Shown piece after piece: positions 1 to 64,000 of a DNA stretch of 64,000 bases (position 1 is its first letter; every line of letters starts with the position of its first letter). A program made the translations under genes and the position numbers. The DNA comes from Spinacia oleracea (Eukaryota; Streptophyta; Magnoliopsida; Caryophyllales; Amaranthaceae): assembly GCF_020520425.1 (NCBI RefSeq), contig NC_079492.1, positions 146,289,861 to 146,353,860 on the forward strand, in the 5' to 3' direction. The notes below the pieces were generated by a model. That model was not told where the DNA came from, made no database searches, and was given only the letters and a program-made list of their open reading frames with translations.

Positions 1-775
1 AGCGAACAACACAAGTTCCCGAAGTCTAAAGTTGGCCGAATTTCGTAGATCTGAAGAAGCAAATTGCACTGCGATCGCCGGAATTTAGAGAGAGAATGGG
101 TTTGAAATAAGGAGTAAAAAGTTTAAAAGGAGCAAGGCACCCAGTATTTATAGAAAAGAGAAAGGGCGCATCAACTTCCTCAAACCCACGATCTCCATGA
201 CACAGTACAATTCCCAACACTTGTCATCAATGCAAATCATCCCTTTTCAAAAAAGAGAGGGAACTTTCGGACTTCTGACAGCTGGAAACCCACCCATTTA
301 ATTCTAAATGGACCGGGTCTGGGGGGCATGTTGTTTGGGCTCCCAATTGATTCTCAATTGGGCCACTAAGTCCAAAGCCCAATGGCTCTAAACAACAACA
401 TCAAACCTACCAATGGCTATTCAGCCATCCATTAAGGCCCAAGGCCCAATAACAATAAGTGACCTATGGGCATTTATTATGCAAACACTATAAATAGGCC
501 GCCAAGGCTCACACCTCAAGGTACGTCCAATTTATCGCCTTAAGACTACTCTTCTAGAGAACTTCTCTCTAGAATCCGAGCATCATTCTTACTTAGGCAT
601 CGGAGGGGCTTTCCTCGGAAACACCCCCGAGGCCAGTGACTTTGCTCTTGTGCAGGTGAATTCGGACTCCACTCATTCAAACAAGCAAGATCTTCAACAC
701 ATACAAAAGGGCCTTCATTCGAAGCCCATTGTTTCCATCTTTACAACACCGGAACAATAAGTATGTTGCCCAACA
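1..775 (+). mobile_element. LTR-retrotransposon fossil: end of internal region plus 3' LTR (Ty3/gypsy-type)
   Basis: An LTR of about 447 bp runs from a TGTTG start at 329 to a CAACA end at 775. It is preceded by a purine-rich GGTCTGGGGGG tract at 317-327, as expected of a polypurine tract before a 3' LTR. Inside the LTR there is a TATA-like cactataaatagg at about 487-499 and the segment around 598-635 that recurs, in reverse, in the LTR at 45604-45994. Bases 1-328 are the tail of the internal region. No coding domain is visible, so the gypsy (Tat-like) assignment rests on LTR style and the related copy. Broken and partial, since the rest lies left of the window or is gone. Confidence 0.6.
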
Positions 776-1804
776 AAATATACGAAGTATATACGTTTAA
801 TACTTAATTAATAGATGTTACTTAATGTTCGTTACCTAGCTACTTTAAACATAACGGTACTTAGCCGGTGTTATTTAAAACTTATTTGTTTATGGTGTTC
901 AAGTATTTTAGGGTTCGTATCTTCAAATATTAAAAAAAATTGGTCAATTTATATTTTACTATAATAAACAACAAAAAAAAGATAGTTGAATTGATTATTT
1001 AAATTGTAGTATTTTATTTTTAGGAAATTAGACAAGTAATCCAATACAAAATTTCGGCCCCCGTATACAAAAGATCTGACTTCGCCCCTTGAATGGAATT
1101 GTGGCACTCCACTCGCCGCTTAGGGGGAACATCATTCTTTGCATATTGGAGAAATAACTCAACCTTAAACATAATAACTGCCGTGAATATTAGGAACACT
1201 TATAGTTGTCGTATGTGTAAACATTGTTTAGCTGTGATTTCAATTTGATTTTTACTTTTATTTTTGGTACCTCTTTGTGAACCCTAAATTCTGGGCACAA
1301 CAGTGGGAACCTTTGGTCTTATGATCTTATCTCTACATTATCATGTTAGTTTCTCCTTTAGGGGGTAAAAAGAGTAGATCTGTAGATAATTAGATATATA
1401 TCATATTATCATCCAAAACGTTGAACTAATTAAACGCGTCACAAAGGGAAATTTTGTACAAAACACGTACAGTGCAGTAATCTGAAACTCTGAATACACA
1501 ACATATACTACGTAGTATGTACACACCAATAATGAGTAGTCCTGTCAAAAACCGATCTAGCTAGAATTCCGTATTTATCAATCCAAAATTTAATGGGTTC
1601 AAAATGTTGTTATAAACTAAAGTTTCACTTAAACTAGGATTTTGCCTTGCAACAAAAGCATATTCTCAAAGATTCCCGCGCATTTTACTTGTGTTCCAAG
1701 TACACCTTCTAATTTTTAGTTACCCAATTACTATATCCTTAATTACGTACATCTAAATTCAGATCCATCATTGGTATAATCCTCTCGTATCAAAAGATTC
1801 TACA
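776..1804. other. Intergenic, upstream of the phosphatase gene
   Basis: AT-rich DNA between the LTR fossil and the phosphatase promoter. I see no ORF with family resemblance and no terminal repeats. It presumably holds the distal promoter of the gene starting at 1940. Confidence 0.5.
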
Positions 1805-1812
1805 GTATATTC
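1805..1812 (+). promoter_or_regulatory. Candidate P1BS (PHR1-binding) site
   Basis: GTATATTC fits the PHR1-binding consensus GNATATNC and lies 128 bp before the start codon of the phosphatase gene, just upstream of a TATA box. PS2/PEPC1-type phosphatases are induced by phosphate starvation through PHR1 in Arabidopsis. The consensus has only six fixed bases, so one chance match per few kb is expected. Confidence 0.4.
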
Positions 1813-1831
1813 CTTACTAACCCTTTCAAAA

Positions 1832-1839
1832 TATAAATA
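1832..1839 (+). promoter_or_regulatory. TATA box of the phosphatase gene
   Basis: TATAAATA about 100 bp upstream of the ATG at 1940, a normal spacing for a plant promoter with a short 5' UTR. Confidence 0.6.
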
Positions 1840-1939
1840 CCTCACCACTAATCCTCAAGGTTAATACACAAAGCGAAGAATTAACAGCAAAAATCCCATC
1901 AAAGTTTCTGGTTTTTTTGCATTAGTAATTTCATCAGCA

Positions 1940-3109
1940 ATGGAAGGAATAATGGTGGTTTTCGACTTTGACAAGACGATCGTTGAATGCGATAGCGATA
2001 ATTGGGTAGTTGATGAGTTGGGTTTTACAGAACGTTACAATCAGCTTCTTAATACCATGCCATGGAACTCTATGATGGTTTGTTTCTCTTATTTATACTC
2101 TGTTTTCATTCATCGTGTTGGTTCAATCGATTAATCTCTGTTTGTTTAAATGATGAAACAGGACACATTGATGAAAGAGATGCACACACAAGGAATAACA
2201 ACCGATGACATTGCTCGAGTTTTGAAAACAGTTCCGATTCATCCTCGCGTTATTCCGGCAATTAAAGCCGCCCATGCTGCTGGGTAATTAAAATTCCTCG
2301 ATCTTGTTTAAACATTAATTACTCCTTCTATCAGAATTAATTGTCCTGTTTATTGCATTATTTAACTAGTGGAGTAACTAGTAATATTATGAATAAAAGT
2401 TTATGATTATCTTATGCAGATGTGATTTGAGGATTGTAAGCGATGCAAATACGTTCTTCATCGAGACCGTACTTGATCATCTTGGATTAAAGAATTGTTT
2501 CACAGAGATTAACACAAACCCGGGTTATGTTGATGAACAAGGGAGATTAAGGATATTACCAATTCATGATTTCACCAAAACTCCTCATGAATGCAACAAC
2601 CCTTGCCCTCCAAACATGTGCAAGGTAATTATATTTTGAAATACTTTTAATATAATTAAATTGTGTAACGTAGATTAAATGTATAATAGGTTAGTAGTTC
2701 ATGTCTAATTACTTGTTATTATTCTATAAAATTGCAGGGTTTGGTGATAAAAAGGTTATTAAGTGAGCATAACACCAAGAAATTCATATACTTAGGAGAT
2801 GGAATTGGAGATTATTGCCCTTCATTAAGGCTAAGAGAAGGTGATCATGTTATGCCAAGAAAGAATTATCCAGTTTATGATATGATTTCAAGCAATCCAA
2901 TGCTTATTAGAGCCAAGATCCATGAATGGGCTGATGGTGAAGATCTGGAACGGATTCTACAGTCTCTAATCCAAGAAGATATCATCATCTCTTCTAATGG
3001 AGATAATGATAATAATGTTAGTCGATTGTTCGAGTTTGATTGCAAGCTTGGGGTTTTGCCTGTTATTTCCCATAGAGCTTTGCCTCAAACTGTATGTTGG
3101 CGTTTTTAG
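1940..3109 (+). CDS. HAD-family phosphatase, PS2/PEPC1 (PHOSPHO1-like) type
   Basis: Four exons: 1940-2077, 2162-2283, 2420-2624 and 2738-3109, all with GT/AG borders and continuous frame, giving 278 residues, close to the roughly 280-300 usual for the family. The HAD motif I nucleophile motif DFDKT is at residues 9-13 (MVVFDFDKTIVECDSDNW); motif II is in RIVSDANTFFIE; motif III/IV is in YLGDGIGDYCPS. A Cys-rich segment (NNPCPPNMCKG) is typical of the group. Arabidopsis relatives hydrolyse pyrophosphate (PPsPase1/PS2) or phosphoethanolamine and phosphocholine (PEPC1) and are induced by phosphate starvation; which substrate this copy prefers cannot be read from sequence. The cytosol is likely, as there is no signal peptide. 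A candidate PHR1 site lies 128 bp upstream of the ATG. Confidence 0.93.
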
Positions 3110-3279
3110 AAGGTGGAAAGGAAAACCCTCTGTAATTTTTGTTTGTTTGTAGAATCAAAACTAAAGAGAATCCCTTAGATTTTTTGTATTTGTTTTTTAG
3201 GGTTTGATCTTAGGTTTATGTAACTAAAATTTATTTCTCAATTGAAGAAATTAATTGGTGAATGAAGATCATCTCATAA

Positions 3280-3345
3280 CTAGTTTTGAAACCCGTGCGA
3301 TGCACAAGCTTCTTTTATCTTTTATTTTTATTAATTATTGTTTGG
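3280..3345 (-). mobile_element. Helitron 3' terminus, fragment
   Basis: The + strand reads A|CTAGTTTTGAAACCCGTGCG, the reverse complement of a Helitron 3' end: CTAG terminus next to a T with a GTGC-GAT-GCAC hairpin at about 3294-3304. The matching 5' end was not found; the element is interrupted by the LTR-derived tract that follows. Confidence 0.5.
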
Positions 3346-5260
3346 GTGCCCAAATTGACTACAATTGGGCCTACAAGGCTACAACCCAAAAGCCCAAAAG
3401 GTTAGAATAACAACATACAAGTCATTCACCCACCAAAGGTCGGTCAGCCAACCTATATGGTTCGGATACTGAAATTGAAAGCAATAAACAAGTAAAGCAT
3501 CACCACAATAAGTAAAGGAATTATTGAAAGTGCGCACACAACCACATCACCTTAAGGGTGCAATATTGAAGTGCAATATTGAAATGCGGTATTGAAAAGT
3601 GCGATATTGAAATTGCGGAATTGAAATTGTATTATTGCATTTGAGATCCGAACGCCAAACGACTACTTAATAGAACTTGAATGTAGAACTTGAATATTGA
3701 ACTTGAACATTGAAATTAAGAGTCTTGAATCTAAAAGATTAGACCTTTTAATGTTAAAAAGGCCTCACCTTTAATGTGCTCCATAACTTAAAATTGATTA
3801 TAGTTTAAGGAAGTGATTACAAGCAACCTTAAACATCATTGAATCTTGAAAGTAGGACTTGTATATGAACACCAAAAATGAGGGTTCATGTGTTCTAGTT
3901 TGGAAAAGGGTTTGCACTTTTCCAAACATCTTTGAACTTGTATAATTAAAGTTGGGGTTTTTGAAGATTTGATGCTGATTGTTGTAAGGAATACTTTCAA
4001 GGATGAAAGCTTCAACTTACTAATCATGTTTTTTGAAAAAAAAGCATAAAGATTGAAACTTGAAACTTGTAGAAGGAGTTTGGATGATCATTTGAGGGGG
4101 TTTAATTCAAGTATGAAATCCCCTCAAATATTACTCTTTTTTGACATATCCTAGTTCAAGTGTGTATAATCAACACAAGAACATCATAGGATTAGTAAAC
4201 TTGAAATTAAAAAGGTAGAAACTTTGATTTGGAGAGTCCTCGGAAATTTACCTAGATTTAGGGGTTGATTGATTTCCAAGTTTGGACTCCCAATTTGCTT
4301 AGGACATTAGAACATTGAACTTGTATCTTGAAGTGTTTGTATGAGTGTGTTTTGTAGAGATTTTATGTTGAATATTGAAGGATTTGAAGCTTGAACATTG
4401 AAGGATTTGAATATTGAATTTTGAAGAGTTTTGAAGTTGGCAGAGCTTTGCTACTCGAAATTGAGCGATTCTTCTTTGTTCGTGGAAAAAAGGGGATATT
4501 TATAGGAAAGCTTGCTGGGATTAGGGCACAAGCGTAGGTACACGTGGCACAGGGCAGCTGGTTCAAGCCAGCGCGCCGCTTTTGTCCTTTTGCGCGTTTT
4601 GGCGATTTGCAAAAGATGCGCTTTGTACCTTCTCCGTCCTTTTTCTTGGAGGTTAAGGAATGGATATTTATGTATTTTAAAGATATATTTTCGAGGAAGA
4701 TTCTTGAGATTTCTGATTTGTACGGGTTTCGCTCGGTTTTACGGGTCGGCGCCCAGAATGCTCGATTTTGGGGCCGGCTCCCGAATTTGACTTTCCATAC
4801 ATGATTTTGAGTGGAAAAGTACCACGAAAAATGATGTTGGCATCCGTTTCTTGAGATTGAACTTGGATTTTGAAATTGTATTTTGGAAATGTGTTTGGGC
4901 TTGAATTGGAACCCGAGGTTAGGATTTGGGCCCAAGGTTTGTATCTTTGAATTGGAAGTTGAATTGAACTTGTATGTATTGGAATTATGAACTGGAGTTG
5001 GATTTTTGGAATTATAAGTTGTTTGGATTGGAATTGTGTTTGCTTTGAGATTTGTACTTGAATTTTGAACGAAAGTTCAGAATTGAATTGAATTATGTCA
5101 TTTGCAACTGGTCGCTTGTACTTGGAAATTGATCGCCTAAATCTATTGGAGTTATCGTCATTGGACTCTAGGGGAAACACAAATTTGGTGTCTTCACTAT
5201 GAAAATTAGACACTAGAGCGGAACAGTCAGTATCAACTCGTAACCGTTGAATTTGCCTTT
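3344..5260. mobile_element. Probable LTR-retrotransposon-derived fossil tract
   Basis: The first 80 bases resemble the start of the LTR at 329 (shared TTGTTTGGG... and AATTGGGCC words). The interior is a degenerate run of short TTGAA/ATTGAA units from about 3540 to 5050, with a TATA-like GATATTTATAGG near 4496 that also resembles bases 140-160 of the first fossil. Long minus-strand open frames here are low-complexity and match no family I recognise. Old, broken and of uncertain boundaries. Confidence 0.4.
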
Positions 5261-6289
5261 GAGAGACCCATTTTAGAGCCAGAAGTTAAGCTTTTGCCTC
5301 TGCATGATCAGAAGAAACTACCCGTCGTTGCCCCGCCAATCCACTAATCCCGAAATTAGAGTAGAAGAAATCGTCAATCCACTAATCCCAAAATTAGAGT
5401 AGATTCCTTCAATGTTGCAGCATACAAGAGCTTCTTCCCGCCATTTTCTACCTCTTACTTGATGCGATTTTATTCAATGTTGGAGCCCAGGGATGAATTA
5501 TTTACCCTTTCATTTAAGGGGCGGGCCATTCTTTCCATTTTCTTTTCTTTTACCTTTTTATTTGGGTGAGTATGGGTGATAAAACCCATTGTCCCCCCCA
5601 ACGATTTATCACCCCTCATAGGTCGCGAGAACTCCACTTAACTACTTTTTCCCCTTTTTTCATTTTCATTGTTTAACATTCTTTATCCATTTTTATTTTT
5701 AGTAAATTTTTTTTAAGAAAAAATATTACACAACCCTTAAGGTTATGAAAGGTAACTCTAAGTATTGATTAAAGTAATTCCCGACTAATATGAAGGTACC
5801 AAATTTTATATGACAATAATATCTTTACAAAAATAAAGTAGTTTCACAAGATTTACATTGCTTTTCTAATTTCCAGTAATTTTTCCAGTTAGCATTTGTC
5901 AAAAAAAAAATAAAGAAAAAATAAAGTAACACTTAAAATAATAGTAATGTGTTTTATTCATAAAAGTAACTACGCTAAAATTGAAAAAGTAATATACGTA
6001 GAAGTACTTCAGTGTTTTGTTTATATATTATCTGTTTAAATGAATTAAAGATAACTACCTTAAAACTAAAAAAAGTAAATGAAGAGAGTAATTCGTAGTA
6101 AATAACTATTATTAAATAAAACTAAAAATATTTTCTCATTCTAAGTAAAAGTAATTGTGCATATATATAATTTAAAAGTAACAACATTAATATAAATAAG
6201 GTAACCCTATAACAATAAAAGTAATATTCAGTATTGTTGAAAGTACCTATAAACTATAAAAGTATATGGCCTAAGACTATATTAGTAAC
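5261..6289. other. Intergenic AT-rich stretch
   Basis: No gene-like ORF or terminal repeat seen. From about 5930 there are scattered AAAGTAA words that grade into the minisatellite that follows. Confidence 0.45.
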
Positions 6290-6530
6290 TACGTTAGAAC
6301 TATAAAAGTACCTGACTCAAAACTATAAAAGCATCGGAGCCTAAAAGTATAAAAGTAAATGAAATTAATTATGCTTAAGTATAAAAATAAATGAAATTAA
6401 TTGTGCTAAAACTATATAAAAAAATGAAAGTAATTGTGCTAAAACTATAAAAATAAATGGAAGTAATTGTGCTAAAACTAAAAAAGTATCTGTGTAAAAT
6501 TATACAAGTACATGGCCTAAGTCTATAAAA
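6290..6530. repeat. Degenerate minisatellite, period about 40 bp
   Basis: Repeated units of the type AATTGTGCTAAAACTATAAA followed by AATAAATGGAAGT, clearest from 6340 to 6500, with drift between units. It is non-coding. Confidence 0.6.
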
Positions 6531-6589
6531 ACAACTCTGTCTAATACTATAAATGAAGATGAAGGAAATTGGTTTTTTTTTTTGGCATA

Positions 6590-6869
6590 CTACCTCCGTT
6601 CCTGAAAGTTCTTTACGATTTTCCTTTTAGTCTGTTCCTGAAAGTTCTTTACACTCTACTTTATTCCATTTTTAACATATAAATTTTACCTTTATACCGT
6701 CATTTGACCCACTACAATAATATTTAATATTAATTTTTATCCACTCAAATTGTTGGACAATTCTTAGCCATTGACTTTCTACTTTGTTACCCCGCCGTCA
6801 CATATTCACCAAAGTTTCTTAATTACCGTGCAAATAATAAGCGTAAAGATCATTTAGAAACGGAGGTAG
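6590..6869. mobile_element. Stowaway-like MITE
   Basis: Terminal inverted repeats CTACCTCCGTT and AACGGAGGTAG flanked by TA on both sides (6588-6589 and 6870-6871). 280 bp, non-coding, and contains a short internal duplication of its 5' end (CCTGAAAGTTCTTTACxxT occurs twice). Confidence 0.75.
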
Positions 6870-7463
6870 TACATAATATGATATGTAGAAAAAAATTAAT
6901 AATTAAATGTGGTCAGGGGAAAGAATTGATCCGGCTCCTACGCTTTGTGCTGATAAGGTCCAAACCACTAATTCGTTGCTAAAGGTTACATATTGATTCC
7001 TCGAGATAAGAAATATGCGATTTGGGCGAAAGATTTCACACTTGTGTGAACGCGTCACACCATCAAGTTAGATGGTGTTTATTAATACTTCGTATGAAAG
7101 AACGGAAGAAAATAATAATTTCAACAAGTAAAAAGTAACAAAGGTTTACTAAATATAGACAAAAGTGATTTACATGGAATTTTATTTTCTTACAAAAGAA
7201 TTCATGAGTCATGACAACTTCCAGTTTACAATTATAGATCATGCATAAATGGATAAAGTAATTAAATAATTTAATTTCTAACAAACCTGGCTAACAGATT
7301 GTAATACTCTATATGTATATATAAATAGTTATTTTGGGTGGAAGATATATCAAACCAGCTAAACTTGCATAATTATAGATAATCCTTAACTTATATAAGA
7401 TAGATACTTCGAAATATATCAATATACTTAGTAATCTTCGAAATATATTACTTTGTACTTAAA
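6870..7463 (+). promoter_or_regulatory. Upstream region of the double-knottin gene
   Basis: Non-coding. A TTATATAAG element at about 7390-7398 lies roughly 70 bp before the ATG at 7464 and is a plausible TATA box. Nothing else identified. Confidence 0.4.
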
Positions 7464-10400
7464 ATGGAAGGAAAATTTCTTTTCTACAAATCCACAGAAA
7501 AAGTAGCAGCCATTTTTTTCATACTAACTCTCGGTTAGTGATTACTCTTTATTTATAAACTAGATTAGATCCCGTGTACGCACGGATTTTGATATTTTTT
7601 TCACAAAATATTTAACTGAATATCTCCCAAAGTACTGCATAGTTATAACATTTTTAACATACTCGTTTAAATTTATTCATCTAATATGCATATTTAAAAT
7701 GAATATAACAATTTGACCAAAATATTGAGTGATATATTTTCCATTATTAATATAGCAATTTGACTAAAATATTACAAATTTAGAATAATTATTATTACGT
7801 TTTATCTATTATTTCCATAATTTATAAACTAAAATTTGTTTCCATACATAAATAGTTATAAAAAACGTGGAGAATAAAAATTAAATAAAACAGATACTCT
7901 TTAATTTCTTGGGAAAGTGGTTTTTGGCGGGAAAAAATCGCACCAAGAATTGACACGTGTCATTCCTGGTGTCTCTTTTAGTATATAGTAATAGATAAAT
8001 TGGTTGTAATTTTTTTTATAAACTCTAAAATTATTCATATAAGTAATAAAGATTAATGTTATATTTAAATCTTGACAGTGCAAATCATGACCGGTAAAGC
8101 CGTTGGTATGAGTTGTGGTATAGACGGAGACTCCTGCCAAGCCACAGATTATCATGTGTCGTGTTGTGTTGGATTTCACTGCCTCGGAAGTAAATGTATA
8201 AAAGGTCAGTGGAATTATTTTGTATTACATGGGTTCACTATCCCTTCATCACAATCGAAATCTACCCCTCAAATCTTTTCTCATCATAACAAAACAATCG
8301 TAAAGCAGATTTCTTCTGTTTGTTTCCTTATTGGAAAAACTATAGAAGAAAAGAAATGCAAGTGGAAAGTAGAGAATGGATAGAGGAGAGGAGAGAATAC
8401 GACAGAATGAGGAAGTACAAATACATATCAGATATGTATGGGGAAATACATATCAGAATAAAAGACAAAATAGGAAAAATAATAATTAAATGGTACTTTT
8501 TTAAACACAAATGGTACTTTTTTTTTTTTACAGAATGATACTTTTTTTACATGAATGGTACTTCCTTTTTTATCTTTTAGCTATTTGTCTTTTAGTTGAT
8601 ATGTGTGTTTCAGATATGCGAAAAAACGAACCCACGAGAAAATAGGTAAAAAAAAAAAAAAAAAAAGACATTCCTTCATTTAAAAAACTAAGGAAATTAT
8701 TTTACATTCTATGACAAAACAAATAAAGGAAAATGAGAAAATTAATTTGCGAACTTTTCCTTCAAAACAAATGAAGTCTTTACTCGTTTTTTTTAAAGGA
8801 AATTAAATTAATTGATCTAGGATGAAAAATAAAACTGGAGGATTTAGAGGGGCATAAAAATGAGGAATTGAGATTCTTGTTGAAGAGAGGAAAGAGATAC
8901 CGGGTGTGGAAAAGAAGAATATCGAGCATGTGAGAAATGTAGAAAGAATGTATATATAACAACGACTCGTATACATGTATTGGGAGAAAAAAACATCTCA
9001 TAATGGTATTTTCCGGTAAGTTTAAACTACAGATAATTGATTTTATTCTGATTAATTTGGCCGAAAAATGTTACTAATTGATAAAGTTTCACTCTGGCCC
9101 ATGAAACATCATATGTGACCCATATAAAAGAAAGGAACCTCGAAAGATTTAAGATCTAACCATGGAACATCACATGTGAGAGTCCCACGTTGGTAAACGA
9201 GGAGAGAAATAATCACTTTATTGATGGTGGGTGGTTTTAAGGTGGAACCTCGTACTGTTTTGTAAAGTGAACTCTCTCTTGATGGCGGGTGTGGCTCAGA
9301 CTCGCATTTAATACTAATGAGTCGAATTGCACAATTTAAAGGGTAATGTCTGAACTTGATATGGTTAGTGAGTTAAGCATACGTGTAAGGATCCACGTTT
9401 GAGTTTTTTCATCTTTAAGGACCTTATACAGGTTAGGTCCTTTAAGGACCTCGTTACACTTTTCTAGTGAGTTTACCACACCCTTAACTCAATGAATTTT
9501 GATATGGTTAATGAGTTAAGCATACGCTTAAGAATACACATTTGATTTTTTCATCTTTAAAGACATTATACGATTTTTTCTCCTTTAAGTACCTTGTTGC
9601 ACATTTCTAGTGAGTTAACCATATACCCAGATACCCTTAACTCAATCATTGGGCCTCGTTACACGGTAAAATATCGTGATAAAAAAATTATTATTATATA
9701 ATGATAAAATGTAACTATTTAAATAGAAAGTACTCCATTAACTATTTAGTTAGAAAGTGTTACTATTTAGTTGATTAACTAATTGTACCTAATAACTGTA
9801 GTTGATCACAGTGTGTTACTATTTGATTAGGTAGTACCTTTATTCGGTTTTAAATTGGTCTTGTAGTCTTGTACAATGTGTATGTTTTTGTAAAAAATAT
9901 TATGGACAAGGGAGTATGAATAAAGAATATACGATGTTATGATCTTTTTTTATCGATAATAATTTATTTGCGATTATCAATGAGATATTTGTTTTATTAT
10001 CAATATAACAATGACTTTTCCTTCTCCGTAAATTTTTATTAAATTAATATTCCTTAACTACATTACTATCACTAAATTATACGTAGCATTTACCAAAACC
10101 CGAATATCGTCATCATAAACTTTGCCCTTTAACCCTTTAGGGGATTGATTATAGTATTTTCAAAAAAATATATTTAAATACTCAATTCGCTTGATAATAA
10201 TATTTTGTGTGTATTGATAAACATGAAAAGTAAAAACTGAAACGTCATATAGAACGGAAAATGAGCGGATTTATGTTACTCCATTCGTTTTCTTTTAAAT
10301 GTATTACTTGTCTTGAGCCTTTTTTAAAATGCACCATTTTTACTTCATTTCTACGTTCTTTTTTTAATTGACAAGTTTTGACTTAATTTTAATACTATTC

Positions 10401-10800
10401 ACATTCAGTTTGACTATATTTGGTATTTATAAGAAAAAATACATTTATGGGGAACCATATTGGATTCATATAATTTTATATTTTGAAATCTCAAGTTTAT
10501 AATTTACTTATTGATCATTAAATATGTTGATGTTTACGTTGTGTATTGACAAACGTGATAAAAGCAACGTGTCAACTAAAAAGAAAAAAAGATGTATGCT
10601 TGTAATTTAAACTTTTTTTTTACCATATTTCACTATATTGATTTCATAATTATATATAACTAATGTTCATATCCAACGTTTTTTTGGTAGACAAGGGGAA
10701 CTCATGCGCAGAAGTCGGAGATCATTGTGGAATTTTAAGTAATCTATGTTGCGGATCACTTAGTTGTTCAGGCCACGTTTTTAAAGGCATTTGTAAATAG
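7464..10800 (+). CDS. Secreted precursor with two knottin-type (six-cysteine) domains
   Basis: Three exons, 7464-7533, 8079-8204 and 10691-10800, encode 101 residues. Exon 1 plus the start of exon 2 gives a hydrophobic signal peptide (VAAIFFILTLVQIM, residues 14-27). Exon 2 carries knottin 1 with Cys at 36, 43, 52, 53, 58 and 63; exon 3 carries knottin 2 with Cys at 71, 78, 85, 86, 91 and 100. The spacing C-x6-C-x6/8-CC-x4-C-x4/8-C resembles Mirabilis Mj-AMP and Phytolacca PAFP-S antimicrobial peptides (C-x6-C-x8-CC-x3-C-x10-C). Both introns are phase 1, so exon 2 is symmetric and may be skipped without a frameshift. Intron 1 holds a Helitron, intron 2 (2.5 kb) a MITE and a tandem duplication. 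A defence peptide role is inferred. Alternative: exon 3 belongs to a second gene whose first exon is lost; I found no signal-peptide exon for it. Confidence 0.7.
7560..7995 (-). mobile_element. Short non-autonomous Helitron
   Basis: Read on the minus strand it begins TCTATTACTATATACTAAAA and ends with the hairpin CCGTG-TACG-CACGG (7572-7585) followed about 10 bases later by CTAG, inserted between A and T as Helitrons do. 436 bp, without Rep/helicase coding. It lies wholly in intron 1 of the double-knottin gene. Confidence 0.75.
8409..8633 (-). mobile_element. MULE-type MITE (family also at 23692)
   Basis: Reverse-orientation relative of the element at 23692-23957: same ends (GAGGAAGTAC and CGAACCC) and subterminal palindrome ACATATCAGATATGT. 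Flanking 10-mers ACGACAGAAT and ACGAGAAAAT agree at 8 of 10 positions, consistent with an old 10-bp target duplication. It lies in intron 2 of the double-knottin gene. Confidence 0.65.
9358..9646. repeat. Tandem duplication, two units of about 143 bp
   Basis: Units start with GATATGGTTAGTGAGTTAAG (9358) and GATATGGTTAATGAGTTAAG (9501) and share TTTTTTCATCTTTAA and TTTCTAGTGAGTT in the same order. Diverged, non-coding, within intron 2 of the double-knottin gene. Confidence 0.7.
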
Positions 10801-11961
10801 CAGTGATAGTTGATACCTATCACAACACTCATCTTATATGGTTCATGGGGACTTACTTCTTTTGAGTTTGTTTAATTAACTACTTTTATGCATGGGGGGT
10901 TTTCTTAACTTTGTTTGATTTAATTTGTGACAACTTCATTTTTATTTTTATATATGTCGTATGACTTTTTATTAATGAACTGATTTAATTAATTACTTAA
11001 AAAAAAATTTCTATCTATGTTAGTGTTTTATAACATAAATCTTTGTAGTTTGTACCACGTTCAAAGTCGTCTAACCTTTCTGTCTTTCTTATTTTAACCG
11101 CGAATCCTTTTTTTATATTTTATATTTTTAGTATTCACTCGATCGTTTGTGTTCAATATTCTTAACTTTTCAACTCTTTATTACGCGACCCTCTCAAAGC
11201 TATAGTATCTCTTATACTCTTATGCAAAGATTTTTGATAAGTGTTATCTCCGCCAACTGAAGATTTTAATCCTGAACATTCTTATACTGTTGGTTATTAA
11301 TTTGTTGCACATCGATTGTGTGGAGGAGTGGATGCGGTTAAGCAAGTACATTGCGAGCAAAAGAAGAAAGTGATACCCACTATTTTATATGTTTAATAAC
11401 TTTACTTCAGTACTAAGATTTTGATTTTTCAATGGGATATATTAGTTGTAACAAAATAATTTTAAATTTTTTAATACTTTTACACGCATCGCGTGCATAT
11501 AAGACTAGTACCCTATATATGAGTTGTCCTGGATCACCAAATCAATATAATAGAAATTGCAATAAGAATTATGTTAACGTTTTGCGCTCGTTTTTACTAC
11601 GATGTACCTTTCCATTCAGGCATTCATATACATATATATACGTATATATGAATATGTGTACTAGACTACTAGACTACGATGTACCTTCAATTCATGTATC
11701 TTGCGCACTAATGTTCTACTCCGTAATACTAGACCCATCATGAGAAACCACTCACCAGTATTTTTTTTTTGTTAAAACATGTTGGTTCAGCAAAAATTCT
11801 TGCACGCATTAGGTATATAATAAATTTATTGTACATCATGTTAATTTTATCTAACTTTTATAACTTTAACATGTTTTGATTAACTTCTATATATATTAAA
11901 AAAAAATTGATGAATAAACATTTTAAAGGGTTACATGTATAGTTACCATTATACAGTTATA
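10801..11961. other. Intergenic, 3' of the double-knottin gene
   Basis: AT-rich. No convincing gene; a 103-codon frame at 11432-11743 has no recognisable domain. It presumably includes the 3' UTR of the knottin gene in its first 200 bases. Confidence 0.4.
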
Positions 11962-12312
11962 CTCCCTCCGTCCCTTAATATTTGTCCTGCTTCCTTATAA
12001 AGTCGTCCCTTAATATTCGTCCCGTTTCAATAAATGACATATTTTTACTAATATTATAGCATTTCTCTTACTTAACCATGACCCACATATAATCTTATTT
12101 TCTTTAAAAGCGTTAAAAATTCAACCCACCCCCACCTTTTTATTTGACACTTTTTCCACTAACTATATTAAAAAAATACCTCACTGCCAACTACTCTGTA
12201 CCACCTAATAAATAAATAAGTCAATTCCCTCAAAAAAAAAATTAATAAGTAAATTAAATTTTCTAAAACTTTGTGTTGGTCAAACTCGACGAGTATTAAG
12301 GGATGGAGGATG
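11962..12312. mobile_element. Stowaway-like MITE
   Basis: CTCCCTCCGTCCC at the left end and a decayed complement GGGATGGAGGATG at the right, each bordered by TA. About 351 bp, non-coding. Confidence 0.65.
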
Positions 12313-12604
12313 TAATAGCCCTGATTTTAAGCAGTTATTAAAATGATATTAAGAGTGATTATCGTCTTAAACGTGTCATTAGAATTTCTCTTAAACCTAA
12401 TTTGAGATTACGATCTTTAAATTTTATTAAACTGGTGAATGAATTTGATGATTTACCTCTTAAAATTAGTCTTTAAATTAATTCTTGAGTTTTACCTCAA
12501 GATAAATGTTAAGAAAATAATTCTTTTAAAAAAAGTAAAAAATATTTGTTTGAACTCTAAGATTTACTATAAAATAAAGATTTCTATTTATGCTTATTTG
12601 TGCT

Positions 12605-14740
12605 GATGATTGTACCACAAGGCAACAGAGAAAGTCTTTTGCTAGGGTCTTGGTGGAGATGGATGTTACTGCAGTCCTTCCTGACCATGTCTAGATTGAG
12701 GATGTTAATGGCAAAGAGTTTAAGCAGGTTATGTTTTACGACTAGAGACCTTCTTACTGCCATAAATGCCAAATGACAGGGCATGATTGTTCAGTTGTAA
12801 AACTCAAGCAAGTTCAGAGTAAGAAGCAGCCACCTCCAGTGGGTAGAAAGGTTTGGGTACCTAAGAAGAAGGTGGTACCTCAAGGGCCTACTACTCTTGT
12901 GACACCTATGGCTTCTCAAGCCTTGACTCACTCAGGAGCTGATGGAGGGTGGAGAGTAGCAACTAAGAAGTCTAAAAACATGGGGATTCCTGTCTCAACT
13001 GATAACCATTTCAGTGCCCTTGATGAGGAAGCAACTGATGAGGAGGAAGAAGGTAGTGAAGAGGAGGATGTTCAAGTGGATGAGGAGGACATTCCCCCTG
13101 ACCTTTGATGTCCAATCTTTGTACTTGGAAGGTTATAGGGCTAAATGATCCCTCTAAAGCTGCTGAGGTAAAAAAAAATTAGTTAGTAGGCATAACATTA
13201 AAGTCATTGTTATTCTTGAAACTAGAGTAAAGGAGAGAAAGAGCCAGGGTATCCAAAAGAAGCTTGGTAATTCATGGAGTTGAGTTTATCATGGGTCTGT
13301 GATGTTCTCAGTTTTGGAAAGGTTGAAGATGATTAAGAATAAGCTGAAGGGAATTCATAGCAAAGAGTTCAAGGGGATTAAGGATAAGATTGACTTATCT
13401 AGGCAGCAGTTGGATCTCATCCAAACTCAGCTCCAATTGCACCCCACTTATAGCTCTTTGTTGGTTCAAGAACAGGAGTGTTCAGTGTCTCAGGAAGTGG
13501 TTGAAAGTGGAAGAAATGACTTTGAAACAAAAATCAAGACTGCAATGGTTGAAGAGTGGTGACTCCAACAACAAGTTATTTTTTGCAGCTGTAAAAGAGA
13601 GGCACAAAACAAATAGGATTTATGTGTTGTTGGATGATAACAATGTCAAACTTGAAAAGCCAGAGGAGATTCAGACGGAAGTTCTTAAATTTATTCCTCT
13701 TTGCTTGGTTCTTGTGCTACTCAGCTTCCTTCTATTGATGTTACTACTATGAGAACTGGCCCCAAGCTAAGTTATGAAGATAGGCTCTCTTTGTGTCTTC
13801 CAGTGACTGATGTTGAGATTGACATGGCACTTAAGGGGATTGATGACAGCAAGGCTCCAGGCATTGATGGGTTCAATGCAGTCTTTTTCAAGCAAACCTG
13901 GTCTGTGATAAAACATGATATGTATGCTTCCATTAAGGAGTTTTTTCCCATAAGAAACTCTTAAAGTAGGTAAACTGTACTACTGTAACCTTGGTCCCTA
14001 AGGTTGCTAACCCTACTAAAGTCAAATATTTCAGACCCGGCCCATTGCATGTTGTACTGTTGTGTGCAAAATTATTTTAAAAATCTTGACCTCAAGGTTG
14101 CAGAGAGTGGTGGGGAAAGTAGTGAGTGAGTGTCAAGCTGGGTTTATCCCTGGTATACATATTGCTGATAATATTCTTCTTGCTATATAATTGGTTAAAG
14201 GCCGGGTATAACAGGAAGCACATGTCCCCAAGGTGTATGATCAAGGTGGATTTGAAAAAAGCATGTGACTCTATTGAGTGGAGTTATTTAAGAGATGTGA
14301 TGAATGAATTGGGGTTCCCTTCTTTATTCCTTGACTAGATTTTCTCTTGCCTGACCTCTGTATCCTAAAGTGTTCTTATTAATGGCAAGCCATGTCCTCC
14401 CTTCCAAGCAAAGAAAGGACTCAAACAGGGTGACCCCTTGTCCCCTTTCCTTTTTGCTCTTGGCATGGAATACCTGTCTAGAAACATGCAGCAGTTGAAA
14501 GAGATCCTAACTTCAATTTTCACCCTAAATGTGAGAGGTTGGATGTCACTCACATGATGTTTGCTGATGACTTGCTTATGTTCTGTAGAGCTGACCTCAC
14601 TTCTGTTACAATGTTGTTTCAAAGATTCCTTTTGTTCTCTCAAGCATCAGGTCTAGCTTGAAGCAAATTTAAATAAGAGTAATATTTACTTGTGTGGTGT
14701 TACTGAGGAGGTTCAAAGGCAAATTTTGACCGGGTTTGTA
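12605..14740 (+). mobile_element. Decayed L1-type LINE (ORF1 tail, partial endonuclease, reverse transcriptase)
   Basis: In order: the ORF1 C-terminal part (KSFARVLVEMDVTAVLPD then the zinc-knuckle-like YCHKCQMTGHDC, about 12640-12790) and an acidic tail ending at 13108; the first few dozen residues of the apurinic endonuclease (about 13110-13270); then a jump to the linker; then reverse transcriptase (SKAPGIDGFNAVFF near 13850, GLKQGDPLSPFLFAL near 14420, catalytic MMFADDLLMFC near 14560). The endonuclease core is deleted and the 3' part with RNase H is missing. Several frameshifts and stops (TAG codons at about 12700 and 12740, a shift near 13690, further breaks after 13960) make it inactive. 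Plant L1 elements are about 6 kb, so this is a remnant. Confidence 0.85.
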
Positions 14741-14744
14741 TATA

Positions 14745-14994
14745 CTCCCTTCGTATTTATTTAAAGGATACATTTGGCCGGGCACGGGTATTAAGAATAA
14801 GAATTGAATGAAATTAAGTAATAAAACAAGTGGGGTTGGGTAGATATTTTAATAAGTAAAATAAGTGGGGACAATGTCATTTTAGGGGGTGGGGGGTGGC
14901 GTAGATATTTTAATAACTAAAAATGACAAGTGTATCTCTTAAATAAATACGGCCGAAAAAGGCAAGTGTATCCCTTAAATAAACACGGAGGGAG
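14745..14994. mobile_element. Stowaway-like MITE
   Basis: CTCCCTTCGTATTTATTTAA at the left and its near complement TTAAATAAACACGGAGGGAG at the right, flanked by TA. 250 bp, directly abutting the broken LINE end. Confidence 0.8.
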
Positions 14995-15104
14995 TATTAA
15001 TTATTACTCCTAATTAATAAAATATCTACGTGGCACCTGATTATTTATCTACGTGGCACTAGACTTTTTTAATTCAAAAATAAATTAGAAATCTTATTTC
15101 TCAT

Positions 15105-15196
15105 TGGCCAAAATTATTACATTTCCTATGTGGCGCTCTAATAACCCAACAAATATGTCTCCTTTATTTATCTAACATTAGATATATTAGATTAGA
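15105..15196 (-). repeat. Dispersed repeat, probable Helitron 5' end
   Basis: About 90 bp from CATTGGCCAAAATTATTACA to a TATTAGATTAGA end is closely matched at 33901-34010. In reverse complement it starts TCTAATCTAATA, as Helitron 5' ends often do. No matching 3' end identified. Confidence 0.4.
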
Positions 15197-15254
15197 TTTA
15201 CGGTTACAATTTGCATAAAAATTAAGACAAAAGTAGAACACTTGGTTAAATAAA

Positions 15255-15571
15255 ACACAAATTCTTATTTACAATGGGTGTACAATAAATATTGTACACC
15301 GAAGTAAAAGTTAACACAAAATGCTTAAAAGTTAAGCTTATATATGTAAAAGTTATCTATTTTTAAGTAATAAATTTTTTCATTTTAGTAAAACTTATTT
15401 CTTCAATAATGTATAAAATCAATCATTTAACCTTTCAAAATATTTATCTATTAATTTTTTTTACTAATATAAAAGTTAATCAAAATTAGGTTAAAGTTAT
15501 AAAAAAAAGGGTTAAAGTTATCTTGGTGTACAATAAATTTATTGTACACCTTGTGCGCGCAAGACCTATTG
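15255..15571 (+). mobile_element. Palindrome-capped non-autonomous element, copy 1
   Basis: Begins ACACAAATTCTTATTTAC and ends GCGCAAGACCTATTG, flanked by a perfect 8-bp target duplication TAAATAAA (15247-15254 and 15572-15579). A palindrome TGTACAATAAATATTGTACA sits near the left end and TGTACAATAAATTTATTGTACA near the right. No TIR at the extreme ends and no ORF. Copies 2 and 3 are at 16516 and 46670. Confidence 0.75.
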
Positions 15572-15764
15572 TAAATAAAATAAAATATAGATAAAGTAAG
15601 AGAAATATGTAAAAAGGTGGGTAGGTATAAGAAAAAAATGAATAAAATAAGAAAAATATAAATATTCAGGGGTAAAAAAAAGTAAGGTAGGAAATTTTCA
15701 TATTCAAATATAGAATAAATGAAATTGTAAGGAACATTATGAAACAGATTAAAACAGAAAATAC

Positions 15765-15806
15765 AAAAATTATTTATTGTACACCGCCTTTAAATAAGAA
15801 TATGTG
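15765..15806 (-). repeat. Fragment of the palindrome-capped element, inverted
   Basis: The reverse complement reads CACATATTCTTATTTAAAGG then GGTGTACAATAAATAA, matching the left end of the copy at 15255. Only about 40 bp remain. Confidence 0.5.
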
Positions 15807-16515
15807 AAACCTTTGTTGGACTTGAAATTAGTTGGGTCCGTTTCCGTTTGGCCTTTTAGCTTCATGAAACAATTATTGTGGGCCAACATGATTAGAGATT
15901 GATCTTGTTTACTACGGAGTATAAATAAATACACTAACTACGTAAGCAATTTTGTTAACCCTAACATTGGGAATTCGCACCTTTCAGGTTTCTTGTTTTT
16001 CCTATTCAACGTGCGTTTTAGGTAATTCCTGCAATTTTTCTTTAATCTTTATGAACTTTAACTTTTAAGGGTTTATAACTTTATATATGTCTAATTCTGT
16101 GATTAACTTCACTTTATTTCCCTATACAATATGGTATTTTAAACCTTTTCAAAAAAAAAAAAACTTATTGAATCAGATCATAAAAATGAGATCAGGTCAG
16201 ATTCCACCATATCAGACCAGAAACAACAAAAGTCAAACATCAGGTGAAGAGAACAAGACCTTAGACAAGCTCCCAAGGATAATTTGCTTGAAAGATTTAT
16301 TAGCATTGCGTTTGATACACTGGAAAAAAAATGTAAAACTAATCTAATACTTCGTAATACTCCGTATAAAATAATCCTATCTTTGTCAATGTTATAGGAT
16401 TCGATCTGGAATTGAGTCAAATTCGGGTCTTTGTAATTTGGTTCATTAAATTTTATCAGTTTTAGTCATTATGCTTTTTCAGGTTGGATCAACCACAATT
16501 TGGATTTGATTGTAA
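15807..16515. other. Intergenic stretch between repeats
   Basis: Holds an 86-codon frame at 16087-16347 with no recognisable domain, and two TACTCCGTA-type words (about 15914 and 16360). I see no supported gene. Confidence 0.4.
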
Positions 16516-16852
16516 ACACAAATTCTTATTTACAAGAGTTGTACAATAAATATTGTACACCGGAGTAAAAATTAACTCAAAATGCGTAAAAGTTAACTCA
16601 AAATGCGTAAAAGTTAAGCTTATATATGTAAAAGTTATCTATTTTTTAGTGATAAATTTTTTCATTTTAATAAAACTTATTTTTTCAAAATCACTAATAA
16701 TGTATAAAATTAATCATTGAATGTTTATCTATCAACTTTTTTACTAATATAAAAGTTAATCAAAACTAAGTTAAAATTACAAAAAAAATGGGTAAAAGTT
16801 ATCTTGGTGTACAATAAATTTATTGTACACCTTGTGCGCGCAAGACCTTTTG
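16516..16852 (+). mobile_element. Palindrome-capped non-autonomous element, copy 2
   Basis: Same ends as copy 1 (ACACAAATTC... and ...CAAGACCTTTTG) and same two internal palindromes. Flanked by GATTGTAA (16508-16515) and GATTTTAA (16853-16860), an 8-bp duplication with one mismatch. It includes a short tandem repeat of AACTCAAAATGCGTAAAAGTT near 16573. It ends about 470 bp downstream of the KUA1-like stop codon. Confidence 0.75.
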
Positions 16853-17330
16853 GATTTTAAAATCCAATAATCCGAGTCGGGTAATTTGTGATGTTCACCG
16901 GTTTCATTACTGACTGCAAAAACTGTACTTTTATTCAGAAATTGATTAAAAACAAAAATGAAAACATACAAAAAGTTTACAAACGAACAAAATCCCTATT
17001 ACTCTCTACAGCCCTGCTAAATTTATAACCAAAAAAAAAGTAAAAATAAATAAGGCATGATTCCAACTTCAGGACATGATCCAAATCCAGGTTAATATTT
17101 GTATACCTTACACACAACTGAAGACCCTAGAAAAGAATTGATTACTTGATAACAAACCATACCCACCTACCCTAATCAACATCCCAAGAACAAAAACATT
17201 TGTTATGAAAAACAAACTGCACATATACGGATTACGGAGTATCATTCTCATATTGACATCAGAACTGCTAAAGCTCAAGAACGAGCTTTTGTGCTAAAAC
17301 CTAAAAAAACACTAACCTGCACTTTTACAA

Positions 17331-20300
17331 TCAGACTGCATGAATTGGACTGCCACCAGAGTTCATATCCGGACTGGCAGGGGCCGGATTAGCATGAAAT
17401 GCAGATTGTCTAGATGTACCGTCGAGCAATTTCAGAGACAAACTTGATGGCTCACCACTACCAATAGTTTCTCCCAAGCTCAATTTCGACATACCAACAA
17501 GCTCATCGACATTAATTGGGTTCTTTGAATGTACTGCTGTAGGCTTAACCACCTCGTGCTTCTCTTTGGTTGGTTCGGGGTTACAGCTGGTCCAATACGG
17601 GACGGGATATGGGTAGAAAGGTGGCACATAAGTAGGATATACAACAGGGTAATAAGTTTGGGAAGTATCCGTTGGAATAGAGCTACTTTGGGTGGGTTCC
17701 ACGGGTTCTGGATTAGATAATACGGGTTCTGCCTCGTTGGAGTTTGAGTTGCTTGATGCCATTGACTCGCATTCTTCATCCAGGATAGGAGCAGGAGGCA
17801 ACGGGTTGTTGTTATTATTCTGTGTTTCAGTATCAGGTGCATGCTCAGGTAGGAAATCATGTGCTTCCATTGTTGTATCACCCTCCTGAAAAATCAACAG
17901 GTAAAATATGGTTACGTAAAAGTATGAAACAGTTGCGATAATTATGCTTCAACTTAATGTGTATGAGTCAAAAGATTGTAAATTTTGAAAGGGTAAATGA
18001 AAGATAGTCCTAAGAACAAACTTGAGGAAGGTTATGTAACAACTCACATAGCAATAAACAAGACATTCTGAATCAAAATATGAAGTTCAGAAGATTATCA
18101 TAAACTGGTCAAATCTTCATAAAAAGCAATCTTTTTCAGTATTACATGAGAAAGGACTAAAGGAGTTACATCTACCACCCATCAGAAACTGGCTACTACG
18201 CAAGTATTTACTATGCAATTGCAATCAAAGTAAATTATTATGAGGATGAAGATGAAAATGAAGAAAAAAGGTTATCACCTCATCAGCTACAATATCAAAC
18301 AAGCTAGAGCGTCTTTTCCTTCGAGAGACATTACACTGCCTGATGAAATATTTCTGAGCATGGCTAGCCACTTGGGTTGGTGTCCTTGATATCACATAAT
18401 TACGGGAAATTCCCCGCCAATCACCCTTCCCGAGTTTTTGCAGTCCAAGCAAAAACATCCTATGTTCCTCTTCTTTCCATGGAACACCTGTTGAAAGAAA
18501 GAGAATATCACTGTGAACAAATATACATTGGGGTAGACTTGGATGCCAGCTAAGTAGCCTATCCTATACAATCACATTCAGACCACAGGCAAGGAAAACA
18601 AAAGAAATTTCCTAGACCTATCAAGAAGTATAGAACACAAACCACAACAGAAGATGCTGCTGAATGCCACTATTATCAAGAGCTATGAACATTGAACACT
18701 TGGTCAAGATAGATTCGACAGTCAAATGCAGTGTAAGAAAGCAAAAGAAATTATAATCAGTAATTTATTCAAAACTTGTAATGGGAGCAAAATCGCAAAT
18801 GCAAGAGCACCTTTTTAGGTTCTGTTTAACTTGTTAAACTCAATTTCAGTGAAAACCAGCTTTGACTACAAGGATATAATCGCAATTTGCAAATATAAAT
18901 TTTGACAGGTAAAAATCAGTTTTATTAAAAATCAGTTCCCACTTCAAATAGCAACAATCAGAACAAAAATCAGTTAATGAAACATGGCCCTTACGGAAAA
19001 ATCCCATCATAGGAAGATACTGGGTATCAGTCAATCCTCAACATATAATGGAAAATAAAGTCCAAATAGAAAGGAATGAAGTGAGTAATCACTTCGAAAA
19101 GGAGGCACAAAGTATATCCACAAGAAGCATTGACATACAAATTCTAATATTTGACATGGTCAAAGGAAATGAAAATTAGCCACAAAAAGAAGCAACACGC
19201 AGTAAGTCGTATAGATGCTAAAATAAGTCAAGACATCCACAATCGTCAAACACTCCGCATGAGATATACTCTGTAATAGCATAAGACTCAAGTCAAAAGT
19301 AGAGGAACAACATCAAGTGACATAATAATCTCATATCAGGCTATCAGCATATGGTATAATGTGGCTAGCAAGAAGCAAACAGTAAAGTTCTGCTCTGCAT
19401 CATTAACCATCAACGAACTACAATCTCTAAAGTAACTAGCTTCATACTTCAATAAGCAGTTTCAATGAAGCACACTGACTATGAAGGTTTCGATGAGCAA
19501 ACACTGAGATTGGATGAAAATCATACGTGCTGACTTGAATACGACAAGTTTAATCACATTCCTTACGAAATTTAAACTATAATGAAGCACACCCCAACCG
19601 ATGTTTATAACCAGTTTACCAAATCACCTCTTCGCTATGACAAAATCTTCCCCAATATCAATCAAATCTTCAACAATGATTCATACACATGTCCACATCC
19701 AATCCAATCAAGATAATTCGAGCACGTTGAACAATTCTAGCTTGCTGTCTGAGTGTCTGCTAATAATAATCCGAAACATTCCCTATCCAACAATCAAGCC
19801 TAGTATTAACTTCAAGGGAATCGAGCACCGGGACCAATGCCCCAATTCACCAAAACTCCAAAAGAATTTCCAATTTCGTAAACCAAAATATCCAATTCAC
19901 ATGTCAATTCCACAAAACAAACCTGATCAAAACTTCCCCCAATTCAATCCTCACGCCATCTCAATCAACTATTTACAGGAGTTAAAATTCAAATTTTCCC
20001 AAGAATTGAATGTAAAATTGACAACAAATCCTCCATTTCCCGGGGGAAAAAGTGAAATACACAGGGAAATTAAAAATGAAAACTGTATCCCACCTAACTA
20101 ACACCAGCTGAATGAATCAATCCCTAAAAAATCACAGACAAAACAAACAACAATTTTCTATATTCAGCAAAACATAATATCCCTTATACTACTTTATACC
20201 TAAATCAATCTTAATTCCCACCCAAAAAAACCCAAACCACAAAAATTACAAAAATAAAATAAAATCGGACAAACCTTTTTTACGTTCCCGACTAGAAGAA

Positions 20301-20551
20301 GTACCAGCGACAAAATCCTCGGAAGCATACCCATCGGCAGACGGGTTCCCATGATCAGGAGTAAGATCACCGGCGGCGGGAGAAGTGTTCCCAACGACAC
20401 CGTTTTGATGAAGAAGAGAGAGATTACCCATACTGGCACTCTTACGGATTGACCCATCGGTTAATCGGACCCCAAAAAGCTTGACCCCGCGGTTCGGACA
20501 GGTTCGAGAGTTGTGCCCATTGTGGCTGCAATGGGAGCACCGTCTTGTCAT
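17331..20551 (-). CDS. KUA1: KUA1/MYBH-type single-repeat MYB repressor
   Basis: Three exons on the minus strand: 20275-20551, 18279-18487 and 17331-17885, giving 346 residues. The N-terminus has the CCHC zinc knuckle [17 protein letters not shown] (residues 3-19); exon 2 encodes the MYB repeat ([15 protein letters not shown] to [11 protein letters not shown]) with the diagnostic SHAQKYF motif and a basic RRKRRSS tract; exon 3 has a PTAVHSKxPINVDELxGMSKLSL motif and an EAR-like SLSLKLL near the C-terminus, followed by RQSAFHANP. Order and motifs match Arabidopsis KUA1/MYBH, a nuclear repressor of peroxidase genes in leaf cell expansion and senescence. The start is the only Met before the zinc knuckle. 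No breaks seen. Intron 1 is 1.8 kb. Confidence 0.9.
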
Positions 20552-21146
20552 GGTGGCTCGAACCCGGGTTTGGTGATCGGCCTATTGGGTTTGCTGCTGC
20601 GGATAAAAAAGGGGGAGAGATAAATAAATAAAAAAAAGAGTAAAACAAAAGAAGTTGGTTAGGTTAGAGAAATGGAGAAAGGAGACGCTATTAAAAGGAT
20701 GTTTTAATTGGGTGCGGTTCGGATAAATAGGACCCACCTTGGTGATTGTATCTCTGCCGTTGGATTGGAAATTTGTGTTTCTTTTTTTTTTAGATTGGAA
20801 ATATCAAAAATAGGAAACTTTTTTTTTAAAATAGGAAAGAAATAGGGTGTATGTATGTATTCATGTATTTGATGTGCCTTGTGGTTCACTCAAATGGGGG
20901 AAACAAAGATTTTTATTTTTTTTCCTTCCTGAGAAATATCTGGTTGATATTTTCAAGTGTTTTAATAATTATTTTGGTTTTTAGTTGTAAAATTATTAGC
21001 ATTTTGATTAATGGTTTATATTGACGTTCCGTTGACCATTAAAAATATCATACTCCGTTATATTAAAAGTATTTTGTATGATGAGTTATTATACGTTGGA
21101 GAATACAGAGATGAGTAATACTCCGTGGTAAGGAGTATGTTTATTA
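20552..21146 (-). promoter_or_regulatory. 5' flank of the KUA1-like gene
   Basis: Non-coding. It contains poly-A/T tracts and CTCTCCCCC-type pyrimidine-rich stretches on the minus strand just upstream of the ATG (about 20610-20640), likely the 5' UTR. No clear TATA box found. Confidence 0.4.
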
Positions 21147-21813
21147 CTCCTTCTATTTTCGAATATTAGTCTCTTTTGGAATCTTAACACTATTCACAAT
21201 TGAAGATAATTTTCTAATTTTTTTCCAATATGTACATCAAAACATATTCATGTGAGATTTTATTTTGTTGGTCTTAATGTATAGTTTAACAATATCAAGT
21301 TTTTACACTACTACATAAACGAGCATAGGCAACGGGTGAATGCAACGGTTAATGTTATGGCAACGGGTGAATGCAACGGTTAATGTTATGGCAACGGTTT
21401 TTGTAACGGATGTCAATGGCCGTTGCATTAGATGAAAATAACTGTTACAGTAAACTTAAGGCAACGGTTTTGGGTAAATTGAACAAAGCGTTGCAATAGG
21501 TGTAAAAACCGTTGAAATAGTTCTATTGCAACGGTTTATAAGGATTGTTTACAAACTGTTGCAATACCTTGATGGAACCGTTGCATTACACCTAAAGCAA
21601 CGGCAGCAACTGCAACGGTTGTATAACCGTTGCAATAGAGCTATGGCAACGTTTATCCGCTCTATTGCAACGGTTATTGGCCGTTGCATATGCTCGTTTA
21701 TGTAGTAGTGTTATATTTTTCTAACATATGTATTTAGAGATATTTACGTTTAAATATTGAGTTGAAACGAGTTGAAAAATCAAAACAAGACTAATGTTTA
21801 AGAACGGAGGGAA
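21147..21813. mobile_element. Stowaway-like MITE interrupted by a CACTA MITE
   Basis: Left end CTCCTTCTATTTTCGAATAT and right end GTTTAAGAACGGAGGGAA, with TA outside. The two halves are separated by the complete CACTA-type insertion at 21306-21710, so the Stowaway-like insertion is the older. Confidence 0.7.
21306..21710. mobile_element. CACTA-type MITE with GCAACGG subterminal repeats
   Basis: Perfect terminal repeats beginning CACTACTACATAAACGAGCA and ending in the complement, with a 3-bp target duplication TTA (21303-21305 and 21711-21713). The interior consists of many direct and inverted copies of GCAACGGTT, the arrangement expected of CACTA subterminal transposase-binding repeats. 405 bp and non-coding. 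Confidence 0.9.
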
Positions 21814-22040
21814 TAACCAATTTTTAATCTTAAGGAGTTACTCTTATTAAGTACAAAATGAATAATTTTAGTCCTATGAGTGTGGTTCAACCTCATTTGA
21901 CAAAGTTCTTGCATAACGGTTCACCTAATATGGAGGTCGTGTGCTACTTTTTTTTAAAAAGGCCCTTTATAAATTTATTTAGTTTGGCACAATAACGAAG
22001 AATTACGGATGTTATATAAGAAGGAGAAGAACAACAAGAA

Positions 22041-23152
22041 GAAGATAGAAGGTGCAACACTGTTATTGTTGTGGTTTAGGTTCTAGGAAAAATTGATTCT
22101 AAAAATACAACATTTAAGCGATCTGCTTAAAAATGGTTGACTTTATATTTATCTAAGAATAACCACCAATTATTAAATGGACTTGGTCCACACTAACTTT
22201 ATTGTGAATTATGTCTTAAAATAAAGTCAACAACTTGTTCCCAATTTATTTTGGCATTTTATTAAGATTATTATGATAAAAATGTAAATTAGTATCGTTG
22301 ATACATGTTTTGTGCTTGAATAATGTGATTTTAAGTCACGATTCACTTTTAAAAAATAGGGTTACTATGCTTCAAAAAATGGTTACTATGTCTAAGAATT
22401 TTGGTGTTTAGTTTATTATAGTTACTATATGAACAATAAAGGTCACTATGAGTGTCAAAAGGTGCTAAAGAAAACTATTAATTTTGGGTCCACACTAATA
22501 TTATTGTGGACCAGGTCCACGCAAGAATAATCCATACAAGAATAACACAACCTTTTCACTACAAGAATTTGTATCTTTAACGACAACCTAATTACGACGG
22601 GTCAAAAATCCCGTCGCAAAAGCCTTTTGCGACGGGGCAAACAACCAAACAATGACGGGAATAACGATCGCAAATGTCTTTTACGACAGGTTTACGACGG
22701 ATTTACGACGGGATTTCTATTAACGACGGCCCCCTTTTATGACGGGTTCGCGACAGGAAATCCCGTCGTTAATCAACGATTATTGGCCTTTCGCGACGGG
22801 ATTTCCCGTCGTTAATAGTACAATTTCTTGTAGTGTTTGGACCTATCTTCTTTTAAAAGGCTCCCCTCTATAATAACTTGCTAAAATAGATAATATGCTA
22901 CAATATTTTTTAATCTTCTTGTTAATTATATAAAGAAAAAATGTTTAATTTGTGAGGTTGGTTTTCATATTACATATTGTAGCAAGTCCTTTATGAGGGG
23001 AGCCCTTTAAAAGAAGACATGTCTAAAAAGTTGTGTTATTGTTAGTTAAACGGACAGTCAGCCCTATTTAAGTAGATTGCTTAAAGGTTGTATTTTCAGA
23101 ATCAATTTTTCCTAGAACCTAAACTACAACAATACCACCTTCTATCTTCTCA
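22041..23152. mobile_element. Large foldback element, about 1.1 kb
   Basis: Left arm from GAAGATAGAAGGTG (22041) and right arm ending CACCTTCTATCTTC (to about 23150) are inverted copies over at least 90 bp, both containing TTTAGGTTCTAGGAAAAATT or its complement. A second, inner pair (AATAACACAACxTTTT plus TCTTCTTTTAAAAGG) lies at 22540-22880 and 22980-23045. The left arm is interrupted by about 370 bp near 22165-22535 and by the CACTA MITE at 22557. No coding capacity. Confidence 0.65.
22557..22835. mobile_element. CACTA MITE of the GACGGG family, copy 1
   Basis: Ends CACTACAAGAATTTGTAT and ACAATTTCTTGTAGTG with target duplication TTT (22554-22556, 22836-22838). The interior is packed with CCCGTCG/CGACGGG in both orientations. 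Relatives lie at 36547, 41372, 41915 and 49353. Confidence 0.9.
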
Positions 23153-23691
23153 ATATAGTCATGTAAGATGTTGTTAGATTCGTCTCAATATGTATTTCCA
23201 AAATATAAATTTTTTGTAATTTTTACTTAAAGAAAATTAATAATTATCAAAATTGTGCATTAATATACGTAAAAGTAACAAACATTGCAAGTATTAAACA
23301 TCTTGAGGAAGTATAATATTTGGTTTTTTTTTTTTTTTAATCTTGAGGTCATGTTCTGTATAACAATTTGAACATGTTAAGGCCGGGCCTCGTAATCTTG
23401 TTCGGCTGTTGACTGGTGTATAAGAAGATTTTTATTTTATTTTATTTTTATTTTTTTAAGGGAGTATAAGAGAAAACTTAAATGAGGAACGTGGAATAAA
23501 GAAGATAAAGTTACACGTGGAGCGCCCAAGAGGCAAGATCTAACGGAGAAAGAGATTAAGTACTTCGTAATTAAGAGAGAGTGTCAAAATTGTAAATCTT
23601 GGTCGGTTTAGCAAACAGGAATCCACGTGAGAAGGAGCATATTCTAAAACCCACGATTCGGACATTACTTTGGGTTTACTACTCTTTCCAT
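23153..23691. other. Intergenic stretch
   Basis: AT-rich with a poly-T run near 23320-23338. No gene-like feature or terminal repeat recognised. Confidence 0.4.
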
Positions 23692-23957
23692 GGGTTCGTT
23701 TTTTCACATATCTGATATGTGTGGAAACACACATATCAACTAAAAGACAAATAGCTAAAAGATAAAAAAGGAAATACTATTTATGTAAAAAAAGTAGCAT
23801 TATGTAAAAAAAAAGTATCATTCTGTAAAAAAATGTACTATTTATGTTTAGAAAAGTACCATTTAATTTTTTTTGTCCTTTTTCCTATTTTGTCTTTTGT
23901 TCTGATATGTATTTGAGTATTTCCCCATACATATCTGATATGTATTTGTACTTCCTC
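23692..23957 (+). mobile_element. MULE-type MITE with 10-bp target duplication
   Basis: Begins GGGTTCGTTTTTTCACATAT and ends GTATTTGTACTTCCTC. Perfect 10-bp duplication CTCTTTCCAT at 23682-23691 and 23958-23967. Subterminal palindromes ACATATCTGATATGT near both ends; the middle is a loose tandem of AAAAAAGTACxATTxATGT. The target-duplication length fits Mutator-like transposition. Confidence 0.8.
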
Positions 23958-23967
23958 CTCTTTCCAT

Positions 23968-25058
23968 GGCCCCTAATTAACATCCACCAATTCCATTTTA
24001 ATATAGCACCACATATATATAAATATAAATATATTGTTAAAATGCTTACCCACCTTATCCAAATTGTTGTTTAAGATAACATATACTACTACTTCGTAAA
24101 TATATTATCCATCTTATCCAACCCCAAGACTTTATCAAATCCCTAATCTCCTTTCAAATTATAGTTTTTGTGCTAATCATATTATTATCATCGTTTTGTA
24201 CTAGTGGAATATATACTCGGACGTTATCAGAGTACCGGGTCCACAACTGATATTATTGTGTTAGCTCGGCTTATTTGCGGTGCACAATATTCGGTAACAG
24301 TTAATAGCTATTCTTTGCGCCGGAGTTACAATATTCCGTAATATTTTAATAACCATTACGCACAGATATATAAGTCGTACACTTTTACGGTAGGGTTTTC
24401 GTTACTTTTTAAGTTATCATGTACGGGAAATGTGTACCCTTTATGTATTCAAGTGACCCTTCATTAAATTCATTAACACACAAGGCCCTGAATTGTTTTA
24501 ATTGTTTTGTTACTTCAGTTTTTTTAGAAAACTAAACACGAAAAGAACAATTTTTCTGGACAGTTGATGAATTTTCAAAATCAACATAATCATTATATAT
24601 ATGATTGTTTCCTCATTAGACCTAACCATAGAAAACCAGCCAAATTTCAACCCAACATTGGCACGGCCAAAGCCTTTGGACGACCTTGATGCCCTATAAG
24701 TCTATAACCACTTTTGTTACCGAATATTTCATACTATGCTTGTTTGTTTGTAACATATACGAATATACTAAAGCTATTGTCTCCGTTTATTTAAATCAAA
24801 TTGCAACAATTTAACTTTTGCAATACTAATACTTTGACCACATGTTTTTTTTGTGTGTGATTTTGATGGAATCAACTTGAAATATATTTTCAATGAATTA
24901 AATTACACTATTTATGGTTAGAGGTAAGAATGATCATAATTGTATATCAATAAATGTTATAATCAAACTAGCACGGTACAATTTTTAGAAAATAGAGGTA
25001 GTATTGTGGAGTACTCCGTACTTTTTTATACAGTTCAAAGTTTCATTTCATTAGCAAT
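23968..25058. other. Intergenic stretch
   Basis: AT-rich. A short segment at 24228-24262 resembles the GGTCCACxxTxATATTATTGTG words of 22490-22520 and 41280, so old repeat debris is present. No gene seen. Confidence 0.4.
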
Positions 25059-25067
25059 TTGTGCAGG

Positions 25068-25219
25068 AAAATGCTAAGTGTGAAAATAAGAGAAGCCTCG
25101 TCAACTAGGGTTGTTGTTTTACTCAATCGGGCTGTCATTTTCCTGCACAAGGGCAAACGTAAACGTAAAACAACAACCCTGGTTGACGAGACTTCTCTAA
25201 TTTTCACACTTAGCATTTT
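25068..25219. repeat. Near-perfect hairpin, 54-bp arms
   Basis: Arm 25068-25121 and arm 25166-25219 are complementary at 51 of 54 positions, with a 44-base loop. An additional pair TTGTGCAGGAAAATG (25059-25073) and CATTTTCCTGCACAA (25136-25150) overlaps it, so two alternative folds are possible. No terminal duplication identified. Confidence 0.8.
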
Positions 25220-26409
25220 TTTCGCGATTACTTCTATTTGCATGCTACTCGCAAGAATTGATATTGACACTCTTATTAAGAGTGCAATTTCTATACTCAT
25301 GATCAACACAAAATGTAGTAATTTCGTATTTTTAGCCTTTTTTTTAGAGTGCCAAAATTAGCATCGAGAATTCGAGCATATTATATAATCACTATGTATT
25401 TTAAAAATAGCTGCACTTTGACCAACATATAATTTTAGGAGAGTGAGTAGAGTTTATTAAAATAAGATGAAAGTATGATAGTGGGTGAATTATTTATTAG
25501 AGTACAAAAAATGATGTGAGTAAGTATGGAGACCACACGAAAGAGATTTTAATATAATTGAAAATGAGACTAAAACATGTCAAAAAAGAAAAGTATCTCT
25601 TTTTAAAATATGGTCGTTTAAGAAAAATGTTTTTTTTTTTTAAAGATGGAGGAGGGAGTAACGTAAAGATCTGGATTATATGTAAAATAAAAAAATAAAA
25701 CAAAATAAAAAATAGAAAAAAAATAGAAAAAATAAAATAAATGAAGCAAGAGTAAAATGTAGGTGATCTCCCCGGGAGGCCAGGACCACGTGAGCACATG
25801 AGGGGAAAGAAACGGGTAAAAAAATAAAAACGGCTGAAGTTGATTTAGTCAAGAGAATCCAAACACGTGGTTTACTAATCCAAACATGTCTTTGTCCCAA
25901 CTTTTATTCTACTCCGTAAACATTCTATCACTATCCACATTCAATCCAAAATTAGCTAATGGATGCTTTCCCCAATTCATTAAAGTTTGATTATATAGTT
26001 AATACCGCATTCAGGAAAGTTTCTCAATCAAAAGTTTTGTCCTAGACAAATCATGGGGTTGTAGTCTAATAAATATCGGAAATTATTAAGAACACTTTTT
26101 TATGGCTAAAAAAAAAAAAAAACTTTGATGGCCCTAATTATTTGAAGGTAAATAATATATGCAGCTCGAAAGTGTTATAAATAAGCATTTTAATGCTTTT
26201 GTGAAACTGAAATTAATTTAGAGATGCATTTCAAAATCACGCGTCGTGATAGAGTATAAAACTAATATGGGATTTCAACCATCAGCTTAATAGAGAAAGC
26301 AATACTCGGCTAAATGGCTAATAATCCAGGAAAGTTTACAATACAGATAGGTGGTATAGCTCTTTAAAAAGGGTACGAATACGTAGGTATATAATTGGCT
26401 AAGCGTTCC
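25220..26409. other. Intergenic, 3' of the dioxygenase pseudogene
   Basis: AT-rich. A right MITE end (GGAGGAGGGAGTA, about 25649-25661) occurs with an indistinct left partner near 25430. Two TACTCCGTA words (25012, 25909) lie nearby. No gene seen. Confidence 0.4.
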
Positions 26410-27015
26410 CTAAGATGCAAATGTAACCCTGTAACGTTCTTGAAGGTAGTCGATGTAACGAATCGGGGGAAATCTGCCATTAGAAAAGAGAAGAACAGAA
26501 GTTATTCCGTATTGGAAGGAAATTTATGAAATCCATCCATATTGGAAGGAAATTTACTCATCTTTTTAGCATTCACATCACACATTGCAGGAAAATAGAA
26601 TCCTGATTGTGAATTTGGGAGACTGATTTATGAACTTTGAAGATCTGATTAAGTAAAACCCATAAATTTTGTATACCTGGGAGGATTCGACTCATTGCAG
26701 CAACTTTCTAAGCACTCCACAGAGAAATTGGGTGGAGGATTAAGGAACAGAGCTGCCTGCACAACCATATTCATAATTTTGGTGACTTTCGATCGGTATA
26801 CATGATAATCTGCATACAATACTTTGCCTACTTTCTTATATACGAACTAGTCGACTAGATGGAAACTGGTTTTGGCACATCAAAGCCACAACCACCTTGT
26901 AAGTAAAGCACGGGAAACTGTCTCACAAATTCACAGTGGGTGTGCCATAAATCATAATCATCTCCTTGACTAGATACTAGATAATGTATGACAATATCCC
27001 ATTTCACTAGACTTA

Positions 27016-27203
27016 GGTACCGTTCTCTTCACATGAATTTCACTTATATTATCTTATCTTATACTCCGTAGGTTCTTATTGGAAGTTATAAAATGTGTCA
27101 TTTGAATTTATTGACCCTTATTTTATCTTATCTGAACTTATTGACCCTTATTTTACCTTATTAGACCTGAAATTAGTGAAAATAAGGTGAATTGAACAGA
27201 GCC
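27016..27203. mobile_element. Tourist-like (PIF/Harbinger) MITE in intron 9 of copy A
   Basis: Ends GGTACCGTTCTCTTCAC and GTGAATTGAACAGAGCC with a perfect 3-bp duplication TTA (27013-27015, 27204-27206). The interior repeats TTATTGACCCTTATTTTA. 188 bp. Relatives at 50832, 55038, 56679 and possibly 58839. Confidence 0.75.
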
Positions 27204-29139
27204 TTAGACAGTTGCTGGATAGAATATGTGAATCAGTTAAGAGTGTTAAGACACTAGTCACACTAATGAGCAAGAAAATAAATAAATAAATAAATAGCAG
27301 GAGGAGAACAGAAAAGAGGATAAGTATGATTTACAGAATATCGTTCTCGTCCCTTTGGCACCACCCTGTGCAATGTTGACCTGTCACGAAAAGAAAAATA
27401 AAAAATAAATAAACAGAAGAACTGGTAAGGAAAGAAGCAAAATCAGGGCAACGATGCAACGTCTTGTGTGCTAAGCTGAGCCTTTACCGGCTAAACCAGC
27501 TGACATCCCTAAAACGTAATGAAATCACGTGTGTTTTTTGACAAACACCATCAAAACTTTACCTAAACAAACAATTTGTCCATCTCTCTGTAATGTCTCC
27601 AATGTTGACTATTATGGCCCTGCAATACATAATACAAATTAGTCCTTTTAGTACAAATTTCGGCATTTTTGCCACTGCGACGTTCTTTTGCACACTAAAA
27701 GTCCAAAAACTTACCCCTCAACATGAGGAACATCCTTCCAAATACGCGGCTGACTATCCTTTTCCGGGCAGACCTGAGAAAATATGATAGAAAATAATTT
27801 ATGATTGAACAATTAGCAAATGAATTTTTGTTTCTGATTAATTCAGACATATATATGGATATACCTGTAGTCCAGGAACACCATCAGTAGCCAACAGAGT
27901 GATCATTCCATAATCAGAGTGAGCAGAAGCACCTAAAACTTCATCATTCTGGCTATGATCACCTGGAATAATAATAATAAAGTAGATTAATTACTAAGTA
28001 ATACTAATTAAGATAGACTTCCCTTAACTAGGTAGTAATGTTAATCCAACAAGGGAATATAGATTTTTGACATCATGGGAAGTAATTAAAATCAAGTTAA
28101 GAAATATCATTGATATGGTAAATACTAAATACACAGAATTTTACTGTACTTTTTGGGTAATGTAAGAGGCGAAGAACAGGCATTGGTGGATTCAGAGCTC
28201 CTACATTCTCGAAGAAATTCTCATCGAGGTTCAAGGCCAACGCAAGAAATGATAGTAAACTTTTTGCAGCGGCCCTGAGCAACCATATGAAAAGCGTTAT
28301 ATACTTATATAGTAACATGGACAATGAATATATTAGAGATGATGAGATCGAATTACTTACAGAATTCGTTCACGATACTCTTCCATAGTTGGTCTCCAGT
28401 TTGGTAGAAGTTCTGGTAAGACATAATCAGCACATGTTTTTTTTAGTATCTGAATTCTGATGAAATCCAACAAAAAAAAGAAGAGAAAAAGTGTGTTATA
28501 ACATGTTCTTTGGCATGAACAAGCTTACCTTCAGAAGGCCACTGGTTCAAATTGCTCATTTCATCATGAATTGAACCAATATAGAAAGACTCCTTTGGGT
28601 CACCTACAATCCAAAAAGATCATCAAACAATTGGTAGAAGTACACCAGGTTGTATGTAGATTTACATGTAAAACGGGTAGTTTGTATTTTTAAGCACATT
28701 TTTCAACATCTTTAAGCACATTTATTTGACAATTAAATGAGAAAATAGTTAAAGATAAAACCTTTAGCGTCCAAAGAAGTATCCAACTTCTCAGAATATA
28801 AAGGTGTATATCCCCTGAATTATTTCCTGTCATATTTCATTTTTTCTTCCACGGGAAGTTGAAAGAAGTTTCTACTCTCTTCAAACAATTTCCCGAGCAT
28901 ATCTTTATCCAATCCATGATTCACAATGTAGAAAAAACCAACTTCAATGCACGCCTAAAAGCCACCAAATTGTAGCAAGTTAGCAACACACAAAGGTATC
29001 GCCCTCATATGCATTTCTACAGACTACAGGGCCACAGGCAACCCTGAACCCTGCTGCTGGAAATTCATCCATATCATACGACATTTTTCGGGTGAATAGA
29101 ACATAGCGTAAACATTAGAAATGAGGCGTCCCCTATAGG

Positions 29140-29325
29140 GGTGTGCACTGGTCCAAATACGAACCAGACCAGACCAGACCGGAACCGTTGGACCGGTAAA
29201 CCGAAATGTTTAATTTTCTTGGACCAAGGACCAGACCGGAATCATTCGATCCGGTCCGGTCCAAAATTGGAATTTTTCAGGTCCGGTCCAAGTCTGGACC
29301 GGTTTGGACCTGTTTTATCCATAAA
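29140..29325. repeat. GGTCC/GGACC-rich low-complexity tract
   Basis: Irregular runs of ACCAGACCAGACC, GGTCCGGTCC and GGACCGGT in intron 1 of copy A. It creates spurious open frames (RPDRN... type). Non-coding repeat of unknown class. Confidence 0.7.
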
Positions 29326-29365
29326 TACAATAAAACAAAGTATAAAGCATCAATAAAGGGGATAA

Positions 29366-29616
29366 GGGGAGACTCTTATTTGGATGACTCTTAGTTTCTC
29401 TCCTATGCCACCTAAGCTACAACTCCAAATAAGAGTCTCCTTCCAAAAATTGTAGAAATGCACTGAACTCGTAACACTAGCTCTTATTCTCTCTTACTCT
29501 CTTTTGTTTTATTTTATTTTCATGCACAAAATGTTGACATGACACTAGTTCTTATTTGTTGGAGCTAGCTCTTATTTCAGAATTTTCTCTTACAAACTCT
29601 AATTAAGAGTCTCCCA
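29366..29616. mobile_element. MITE with GGGAGACTCTTA ends
   Basis: Inverted ends GGGAGACTCTTATTTGG and AATTAAGAGTCTCCC, with further CTCTTATTT words inside in both orientations. About 250 bp in intron 1 of copy A. Target duplication not resolved. Confidence 0.55.
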
Positions 29617-29906
29617 TTTCTCACCTGAGAGTTAACTCTTAATTTTTCTCTCTCCTTAAAAGCTACCTAGATCTTTTTGAAACGAAGGTAGTATGTGGTT
29701 AGTTCAAGATTAGTTGCGGTATTGCTAGTTTAAATTACAGTATGACAACTACTTTGGGGAAGGAGGGATTATATAATAACAGAATGCTGAGTACTGATGA
29801 TTAGAAAGAAGAAGCAGACCTGACGAATTGTAGCAGCGGTAGATATTCGATCAGGCGCCGACAAATCGATGATTGGAAGATTTAGAATTGAATTATCTTC
29901 TCCCAT

Positions 29907-30047
29907 TTCACTCTGCTCCTCTCTCTTTCCTACTTTGAAGTTTTAGTTATGGACTTATGGTTGGTTGTCATCAATGGAAAAAAAGTTTATCTTTTGAATA
30001 AAGTTGGTATCATTTGTCTGCACTCTATCAATAATTCTAATGTTCGG

Positions 30048-30083
<36 letters not shown>

Positions 30084-30539
30084 TATTTTATTATTGATCC
30101 TCCAATTAGGTACACATATTCCAATGCGTGGCAATAAGAAAGTTGATATTTTAAAAATATATATTGAAATTGAACTAATAAGACTCTGCCAAGTATTTTT
30201 TTTTATAGATTTGTGAGATTTCATGATCAAACTACTGAAGTTACACAATAGAAATTCAATCAAAAGTTTTGTAGAAAAATCATTCAACGTCTAACAAATA
30301 ATCCGTATTTTGCTTATAATTTTACCACTAATATATCCTGTGAGAATTTTACATGGATGGATTTCCTGTTATTACTCACTTCAGAGTTCACACAATACAA
30401 TACAGCAACACTTGGCTAATCATATAGCAAAATAGGTACAATGACACTCATACGAACTCATTTATGAACGCGTAAATCCCAAGTAAATGTCGTACCACCA
30501 CTTGCTCTTTTAAGGTACGAGTACGTGAATAAGTATCTG
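29907..30539. other. Spacer between dioxygenase copies A and B
   Basis: 633 bp holding the copy A promoter and the copy B 3' UTR. It contains a pure T tract of about 28 bases at 30052-30080, which also creates overlapping spurious frames. No TATA box identified with confidence. Confidence 0.45.
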
Positions 30540-33500
30540 CTAAGCTCCATATGTAACCCTATAACGTTCTTTGAGGTAGTCATTGTAGCGGATTGGAGGA
30601 AATCTGCGGTTAAAAAAAGAAAAGAACAAAATTAATAGCCTGTTTTAATTTAAGAACATGACAGGCCAAGTAAATGGAATACTGATTAATCAAAATGAAG
30701 ATCAAACTAAGCAAAACCCAGAAATTCTGTATACCTTGGAGGATTAGACTCACTGCAGCAAGTTTCTAAGCACTCCACAGAAAAATTGTGTGGAGGATCA
30801 AGGAACAAAGCTGCCTGCACAATGCACAACATGTTGATAATTTTGGTTACCTTCGGTATATATTGCTGATACTACAATTAACCATATGAACAAAAAAAAA
30901 AATCATAGAGAAAGGAATAAGAAAGATTTACAGAAAATCTTTCTCGTCCCTTTGGCACCACTCTGTGCAATGTTGACCTGTCGTTAGATAATAGAGAAGA
31001 ACTGGTAAGGAAAAAAGTTTAACTTGATGGTGTGGGAATTGATACTGGTAAGAAGAACATAATGTGTAATCATGCGAGTTCTTTGACAAACATCATTAAC
31101 ATTTACCTAAATAAGCAATTAGTCCACCTCTCTGTAATGTCTCCAATGTTGACAATTATCGCCCTGAAATTCATAATAGATATTACTCTTGAGTTTCTAA
31201 GCAGACATCTCAAACAATATGCAAATGCATTTGCTTGTTAAAACTTCATAACTGCTGTTACTTCAACGATTGAACTAGGAAGACGTATTCGCCAGATGGA
31301 TGTTCAAAAGAATCAAAAACAAGAATTTCAACCCTTTGTTTCCCTTGTACAAGCCATTATTTAACAAATTTTTAACATACAGAGAAAATAACATCAGAAA
31401 ATCATTGTTTTTTTTTATTATTATCCTGTGCTCATGTGTAAGTAGGAAGGCCACCTTAGACATAAAGGTCAACTAGTGAAGAGAAGTCAAGAAGCCATTT
31501 ATTTAAGAGCTGAACGCCTTCAACTGTGAAATTTTGCTACAGTAGAATCTGGAGTAATAAATTCAACTAATTATGTACAGGATAAGATCACATTCATCCA
31601 AAAATGTTTGAGCAACATAGATCATTTCTTAGAAACAGCAGTAATGGTTATTTTAGTGCAGCTTCGTTTAACTAACCAATTACATCAACTTAGTCATGGT
31701 AATATAATTCACTTCACAGTTCACACCTAGAACTCACCCTTCAACATGAGGAACATCCTCCCAAATACGTGGCTGACGATCCTTTTCCCTACAAACCTGC
31801 AGAATGATGATATACATTAATTTTATCATTGAACAATCAGCAAATGAAGGATATTCGGAAAATTAAGACATACCTGTAGTCCAGGAACACCGTCAGTAAC
31901 CAACAGAGTAATCATTCCATAGTCAGAGTGAGCAGATGCGCCTAAAACTTCATCATTGTTGCAATTGTTGTCACCTGAAGAAAAAATTGATTTCTAAACA
32001 GTACATTAAGAAGGACTTCCTGAAACTAAGGAAAACATATTAAGAAATATGAAATCAAATTGAGAAATTATCACTGAGGTAAATACACAAAATTTACTGG
32101 ACCTTCTGGGTAATGTAGGAGGCGAAGAACAGGCATTGGTTGATCCAGAGCTCCTACATTCTCGAAAAAGTTCTCATTCAAGTTCAAGGCTGGCGCAAGA
32201 AGTGACAGTAAACTTTTTCCCGCATTCCTGAGGCAAAAACAAATCAGGGAAAGTAGCAAGTTTCGAGAGTCTAGAACTGACAGCGAAGTAATGTCTCTCA
32301 ACAAATCACTAAAATGATAACATGGACAATGAATAATAGTGTAACTTACAGAATTTGTTTATGGTATGCTTCCATTGTCGCTCTCCAATTTGGAAGAAGC
32401 TCTAGTTTGACATAATCAACATGTTTAATTTAGTAAATGAATTCTGATGAAGTCCATTGTGTGCTTTAACATCTTCTATTTAGGCATAAACAAGTAAAGT
32501 AAACCAACATGTGAACCGGATACATAAGCTTACCTTCAGAAGGCCACTGGTTCAAATTGCATAATTCATCATGAAGCGGGCCTATGTAGAAAGACTCTTT
32601 CGAGTCACCTACAATCCAAAAAAGGTCATCAGTTTTTCAAAATCCTTTGCGTTATTTTACACAAAATAAGGTAATTTGACAATAAATAAGAACAAATTAA
32701 ACCTTTGGTATTCAAAGAAGTATCCAACTTCTCAGAATATAATGGTGTGTATCCCCTAATTTCCTTCCTATCAAGTTTCATTTTTTCTTCTACAGGAAGA
32801 TCAAAGAACTTTTTACTTTCTTCAAACAATCTGCCGAGCAAATCTTTGTCCACTCCATGATTCACAATGTAGAAGAAACCAACTTCAATGCACGCCTAAA
32901 AGCCACCAATGTAGCAAGTTAGCAAGTTATGCAGCAGAGTAAGTTGTGAACAAGTTTATCTCACACATTCAGTATGCCTATTGTGGAGTTTGAACAGTTA
33001 TCTATCAACAATCAAATTCAAAATATCCATCTATTTGCCTATTGTTTTAGATAACAAATTGTCATCCCAAATGTGAATAAGTCACATTTAGGTGTAAGCA
33101 ATTAGGCTTTGTTTTCTCACCTTAACATTTACTAACCCGTTTCAAAATGATCTTTATACTTTCCATTTTAGTTCCGATTCATAAGTGGTTGTTTGATTGA
33201 ACATAGAAAATAGTTTTGTTTGGTTGAGACTTGAGAGAATTTACACTTTTTATGCAGATTATCACCTAAATAGGGGACTTAGGTAAGTAAATTCTACTTT
33301 GTGGAAAATAAAACTTTCAAGGAAGTTCAAATTTCAATGTTTTTGCCAACAAAACAACACCACCATGGCACCATCCAACTGGTATTTCCAATTCTCATGT
33401 TTTCTTTTGTCAACCAAACAACCACATAAACACTTGCAAATGCAAACATCATACCATTAACATGATTACTAAGGAGTCCATTAACATGAAAGAATGCGAG

Positions 33501-33624
33501 TAGTGATTAATAGAAAGAAGAAGCAGACCTGACGAAGTGTAGCAGCGGTAGAAACTCGATCAGGCGCCAATAAATCGATAATTGGAAGATTAACAATCAA
33601 ACTATCTTCATCTTCTTCCCCCAT
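30540..33624 (-). CDS. 2-oxoglutarate/Fe(II) dioxygenase, copy B
   Basis: Eleven exons: 33529-33624, 32703-32895, 32534-32608, 32350-32401, 32103-32227, 31874-31974, 31738-31796, 31107-31163, 30932-30977, 30735-30814 and 30540-30603, giving 315 residues without breaks. N-terminal DIOX_N part with NLPIIDL (residues 11-17) and GFFYIVNHGV; C-terminal double-stranded beta-helix with iron ligands His196, Asp198 (SAHSDYG) and His257 (STLHRV), and 2OG anchor Arg266-x-Ser268. ERWTN and ECLETCCSESNPPRFPPIRY near the end match At4g16770-type proteins. The reaction is 2OG-dependent hydroxylation or similar of an unidentified small molecule, probably in the cytosol. It sits 633 bp upstream of copy A in the same orientation. 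One oddity: IDLLAPD where A and C have IDLSAPD. Confidence 0.92.
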
Positions 33625-34147
33625 TCTCCTTTCCTTCTCGTCTGCTCCGCTCAATTGCTTCTTCAGTCTTCACGGACTTCACCTTCACCCACTTCCCCTC
33701 TCTCTGTCTCTCTCTCCTTTTTAATTTCTTATTTGTTCTACTTTTTAGCACACGAATTTAATTACCATTTGTTTATTTTGGTGTTTTCTCTACACCCAAA
33801 TTAATAAGATTATTTTCTATCATTTTTTCTTCAATAAGATCATTAGGTATGATTTTGTCTGCATAGAAAGAAATAATTTTTTTTGTAACATTTTTTTTTT
33901 CATTGGCCAAAACCATTAGATTTCCTACATATCGCTCTAATAATTCAGCAAATATGTCTCTTTTTTATATATATATATAATATAATATAATAGATTAGAT
34001 TATGATGATTAACGACGTTTTGACCGGCCAGTTTGATCCAAAATACAATTAAGCGAATGTTTTATTGATCTAAAACTCGTGTTTAACCTTTGTACGTATA
34101 ACGATCACAGGAATAGCTTATAAATGAAGTACTCCTTTAGCAGGGTA
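33625..34147 (-). promoter_or_regulatory. 5' flank of dioxygenase copy B
   Basis: A CT-rich tract (33690-33720 on the + strand) lies just upstream of the ATG, probably 5' UTR. Bases 33901-34010 repeat the segment seen at 15105-15196. No clear TATA box. Confidence 0.4.
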
Positions 34148-34341
34148 CTAGTTCAGACCCCGTGCCATGCACGGTTGCTTATAAATTTTTAATTTATTAT
34201 TTTTATACGTTCATGCATCATATAGGAACTTTATTTAGATCATTATTTAAAGTAGAGAATACATTTCTGAAAGAATATGGGTAAGAAATTATGAATTAAA
34301 AAGGAGATAATGCATGTATAGGCTTATAGCCAAATAACAAA
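34148..34341 (-). mobile_element. Helitron 3' end, element partly obscured
   Basis: A|CTAGTTCAGACCCCGTG... in reverse gives a CTAG terminus preceded by the hairpin CCGTG-CCATG-CACGG (34160-34174). The 5' end was not found; the retroposon at 34342 is inserted in or just beyond it. Confidence 0.5.
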
Positions 34342-34974
34342 TTTTTTTTTTTTGACGGGGAATAACAATTTCATTAATAATCAGCCAAACGGCATCTACA
34401 ATGATAAAATAGATCTGCATACCACATATTTAAAGAAAATACATAACTATTACAATCAAAACAATTACTACTCTGCATATCCTAAAGCACATCTCGTACT
34501 CCACCGCTTCTAGCTTGCTTAACGCGAGCAGTGATTTTCGATGTTTTCGCATCATTCCATGTAGAGCTCTTTGCAATTTGCGCACATATTGTTCTGATCG
34601 ACGAGTTGATGATAAACCCTAAGCCTGTATGAATCCAAATCTCCTTCCCAATTATTGAAACCCTAAATAAATTCTCATCCATGGATGAGAAGCAAGAACC
34701 TAGAAAACTCTAGGAAAAACCTAAATAAATTGGGAACAACCCAAGAATAAATTGGGAACAAATCAATGGAAAACAAAACCAAAACAAGACAAACCATAAA
34801 GAAAAACAATGAAAAAACAAGAAAAATGGTCGAAAATAATCTAATTTCCGAAGAAATTAGACTATTTCCGGCCTAAGCGGCAAAGAAAACTGAAACTCTA
34901 AAAGATGAGAGAGAAGAGAAAAAGGAGAGAGCTTTTTTGATTTTATGTTGTTATATAATTAGTCTCCCTCAATT
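34342..34974 (-). mobile_element. Retroposed sequence with poly(A) tail and 13-bp target duplication
   Basis: Flanked by perfect duplications GCCAAATAACAAA (34329-34341 and 34975-34987). On the minus strand it has a pyrimidine-rich leader, an intact 66-codon frame (34482-34682, MDENLFRVSIIGKEIW... to ...GGVRDVL), a short trailer containing GCCGTTTGGCTGATTATTAATG and a poly(A) tail (T run at 34342-34354). This is the signature of L1-mediated retroposition. Either a non-autonomous LINE derivative or a processed copy of a small transcript; I do not recognise the 66-residue product. Confidence 0.8.
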
Positions 34975-34987
34975 GCCAAATAACAAA

Positions 34988-35742
34988 ATAAATGTATAAA
35001 TGATCACAACAAAAAAGTTCAAAAAAAAAGCTAAAACTCATACTCAGTATGTAAATGGATAAAAGAAAGAATAAAAAATATAACTTTAACAATTAGTTTC
35101 AGTGGCCATGGGCGACATTTCCAATCTAAATAAAATGAAGGATCAAAATCTTCTTCGTCCTTCTACCTGACTTCGCCTTCTTCGTTCACCATCTTCCCAT
35201 TCCTATAAATCCGCACCGAATGAATATTGTTCGGAAACGACAGTGTAGTATAGTTTATGGGTAAACACGTATCATTTATATAGTATAAATAGACGTCAAA
35301 TAACCAACTTCTTTTTTTTAATTCAAAAAAGAAAGCTAAACTTAAATTCATAAAATCTTTAAGCGTACATGTTTTGTTATAGGAATCTTTTTTTTTAATT
35401 GAGGAAAAAAGATTTAAAAAGTTGTTAAAATCATTTTAACTGTACACGTTTTTTATAGTGATTTATATATTTTATTTTGTTTTTTTTAATCATAAAATTT
35501 AGATATCCTTTGACTGCCTAATATTAAGTAGAAATTTCAAAATCGTGCAACTACCTTTTTAAATATTTGGCTAGGTACAACAACTGCCTTTTTCTAAAAA
35601 AAAAAAATATTAAAAAAATAGTACTCCGTATATGAAATCAAGGAGAAAGAAAATTTTATTAAGAAAGAAAATATTTGCTAAGAAAGTGACCCGTGTAGTT
35701 CAGGAAAATCCTTTGGTGATTACTTTAGTAGTTTAGTATATA
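34988..35742. other. Intergenic stretch
   Basis: AT-rich, with no gene or paired repeat ends seen. A TACTCCGTA word occurs at about 35620. Confidence 0.4.
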
Positions 35743-36058
35743 CTCCCTCCGTAACAAAATTATTGTCCTGTTTTCTAAATCGGGCGTCCCAAAATTATAG
35801 TTCTGTTTCTAATTTTGGCTACTAAGGTCCTCACTTTCTCATGTACTATATTAATTTAAAAAATTATTGAAAACTCCACCCATGTACTATATTCCACTTT
35901 CTTATGTCTATATTCTCTTTCACATGTACTTTATTCCACTTTTTCATACAACTCAATCATCATTTGTACGTTATTCTACTTTTTCATGTACCATATTCTA
36001 TTTTTCTTAAAATCCGTATTTTTGGTCAAACAAAACTATAATTATGGGACAGAGGGAT
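35743..36058. mobile_element. Stowaway-like MITE
   Basis: CTCCCTCCGTAACAAAATTA at the left and TATAATTATGGGACAGAGGG at the right with TA outside. The middle repeats CATGTACTATATTCxxCTTT several times. About 316 bp. Confidence 0.75.
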
Positions 36059-36546
36059 TAGTAAACTTTAGTATAGTAATGATAGTGCTCACATGCTTTG
36101 CGGAATTGCATATCATGAGATCATGACCAAATGCCGCTCTTTTACATCAATCAAAATGTCAAATAGCGGCATTTGGTCCCAAAATGAAAAACAATTGGAA
36201 AACCACAATGTTGCTAGGAACTTTTCTATATCATGTTCTATTTAACTTATTTTCACTTACTTTAGGAAAATAAGTTCAGATTAAACAAATTTAAGAAAAT
36301 AAAAAGGGTTAACAAAGTATAATGTATAACTAAATAAGTTTCATAAATTTTTGATGAGTTCAGGTAAATTACAATATTCCTATACTCCGTATATTACGCA
36401 AACATCAGATGCACGAAAACTGACAAAGATATTAAAAAAGTTTTAATACTAAACTTATGCTTTATAGGTAATCTCTCTTTATACGGAATATTATGAATTG
36501 TGAATGCCATTTAATTAGAAAACCACAACGAAGTAACGACTCCATA
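36059..36546. other. Intergenic, with a decayed Tourist-like MITE
   Basis: Bases 36230-36375 share GTTCTATTTAACTTATTTTC and AAATAAGTTCAGAT with the Tourist-like family at 56679, but the ends are eroded. No gene seen. Confidence 0.4.
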
Positions 36547-36740
36547 CACTACAAGAAATTATTTTATTAATGACGAGAATCTGTCGCTAAAGACCAGCAG
36601 TGAAGGGATTTTATGTTGCTAACCCGTCATAAAAGGGGCCGTCATTGATGGAAAACCCCATTGTTAACCCGTCGTAAAAAAATTTGTGACAGTTGTTCCA
36701 TCTTTATTTAGTTGTTAGCCCGTCGCAAAAGCATTTAGTT
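36547..36740. mobile_element. CACTA MITE of the GACGGG family, truncated copy
   Basis: Left end CACTACAAGAAATTATTTTA and interior CCCGTCATAAAAGGGGCCGT as in the copies at 41915 and 49353. The right TIR is missing after about 36740. Confidence 0.65.
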
Positions 36741-36968
36741 AGTTAAAGTTATGGGTTAATTAACAAGCCTAAAATTCAGAGTATTGCAACTATTTTAAAA
36801 CGGTGATCGAATTACATACACTCCTAACTAACGTGAACTAAATTTCTGAAACCTGAACCTAAAGAGGATGTCTTTAACCCATAATGGTTGGTTTAATTTT
36901 TGAATGAGCACAACCTTTGTTGTTAATGATAAGTGCTTTTGTTAGTACATGATTAATAAGGTATCTGT

Positions 36969-39317
36969 AATTTTTTTTTTTTTTGGGTGCATTAGAAGAG
37001 GTGAGATCCTCAAAAGAAATACAAAATCAAGTAAAGAAAAGCAAAGCCAAAACTCTAAAGCTACAGCACGAACAGAAAACGAAAGGAAAAACAGAAACTA
37101 GAAACAGAACAGAGTTAGCCTCATGTTCAAGCAGCTGACGCCGGAACTTGACGAAGCAAACCCACCCCACTCCAGTCCTCCAATAAAATGTCTCGAAGAT
37201 CCGCCGATAGCAGAACCATCCTTGCATTCAAACCTACTCCATAGTTTGCGAGCCAGTCCGCGGCCCTGTTTGCTTCGCGGTAACAGTGATGAATTGTGAC
37301 TCTCCATCCCGGTTTCTGAAGCAGTTCCTTGCATTTTCGAATTATGTAAAAATACGGGGAAGTGCGACTTATTTCCCCCTCCAAAAGTTGGGCCACAACC
37401 AACGAATCAATAGTGAGCCTAACACTCCGATGACCTCCATTCCATTCCAGGCCGTTGCCAAGCCTCTCATCACAGCCAGTAGTTCAGCTTTGGTGGAGGA
37501 GTAGACACCACAGTTTGCTGCGAACATTTCGAACAACTCACCTCTGGGTCCTCTAATTATTCCACCCGCTCCTGCTTCACCGGGATTTCCTTTAGCAGCA
37601 CCGTCAGTATTCAAGCGTACCCACCCATCTTCGGGGTATTTCCAACTCACCATCGTACTGATCTTTACTCGGCCATTCGGATGAAGTAATTGGTCCTCCT
37701 TGGACATGACTCTCGTCACTTGTCCCACCCTCACCATTATAAAGCTTAGTTGGTATAACGGAATATCCACATTCCTCCCAAAACACCGGCCTATTGTTTC
37801 TCCACCTCCATAGCCACCAAATAGTCATTGCAAATACGATAGGTCATTTCTCGTCCCGTGTGTGTTGTGTCGAACTCAAGTTCGCTGCAACCCACCCCTT
37901 GAACTCTTTGTCGAACAATTCATGAGCAGTCATGCCTGAGAACTTCCACCACACCATCCTAGCTACAGGGCATTGGCGCAAGATGTGGTCTACGTTTTCC
38001 TCCACTTCTCCGCAAACCAAACAACGGGGATTATCCGTCATTTAATTTTCCTGATGAATCTGTTTGCGTTTGTCATTAATCGGTCATGCAGTGCCAGCCA
38101 TAGGAAAAAACGCACTTTTTGTGGGACTTTGAGTCTCCAAACTGTCTCCCAACATTCATTGGCACCCATCTGTGTCTCATTTCTTATCAGCTGAAGGGCA
38201 TATTTGATTGAAAAGCCACCTGAGTTCGTACCGTTCCAGAAGACCCTATCAACATCCTCTTCATCTTCTTGTAACTCGAAAGCTTCTATCTTCTTCAAAT
38301 CCACGGCTGGAAGGAAGTTGGCAAACTGCTCCCATCTCCATCCGTGCTCTCGGTCCCACAACTCTTCTACCGTTTGGTCCTGCATTTCCATGGGTACCTC
38401 ACTGATTGTCATGTCTATCAATGGGGTCTCCGACATCCACCTGTGATGCCAGAAAAAGGTGCGTTTCCCATTGCCAACCGCCATGCCTACTCCCCTCCTC
38501 AAAGTGTCTAGATTTTCTACCATGCCCTTCCAAGCATTGGAGGCATTTGCTTTGGGCACAAACATATCTAAGTCGCACCGTCCCGCACAATACTTATTCC
38601 TCACTACCCGCGACCACAGTGTTTCCGGTTCGGCTAAGAGTCTCCAACCCAACTTTGTGAGGAACGCTGCGTTCGCTTGTCTCATCGACCACACTCCTAA
38701 TCCCCCAATTGGCTTCGGTTTTGTAATGTTGTCCCATGACACCAGGTGTGTCTTCCTTTGCTCCTCCTTTCCGCTCCACAAAAATTTTCTTGAAACTCGG
38801 TCGATGCTGTCACACGTACTCCGCGGCAGCCTTGTTGTTTGCATAGCGTAGTACGACATTGAACTAATGGCTGATTGGACCAAGGTGGCCCTCCCTGCCA
38901 TTGAGATAAGCTTTGGTTTCCAACCACTGAGTTTCCCATTAATGCACATCACATTCAAGTACGGGGATAGAGGGTCTCCTTGACGAATTCCACGAGAAGG
39001 GGTGAACTTTTCAGTCGGTTCTCCATTCCACAGGATTTGGAGTGACGGCGAGGTAACACATTGCATGATTACTTCAATCATTACTTGAGGTAGGCGGATT
39101 TCCATCAGAGTTTCTTTGATAAAGCTCCACCGTAAGCGGTCATAAGCTTTTTCGAAGTCGATTTTAATAGCCATGGTCCCAACAACTCCCTGTTTTTTCC
39201 GCATAGTGTGGAGCATCTCCTGTACAATGATGATATTGTCCGTTATTTGCCTTCCCGGAACAAAACTACACTGGCTTGGTGAAATTAAAGCTGGGAGAAT
39301 GGGTTTCAAGCGGTTAA
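36969..39317 (-). mobile_element. 5'-truncated L1-type LINE lacking the RT catalytic segment
   Basis: Minus strand, with the poly(A) tail as a T run at 36969-36984. In order: RT fingers (NRLKPILPALISPSQCSFVPGRQ, MAIKIDFEKAYDRL, RGIRQGDPLSPYL, about 39320-38960); then directly LSGWKPKLISMAGRATLVQS and the connection region; zf-RVT (RLMTNANR near 38060; RCLVCGEVEENVDHILRQCP, about 38030); RNase H (WVRLNTDGAAKGNP near 37610, STKAELLAVMRGL, then YREANRAADWLANYG at about 37240). The segment that should carry the catalytic (Y/F)ADD motif is absent near 38958, yet the frame continues for 436 codons. At least two further breaks lie near 38040 and 37430. No ORF1 or endonuclease remains. Confidence 0.88.
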
Positions 39318-39878
39318 CAATGATAAAATAAAAAAAATGATAAAACATATTGATTTATAACTCTTTTAAAATGAATTAAAATCCTCTAACCAACCAACAA
39401 TACTGTGTATCACTTTTTTCTATTGGATGAAAATAATGTAATTTCAAATATAGAAATAAAAATAGTTCATCAATTACGAATATCAACCGATAATAAATTT
39501 AGTGAAAAATATATAAGTAGTGGACAGACGATTCAAAACCACAACTAGCATAAATCTAGAGCATATTACATGCACGCGGGTGCACGGTGCACCCTCTCTC
39601 ATTTTCTCCTTACCTATAAGGAGAAAATATGGTAGAGACCACAAACGTGCATAAAAATATCTTTGGTTGTACCTAATAATTTCCAGCATAAATCAGGTGC
39701 GCGAAAGAGTTGAATTGCCGAAATAATTAAGTGTGAATACGCCGGCGGAAAGCAAAAGCAAAGGATTAGATGTGGATGTTAATTACTACTTAATTAGTGG
39801 CAAAAGTTGACATGTTATTATATACGTACATATATATCCAAAATTAGCACCGTCAAGAGCTCTTGTTTTAATTTGTAA
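39318..39878. other. Intergenic stretch
   Basis: AT-rich, between the LINE and the next Helitron. No gene or terminal repeat recognised. Confidence 0.4.
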
Positions 39879-40442
39879 CTAGTGTGTGGCCCGGGTGATG
39901 CTACGCTTGCTACATTCAATACTTAAAATTTTAGATTTTTGAGCTTAATATTTGACATAAATACATGTATTTCATAAAGTGAAAACATCCATGAAGTTCG
40001 TCAACTACACAGACACATTACGTCATTTATCATGCTAAGTAATTTTTCAATTAGATCATTTTACCATTTGTATAATTTGTTTTCTAATGGAACTAAGTGC
40101 TTCAAATTATTAAACACCAAATTATATATATAAAATTTAAGTCAACATGCTTTTCATGTTTTAATGCTATAATAATAATTATTATTTCAAAATAGTTCAA
40201 ATAAAATAAAATGTCATGTAAAAATGTAGTTGTGTTTAGACTCATGTTAACATTCATTTATAAATTAATGTGAATAAATAAATCACAATTGGTGGTTGAT
40301 TAAGATGGTAATAAAACTTATCATCTACACATGAGGTCTTGTGTTCGAATCTCATTGATGAGTGAATGATGTGGCGTAAAGGGGAGAGTACTACGTGCCA
40401 CATATACATTTTTCACAATGCCTTTTAATATATTAGTATAGA
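39879..40442 (-). mobile_element. Non-autonomous Helitron
   Basis: On the minus strand it starts TCTATACTAATATATTAAAA and ends with CTAG, inserted between A and T (A|CTAGTGTGTGGCCC on the + strand). The 3' hairpin is decayed. 564 bp, no helicase coding. Bases 40289-40351 contain a tRNA-like stretch ending in GTTCGAATC. Confidence 0.65.
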
Positions 40443-41371
40443 TTGGATTATTATTGTTACGAATCTCTTGTACAATTTCATCATCAGCAGTATCATTATC
40501 AATTATTTTAATTAATGGCTCACATCATGGTCAAAGTCAACTATTTACCAATTGCAGATATGAGGTCCAAAATATCGTCCAACTTCTTGGATTCTTGTTT
40601 CCTGATCCAGCGTATTCTCATACCAAGACGATGTTATGATGAAAATACAAGCTAGTTTATATGTAAATGAACCATTATTTTCCAACACAGTCAATGTTCC
40701 TTTTACGTCTCATCTTTCTTGGATTTATATGCGTGCTATGCGCATCAATTTTGAATAATTGCATCTTCACTATAAAATACGGAGTACTACCCTTGTTAAA
40801 TTTTTTTACACTTATGATTTGTCTAGATTTCAATGTAATATTTAACCATTAATATATCCAATTTCGTATAAATTTATTATCAAATCTATATAATTACAAA
40901 TTACATATAAGATCATTATCAATACTGTTATTTATTGCCCCCTGGACATATATGTTAAAATATTAATTAATACGATAGATTGAGATATATATAAATAACG
41001 GAGTACGGAGTACTACGTATTACATAGTAGTATTACTTAAGCTTCACAAAATTATCAATGTCGACAATATATGTAAATATTAAGTTAACATATCCAGCCT
41101 ACAACCCACATGAGAGGAAAACCTACATTTGCGGCCCATATTTTAAAAGGAGGAAAATGCGTATATGCGTAATGCATATTCCCTTATCCTAAATCCTAAT
41201 TTAGTGGCTCGCATAGTCGCATCTGAACTAATAAGAAAATACTCCGTAGCAATGTGAACAATTATGCTTGGGTGGACTTGGCCCCAGGTCCATAATAATA
41301 TTAGTTGATCAAACTTAATAATTTTCTCTAGTTTGTCACTATAATAAATTAAACACGTACTAGTTTTCTCA
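40443..41371. other. Intergenic stretch
   Basis: No supported gene. The words ATACGGAGTACTAC (40779) and GGAGTACGGAGTACTACG (about 41001) are clustered TACTCCGTA-type motifs. Confidence 0.4.
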
Positions 41372-41636
41372 AAAAATTGTACCATTAATGACGGGAAATC
41401 CCGTCGCTAAAGGCCAATAATCGTTGATTAACGACGGGATTTCCTGTCGCGAACGCGTCATAAAAGGGGGCCGTCATTAATGGAAAATCTCATCGTTTAC
41501 CCGTCATAAAAGACATTTACGACGGTCGTTCCAGGCTTTGTTGGGTTGTTAGCCCCGTCGCAAAAGACTTTTGCGACGAAATTTTTGACCCGTCGTTATT
41601 AGGTTGTCATAAAAGATACAAATTCTTGTAATGATA
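41372..41636. mobile_element. CACTA MITE of the GACGGG family, eroded ends
   Basis: Same interior as the copy at 41915 (AAATCCCGTCGCTAAAGGCC, CGTCGCAAAAGACTTTTGCG) and right end AAATTCTTGTAATG; the left CACTAC is decayed to TCTCAAAAAA. Only about 280 bp from the next copy, in the same orientation. Confidence 0.7.
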
Positions 41637-41914
41637 ATAAATTTTTAGTGAACCAGTTCTATTTAAGAAAGTGGTGCAAGGTGAAAGTGAACAATTAGCC
41701 AATTACATATGTTAGGTCCAAAATATCGTCGAGATTCGTGGATTCTTGTACACCAATATTAATGTTGATCGAAAGGCATACGTACTATGTACGTACTTAG
41801 TAAGAAGTTGAGATTGGATTGAATGTAATTTGATACTACAAATGTCAAATGAGGCTATGCTTGCTAGTTTGAAGTTAAAGTACAAAATTAGCATTGATTA
41901 AACTTTCCAAATGA

Positions 41915-42183
41915 CACTACAAAAAAGTTGTACTATTAATGACGGGAAATCCCGTCACTAAAGGTCAATAATCGTTGATTAATGACGGGATTTCCTGTCG
42001 TGAACCCGTCATAAAAGAGGGCCGTCGTTAATGGAAAATCCCGTCGTTAACCCGTCATAAAAGAAATTTGCGACGGTTGTTCCGTCTTTGTTTAGTTGTT
42101 AACCCCGTCGCAAAAGACTTTTGCGACGGGATTTTTAACCCGTCGTAATTAGGTTGTCGTTAAAGATACAAATTCTTGTAGCG
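41915..42183. mobile_element. CACTA MITE of the GACGGG family
   Basis: Ends CACTACAAAAAAGTTGTACT and AAATTCTTGTAGCG with target duplication TGA (41912-41914, 42184-42186). 269 bp. The interior alternates CCCGTCG and CGACGGG, including a palindrome CGTCGCAAAAGACTTTTGCG. Confidence 0.85.
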
Positions 42184-43209
42184 TGAAATTCAATTTTGTG
42201 ATAGTCAAGTTACCCCAATGCATAAGGTAGTGCATGATTTTGATGGGTTATATTTACTTATTTAGCAATTAATCCAGCAATATATACAACTTGTTCATTG
42301 TTTTGTTGTGCACTTGTGCGGCTACATCGATCAACAACATGGCCATCATATCTTGTTTGAATAGTAGAACTACTACTACAAACATATTGATTGGTTGATA
42401 TGTCTCCTCAGCTAGTATTAAAATAGAATCACGAACAATATAATATGGATTAACGATCTACTCTATTTTTTAGTCATCTGATTTAAGTTTAATCATTTTA
42501 AGGCATTTGTACGTAGACATTGATTGCTCACTAGAAGTCCCTAGCTATATAAAAAGTTTAAGGTCGATAATTAATATCGTGAATATACGAGCTTGAACAA
42601 AAACTTAATCTCTAAATAAATAAATTAAATGAACTTGAACAAAAGTTTTAGGATTGATTGATAATCAAGTCTGACTAGAACAATTGTGTGTTTGACTCGT
42701 TAAGGCTCACGAACAACTCATTTGTGTCCGTTTATAAACTCATTTTTATTTTTTTATGCTCGTTTAAAACCCACTTAACCTTGAGTTCTAAACATTAATG
42801 CGTATGATTTTAATAGACATTTTATTTTGTTTATACGACATTTAATTTTGCAACTCAACTATCGATCACTAATATTTTTCTAGAGATCAATTAAGACAAT
42901 ACTTCTTGTATTAGATACCTTAATTAATTCTTAAAACTTAAAATATAGGTTAATTACTAAAAGTAGCACTCCTTGTTCTTAGTTGTAATTCGTAAGTAAA
43001 TGGAGATAGACAAATTTGAAATGATCATAAAACAATAATAAAAAATTATAATAAAAAAAAAAGTGTTGAATAATTGAGCTTATACGACTATACGAGTAGG
43101 TATTATTAGTCCTTCGATGGACCATCTTTTGGTTAACATAATATCTATATAGGTGCTATATTTTTTAATTATTATATTCCGATTCTATTAGTTTCGCAAA
43201 ATAGGCTCC
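42184..43209 (+). promoter_or_regulatory. Upstream region of the proline-rich protein gene
   Basis: AT-rich non-coding. Between 42590 and 42790 there are GAACTTGAACAAAA-type degenerate repeats. No gene recognised. Confidence 0.4.
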
Positions 43210-43217
43210 TATAAATA
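43210..43217 (+). promoter_or_regulatory. TATA box of the proline-rich protein gene
   Basis: TATAAATA, 117 bp upstream of the ATG at 43334. Confidence 0.65.
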
Positions 43218-43333
43218 GCCGAAGCCCAATTCCTAAATTTCCCACAACAATCTCTCTAATCTCTAATCACAAAGCATAGTAACCACTTAAGAAAATATAC
43301 TACTAGAGTATTTATTTTGTTCATCATTTTAAG

Positions 43334-43822
43334 ATGGCATCAAGAGCTTTGTCATCAATTGCTATCTTCCTATGCCTCAACCTAGTGTTTTTCACTATGG
43401 TAAGTTCCCATTCTGTCCCCTGTCCACCACCACCATCATGTAATAGATGTACTCCACAACCACCTAGCCACGGTGGCCAAGGAGGGAACCCACCACCAGG
43501 GTCGCCTAGCCACGGTGGACAAGGAGGGAACCCACCAATGTCTCCAACACCACCATCAAAAGGAAACTGCCCCATTGATATTCTAAAGTTAGGGGTGTGT
43601 GCCAATGTGTTAGGTGGCTTGCTCGGAGTTGTTATTGGAAGTCCACCACAGAGTCAATGTTGCACTCTTCTTCAAGGGTTGGCTGATCTTGATGCAGCAG
43701 TTTGTCTTTGCACCGCTATTAAAGCTAATATCTTAGGGATTAATCTCAATGTCCCTATCTCTTTGACTTTGTTGCTCAATCAGTGTGGCAAAACTAATAC
43801 CTCCGGCTTCAAATGCACTTAA
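43334..43822 (+). CDS. DC2.15-type proline-rich 8-cysteine (hybrid LTP-like) protein
   Basis: Single-exon gene of 162 residues. Signal peptide at 1-25 ([21 protein letters not shown]); a Pro/Gly linker at about 27-77 with a 14-residue duplication ([11 protein letters not shown] at DNA 43463 and 43505); then the 8-cysteine motif from about 79 to 161: [33 protein letters not shown] and the final FKC. This is the layout of 14-kDa DC2.15/EARLI1-like cell-wall proteins. Arabidopsis relatives (EARLI1, AZI1) act in cold response and systemic defence priming; the role here is inferred only at family level. The start is the first Met, in good context after a TATA box. Intact. Confidence 0.95.
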
Positions 43823-44063
43823 ATATGGATATGGACATCGATATTTAAGCTTGCCATGAAGTAATAATTACGTTACTATACTGCATGTTTTATTCAAATT
43901 TGTATACGTTTGATATTTCTTTGGTACGTGTAAGTTAGTTTTGTTGGTGATTAAGCTAGCTAGCTATAAGCTAGATAAGCCTGGCCTCCATCACTTTCAC
44001 CGTTTCACGCCTAAGATTATTGTTGTAACTTCTTCATTCAAGTGACTAAATATACTTTATTTA

Positions 44064-44322
44064 CTTTCTCCGTTCCGGAAATATCACACCATGGTTGACT
44101 TTTACTCATTTAAATATTACTTTGACTCTTAATATCTCAAATTGTGTGCAAGTAAAAATTATAAAAAAATTAATATTTAGAAAATATATATCAATATGAA
44201 TCTAACATAACATTACCCCACATGACTAAAATTTCCATACGTACGAATCACAAAAAATGACCAAAGTCGTAGTGTGAATAGTGTAAAAAACAAATGGTGC
44301 GATATTTCCGGAAGTGAGAAAG
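44064..44322. mobile_element. Stowaway-like MITE
   Basis: CTTTCTCCGTTCCGGAAATA at the left and TATTTCCGGAAGTGAGAAAG at the right with TA flanks. 259 bp, followed by a (TA)n microsatellite at 44322-44342. It lies about 240 bp 3' of the proline-rich protein gene. Confidence 0.75.
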
Positions 44323-44426
44323 TATATATATATATATATATACAGGTATTTCTTAAATAAGACATTGCAACGTATGATCATTAATCCGGAGCTACATCAT
44401 AATTAGCAGCTATTAGAAGTAACTTA

Positions 44427-44684
44427 CTTCCTCCATTTTTTTTTATAATTGCACCATCTTGGTTTTAGCACTATTCGCTTATTCTTATATAGTTATTTTT
44501 TGTGATTTATATGTAAGGAAAAATATACTCATGTGGGATCTTGTTAGATTCGTTTCGAAATATACTCTCAAATTATCAAATTTTTATAATTTTTTAAAAT
44601 ACATAATGGGAGATATTAGTAGTTAAAATAATGCATTGGCAAGCGTGAACTCCCAGATGGTGCAATTAAAAAAAATGGAGGAAG
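44427..44684. mobile_element. Stowaway-like MITE
   Basis: CTTCCTCCATTTTTTTTTAT at the left and ATTAAAAAAAATGGAGGAAG at the right, TA flanks, 258 bp. Internal AATATACTC words resemble other members of the window. Confidence 0.75.
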
Positions 44685-44929
44685 TATTAAATTAAAGTGA
44701 CTTTAATATGTTTTCAGCTTGAGTTTAAACACTAAGCTAGAGATAGAATTAACCTGGCTGGGGGTGGGAATCATGGTAGAGGAAAGTTGGATAATGGAAG
44801 GGGTAAAGGGAATGATTGAAATGGACAAACAAAGAACAACAAAGGGTATGAGAGGTGTTGATACTCATTGATTTAACCCCGTCCTCCACACATGGTTTCC
44901 ATTTTATTTATTTGATTTGCAACGATATT

Positions 44930-45994
44930 AGAATGGAAGAGCTGCGTGGCCAAGGATGGTGCAATTAATGGAGACAGCTTGAGATCAGGCTGGACGTTGT
45001 GTTGTAGTGGTAGCTTTTGTTTCTTTTATCTCTGGGTTGGTTTTCTTATTGTTGTTGTATTTTGTTTTCTTTGGGCTTTTGCCCCTCAATTTCACCATAC
45101 CCAAAAAAGAATGGGGATCTTATGGGAATTGATATATGTCCCGTTGCTTCGGAAGGTTCGGGGGGTTGGCTCTCTGTACCATTCTGGTCGTTTCTCAGCC
45201 ACATCTTGAGAGTTCCAGGCGCTCTCCGTCCAATCGGTTCCCACATTGGTGGAGGAGATCAACGAGACCTGGAATCTGTGACGCTCGATTGTGGATCCAG
45301 ATCTAACCATCGCCTTGTCCTTCGGTGAGTACGACGGTCATTTCTTGAATTTTGCTCTTTGTCTATGCAAAGAAATTCGGCATTATTTTATGGTTGCGTT
45401 TAGTTGCTCCCTCGTCGTGAGTGGGGTCTGGAGATTACCGTATGAGTATGCGTCGTCCTACTCGGGTTACAGTGGACAAGTTCTGCAGATTGAGATCCAC
45501 TATCTGAATAGTTGAGGTTTTCGAATAGTTGAGGTTTTCCATATTAGAAGCAAAATGGGGTATTATTCAAGGCTTTATAATATCTTCCCCATAAACGGCA
45601 CCAAATTATTCCGATATAAAACAATGGGCTTTGGATTGAAGGCTCTTTCATAGTGTGGAAGATCTAGTTTGTTCTTGAGTGTTGTTAGTCAATGAATACC
45701 TGCACACGAGTAATGTTACTGGCATCGGGGTGGTTCCAAGGAAAACCCCTCCGATGCGTAAGTATGCTAGACTAGGTTCATATCAGAGAGAATTCTCTAG
45801 AGATATGTATGTGTAAAGGCAATCAATGAACGTACCTTGATATGTGTTTGTGTAGTAAATGCAACTGGACTTTACGGCCTTGGGCCGCTTATAGGAGGTG
45901 TGTAGCCTTTAGAGGGGAAGCTGATTTATGTTGTACTTAGCTAAGTGGACTTTTGAACCGCAGTCCCAATAGATAATCAATTGAGCACCCAACA
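44930..45994 (-). mobile_element. LTR-retrotransposon fossil: 5' LTR and leader, Ty3/gypsy-type
   Basis: In reverse orientation an LTR runs from about 45994 (TGTTGGGTGCTCAATTG) to about 45604, followed by TTTGGTGCCGTTTATGGGGA at about 45583-45602, the primer-binding/leader style of Tat/Athila-like elements. The central LTR block (GCATCGGAGGGGTTTTCCTT and neighbours) resembles the fossil at 1-775. From 45580 down to about 44930 is leader-like internal sequence without recognisable domains. Broken; the coding part and second LTR are absent. Confidence 0.55.
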
Positions 45995-46249
45995 ATGTCT
46001 ATCAGTCTATGAAGATCCATTTCATGAAGATGCATTTCCTCTGTGTTGGCCAAGCTTAGACAAAGTTCTCGTTCCTGTGCGACATCCTGCTATTAGTTAA
46101 ACCATATCAGTTGCATTATTGCGAGTTCATTTGCTTTTTTATGAAAACTCCTTCATGGTGTATGCTGTATTTCGATTTCAACATACTTTCTAACGAGAAT
46201 AATCAATTTATAATGTGTGTCTCCTCAACAGCCTCATCTGGAAAGTCTA

Positions 46250-47164
46250 GAAAGCTCAATGGACCGACACTCGGGCATTTGTCAGTAAGTACTCTACTGC
46301 TTCTAATTCGTCTTTGAATCCTGCAAACCATTTAATTCCAATTGTTTGGAGGTTTTCTAACAAACAAATAGGAACACTGTCTGGTGGAGCCCACGTGCAT
46401 GGTTCACGATCTTTAAGGCTGATATTCATCCTTAACTGGAAGTTTAAGAATTAGCTTCAGTTCACCATCAGAGTCTTTAAAGAACAATATGGAGCTTTTC
46501 GATTTTACACCTAAGAGCTGTGGAAATCCACGCATTCATACGCGATAAGCCTATATTATCTGGACAGGAAAGCTTAATTGAAAGTAGGTTTGTGGATTTA
46601 CAATTGTCAAGTACATGTTCCACAAGGTTCGCAAATCTAACAGGATCAGATTTACTACCCTGTAAGCTAACACAAATTCTTATTTATAAGGGTTGTACAA
46701 TAAATATCGTACACCAGAGTAAAAGTTAACTCAAAATGCATAAAAGTTAAGCTTATATAGGTAAAAGTTATCTATTTTTTAGTGATAAATTTTTTCATTT
46801 TAATAAAACTTATTTCTTCAAAATCACTAATAATGTATAAAATTAATCATTGAACTCTTTAAAATGTTTATCTATCAAATTTTTTTACTAATATAAAAGT
46901 TAATCAAAACTAAGTTAAAGTTACAAAAAAATGGGTAAAAGTTATCTTGGTGTACAATAAATTTGTTGTACACCTTGTGCACGCAAGACCTTTTGGTAAG
47001 CTAATACTACTAATGCCTTTCCAAAGGTATTTCCACTTCGAAGACAAAATGCTAGTTCTAATTGCCTCTTCTGTTGGAAGGAAAGAAATTATGTGTGCAA
47101 TTATATGGTTAGGTAAATTACTAATGTTGTCCAATTGTTCTAATTGCTTCTCCCTCTTCATCTC
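46250..47164 (-). pseudogene. F-box/FBD protein pseudogene split by a transposon
   Basis: Minus strand from the Met codon at 47162-47164: an F-box (ISNLPNHIIAHIISFLPTEE... SSKWKYLWKGISSISL) reaching about 47000; then the 326-bp palindrome-capped element; then an LRR-like segment (SDPVRFANLVEHVLDNCKST, WISTALRCKIEKLHI, 46661-46480) ending in TAA at 46477-46479; then an FBD-like tail (APPDSVPICLLENLQTIGIK, KDELEAVEYLLTNA, about 46390-46265). The host frame reads on directly across the insertion site once the 8-bp duplication is counted once, so the insertion hit an open frame or a young pseudogene. Much of the LRR region is deleted relative to the roughly 400-residue family norm. Family members are SCF substrate receptors. 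Confidence 0.75.
46670..46995 (+). mobile_element. Palindrome-capped non-autonomous element, copy 3, inside the F-box pseudogene
   Basis: Same ends as at 15255 and 16516, with perfect 8-bp duplication GTAAGCTA (46662-46669 and 46996-47003). Palindromes TTGTACAATAAATATCGTAC (left, decayed) and GTGTACAATAAATTTGTTGTACAC (right). Confidence 0.8.
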
Positions 47165-48370
47165 ACCTTCCTGCTTAAAAGACTGCTTATATATCAATAT
47201 TACTAATCGTTGATTAAATGATAAAATGCTCTGTAATGCATCAACATGTTGAAATCGAGTTAAAATGCTCACAAATTAGAGCACAACAAGCATACATCTT
47301 TTAATCCAATTATTGGCGGAATATAAATCAGATAAATTTACAAGAAATTGAACTCATGATTAAATTCCAACAATATGTTCACAACAAATTGGCTATAATA
47401 ACAAAAATATCGGCTATCGGAAATCTATTACGGTTCTTGAAAGTAGGAGCAACTGAGTCTAATAATTTCAAAAATGGGGGATAATTTACAGATTAAATTG
47501 GGCCAAAAACATTGCTGGAAATTTCTCCATTTTTAGTGAACAATTTGCACAAAATTCAGCCGTAAAAGAGAAACAAAGTAAAATGAACACGTTAATTGAA
47601 CTGAAAAGAAACAAATTGAAGACTTAATTCGATTAATTGTTCCCCAAATCAAAACCCTAACTAAAACTTAATGCGCATGCATCAAACAAGTAAATAAGTA
47701 CTCCAGACTAATAAAATCAAGAACACAATTGGAATAATAATGAACAGAAAGCAGAATTGGAGATGCGAACCTGAGTAATTGATGAACTTTGAGGGTGATA
47801 GCTGATGCGAACCTCGGTCAGTCAAACTTGTTTATTGGAATAAAGTCAAACCCGAACGATTTCATGGATTTGGCTCGTAAAAAAATATTTGCACTTTTAA
47901 ACTATTTGGTTTTTAAATACACTTTGTACTTCGTATCTTTTATAAGAAATAAAATATTTAATAATAGAAAAAATAAATTAGCCTTAGCTTTCTATTGGAA
48001 AAGAGCTTGAGTTGAATTAAATGGATTTAGATATTTGGAAAATGAAAAATAATACCCCGGAATATATTTTACGCATTGTTTATTTTTATCAAGCTCAAAA
48101 TCAATGCAAATGGCTTGTTCGTGAATAAAGGCCGAACAAAACCACTCTTAATGAGCTAAGCTCGAAGTTCTTTATCAAGCTTAGTTCAAACAAACTAAAA
48201 CTCAGCTCGACTTGACTCATTTGCAGCTCCAATTATAGATACAAGGCGGGGATTAGGCAGACATGTGGATCCGTAGATATGGGCCCAAAGACTAGTTACT
48301 AGTTAGGAATCAAAACCATCTCTTCCACAATTTTGCAGAACTGGTCTCAAGTGTAACGCGCTCATATATA
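47165..48370. other. Intergenic, upstream of the F-box pseudogene
   Basis: AT-rich. A GAGCTAAGCTCGAAG / CTCAGCTCGACTTG tract at 48090-48240 is a degenerate repeat common in plant intergenic DNA. No gene seen. Confidence 0.4.
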
Positions 48371-48587
48371 CTCCCTCTGTCACTAAAAGATTGCCTCAAT
48401 TTCCATTTTGATTCGTCCCTTTGAATTTGTCCAATACCATTTATATTATGTGGTCCTCACATGTTTCATCTCATGCACTATTATTTAATTTATTAAAAAG
48501 ACAAAAGTATCAACCCACTTGCTTTATTTTTGCAAACTTTAATAAAGTGAAAATTTTAATTTGAGACAATCTTTCTAAGGACGGGAG
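48371..48587. mobile_element. Stowaway-like MITE
   Basis: CTCCCTCTGTCACTAAAAGA at the left and CTTTCTAAGGACGGGAG at the right, TA flanks, 217 bp. Confidence 0.75.
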
Positions 48588-49065
48588 TACAAGTTTTAGA
48601 GGCCTGAATAAAATTCTTATGTCAAACGCGCAATTTTGCAATGCTATAAATCTATGATGCTCTTGGATCAGCGGCAAACCTTGTACTCTACCACTTTATC
48701 CTTTCTTTTTACGTCTCTTTATTCACCAGTTGTCATGAAGTTCACAAAATATTTAGAATATATTATCGATATAAATCTAACAATATCGACTATAATTTTT
48801 TTAATCACAAAAGTCAAAGGTCCTAATATAAATATTATAAAAGTTAAAATGGTGCAATATTTAAGGAACGAATAAAGTATTTAACATAAGACGAATTAAC
48901 AAGAGATGAAGCTGCCCTTACCATCAAAGCTGACAAGGGTAAGTCTATACATAACCTTATACCAAAGCCCTTAACATAATATAATTCAGCCTTTTAAATT
49001 ATAGGGCTTTACAAGTTTACATGATACTTCATACTTATTTACTAATCCGTATATATAACTTGAAT
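48588..49065. other. Intergenic, 3' of dioxygenase copy C
   Basis: AT-rich, no gene recognised. It includes the 3' UTR of the adjacent minus-strand gene. Confidence 0.4.
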
Positions 49066-52000
49066 TCAAGCTTCAAATGTGCCCTCAAAACGTTCTAAAA
49101 GGTAGTCAATATAACGGAATGGAGGAAATCTGCAATCGAACAGAGAAGAGGTCTTGATTAGATAATACACATTTAAAGTAGAACCTATAACGTGAGGGGA
49201 AAATGTGAGAGGGTACGTGCACTTAAAAAAGATCACCTTGGAGGATTTGATTCGCTGCAACAAGTTTCTAAGCACTCCACCATAAGATCATGCGATGGGT
49301 CAAGATAGAAAGCCACCTGCAGGACAATTTAATAGTTCTATCACTTCATCATCACTACAAAAAATTGTACCATTAACGACGGGAAATCCGTCGCTAAAGA
49401 CCAATAATCGTTGATTAATGACGAGATTTCCTGTCGCGAACCCGTCATAAAAGGGAGTCGTCGTTAATGGAAAATCCCGTCGTTAACCCGTCGTAAAAGA
49501 CATTTGCGACGGTTATTCCCGTCTTTGTTTGGATGTTAGCCCCGTCGCAAAAGGCTTTTACGACGTTTTTTGACCCGTCGTAATTAGGTTGTCGTTAAAG
49601 ATACAAATTTTTGTTGTGCATTCAACTAGCTAGTAAATCAATACACAAAGTAACAAATTCTCAAAAAATAAATAAAAATGAGACCTACGGAGTATTATTT
49701 AGGGATAAAGGGAACAAATAGATCGACGAAGTATATATAGTAAGTTGAACAACAAAAGAAACGAAGGATATATGAGAAGAAAAAGGAATAAAACTATAAA
49801 TTACGTACTGAATAACGTTCTTGTCCTGTTGGCACAACTCTATGCAATGTTGACCTGTCATAAAACAAGATTTATTTAAGGCGAAAAACACGATATCTTT
49901 TGACATGCATGTTTATATTAAAGCAATTAGGGTACTGAGTTACAAACGGTAATGATGTAAAACGATTGATTCGATCCCTAGTTCTTGATACAGTACATCA
50001 TTGTCATTCAAAATTAGGGTTGCCCGTTAATTAATTAAACATTTACCTAAACACGTTATTCGTCCACCTCTCAGTAAGGTCCCCAATGTTGACAACTAAG
50101 GCCCTGCAAATGTAACAAACTTGTCAATAATCACGTACAAGAGCGCAATTTAGATCATGGACATGTGTCTATAGTTCAGGCTTAATTTGAAAAGTTTCAT
50201 GGTCATGCAGATCTAATATATGTAGGATGACTCACCCCTCAATATGAAGAACATCCTCCCAAATACGTGGCTGACGATCTTTTTCCCGGCAAACCTAAGG
50301 AAACATGATAGGTTATGTAACTTTATAGTTTAACAATTAGGATATGTAACTAACATATTGTAACATGCATATATATGATATTGTAACATATATATGTATA
50401 GGTGTACCTGTAGTCCAGCAACACCATCAATCGCTAATAGTGTCATCATTCCATAATCACAATGAGCAGAAGCACCTAGAACTTCATTAGTGTAGTAACT
50501 GAGGTCCCCTAAACATGTTTAATCAAACACTAATTACAGCCAATTAAGCAAATCCAAAATATAACAGCTCAAGTCCCCTATACATATATAATTATATACG
50601 TAGTATCATGTTTCGTTACAGCTAGCTAACCTGGGTAACGTAAGAGGCGAATGAAAGGCATTGGTGGATCCAAAGCTCCAATGTCTTCGAAATAGTTCTC
50701 ACTTAGGTTTAAGGCCACAGCAAGAAGTGAATATAATCTTTTTCCAGCTTTCCTAATTAAGGCACCACACTTTGTGTTACATACTTACATTGAGAGTATT
50801 TAAAACAAACTAAATATCACGATATGACCAAGGTTTTGTTATGTTCACCCTATTTTTACTTATCTCGGGAAAAATAAGTTTAATCAGATAAAATAAGTTT
50901 AGGAGAAATAAAAGTTGACCAAGTTATTAAGGAGTACAATTTATAACTAAAATAAATTTTGACAAGTTCAGAAAATAAGTGAAAATCAGCTAAATAGAAC
51001 ACACCCTAGCACCAATGGGCAATGGCAGATCTTAGTTGGTGTTGTGGTGGGACTTCTCCCCCCTCCCTCGGCCGGAAAATTTTATAGTGTATTTTAAGTT
51101 ACAGCCCCCTAAATTTGTATATAGTTGTATTATTACATAGTATATTGCTTAATTTTTTTTCTACCGGCCAATCCGACCCCCCTCGTAAAACTGTTCAGAA
51201 TCTGCCCTTGCCTAACACCAAAATTATCTTAACAAATACTACCTCCGTTTTAAAATGATCTTTACGCGCGCTTTCTGTTTTAGTCTATTCTTATTGTTCT
51301 TACATTGTGTTTTATTCTATTTCTTGACATGAAACTTTACTATCTTACCCCTATTACCTCCACAACATTTATCACTTTTCACTCACTTTCTCTAATTTTA
51401 TTCATTTTTTCTCCACCCACCTTATACTCTCCCTCACTTATTTTATTCATATTTTATTTCATTCACCCACATTTTTAAACACTATAGCTTCTCTTTTTTC
51501 CTTAATATTTGTGCAAATAATAAGTTAATAACCGTAAAAAACATTATACAACGGAGGTAGTAAGCGGTAATTAGACAAAGCGACCACTAATATTGATATG
51601 CAAGGAAAGCGAACAAATAAGGCAATGAAAATTTAGTACTTCATAACTTACATGATTTTATCATGGTATGCTTCCACGGTTGTTTTCCAGTTTGGAAGAA
51701 GCTCTGGAATGCCACAATCATCAGTAGATGATTAAAGAAATTAATTAGTATCCGAATTCTAATCAAATTCTTATATTAAATCCTAAAGTACATTGGATGT
51801 ATGCTTTAACATTAGTTGTCACGTTGATATTGTTATTTTTAACTAATTTTCACTATTTTTGCTTTAACATTAGTTGTCACGTTGATATTGTTCCCGATTT
51901 TTGCTTTAACATTTTTTTAACTTTGAAACTAAGAATTATATACTTAAGGTTTTATCCTATAATAGTTTATTTTTGCTTTAACATTAGTTGTCACATTGAT

Positions 52001-53380
52001 ATTGTTATTTAAACTAATTTTCACTCTTTTTTTATTGCTCGCAGAACAATAAAAAATTATGCAAAAAAAGTATAGGCACCCCTTAGATAAAGATAAACAC
52101 CCTAATCTTACACATAATTAAGTTTATGTGGACCATTATCGTACAAAAATTTTGTCGCAACTAAATTGAGGCAGAGATGGACAGATTGTCCATACTATAT
52201 GCCAAAATCAACTTGACTTTTAGATGAATCTAGATTCTAGAGTAGTCCCTCACCATTTTAAATATTATTCCATTTGGCTTAATTTGTTTGTACATATATA
52301 TTTTGATGAGGAAATTAGAGGGGTGGCTTTACCACGTCAGCGCGTCTTATTTAGGAGACTATTCCTTCCTTTATGTCTTTGTTTTCTTACCTTCAGAAGG
52401 CCACTGGTTCGAATCTCTAACTTCATCATGAAGCGGCCCAATGTCCAAAAACTCCTTAGAATCACCTAACATCAAAAAACTCCCTTCAAATTTGCAGCAC
52501 AATTGTTATTCACACTTTCACAGTAACATGTACACGATTCGATTCCAAGTTTATCTACCACGTAAAACTTTTATACCAATAAATAAATATTCCCTCCGTC
52601 CCGGACTATTTGCACAGTTTTCCTTATAAAGCCTTTTCAGATTACTTCTATAAATGGTAAATTTTTATAAATATTATAACAACTACCTCCTTCACATGTC
52701 ATTTTGTGGTCTCATGCACCCCCCCCTACTCTTTAACCCCTTTAAAAAGTTGTCACATATTCCTATCTATATTAAAAAATACAACACTATCAACTACAAT
52801 CTCATTAAATAATAAGCCAATTACTTTGTACTAAACTCTGTGTCGGTTAAATCGGTTCAAATATTCCGGGACGGAAGGAGTAAAAAAATAGCGGTAAAAA
52901 GAGCTATATAGTTTTAGAGGTAGAAAAACCTTTGGTAGAGGTAGCGGTATCCAACTTCTCATGATATAAAGGTGTATATCCACGAATTCCTTTGCGAGCT
53001 ATTTTCATTTTATCATCCAAAGGAAGTGTAAAGAACTTTTGACTCTCCTCAAACAATCTCCCAAACAGATCCTTGTCCACTCCATGGTTCACAATGTAGA
53101 AGAAACCGAAGTCAATGCATGCCTATATTATATTATAATCACAAATACCAAAAGGGTGTTACATTTTTAATACGTAAAAGTAATTTAATTTAAGTTAGAA
53201 GCAAAATATATCAGTAGATCGAGATTATATCATAAAAGTGTAAAAACTAATTTGAGACAGATATATATAGAACGAATCTACCTGGCGAAGTGTTGCAGCC
53301 GTGGATTCTCGATCAGGCGCCGATAAGTCGATAATGGGAAGGTTAGCCACCGTCGTAGTAGTCTCCTCTCCGACTCCCAT
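49066..53380 (-). CDS. 2-oxoglutarate/Fe(II) dioxygenase, copy C
   Basis: Eleven exons: 53282-53380, 52930-53122, 52391-52465, 51652-51703, 50631-50752, 50408-50508, 50236-50294, 50047-50103, 49809-49854, 49237-49316 and 49066-49129, 315 residues, no breaks. Iron ligands His196, Asp198 (SAHCDYG) and His257 (STLHRV); 2OG anchor Arg266-x-Ser268. Intron positions and phases match copies A and B exactly. It differs at the C-terminus (ERFEGTFEA against ERYRVTYGA in B) and is the more diverged paralogue. An in-frame upstream Met exists at 53411, but MGVGEE... at 53380 aligns with the starts of A and B. Introns carry a CACTA MITE (intron 10), a Tourist-like and a Stowaway-like MITE (intron 4) and another Stowaway-like MITE (intron 2). 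The substrate is unknown. Confidence 0.92.
49353..49618. mobile_element. CACTA MITE of the GACGGG family, in intron 10 of copy C
   Basis: Ends CACTACAAAAAATTGTACCA and ATACAAATTTTTGTTGTG with target duplication CAT (49350-49352, 49619-49621). 266 bp, close in sequence to the copy at 41915. Confidence 0.88.
50832..51006. mobile_element. Tourist-like MITE in intron 4 of copy C
   Basis: GTTTTGTTATGTTCACCCTA at the left and AGCTAAATAGAACACACC at the right as inverted ends, with AAATAAGTTTAATCAGATAA inside. Boundaries approximate. Confidence 0.55.
51239..51560. mobile_element. Stowaway-like MITE in intron 4 of copy C
   Basis: CTACCTCCGTTTTAAAATGA at the left and ACAACGGAGGTAG at the right, TA flanks, 322 bp. 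Similar in interior to the element at 6590 (ATGATCTTTACG against AAGTTCTTTACG). Confidence 0.75.
51807..52030. repeat. Short direct repeats in intron 3 of copy C
   Basis: Three copies of a 29-base block beginning GCTTTAACATTAGTTGTCAC and running through GTTGATATTG (about 51810, 51860 and 51974), plus a partial one, with TAACTAATTTTCACT twice. Non-coding. Confidence 0.65.
52590..52880. mobile_element. Stowaway-like MITE in intron 2 of copy C
   Basis: TTCCCTCCGTCCCGGACTAT at the left and ATTCCGGGACGGAAGGAG at the right, TA outside. 291 bp. Confidence 0.75.
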
Positions 53381-53634
53381 CCTCGATCGATCCTCCTTTG
53401 CTAATAACAACACTATGAAAGTTCTCTTGTATTATGAGTTTAGTTTTAGGACAGTCAATATAATAATTAGACGTCATTAGAAATTAATATCGATTTTGTC
53501 ATCGACTTTTCATGTTTCACGTTGTCAGATTGCTTGCCACCTACAGCTGTCAGGAACCTACTCTCTTTCTCTTTCTGCATGGGAATCAATTTTTTTTTTT
53601 TAAAGGAAAAAATCAAATTAATGTTTAAATATAT

Positions 53635-53976
53635 GGACGATGATAAAGGTCGCAAGTTGCGACAACATTTAGTTGTCGCAATCTTACGTGTCGCAGTTTA
53701 ATTATTACATATAGGCGCCACGTAGGATACACGTCAATATAATATTTTTGCTATCAATGCAATATTTCTACTATGAAATATGTAAATAAGGTAGTCGATA
53801 TGAATAAGGAAACAAATTAGAATATTAAGATTTTCCTACCCTTTTTTTATAACATGTAAAATAGATAATATAAGTTAAATATTTTAATTTCTAATTTAAA
53901 TCATGACACATAAGCATGCCATGTCATCATTGTGACACGGCTTAAAGGTCGCATGTTGCGACCTTTATCATTTTCG
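53635..53976. mobile_element. MULE-type MITE with GTCGCA-rich ends
   Basis: Inverted ends containing GATAAAGGTCGCAAGTTGCG and CGCATGTTGCGACCTTTATC, flanked by a perfect 9-bp duplication TAAATATAT (53626-53634, 53977-53985). 342 bp, about 255 bp upstream of the copy C start codon. Confidence 0.8.
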
Positions 53977-55037
53977 TAAATATATTACTCATTTCGTCCA
54001 TTTTTGTTCGTTCAATTCGTTTTTTTTGGTTCTACTACGAGGAATTCCCATCGTTTTCGACAAGTGGATTATTCTCCTGTTTGTATTGGTGTCTCGATGG
54101 ACTGCATCCCTCATGCTATTAACCGCTCATGCCAACCTCAATTGTTAGTTTGTTCCATTTGTCGTTTTAGTCTATTCGTTAATTCCTTAAACGTTGTCCA
54201 TCACCATAAATGTTCCCAGGACCATAACTTTAAACCACATAAAATATATTTGTTCCCGCTGTTTTTGTCCCTTCACAATTCTAGTAGATGGAGCAAACCA
54301 TTAGGGTTGAAGGACGATGGGAAAAATTTAAATATATATGGTCATTTAGAAGTAGGGTTGGCAATCCTTGACCCGACTCAATAATCCGACTCGAACCCGA
54401 ATCGAAGTAACTGAGTGAAACCCAAACCCAACCTAAACAGAATCCGAATGACCTGAAATCAACCTAATTTGACACATTTATTATATTTTGTTGTAATATA
54501 TTTGTTCCCGCTATTTTTGTCTCTTTAAAATTCTAGTAGATGGAGCAAACCATTAGGGTCCAAGGACAAAGGGAGTAATTTAAATATATATGGGTCACTT
54601 AAGGCTAGAACCCATAACTCAAATTGTAGCTGTAAATGAGACAAAAGGGTGGTTGGGATTGCTCAATATTTGAGAGTTATTAAACTCATTTTCAGAATAA
54701 TTAAATACGAGTATTTTAATTAGAAGATAAGGACTAATATATTATTACTCGATCTATGTTTGATGAAATAATGGACTTAATTGATTGGTTTTTAATTTTT
54801 TATAATACTATATGTTTATGGTACACCAAACTTGCACTTAAATTATTTTTCTTGATTTGCTAGTGTTCAATCTTTAACAAAGGCACTAGATTTGCATAAA
54901 GTGGGCCCATTACACAATTTTATCCCAACCATAAATCACAAAATGATGAAAATATTAAAATCCATTAAATTATCATTGTCCTTGTGAGTTGTGACTCTCT
55001 CTACACCAAGACTAAAATGAAATTAAAATAATTCTAA
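53977..55037. other. Intergenic with repeat debris
   Basis: Two copies of a roughly 110-bp block (TTTGTTCCCGCTxTTTTTGT ... GGAGCAAACCATTAGGGT) at 54250-54355 and 54493-54600 flank a CCCGAACCC/CCCAAACCC-type low-complexity tract at 54355-54475. No gene supported. Confidence 0.5.
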
Positions 55038-55229
55038 GGTTGTGTTATGTTCACCTTATTTCCACTTATTTCAAGAAATATAAGTTCAGGAAAAATAAGG
55101 GTTAACCAAGTACAACTTATAACTAAAATAAGTTTTGATAATTTCAAATAAGTTCAGTTAAGTTCAAATAAGTTCAGATAAGATAAGTTCAGGAAAAATA
55201 AGTGAGAATTATGTGAATAAAACGCACCC
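55038..55229. mobile_element. Tourist-like MITE
   Basis: Left GTTATGTTCACCTTATTTCC and right TATGTGAATAAAACGCACCC as inverted ends; interior tandem of AAGTTCAGATAAGTTCA-type units. Target duplication not clear. Confidence 0.6.
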
Positions 55230-55460
55230 ACTCGTTAAATAATCATTGTCCTTATGACTTTCTCTACACATACCAAGACTAAAATGAAAATGAAATCTAA
55301 CTCATTAAATAATCATTGTCCTTGTGACTCTGCTCTACACCAAGATTGAAATGAACACAAATTCTAATGAATCATATTGCAGAAGATTTGTGGAACAAGT
55401 AATTCTGAAATAGACATGAAAAAGAGTAAATAAATATTAGTTCAACAAATTTCAATGGAA

Positions 55461-58026
55461 TTAATCCAAAGAAGTTGGTAATGGATCAAGACAATCAAAC
55501 ACATCAGTTGGGAAATCATCAAAGAAACCATCTGGGTTGTTGATCAAATTTCCAACTGGATCTCTCTGAACAGGGACAACAACACTCTTGCTGCAGCTAC
55601 CCTCCAACGACCCTCCGAAAAACGACATATCGAAATCATAACCATTTGTGGAATGGAATGATGATTGAGAGAAGCTTGTTATTGATTCAGCAAAAACAGA
55701 TTCAAAATCTATCATTTGATGATGATCAGGTAAGAGTGGAAGAGTGTTATATGACTCTGATAATGCAGGTGCAGGGTTAGGGTTAGGGTGTTGGATGAAC
55801 CATGATGACTCTGATATTGCAGACTTTTTTGAGGGGTTTGTGCTTATCAGTGAACCATTTACTGTCTGTATGGATTCAGAAGTCAAGGATGAAGGTGCAC
55901 CCACTTGAATCATAGAGTTGCTACTCTCAGGAACCTGAAATTGTGTGTGTACATGTATTGTGTGAGCACCATCATAAAGGAGAAAATTTAATTACTTGGA
56001 TATGGGAATAAGTACTAGAATAAGAACCATGTAAACATATTTAGGGTACTTAAAAACATTATGGTATAAATTAAATAAACATATGAGCCTTTCAACAATT
56101 TGGCCTAAATCTCTCAAAATGCTGTGAAATAACTAAATAAGTGAATTCATGTAGCACAAAATGATGCTATCATGTATTGTTTTTGTCCCAATGAAGTAAG
56201 ATATATTTCGTATATTGTTTTAGGCCTTTCAGGGTATCGTGAGATAGATTTTAACTTACAAGTCATGACTGGAACAGAGTACAAAATACAATACATGATC
56301 ATTTTCTTTTTACTAGGTAAGAAGACATTATGGTGCCTTTCAACAATTTGGCCTAAATCTCTCAAAATGCTGTGAAATAAGTGAATTCATGTAGCACAAT
56401 TAAAATGATGCTATAATGTATTGTTTTTGTCACAATGAATTGTAAGATATATATATATATACTTGGTATTGTTTTAGGCCTTTTAGGGTATCGCGATATA
56501 GATTTTAACTTACAAGTCATAACTGCAACGGAGTGAGTACATAGTAGTAGTATAATACATGCATGATCATGTCAACAGGAATTTAGGGCATGGAGATAAG
56601 ATTTACTAGGTAACATTACAAAGTGCATTGTTTTGTAATGCCAAAAATTCACAACTTTGTAAGTTTTAACAAGCTTTAGGCCCTGTTCTGTTCACCTTAT
56701 TTCCACTTATTTCATGAAAAGTAAGTTCAGATAAGTTCAGATAAGTTCAGTTAAGTTCAGATAAGTTCAGATAAGATAAGTTCAGGAAAAATAAGGGTTG
56801 GCAAGTAAATTTATAACTAAAGTAAGTTTTGATAAATTTATAACTAAAGTAAGTTTTGATAAATTTATAACTAAAGTAAGTTTTGATAAGTTCTAATAAG
56901 TTCAGATAAGTTTTGTTAAGTTCAGATAAGTTCAGATAAGATAAGTTCAGGAAAAATAAGTGAAAATCAGGTGAATAGAACGCAGCCTAATTAAGGAGTA
57001 GTAATAGACATACAACAAATGCACTAATCCTATAGTATTAATTATCGGTCATAATCTATCTAGAAGTATTAAGAGTTTTACCTCCAAGTTAGATGGGAGT
57101 TGAGGAAGTGGTGTTGAATTCTGTTTGATCTGATTTCGGCACGGGTGCTTGTTGGTAGGCTGTGAAGTGGAACTCAAAGTTCTAGCAAGCCTTTTCTTCC
57201 TAGAACTCCAGAAATTTTTGACATCATTATCAGTTCTACCTGACAAATGTGAAGCAATTGTTGCCCATTTGTTACCAAACCTTGCTTGTAATTCCACCAC
57301 TATTCTCTCCTCCTCTGCTGAAAATTTGCAACCTCTTTATACCCCCACAAATGTCACACAAAAAAAAAACCAAAAAAAAGCACGTCAAAAAATCAAAGAT
57401 TACAATATAAGAAATTCAAATATTCTCTTTGCATATATTACTATAATATATGCACGGCCTTTGATCCATTATCCATATATACAATATGAAATTCCTATAA
57501 AGAAATTCCTCCACCACTCAAGATCTTATGAAACTCGTGTTTACTCGCCTCTGAAAGTACCCCTCCGTCCCTAATTGTTTGCGTCATGTACTGATAGGTC
57601 TTTATTAAGATTTGGTTGTGTAGAATTGAGAAGATAAAAAGATGGTGGGACTAAATGTATTTTATGTGAGAGTAAAGTTTAGGTCTCCTAATCTTTTATG
57701 GTAGATTGGTAGTAGACAATTTTTTTTTAAAGACGGCCTAAAAACAACAAATGTGGCAAACAAAAAGGGACAGAGTGAGTACTTGATTATGTTTATTAAT
57801 TAAACCATGCAACGCTATTCAGAGTAACTTACACTTTAAGATTGGGTCGGAGTTTATTGACCCAACGAAGACGGCATGATTTGCCGGTTCGTGGAAGAAG
57901 ACCTTTGGATTGAATGGAGCTCCAGCCTCTAGGTCCATTTTGGTTGACAAAGTTGATAAGAACTTCATCTTCTTCAGCAGACCATGGACCTTTCCTTACT
58001 CGAGATTCGCGCCTGCAACTTCTCAT
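55461..58026 (-). CDS. DUO1: DUO1-like R2R3-MYB transcription factor
   Basis: Three exons: 57833-58026, 57082-57334 and 55461-55934, 306 residues. R2 (KGPWSAEEDEVLINFVNQNG to SCRLRWVNKLRPNLK) in exon 1; R3 (GCKFSAEEERIVVELQARFG, GNKWATIASHLSGRTDNDVK NFWSSRKKRLAR) in exon 2; an acidic Ser-rich C-terminus ending FDDFPTDVFDCLDPLPTSLD in exon 3. WVNKLRPNLKxGCKFS and FWSSRxKRLAR are characteristic of the DUO1 clade, which in Arabidopsis drives male germ-cell division and sperm differentiation. A miR159-complementary site lies over the WSSIQSK codons, as in Arabidopsis DUO1. Intron 2 (1.15 kb) contains a tandem duplication and a Tourist-like MITE; intron 1 a Stowaway-like MITE. No breaks. Confidence 0.85.
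56086..56575. repeat. Tandem duplication of about 245 bp in DUO1-like intron 2
   Basis: Two units starting near 56090 and 56335 share CCTTTCAACAATTTGGCCTA, ATGTATTGTTTTTGTC and TAGATTTTAACTTACAAGTC in the same order with about 10% divergence. Unit 2 has a (TA)n expansion at 56446-56460. Confidence 0.8.
56679..56987. mobile_element. Tourist-like MITE with internal minisatellite
   Basis: Left GGCCCTGTTCTGTTCACCTT and right AATCAGGTGAATAGAACGCA then GCC form inverted ends, flanked by TTA and TAA. The interior carries 10- to 12-bp tandem units (AAGTTCAGAT, repeated about 12 times) and three copies of a 29-bp unit AAATTTATAACTAAAGTAAG + TTTTGAT. In intron 2 of the DUO1-like gene. Confidence 0.7.
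57560..57779. mobile_element. Stowaway-like MITE in DUO1-like intron 1
   Basis: CCCCTCCGTCCCTAATTGTT at the left and CAAAAAGGGACAGAGTGAG at the right, TA flanks, 220 bp. It ends 53 bp from the exon 1 donor. Confidence 0.75.
57904..57924 (-). promoter_or_regulatory. miR159 target site in the DUO1-like mRNA
   Basis: The + strand here equals miR159a at 19 of 21 positions; the differences fall at miRNA positions 12 and 20, the latter giving a G:U pair with the mRNA. The site covers the codons for W-S-S-I-Q-S-K in R2, the same place as in Arabidopsis DUO1, a validated miR159 target. Confidence 0.75.
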
Positions 58027-58436
58027 AATGTATTCATCTGATGCTTGAATTTTTAACTTGATATGACTTCACTTTGTACTTTGTAGAGTTAAGATGTTTA
58101 TGTTTTCTGCTTAGGATACATCCCCGTACGGACTACTTCTGATTTTGATTTTGAAAAGTGGCGGTTAAAACGGTTAGTGGCTTGCTTTCCATATACACCA
58201 CTAAGTAACCACGATTTATTTCTGTCTACAATCACGTCAATTTCCTACAATACCCCTCATTTTCTTTTCTTGTAATCTTTTTTTTTTCTTTTTCATTTTT
58301 ACTTTTTAGTTAGGCCTTCTTTTACCCCCTCAAGTTTGCGTAGCATTTCTATGTTTAAGCATGTTGATCGTTGTGTAGTTCATTGACTTGTAAATTCTCA
58401 ATAGTCGAGTCTTCGAAAATGGGGAAATTGTAAATA
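58027..58436 (-). promoter_or_regulatory. 5' flank of the DUO1-like gene
   Basis: Non-coding, pyrimidine-rich near 58260-58300. No clear TATA box recognised; the nearest MITE is about 410 bp upstream of the ATG. Confidence 0.4.
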
Positions 58437-58722
58437 CTCCCTCCGTCCCAGATTAGTTGTTACACTTTTTTTTTTCGTCCGTCCCAGATTAGTTGTTACA
58501 CTTCTAAATTAGGAATGACCCTACAATTATTATATTATATCTCTCTTCCCACTAAATTTTTCTTTGTCCCCACACTCTCTCTCATTCGATTAAAAAAAAT
58601 ACCCCACTAACTACTATCACATCTACTTTTTCAATAAAATAACAATTGATAACCAAACAACCACTTATCACCTAAAACTTTGTGCAAAGGTAAGTGTAAC
58701 AACTAATTTGAGACGGAGGGAG
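58437..58722. mobile_element. Stowaway-like MITE with duplicated left end
   Basis: CTCCCTCCGTCCCAGATTAG at the left and AATTTGAGACGGAGGGAG at the right, TA flanks, 286 bp. The first 30 bases are repeated in tandem at about 58476 (CGTCCCAGATTAGTTGTTAC twice). Confidence 0.8.
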
Positions 58723-58838
58723 TATTGTGAAAGTAATTCACCAAGTTCAATTGCATTTTCCACGAAGCAGAGAATTAAAAAGAGTTAATAATTATTCTAG
58801 GCTTCCAAGATCAAGTTTTGAAATAGTTTGAATTCTAA

Positions 58839-59001
58839 GGCTATGTTCTTTTGGACTGAACCAAACTGCACTTATTAGACCTGAACTGAACCGAACTTAT
58901 TACACCTGCACTAAACTGAACTTATTGGACTTGAAATGAACTGAGATATTAGACCCAAACTGAACTGAAATTATGAAAAAGAAGTCCAAAAAAACAGGGC
59001 C
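58839..59001. mobile_element. Tourist-like (PIF/Harbinger) MITE
   Basis: Ends GGCTATGTTCTTTTGGACT and AGTCCAAAAAAACAGGGCC with perfect 3-bp duplication TAA (58836-58838, 59002-59004). The interior repeats TGAACTGAACTTATTxGACC. 163 bp. Confidence 0.8.
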
Positions 59002-59004
59002 TAA

Positions 59005-59675
59005 CTTCATATTTTTTTACTTCCTTCTATAGCCCACTGGCCATTCATACTGATTGCACATATTCAAGGGAGCTATGACAGAAATAGGCAACATTAAAAT
59101 TCACTAAATATGATGTTAAATCTACTTAAAAGCAGCGGGAGATCAAACACAGATACACATGGACAAAAATTGAATTTCACTGCATCATTACTTGAGCTTG
59201 GACACTCTAAAACAAATCCCATCAGTTTGCAGCTGAATGTGCATATGATACTCAAGTCAAGCTCATATCCTCTGCTTCCCCCAAAATAAATTCTTAGCAC
59301 ATAAATTACATCAGATGAGAGAGCAGAAACTGCGAGAAGATGCACAAATGCAGAAACACAGGTGCAAAATTAGCAGGCTCGTGTTGTTTAAAGGATGCAT
59401 GATTCTGCAAAATCACTCCCTTTCCAATAAGAAAGAACACAGGATAAACACTATACTGTGCAACTTTGTGTTCCCTTACCAAATATTTCCTTTCTGCACA
59501 CTGTAGTTCAACCATCATAGGCTGTAGTCGGCTGATCAACTTTAGCAAATGAAATATTGCTATTTTTCTTTTTCTTTCCGAGCCAAGTTTACAACTGCTT
59601 ATCATCTTCTTGCAAGTATATATTGCAGCCTCTCACTACTAAAAAAAATCCCTGTAACAGTCAACATTCACAATT
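59005..59675 (-). other. 3' flank of the HOS1 gene
   Basis: Downstream, non-coding; probably holds the HOS1 3' UTR nearest 59675. Open frames here have no recognisable domain. Confidence 0.45.
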
Positions 59676-62600
59676 TTACCTCCGCGATAGTTTACCCCTT
59701 ATAGAGCTTCTTTTTACTGGTGTCGGATGAGAAGAAATAACCCTCAACTTTTCTGGACTTGGCTGCTCTTCGTCATCACTAGTTTCATCGGACCGCCATC
59801 TTTGAGCACCACTAATGTTGAAATCCGTGGCCGGAGAACTGTATGCTTCTCGGCTATAACGAGATAGAACATATGTTAAAAGTTATGGATAAATATGATA
59901 TCATCCTTTATTTCAGGGAAGGGGGAATAAAAGGGTACAAAATCTGAAGTCTGTTACCTCCAAGAAATATCCATTGCATCTCCTAAAGAAGCTGTAATTC
60001 CAGGTCTATCTAGGTCTCTTGGTGAGAACAACCTCTTACCAGAAGCAGTTTTGTACCTTTCTTCAGGTGAGTCGTCAAGCAAGCCACGATTACTGCTAGG
60101 CGTCCTTGTAGGTTTTGCCATAACCCTACGAGAATGTGGTGGACTAACCTTTGGAAGAGGTCCAAACAGACCATTTTGCTCTACTTGGGGAGAGACCTCG
60201 TCAAGTTCAGCATCTCGAAGTTCACCAAGAAAAAACCTTGATGAAGCTCTACTAACATCTTTAACGACCGAAGCATTCATGGAATGAAACCCAGAGGTTA
60301 AGACATCATCCAATTTGGAATTTTTTACCATGCTGAATGGAGGCTTCGATGATCTCCCAGTGTTTGTGAAGATATTTCCATGAGAAGTAGATGGAGAAGA
60401 AATATTAACAAATTCAGGTTCAGCGTCTCCAACATGCCCAGCTGAATTCAAATTTGGATAATTAGATGGCTTGAAAGAAGTCTCATGATCCATCTGAAGA
60501 ATAAGGGAAGAACACAAGGGTGAGGATGCTGAAGGTATAGAAGCAGCTTCTTTTCGTTCCCTAACTACATCTGCTTCTCTTTGATAACCAGCCTTGTCTA
60601 CACCTAAAACCATATCCTCCGGCAATTTTCCAGCCTTCAGTTGCTGCTGCTCGACTTCTGGAAGCAACTCCACAGCTTTATTCTGCTCAACAGAACACCA
60701 CCAACTCAGTCACATTTGGTTGTTTGGTGTAAATTATTGGACAAAGCCAAAACAGGTGTACATGCAAGGAAAACAAAATCAAGAGTGGAGAGAGAGAGAG
60801 AAAGAGTAAACCTAAACAAAATCTAATGCTCTACAAGAGGTCGGTTCACAGTGGTGGCCTTGATGGAGGTGCCAAGAAAATAACTATGAAAATGTTAGCT
60901 TAAAAACCCGGAAGATGTTTGTGGGGAATTCTGAGAACAAATTTGCCTATGCTCTGAAGTCAGCAAAGCCTTATTCTTTGATTAGAATTTGAGACATAGC
61001 TATTCAGCATTTAGCATCAAGCTGCTCAAAACACTACACGGCTATATGCTTTATACAATTAAGTGTGCCTTCACATGAATACGTGATATTGCAAACAACA
61101 CAAAAAGGAATACTTCTTATTGTATGAAAACAAACGCCAACAAGAAAATGATCTTGCAACAAATTAGAACTCATTTCCATAAATTGCCAACAAAGCTCCT
61201 GAGAAAATCTTCCCTATCATTCACATTTTGACAGAAGAATGTGCAAATCCAGCAAACAGACTGCAGAACCAAGATTTATTCCACAACTAACCTCGAATTG
61301 CGGACTCATTCTAAGAAATAAGAATATGAGGCTCATTGAGAGAACTCAAGTACTCCGTAACTAAATAAGTCAAGGGTAACGTAAATCTGGATGGAAAGAA
61401 AAACATTATTCTACAACTACCAGATTATTGATAAAAAAAATAAAGATAAGAGGTACTTACAACCAATCCTGATCTCCAGTCAGCTGATGATCTCATTCTG
61501 TACAAACCCTCTTCATCGACATTATTATTTGATATGAAATGCTCCTCCACTGTCTGTAGCTCCCTATCTGTATGATATGCATCAACATACCGGTGGCGCT
61601 GAAGTATGTAAACAACCATATAATTGCATTAGTTTCCAGCTAAACACAATTGTAGATTTAATTCGAAAAATATGCAACTCCGCCACAGTTAAACTTCTTT
61701 AACAGAGTATAATAACATTCCCCAAAAACTAGGGCCATGTCCTTTTAACTTCCAGCCTGTATAGTATTCCTCTTCAGAGACAAACAGAATAGCAAACCAC
61801 AAAGAAACGACAAAGCATCAAATACTTGATCTTTCAGAAAGTGGAAAGTCGTATATGAGATGACCCATGAGTCCATGAGTAGGGCAAGTAACTGGAATTG
61901 CAAATTCTATAGATGTACAGGAGATAGAGAGGGAAGAGAGGGAGTAGTCACCTGGAGATAATACACAACAAGAAGACTTCCAGCAGTTGAACGGGGATTA
62001 TCTGTAGCACAATCAAAGAGGCATTTATGAATATGCCTCTCTTCATCAATACTCCAGGGAAGCTCTATGAAACGGTCTATAAAGTTCCTTCGGACACACA
62101 GATAGCAAATCTCGGTGATCAAAACAAGCACCCAATCTGTCCAACTACTGAGTTCGTCTTCAGAATCATCCAAAGCATCTACTGGAAATTTATGATTCAA
62201 TTGCTTCTCTTTGACTTTCATGCAAAGCATCCTCTGGTACATGAATGCTTCGGTTAAAAGGCCACATTCCACTCTGACCCTAACTGCTGTGACTGCCTCA
62301 CTCAAGGACACCTCAGCTCCACCATCACGGCCACACCACCGCATAAACATAAGAGCTGAATCAGGGCTATTCCTTTCTAACAGAACTTTTGCTATCTTAG
62401 GATGAGATTCTGGACTTGCTATCTCTGGCAGAAGGTGGCAAGCTTTCTACACAACAATTTTTTTGGAGCAATTGTTTGTTAGGAAGTGCAACAGATGATA
62501 TAAGAACGGCAATTTGGAACTTAAAATGCTAGCCTCCAATAATGCATCAATAACTTTCACATAACAAAATAGACAAAAGCGGAAGAGATAACCTCCGGTA

Positions 62601-63876
62601 TGTGAAGTCATTGTTACAAAATCCATCAACTTAAATCTAAACATTAATTATGCAGTAACAACATAAAAACAAAATGACAGAAATAGAATTTTTCAATGGA
62701 AAATATCCAAGACTAATTGCAATTCTTTTAACTAGCCATAGGGACCATAAAACTTGGATGATGAACTCTGCCTCTACTGTTCTAAGCAGAACACATAGAC
62801 CCAAAAAGTCTTGTCAATAAATCCTCCAACCAATGACACACAGTTAACTTTTAACAGTAGTAAAAAAAATCTATCAATGGCCTGCGATACATTTTAGATG
62901 ACTAACCAAATATTCAGTGCAAGTAACTTGTTTGGAAGATAAGAAGATATTCAAGCTGATGGACAATAAAAGGATAGAGCAAAATATAACTCCATAAGCA
63001 TCAGATTTTCTTGAAGTGTGAACTCAAACTTAATACCACGGGCAAAAGCCGCAAAATCTTCAACATAATACCAGTTGTAAGTTAAACTAGTGCTATAAGT
63101 TTAACATAATTGAGAAGTTAAAGATCTAGGCATAGGTCATTTTGTTTTATCCAGCATAGTGCTACAACATAATTCTTAAAGTGGAATTTAAAGGCAGTCA
63201 CCTTAAGGGCTTCATCTGTGTGATCATCCAGAAGATAAAAGGTAAAAGACTCCAGTAAAGAGTGTCTGGTTATACTGAAAGTAGCTGCAAAATCATCTAC
63301 AACATGCCTCCATTCCTCATCAGCCGTCGTCCAATGTCGGTCATACAGATAATACAAAAACTGAAGTGGAGTTAAAGAATACCACCCTCATGCAAAATTT
63401 ATATAGGCTCGCATAAATAAAGACAGAATTTTAATATATATATATATGAAAGCACCGCAAAAGGATACAATAGCACGTTTGGCAACCACCATATCAGAAC
63501 TTCCACAAAGGAAGAGTACATCAATGGCAGCCCTCACATTTTCGAATGGATAGCAGCCTCCCAATCCCTCAATCTTAAACCTGAAGAAAGATGAACCTCC
63601 GTCCCTTTGTAATGATGCAACCTCTAATTCAAAAGCACTGGCCTGCTCATCACCTTTGTCAACTTCAAGGTTCAATATTGCGTCCTCAATAAAGAGACTC
63701 GAGAAATCCTGTTCAGCGGACTCTCCAGAGAGTGCAACTGGTTCAGGCCATGCCCGTTTCACAGCAGCAGACTTCCTATCACGCACAATTGAACGCCATG
63801 AAAAGACATTATCATGGCAAGACCGGACATTCTCCAAAAACTGATGTCTAATGCACCACAACATCATATCCATATG
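59676..63876 (-). CDS. HOS1: HOS1 E3 ubiquitin ligase, C-terminal part (5' end outside window)
   Basis: Six exons visible: 63469-63876, 63202-63360, 61952-62446, 61461-61598, 59958-60682 and 59676-59853, giving 700 residues to a TAA stop. Arabidopsis HOS1 is about 927 residues, so the N-terminal RING part lies right of the window. Visible parts: the ELYS-like helical domain (LFLCGSSDMVVAKRAI, FLYYLYDRHW, DDFAATFSITRHSLLESFTF, MFMRWCGRDG, EAVTAVRVRVECGLLTEAFMYQ, ELPWSIDEERHIHKCLFDCA, GSLLVVYYLQ), then RMRSSADWRSGLVNKAVELLP, a Ser/Pro-rich disordered tail and a basic end (KRSSIRGKLSRR), a likely nuclear signal. HOS1 degrades ICE1 and CONSTANS and associates with the nuclear pore, linking cold, flowering and mRNA export. 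No breaks seen. Confidence 0.92.
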
Positions 63877-64000
63877 CTGAAATTCAACAGAAAAAATCGT
63901 TAGCAGACTCAGACCGACTTTTCTAATGCACAGCCAATTATTATATGGAATATGCAGGAAGTAAATGACAAGTACGATTATGTATACTATAAAACAACAA
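63877..64000 (-). other. HOS1 intron, running off the window
   Basis: Directly upstream of the exon at 63469-63876, whose acceptor reads TTGAATTTCAG on the minus strand. No exon recognised in these 124 bases. Confidence 0.6.

What the first reader, a model, noticed from the sequence alone, without database searches (positions are those of the whole stretch)
7464..10800. One gene appears to encode two knottin domains on symmetric phase-1 exons
A signal-peptide exon is followed by two six-cysteine exons whose splice phases all match, giving a 101-residue precursor with tandem knottins. Plant knottin antimicrobial peptides of the Mj-AMP/PAFP-S type are normally single-domain. Because exon 2 is phase 1 on both sides, skipping it would leave signal plus knottin 2, so one locus could make one- or two-domain products. 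The two domains are clearly diverged, so the duplication is not recent.
Basis: partly seen in the sequence, partly recalled or inferred. Interest (0 to 1): 0.72.

Follow-up and report, generated by a model that had tools for sequence, protein, structure and literature searches.

The report
Spinach gene for two joined knottins
A plant gene, almost certainly from spinach, appears to encode one small secreted protein made of two cysteine-knot domains, one per exon; other genes of the same genome repeat the layout, so it is a real design, though tandem knottin precursors were already known from cacti and other plants.

Summary
Confirmed: exons 7464-7533, 8079-8204 and 10691-10800 join at GT-AG sites, phases 1 and 1, into a 101-residue precursor with two six-cysteine domains. 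Simulated windows give about 0.02 such domains per 64 kb; this one has two. The genome (probably spinach) holds at least ten more genes that can be modelled with the same three-exon, two-knottin layout, and an intronless gene with signal and both knottins in one open frame. Wider relatives carry one, two or three knottins in one frame. Same-position domains resemble each other more than the two domains of a gene do (rank 1 of 128 label swaps, 8 of 12 genes), so the duplication is old. The Mj-AMP/PAFP-S label fails (no PF11410 match; charges -2 and -1). A knottin-2 profile finds the plant knottins wrightide and alstotide. Exon-2 skipping is possible but unsupported; single-knottin genes exist separately. 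Tandem six-cysteine precursors are published (bleogens, PMC5743680). There are no transcript or peptide data. Most likely it is a two-headed secreted defence protein.

The parts
7392..7398 (+). TATA-like box, 72 bases upstream of the ATG
   Evidence: a TATATAA lies 44-76 bases upstream of the ATG in all five C1 paralogues, but the region is AT-rich, so weak evidence
7464..7533 (+). exon 1: start codon and most of the signal peptide (23 codons plus 1 base), donor phase 1
7534..8078 (+). intron 1, 545 bases
8079..8204 (+). exon 2: end of the signal region (VQIMTGKAVG) and knottin 1, phase 1 on both sides
8114..8197 (+). knottin 1, first to last Cys (loops 6-8-0-4-4)
   Evidence: AlphaFold2 model of 33 residues without alignment, pLDDT 79.7, pTM 0.46; three best Foldseek rows are spider-venom ICK-type peptides and PcFK1, TMq 0.60-0.72, but E >= 0.39
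8205..10690 (+). intron 2, 2486 bases
8407..8633 (+). dispersed genomic repeat inside intron 2 (85-91% identical copies on contigs C1 to C6), part of the reason for the long intron
10691..10800 (+). exon 3: most of the linker, knottin 2 and stop codon
10705..10794 (+). knottin 2, first to last Cys (loops 6-6-0-4-8)
   Evidence: a profile of 11 such domains matches wrightide R1 (E 2.8e-5) and alstotide S1 (E 5.2e-4) in the PDB; AlphaFold2 model poor (pLDDT 58.0)

Best explanation
A functional nuclear gene for a small secreted protein: signal peptide, knottin 1, a seven-residue linker (IKDKGNS), knottin 2. Shown from sequence: exons with GT-AG borders and matching phases, two complete six-Cys domains, and the same layout across a gene family. 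Inferred: the exons are joined in the mRNA, each domain folds as an inhibitor cystine knot (Cys I-IV, II-V, III-VI), the protein passes through the ER to apoplast or vacuole, and it acts as a two-headed defence protein. Knottin 2 probably keeps a conserved inhibitory role of the plant alpha-amylase-inhibitor knottin kind; knottin 1 would be the less conserved head that adds a second target or avidity. The two heads most likely stay joined, because linkers in the family are 2 to 10 residues long and share no evident processing site. The layout most likely arose by duplication of the phase-1 knottin exon of a signal-exon plus knottin-exon gene, a form that still exists on C2 at about 12.4 Mb.
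For: Gene model and phases. 11 of 11 intron-bearing gene models (window included) have phases 1 and 1 and two six-Cys domains, five of them in a cluster on C1; see the full report for how far this was built in. The intronless gene C2b carries signal and both domains in one 100-residue ORF. Both domains have six Cys in 12 of 12 proteins, while mean column identity is 53%. Mean column identity is 54% in knottin 2 and 45% in knottin 1, 11 rows each. dN/dS over the whole coding sequence is below 1 in 8 of 9 pairs (0.26-0.68). Label-swap rank 1 of 128. Knottin 2 profile hits wrightide R1 and alstotide S1. Knottin 1 model pLDDT 79.7. Linkers: IKDKGNS, YTLPPGVSSW and close variants, VSD, KPYPNPS/KPYPSPS, EPDPNSS, DRDFTQT, NT; two residues in each of the 9 intronless proteins given. 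Single-knottin gene with the same phase-1 first intron.
Against: No transcript or peptide data. The knottin 2 model is poor (pLDDT 58.0, pTM 0.24) and its Foldseek search gave nothing useful. Knottin 1's Foldseek matches are weak and also include growth-factor-binding and R-spondin domains. Both profiles also match spider and cone-snail peptides, the knottin 1 profile best of all, so the inhibitor resemblance may reflect the shared scaffold only. The cleavage score of the window's full signal is low (1.59; usual threshold 3.5 recalled). The window linker holds K, D and N residues that plant proteases could cut. One pair (C1a/C1b) has dN/dS 1.49. The tree of 43 domains does not make D1 and D2 two clean clades (30 columns).
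Confidence: 0.6

Rival explanations
1. Cleaved polyprotein: the two-knottin precursor is cut in the linker, giving two separate single-knottin defence peptides, as with other plant multi-unit precursors.
For: A paper on 'cleavable hololectins' of quinoa, same plant family, reports tandem hevein-like peptide precursors (PMC8512870; listing and start of abstract only). TIPTOP precursors of Momordica hold 5 to 8 core peptides (PMC11253845, table passage). The window's linker IKDKGNS has K, D and N.
Against: No shared processing motif; linkers of 2-3 residues in C2a, C2b and the 9 intronless proteins examined leave little room for a protease; several linkers contain proline.
Confidence: 0.3
2. Alternative splicing switch: exon 2 is skipped in some tissues, giving signal plus knottin 2 alone from the same locus.
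For: Exon 2 is phase 1 on both sides in 11 of 11 models, so skipping keeps the frame. A recalled signal-cleavage matrix scores the best site of the skipped form higher than that of the full form in 9 of 11 genes (window 3.04 against 1.59), lower in 2 (C5a, C3).
Against: Symmetric phase is what exon duplication leaves behind whether or not skipping occurs. In some skipped forms the best site lies at or behind the first Cys of the knottin (C2a, C3). Single-knottin genes exist separately. No transcript data.
Confidence: 0.1
3. Two adjacent genes or a dead exon: exons 2 and 3 belong to different transcripts.
For: The second intron is long (2486 bases) and holds a dispersed repeat.
Against: Ten paralogue models repeat the arrangement, two with second introns of 159 and 274 bases; one paralogue is a single ORF. 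No family-like signal exon was found in intron 2. Exon 2's frame runs on to 8383 without a stop, so it is not a natural last exon.
Confidence: 0.03
4. Acidic first knottin as a folded pro-domain: knottin 1 neutralises or chaperones a more basic knottin 2 until cleavage.
For: Net K+R-D-E charge of knottin 2 exceeds that of knottin 1 in 10 of 12 genes, one tie, one reversed.
Against: In the window the difference is one unit (-2 against -1); the 12 genes are not independent (five in one cluster, one near-identical pair); among the 9 intronless proteins the second domain is higher in 4, equal in 1, lower in 4.
Confidence: 0.07

Closest known systems
Bleogen type IIb precursors (Pereskia bleo; tandem forms also reported in Lophophora, Portulaca and Talinum), PMC5743680, abstract and passages
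   Same: Caryophyllales; one signal peptide followed by two six-Cys CXnCXnCCXnCXnC domains
   Different: Type IIb has a pro-domain between signal and first mature domain; in the window gene only 2-7 residues lie between the three best-scored cleavage sites and the first Cys. Exon layout is not in the passages I saw of that paper.
TIPTOP precursors of Momordica cochinchinensis (PMC11253845, table passage)
   Same: Several knottin or cyclotide cores in one plant precursor
   Different: Listed there with 5, 5 and 8 cores in 281-431 residues; cucurbit, longer; not compared here by sequence
Wrightide R1 and alstotide S1, plant knottins (PDB 2mau/4bfh, 2mm6); alpha-amylase inhibitors (stated in the PDB name for alstotide, recalled for wrightide)
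   Same: Six-Cys knottin scaffold; the knottin 2 profile finds them at E 2.8e-5 and 5.2e-4
   Different: Single-knottin chains of 30 residues in the PDB; activity of the spinach domain untested
Mj-AMP1/2 and PAFP-S (Pfam PF11410)
   Same: Six-Cys motif; Caryophyllales (recalled)
   Different: Single mature domain, rich in Lys/Arg (PMC5743680 passages); no PF11410 match for the window gene or for the 12-protein set, and none over cut-off in the genome
SCREPs / bivalent ICK toxins of spiders (DkTx, Hi1a/Hc1a): PMC6262176 (abstract, outline, word search) and PMC13172734 (passages)
   Same: Two ICK domains joined by a short linker in one secreted chain
   Different: Animal venom; in the Hc1a family both domains lie in one exon and are ascribed to intra-exon duplication, whereas here each domain has its own phase-1 exon. 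The word 'plant' was not found in the main text of the SCREP paper.
Quinoa cleavable hololectins (PMC8512870; listing and start of abstract only)
   Same: Same plant family as spinach, tandem Cys-rich peptide precursor
   Different: Hevein-like chitin-binding units

Membership tests
Six-cysteine knottin / ICK peptide | Six Cys in C-C-CC-C-C order in each domain | tested here: met
   both domains, 12 of 12 genes (knottin 1 of C2a has a first loop of 4 instead of 6)
Six-cysteine knottin / ICK peptide | Cystine-knot fold | tested here: inconclusive
   Knottin 1 model pLDDT 79.7, best Foldseek rows ICK-type with TMq 0.60-0.72 but E >= 0.39; knottin 2 model unusable; sequence profiles of both hit solved knottins
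Six-cysteine knottin / ICK peptide | Disulfides I-IV, II-V, III-VI | not testable with these tools
   needs peptide
Mj-AMP/PAFP-S (PF11410) | Match to the Pfam model | tested here: not met
   PF11410 absent from the matches of the window protein, its domains and the 12-protein set at E <= 10; one genome match (C4, 20.5 bits against a cut-off of 22), elsewhere
Mj-AMP/PAFP-S (PF11410) | One mature domain, cationic | tested here: not met
   two domains; charges -2 and -1
Bleogen type IIb tandem precursor | Signal followed by two six-Cys domains in one chain | tested here: met
Bleogen type IIb tandem precursor | Pro-domain between signal peptide and first mature domain | tested here: not met
   window gene: 2-7 residues between the three best-scored cleavage sites (all scores under 3.5) and the first Cys, 12 residues from the start of exon 2
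Plant alpha-amylase-inhibitor knottins | Inhibits alpha-amylase | not testable with these tools
   sequence similarity only

The most novel reading that the evidence does not exclude
Spinach runs a combinatorial two-headed knottin system: an exon-per-knottin gene family, built by duplication of phase-1 knottin exons, whose joined heads bind two different targets at once, with the first head under diversifying selection and intronless copies extending the series to three heads. This would be a plant counterpart of bivalent spider ICK toxins, reached by the exon route that PMC13172734 did not find for the spider Hc1a toxins.
Probability: 0.2. Interest if true: 0.7.

Novelty: new variant of a known kind. 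Interest (0 to 1): 0.42.

Why it matters
One genome shows one-, two- and three-knottin genes, with and without introns, so the birth of multi-headed knottins can be traced at exon level. If the heads stay joined, plants would have stable natural two-headed inhibitors, useful as crop-protection or binding scaffolds and as a test of whether bivalency is selected outside venoms.

Tried and rejected
Mj-AMP/PAFP-S membership: rejected on the PF11410 results. Two genes or dead exon: rejected on paralogues and the intronless gene. I expected that skipping exon 2 would destroy the signal cleavage site; the weight matrix did not support this (skipped form higher in 9 of 11 genes), so I dropped the argument. 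The matrix was recalled from memory; its 15 column sums were all 161, as they should be, and zero counts were replaced by values of my own choice. Structure of knottin 2 without an alignment failed. A structure of the joined protein was not sought, because a spliced protein is not a contiguous translation of the window. NCBIfam gave nothing of use. The plasmid collection gave nothing for exon 2. A phrase search for tandem or double knottins listed 7 papers, none on plants by title. A sign of positive selection on knottin 1 was seen in one pair only (C1a/C1b exon 2: 15.5 nonsynonymous, 0.5 synonymous differences); counts too small, no test made. In the same call the signal part of C3/C2c (2.63) and exon 3 of C1a/C1b (1.05) also exceeded 1.

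Full report
The window is G000:C6:146289861-146353860 of an 894-Mb assembly in 242 contigs. I take the species as spinach, as an inference.

Exons 7464-7533, 8079-8204 and 10691-10800 have GT-AG borders and phases 1 and 1 and give 101 residues. The six-Cys pattern occurs exactly twice in the six frames of the window, both on the plus strand; simulated windows gave 0.02 (order 1) and 0.013 (order 3) matches on average, and none of 300 gave two. A scan of intron 2 for hydrophobic ORFs with a phase-1 GT found four overlapping ones, starting at 8511 and 8535, which do not resemble the family's signal exon.

The genome speaks for one gene. Searching with the window protein gave 19 matches, on C1, C2, C3, C5 and C6 (done with a version carrying two extra glycines). 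From fetched DNA I built 11 intron-bearing gene models, the window's included: five in a cluster on C1 at 124.73-124.77 Mb, one at C2:13.26 Mb, two at C5:12.26 Mb, one at C3:16.12 Mb, one at C2:113.37 Mb and the window gene. All 11 have GT-AG borders, phases 1 and 1, a signal exon, a knottin-1 exon and a knottin-2 exon; first introns range from 145 to 1170 bases, second introns from 159 to 2486. How far this was built in: exon-1 donors of the paralogues were sought by scripts that looked only for phase-1 GT sites, and the borders of exons 2 and 3 were read by eye from the DNA; the independent support is that the borders fall at matching places and that the joined products align end to end. Signal exons for the C5, C3 and C2:113 Mb genes were picked among several candidates by their shared pattern. 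A twelfth gene, C2:91.9987 Mb (C2b), is one 100-residue ORF without introns that holds signal, knottin 1 and knottin 2. Counts are lower bounds by the tool's own warning.

A search with the intronless protein gave 30 rows; 20 regions covering part of these were fetched. By six-Cys pattern, 9 of 20 hold a two-knottin frame, 3 a three-knottin frame (near copies on C1), 5 only single-knottin frames and 3 none. One of the single ones (L024) matched with stop codons inside and may be a broken copy. A two-exon single-knottin gene with the same phase-1 first intron lies at C2:12.399 Mb, with kin at C2:12.186, 12.224 and 12.372 Mb seen only as search rows with stops inside the matched stretch. So one, two and three knottins coexist, and single-knottin products need no exon skipping.

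Age and constraint. In the alignment of 12 proteins 11 of the 12 Cys columns are invariant; the last Cys of knottin 1 is present in all 12 but slips in the alignment because its loop varies. Leaving Cys out, 8 representatives of the 12 genes (C1b, C1d, C1e and C5b left out as near copies) give mean identity 0.243 between first domains, 0.286 between second domains, 0.198 between first and second domains of different genes and 0.196 within a gene; the true labels rank first of 128 swaps. With all 12 the values are 0.301, 0.316, 0.192 and 0.190. A maximum-likelihood tree of 43 domains is poorly resolved (30 columns) and does not give two clean clades, but labels are clustered (8 changes against 14.8 shuffled). 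Pairwise dN/dS (own Nei-Gojobori script) over the whole coding sequence was below 1 in 8 of 9 pairs; the exception, C1a/C1b (1.49), is driven by exon 2 with 15.5 nonsynonymous and 0.5 synonymous differences. These are small counts.

What the domains are. The window protein has no Pfam match at E <= 10; its knottin 2 alone gives only Toxin_12 at E 0.058, under the cut-off. Across the 12 proteins the matches are to toxin, metallothionein and similar Cys-rich models, best E 0.0024. A profile of 11 second domains finds wrightide R1 (E 2.8e-5), Xt3a, alstotide S1 (E 5.2e-4) and spider and cone-snail peptides. A profile of 11 first domains finds mainly spider peptides (best E 1.6e-4) and, weakly, bidentatide of Achyranthes (E 0.099). 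AlphaFold2 without alignment gave pLDDT 79.7 for knottin 1 and 58.0 for knottin 2. Knottin 1's 43 structure rows start with three ICK-type peptides (TMq 0.60-0.72, E 0.39-0.87) but also include growth-factor-binding and R-spondin domains, and none reaches E 0.001; knottin 2's search is uninformative. PF11410 does not match, and the domain charges are -2 and -1, so a cationic membrane-active peptide is unlikely.

Mechanism. Linkers in the 12 genes are 2 to 10 residues, several with proline, with no shared cleavage site; the 9 intronless proteins given to (of 13 multi-knottin frames) have two-residue linkers. I therefore favour a joined two-headed secreted inhibitor over a cleaved precursor, about two to one. 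Exon-2 skipping would keep the frame, and the recalled signal-cleavage matrix does not speak against it (skipped form higher in 9 of 11 genes), but nothing speaks for it except symmetric phases, which exon duplication leaves anyway. Intron 2 carries a 227-base dispersed repeat at 8407-8633.

Known work. Bleogen type IIb precursors have a signal, a pro-domain and two six-Cys domains, and similar tandem precursors are reported for Cactaceae, Portulacaceae and Talinaceae (PMC5743680, outline, abstract and passages). The same passages say that Mj-AMP1, Mj-AMP2 and PAFP-S have a signal and one mature domain. TIPTOP precursors with several knottin or cyclotide cores appear in a review table (PMC11253845, passages). 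Bivalent spider ICK toxins are treated in PMC6262176 (abstract and outline; word search) and PMC13172734 (passages), where the Hc1a domains share one exon and an exon-shuffling origin is thought unlikely. My 10 searches of the paper library listed no paper on tandem knottins of spinach by title or abstract start; several lists were capped (for example 12 of 185 and 10 of 52), and papers outside that library were not searched. The finding is a real, conserved variant of a known kind.

Noticed in passing
L026 (G000:C1:11.988 Mb), L027, L028: Three near-identical frames with three knottins in tandem after one signal peptide; domains 2 and 3 look alike, as after a later duplication.
   Followed up: partly
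L033 3280-3690, L034 3100-3675 (G000:C1:129.12-129.13 Mb): Two-knottin frames with about 40 residues (counted by eye) between signal and first knottin, which resembles the pro-domain arrangement of bleogen type IIb.
   Followed up: no
L043 1131-1298, L044 1668-1835 (G000:C6:145.94 Mb), about 0.35 Mb from the window gene: Two knottin-2-like terminal exons with two extra Cys at the C-terminus (eight Cys); upstream exons not located.
   Followed up: no
window 8407-8633: Dispersed repeat in intron 2; 40 other places scored, 85-91% identical, of 1452 candidates.
   Followed up: partly
window 37130-39354, minus strand: Non-LTR retrotransposon remains: reverse transcriptase, zf-RVT and RNase-H-like domains.
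   Followed up: no
window 18228-18563 and 20249-20581, minus strand: Myb DNA-binding domain, and upstream on the same strand an ORF with a [15 protein letters not shown] zinc-knuckle-like stretch without Pfam match; probably one MYB-related transcription factor gene (recalled motif).
   Followed up: no
window 43307-43819, plus strand: Hydrophobic seed protein / lipid-transfer type gene with proline-rich start (PF14547).
   Followed up: no
window 61910-62446, minus strand: ELYS domain (PF13934), probably a HOS1-like gene (name recalled).
   Followed up: no
window 46913-47275, minus strand; 2690-3106, plus strand: F-box domain and a putative phosphatase exon.
   Followed up: no
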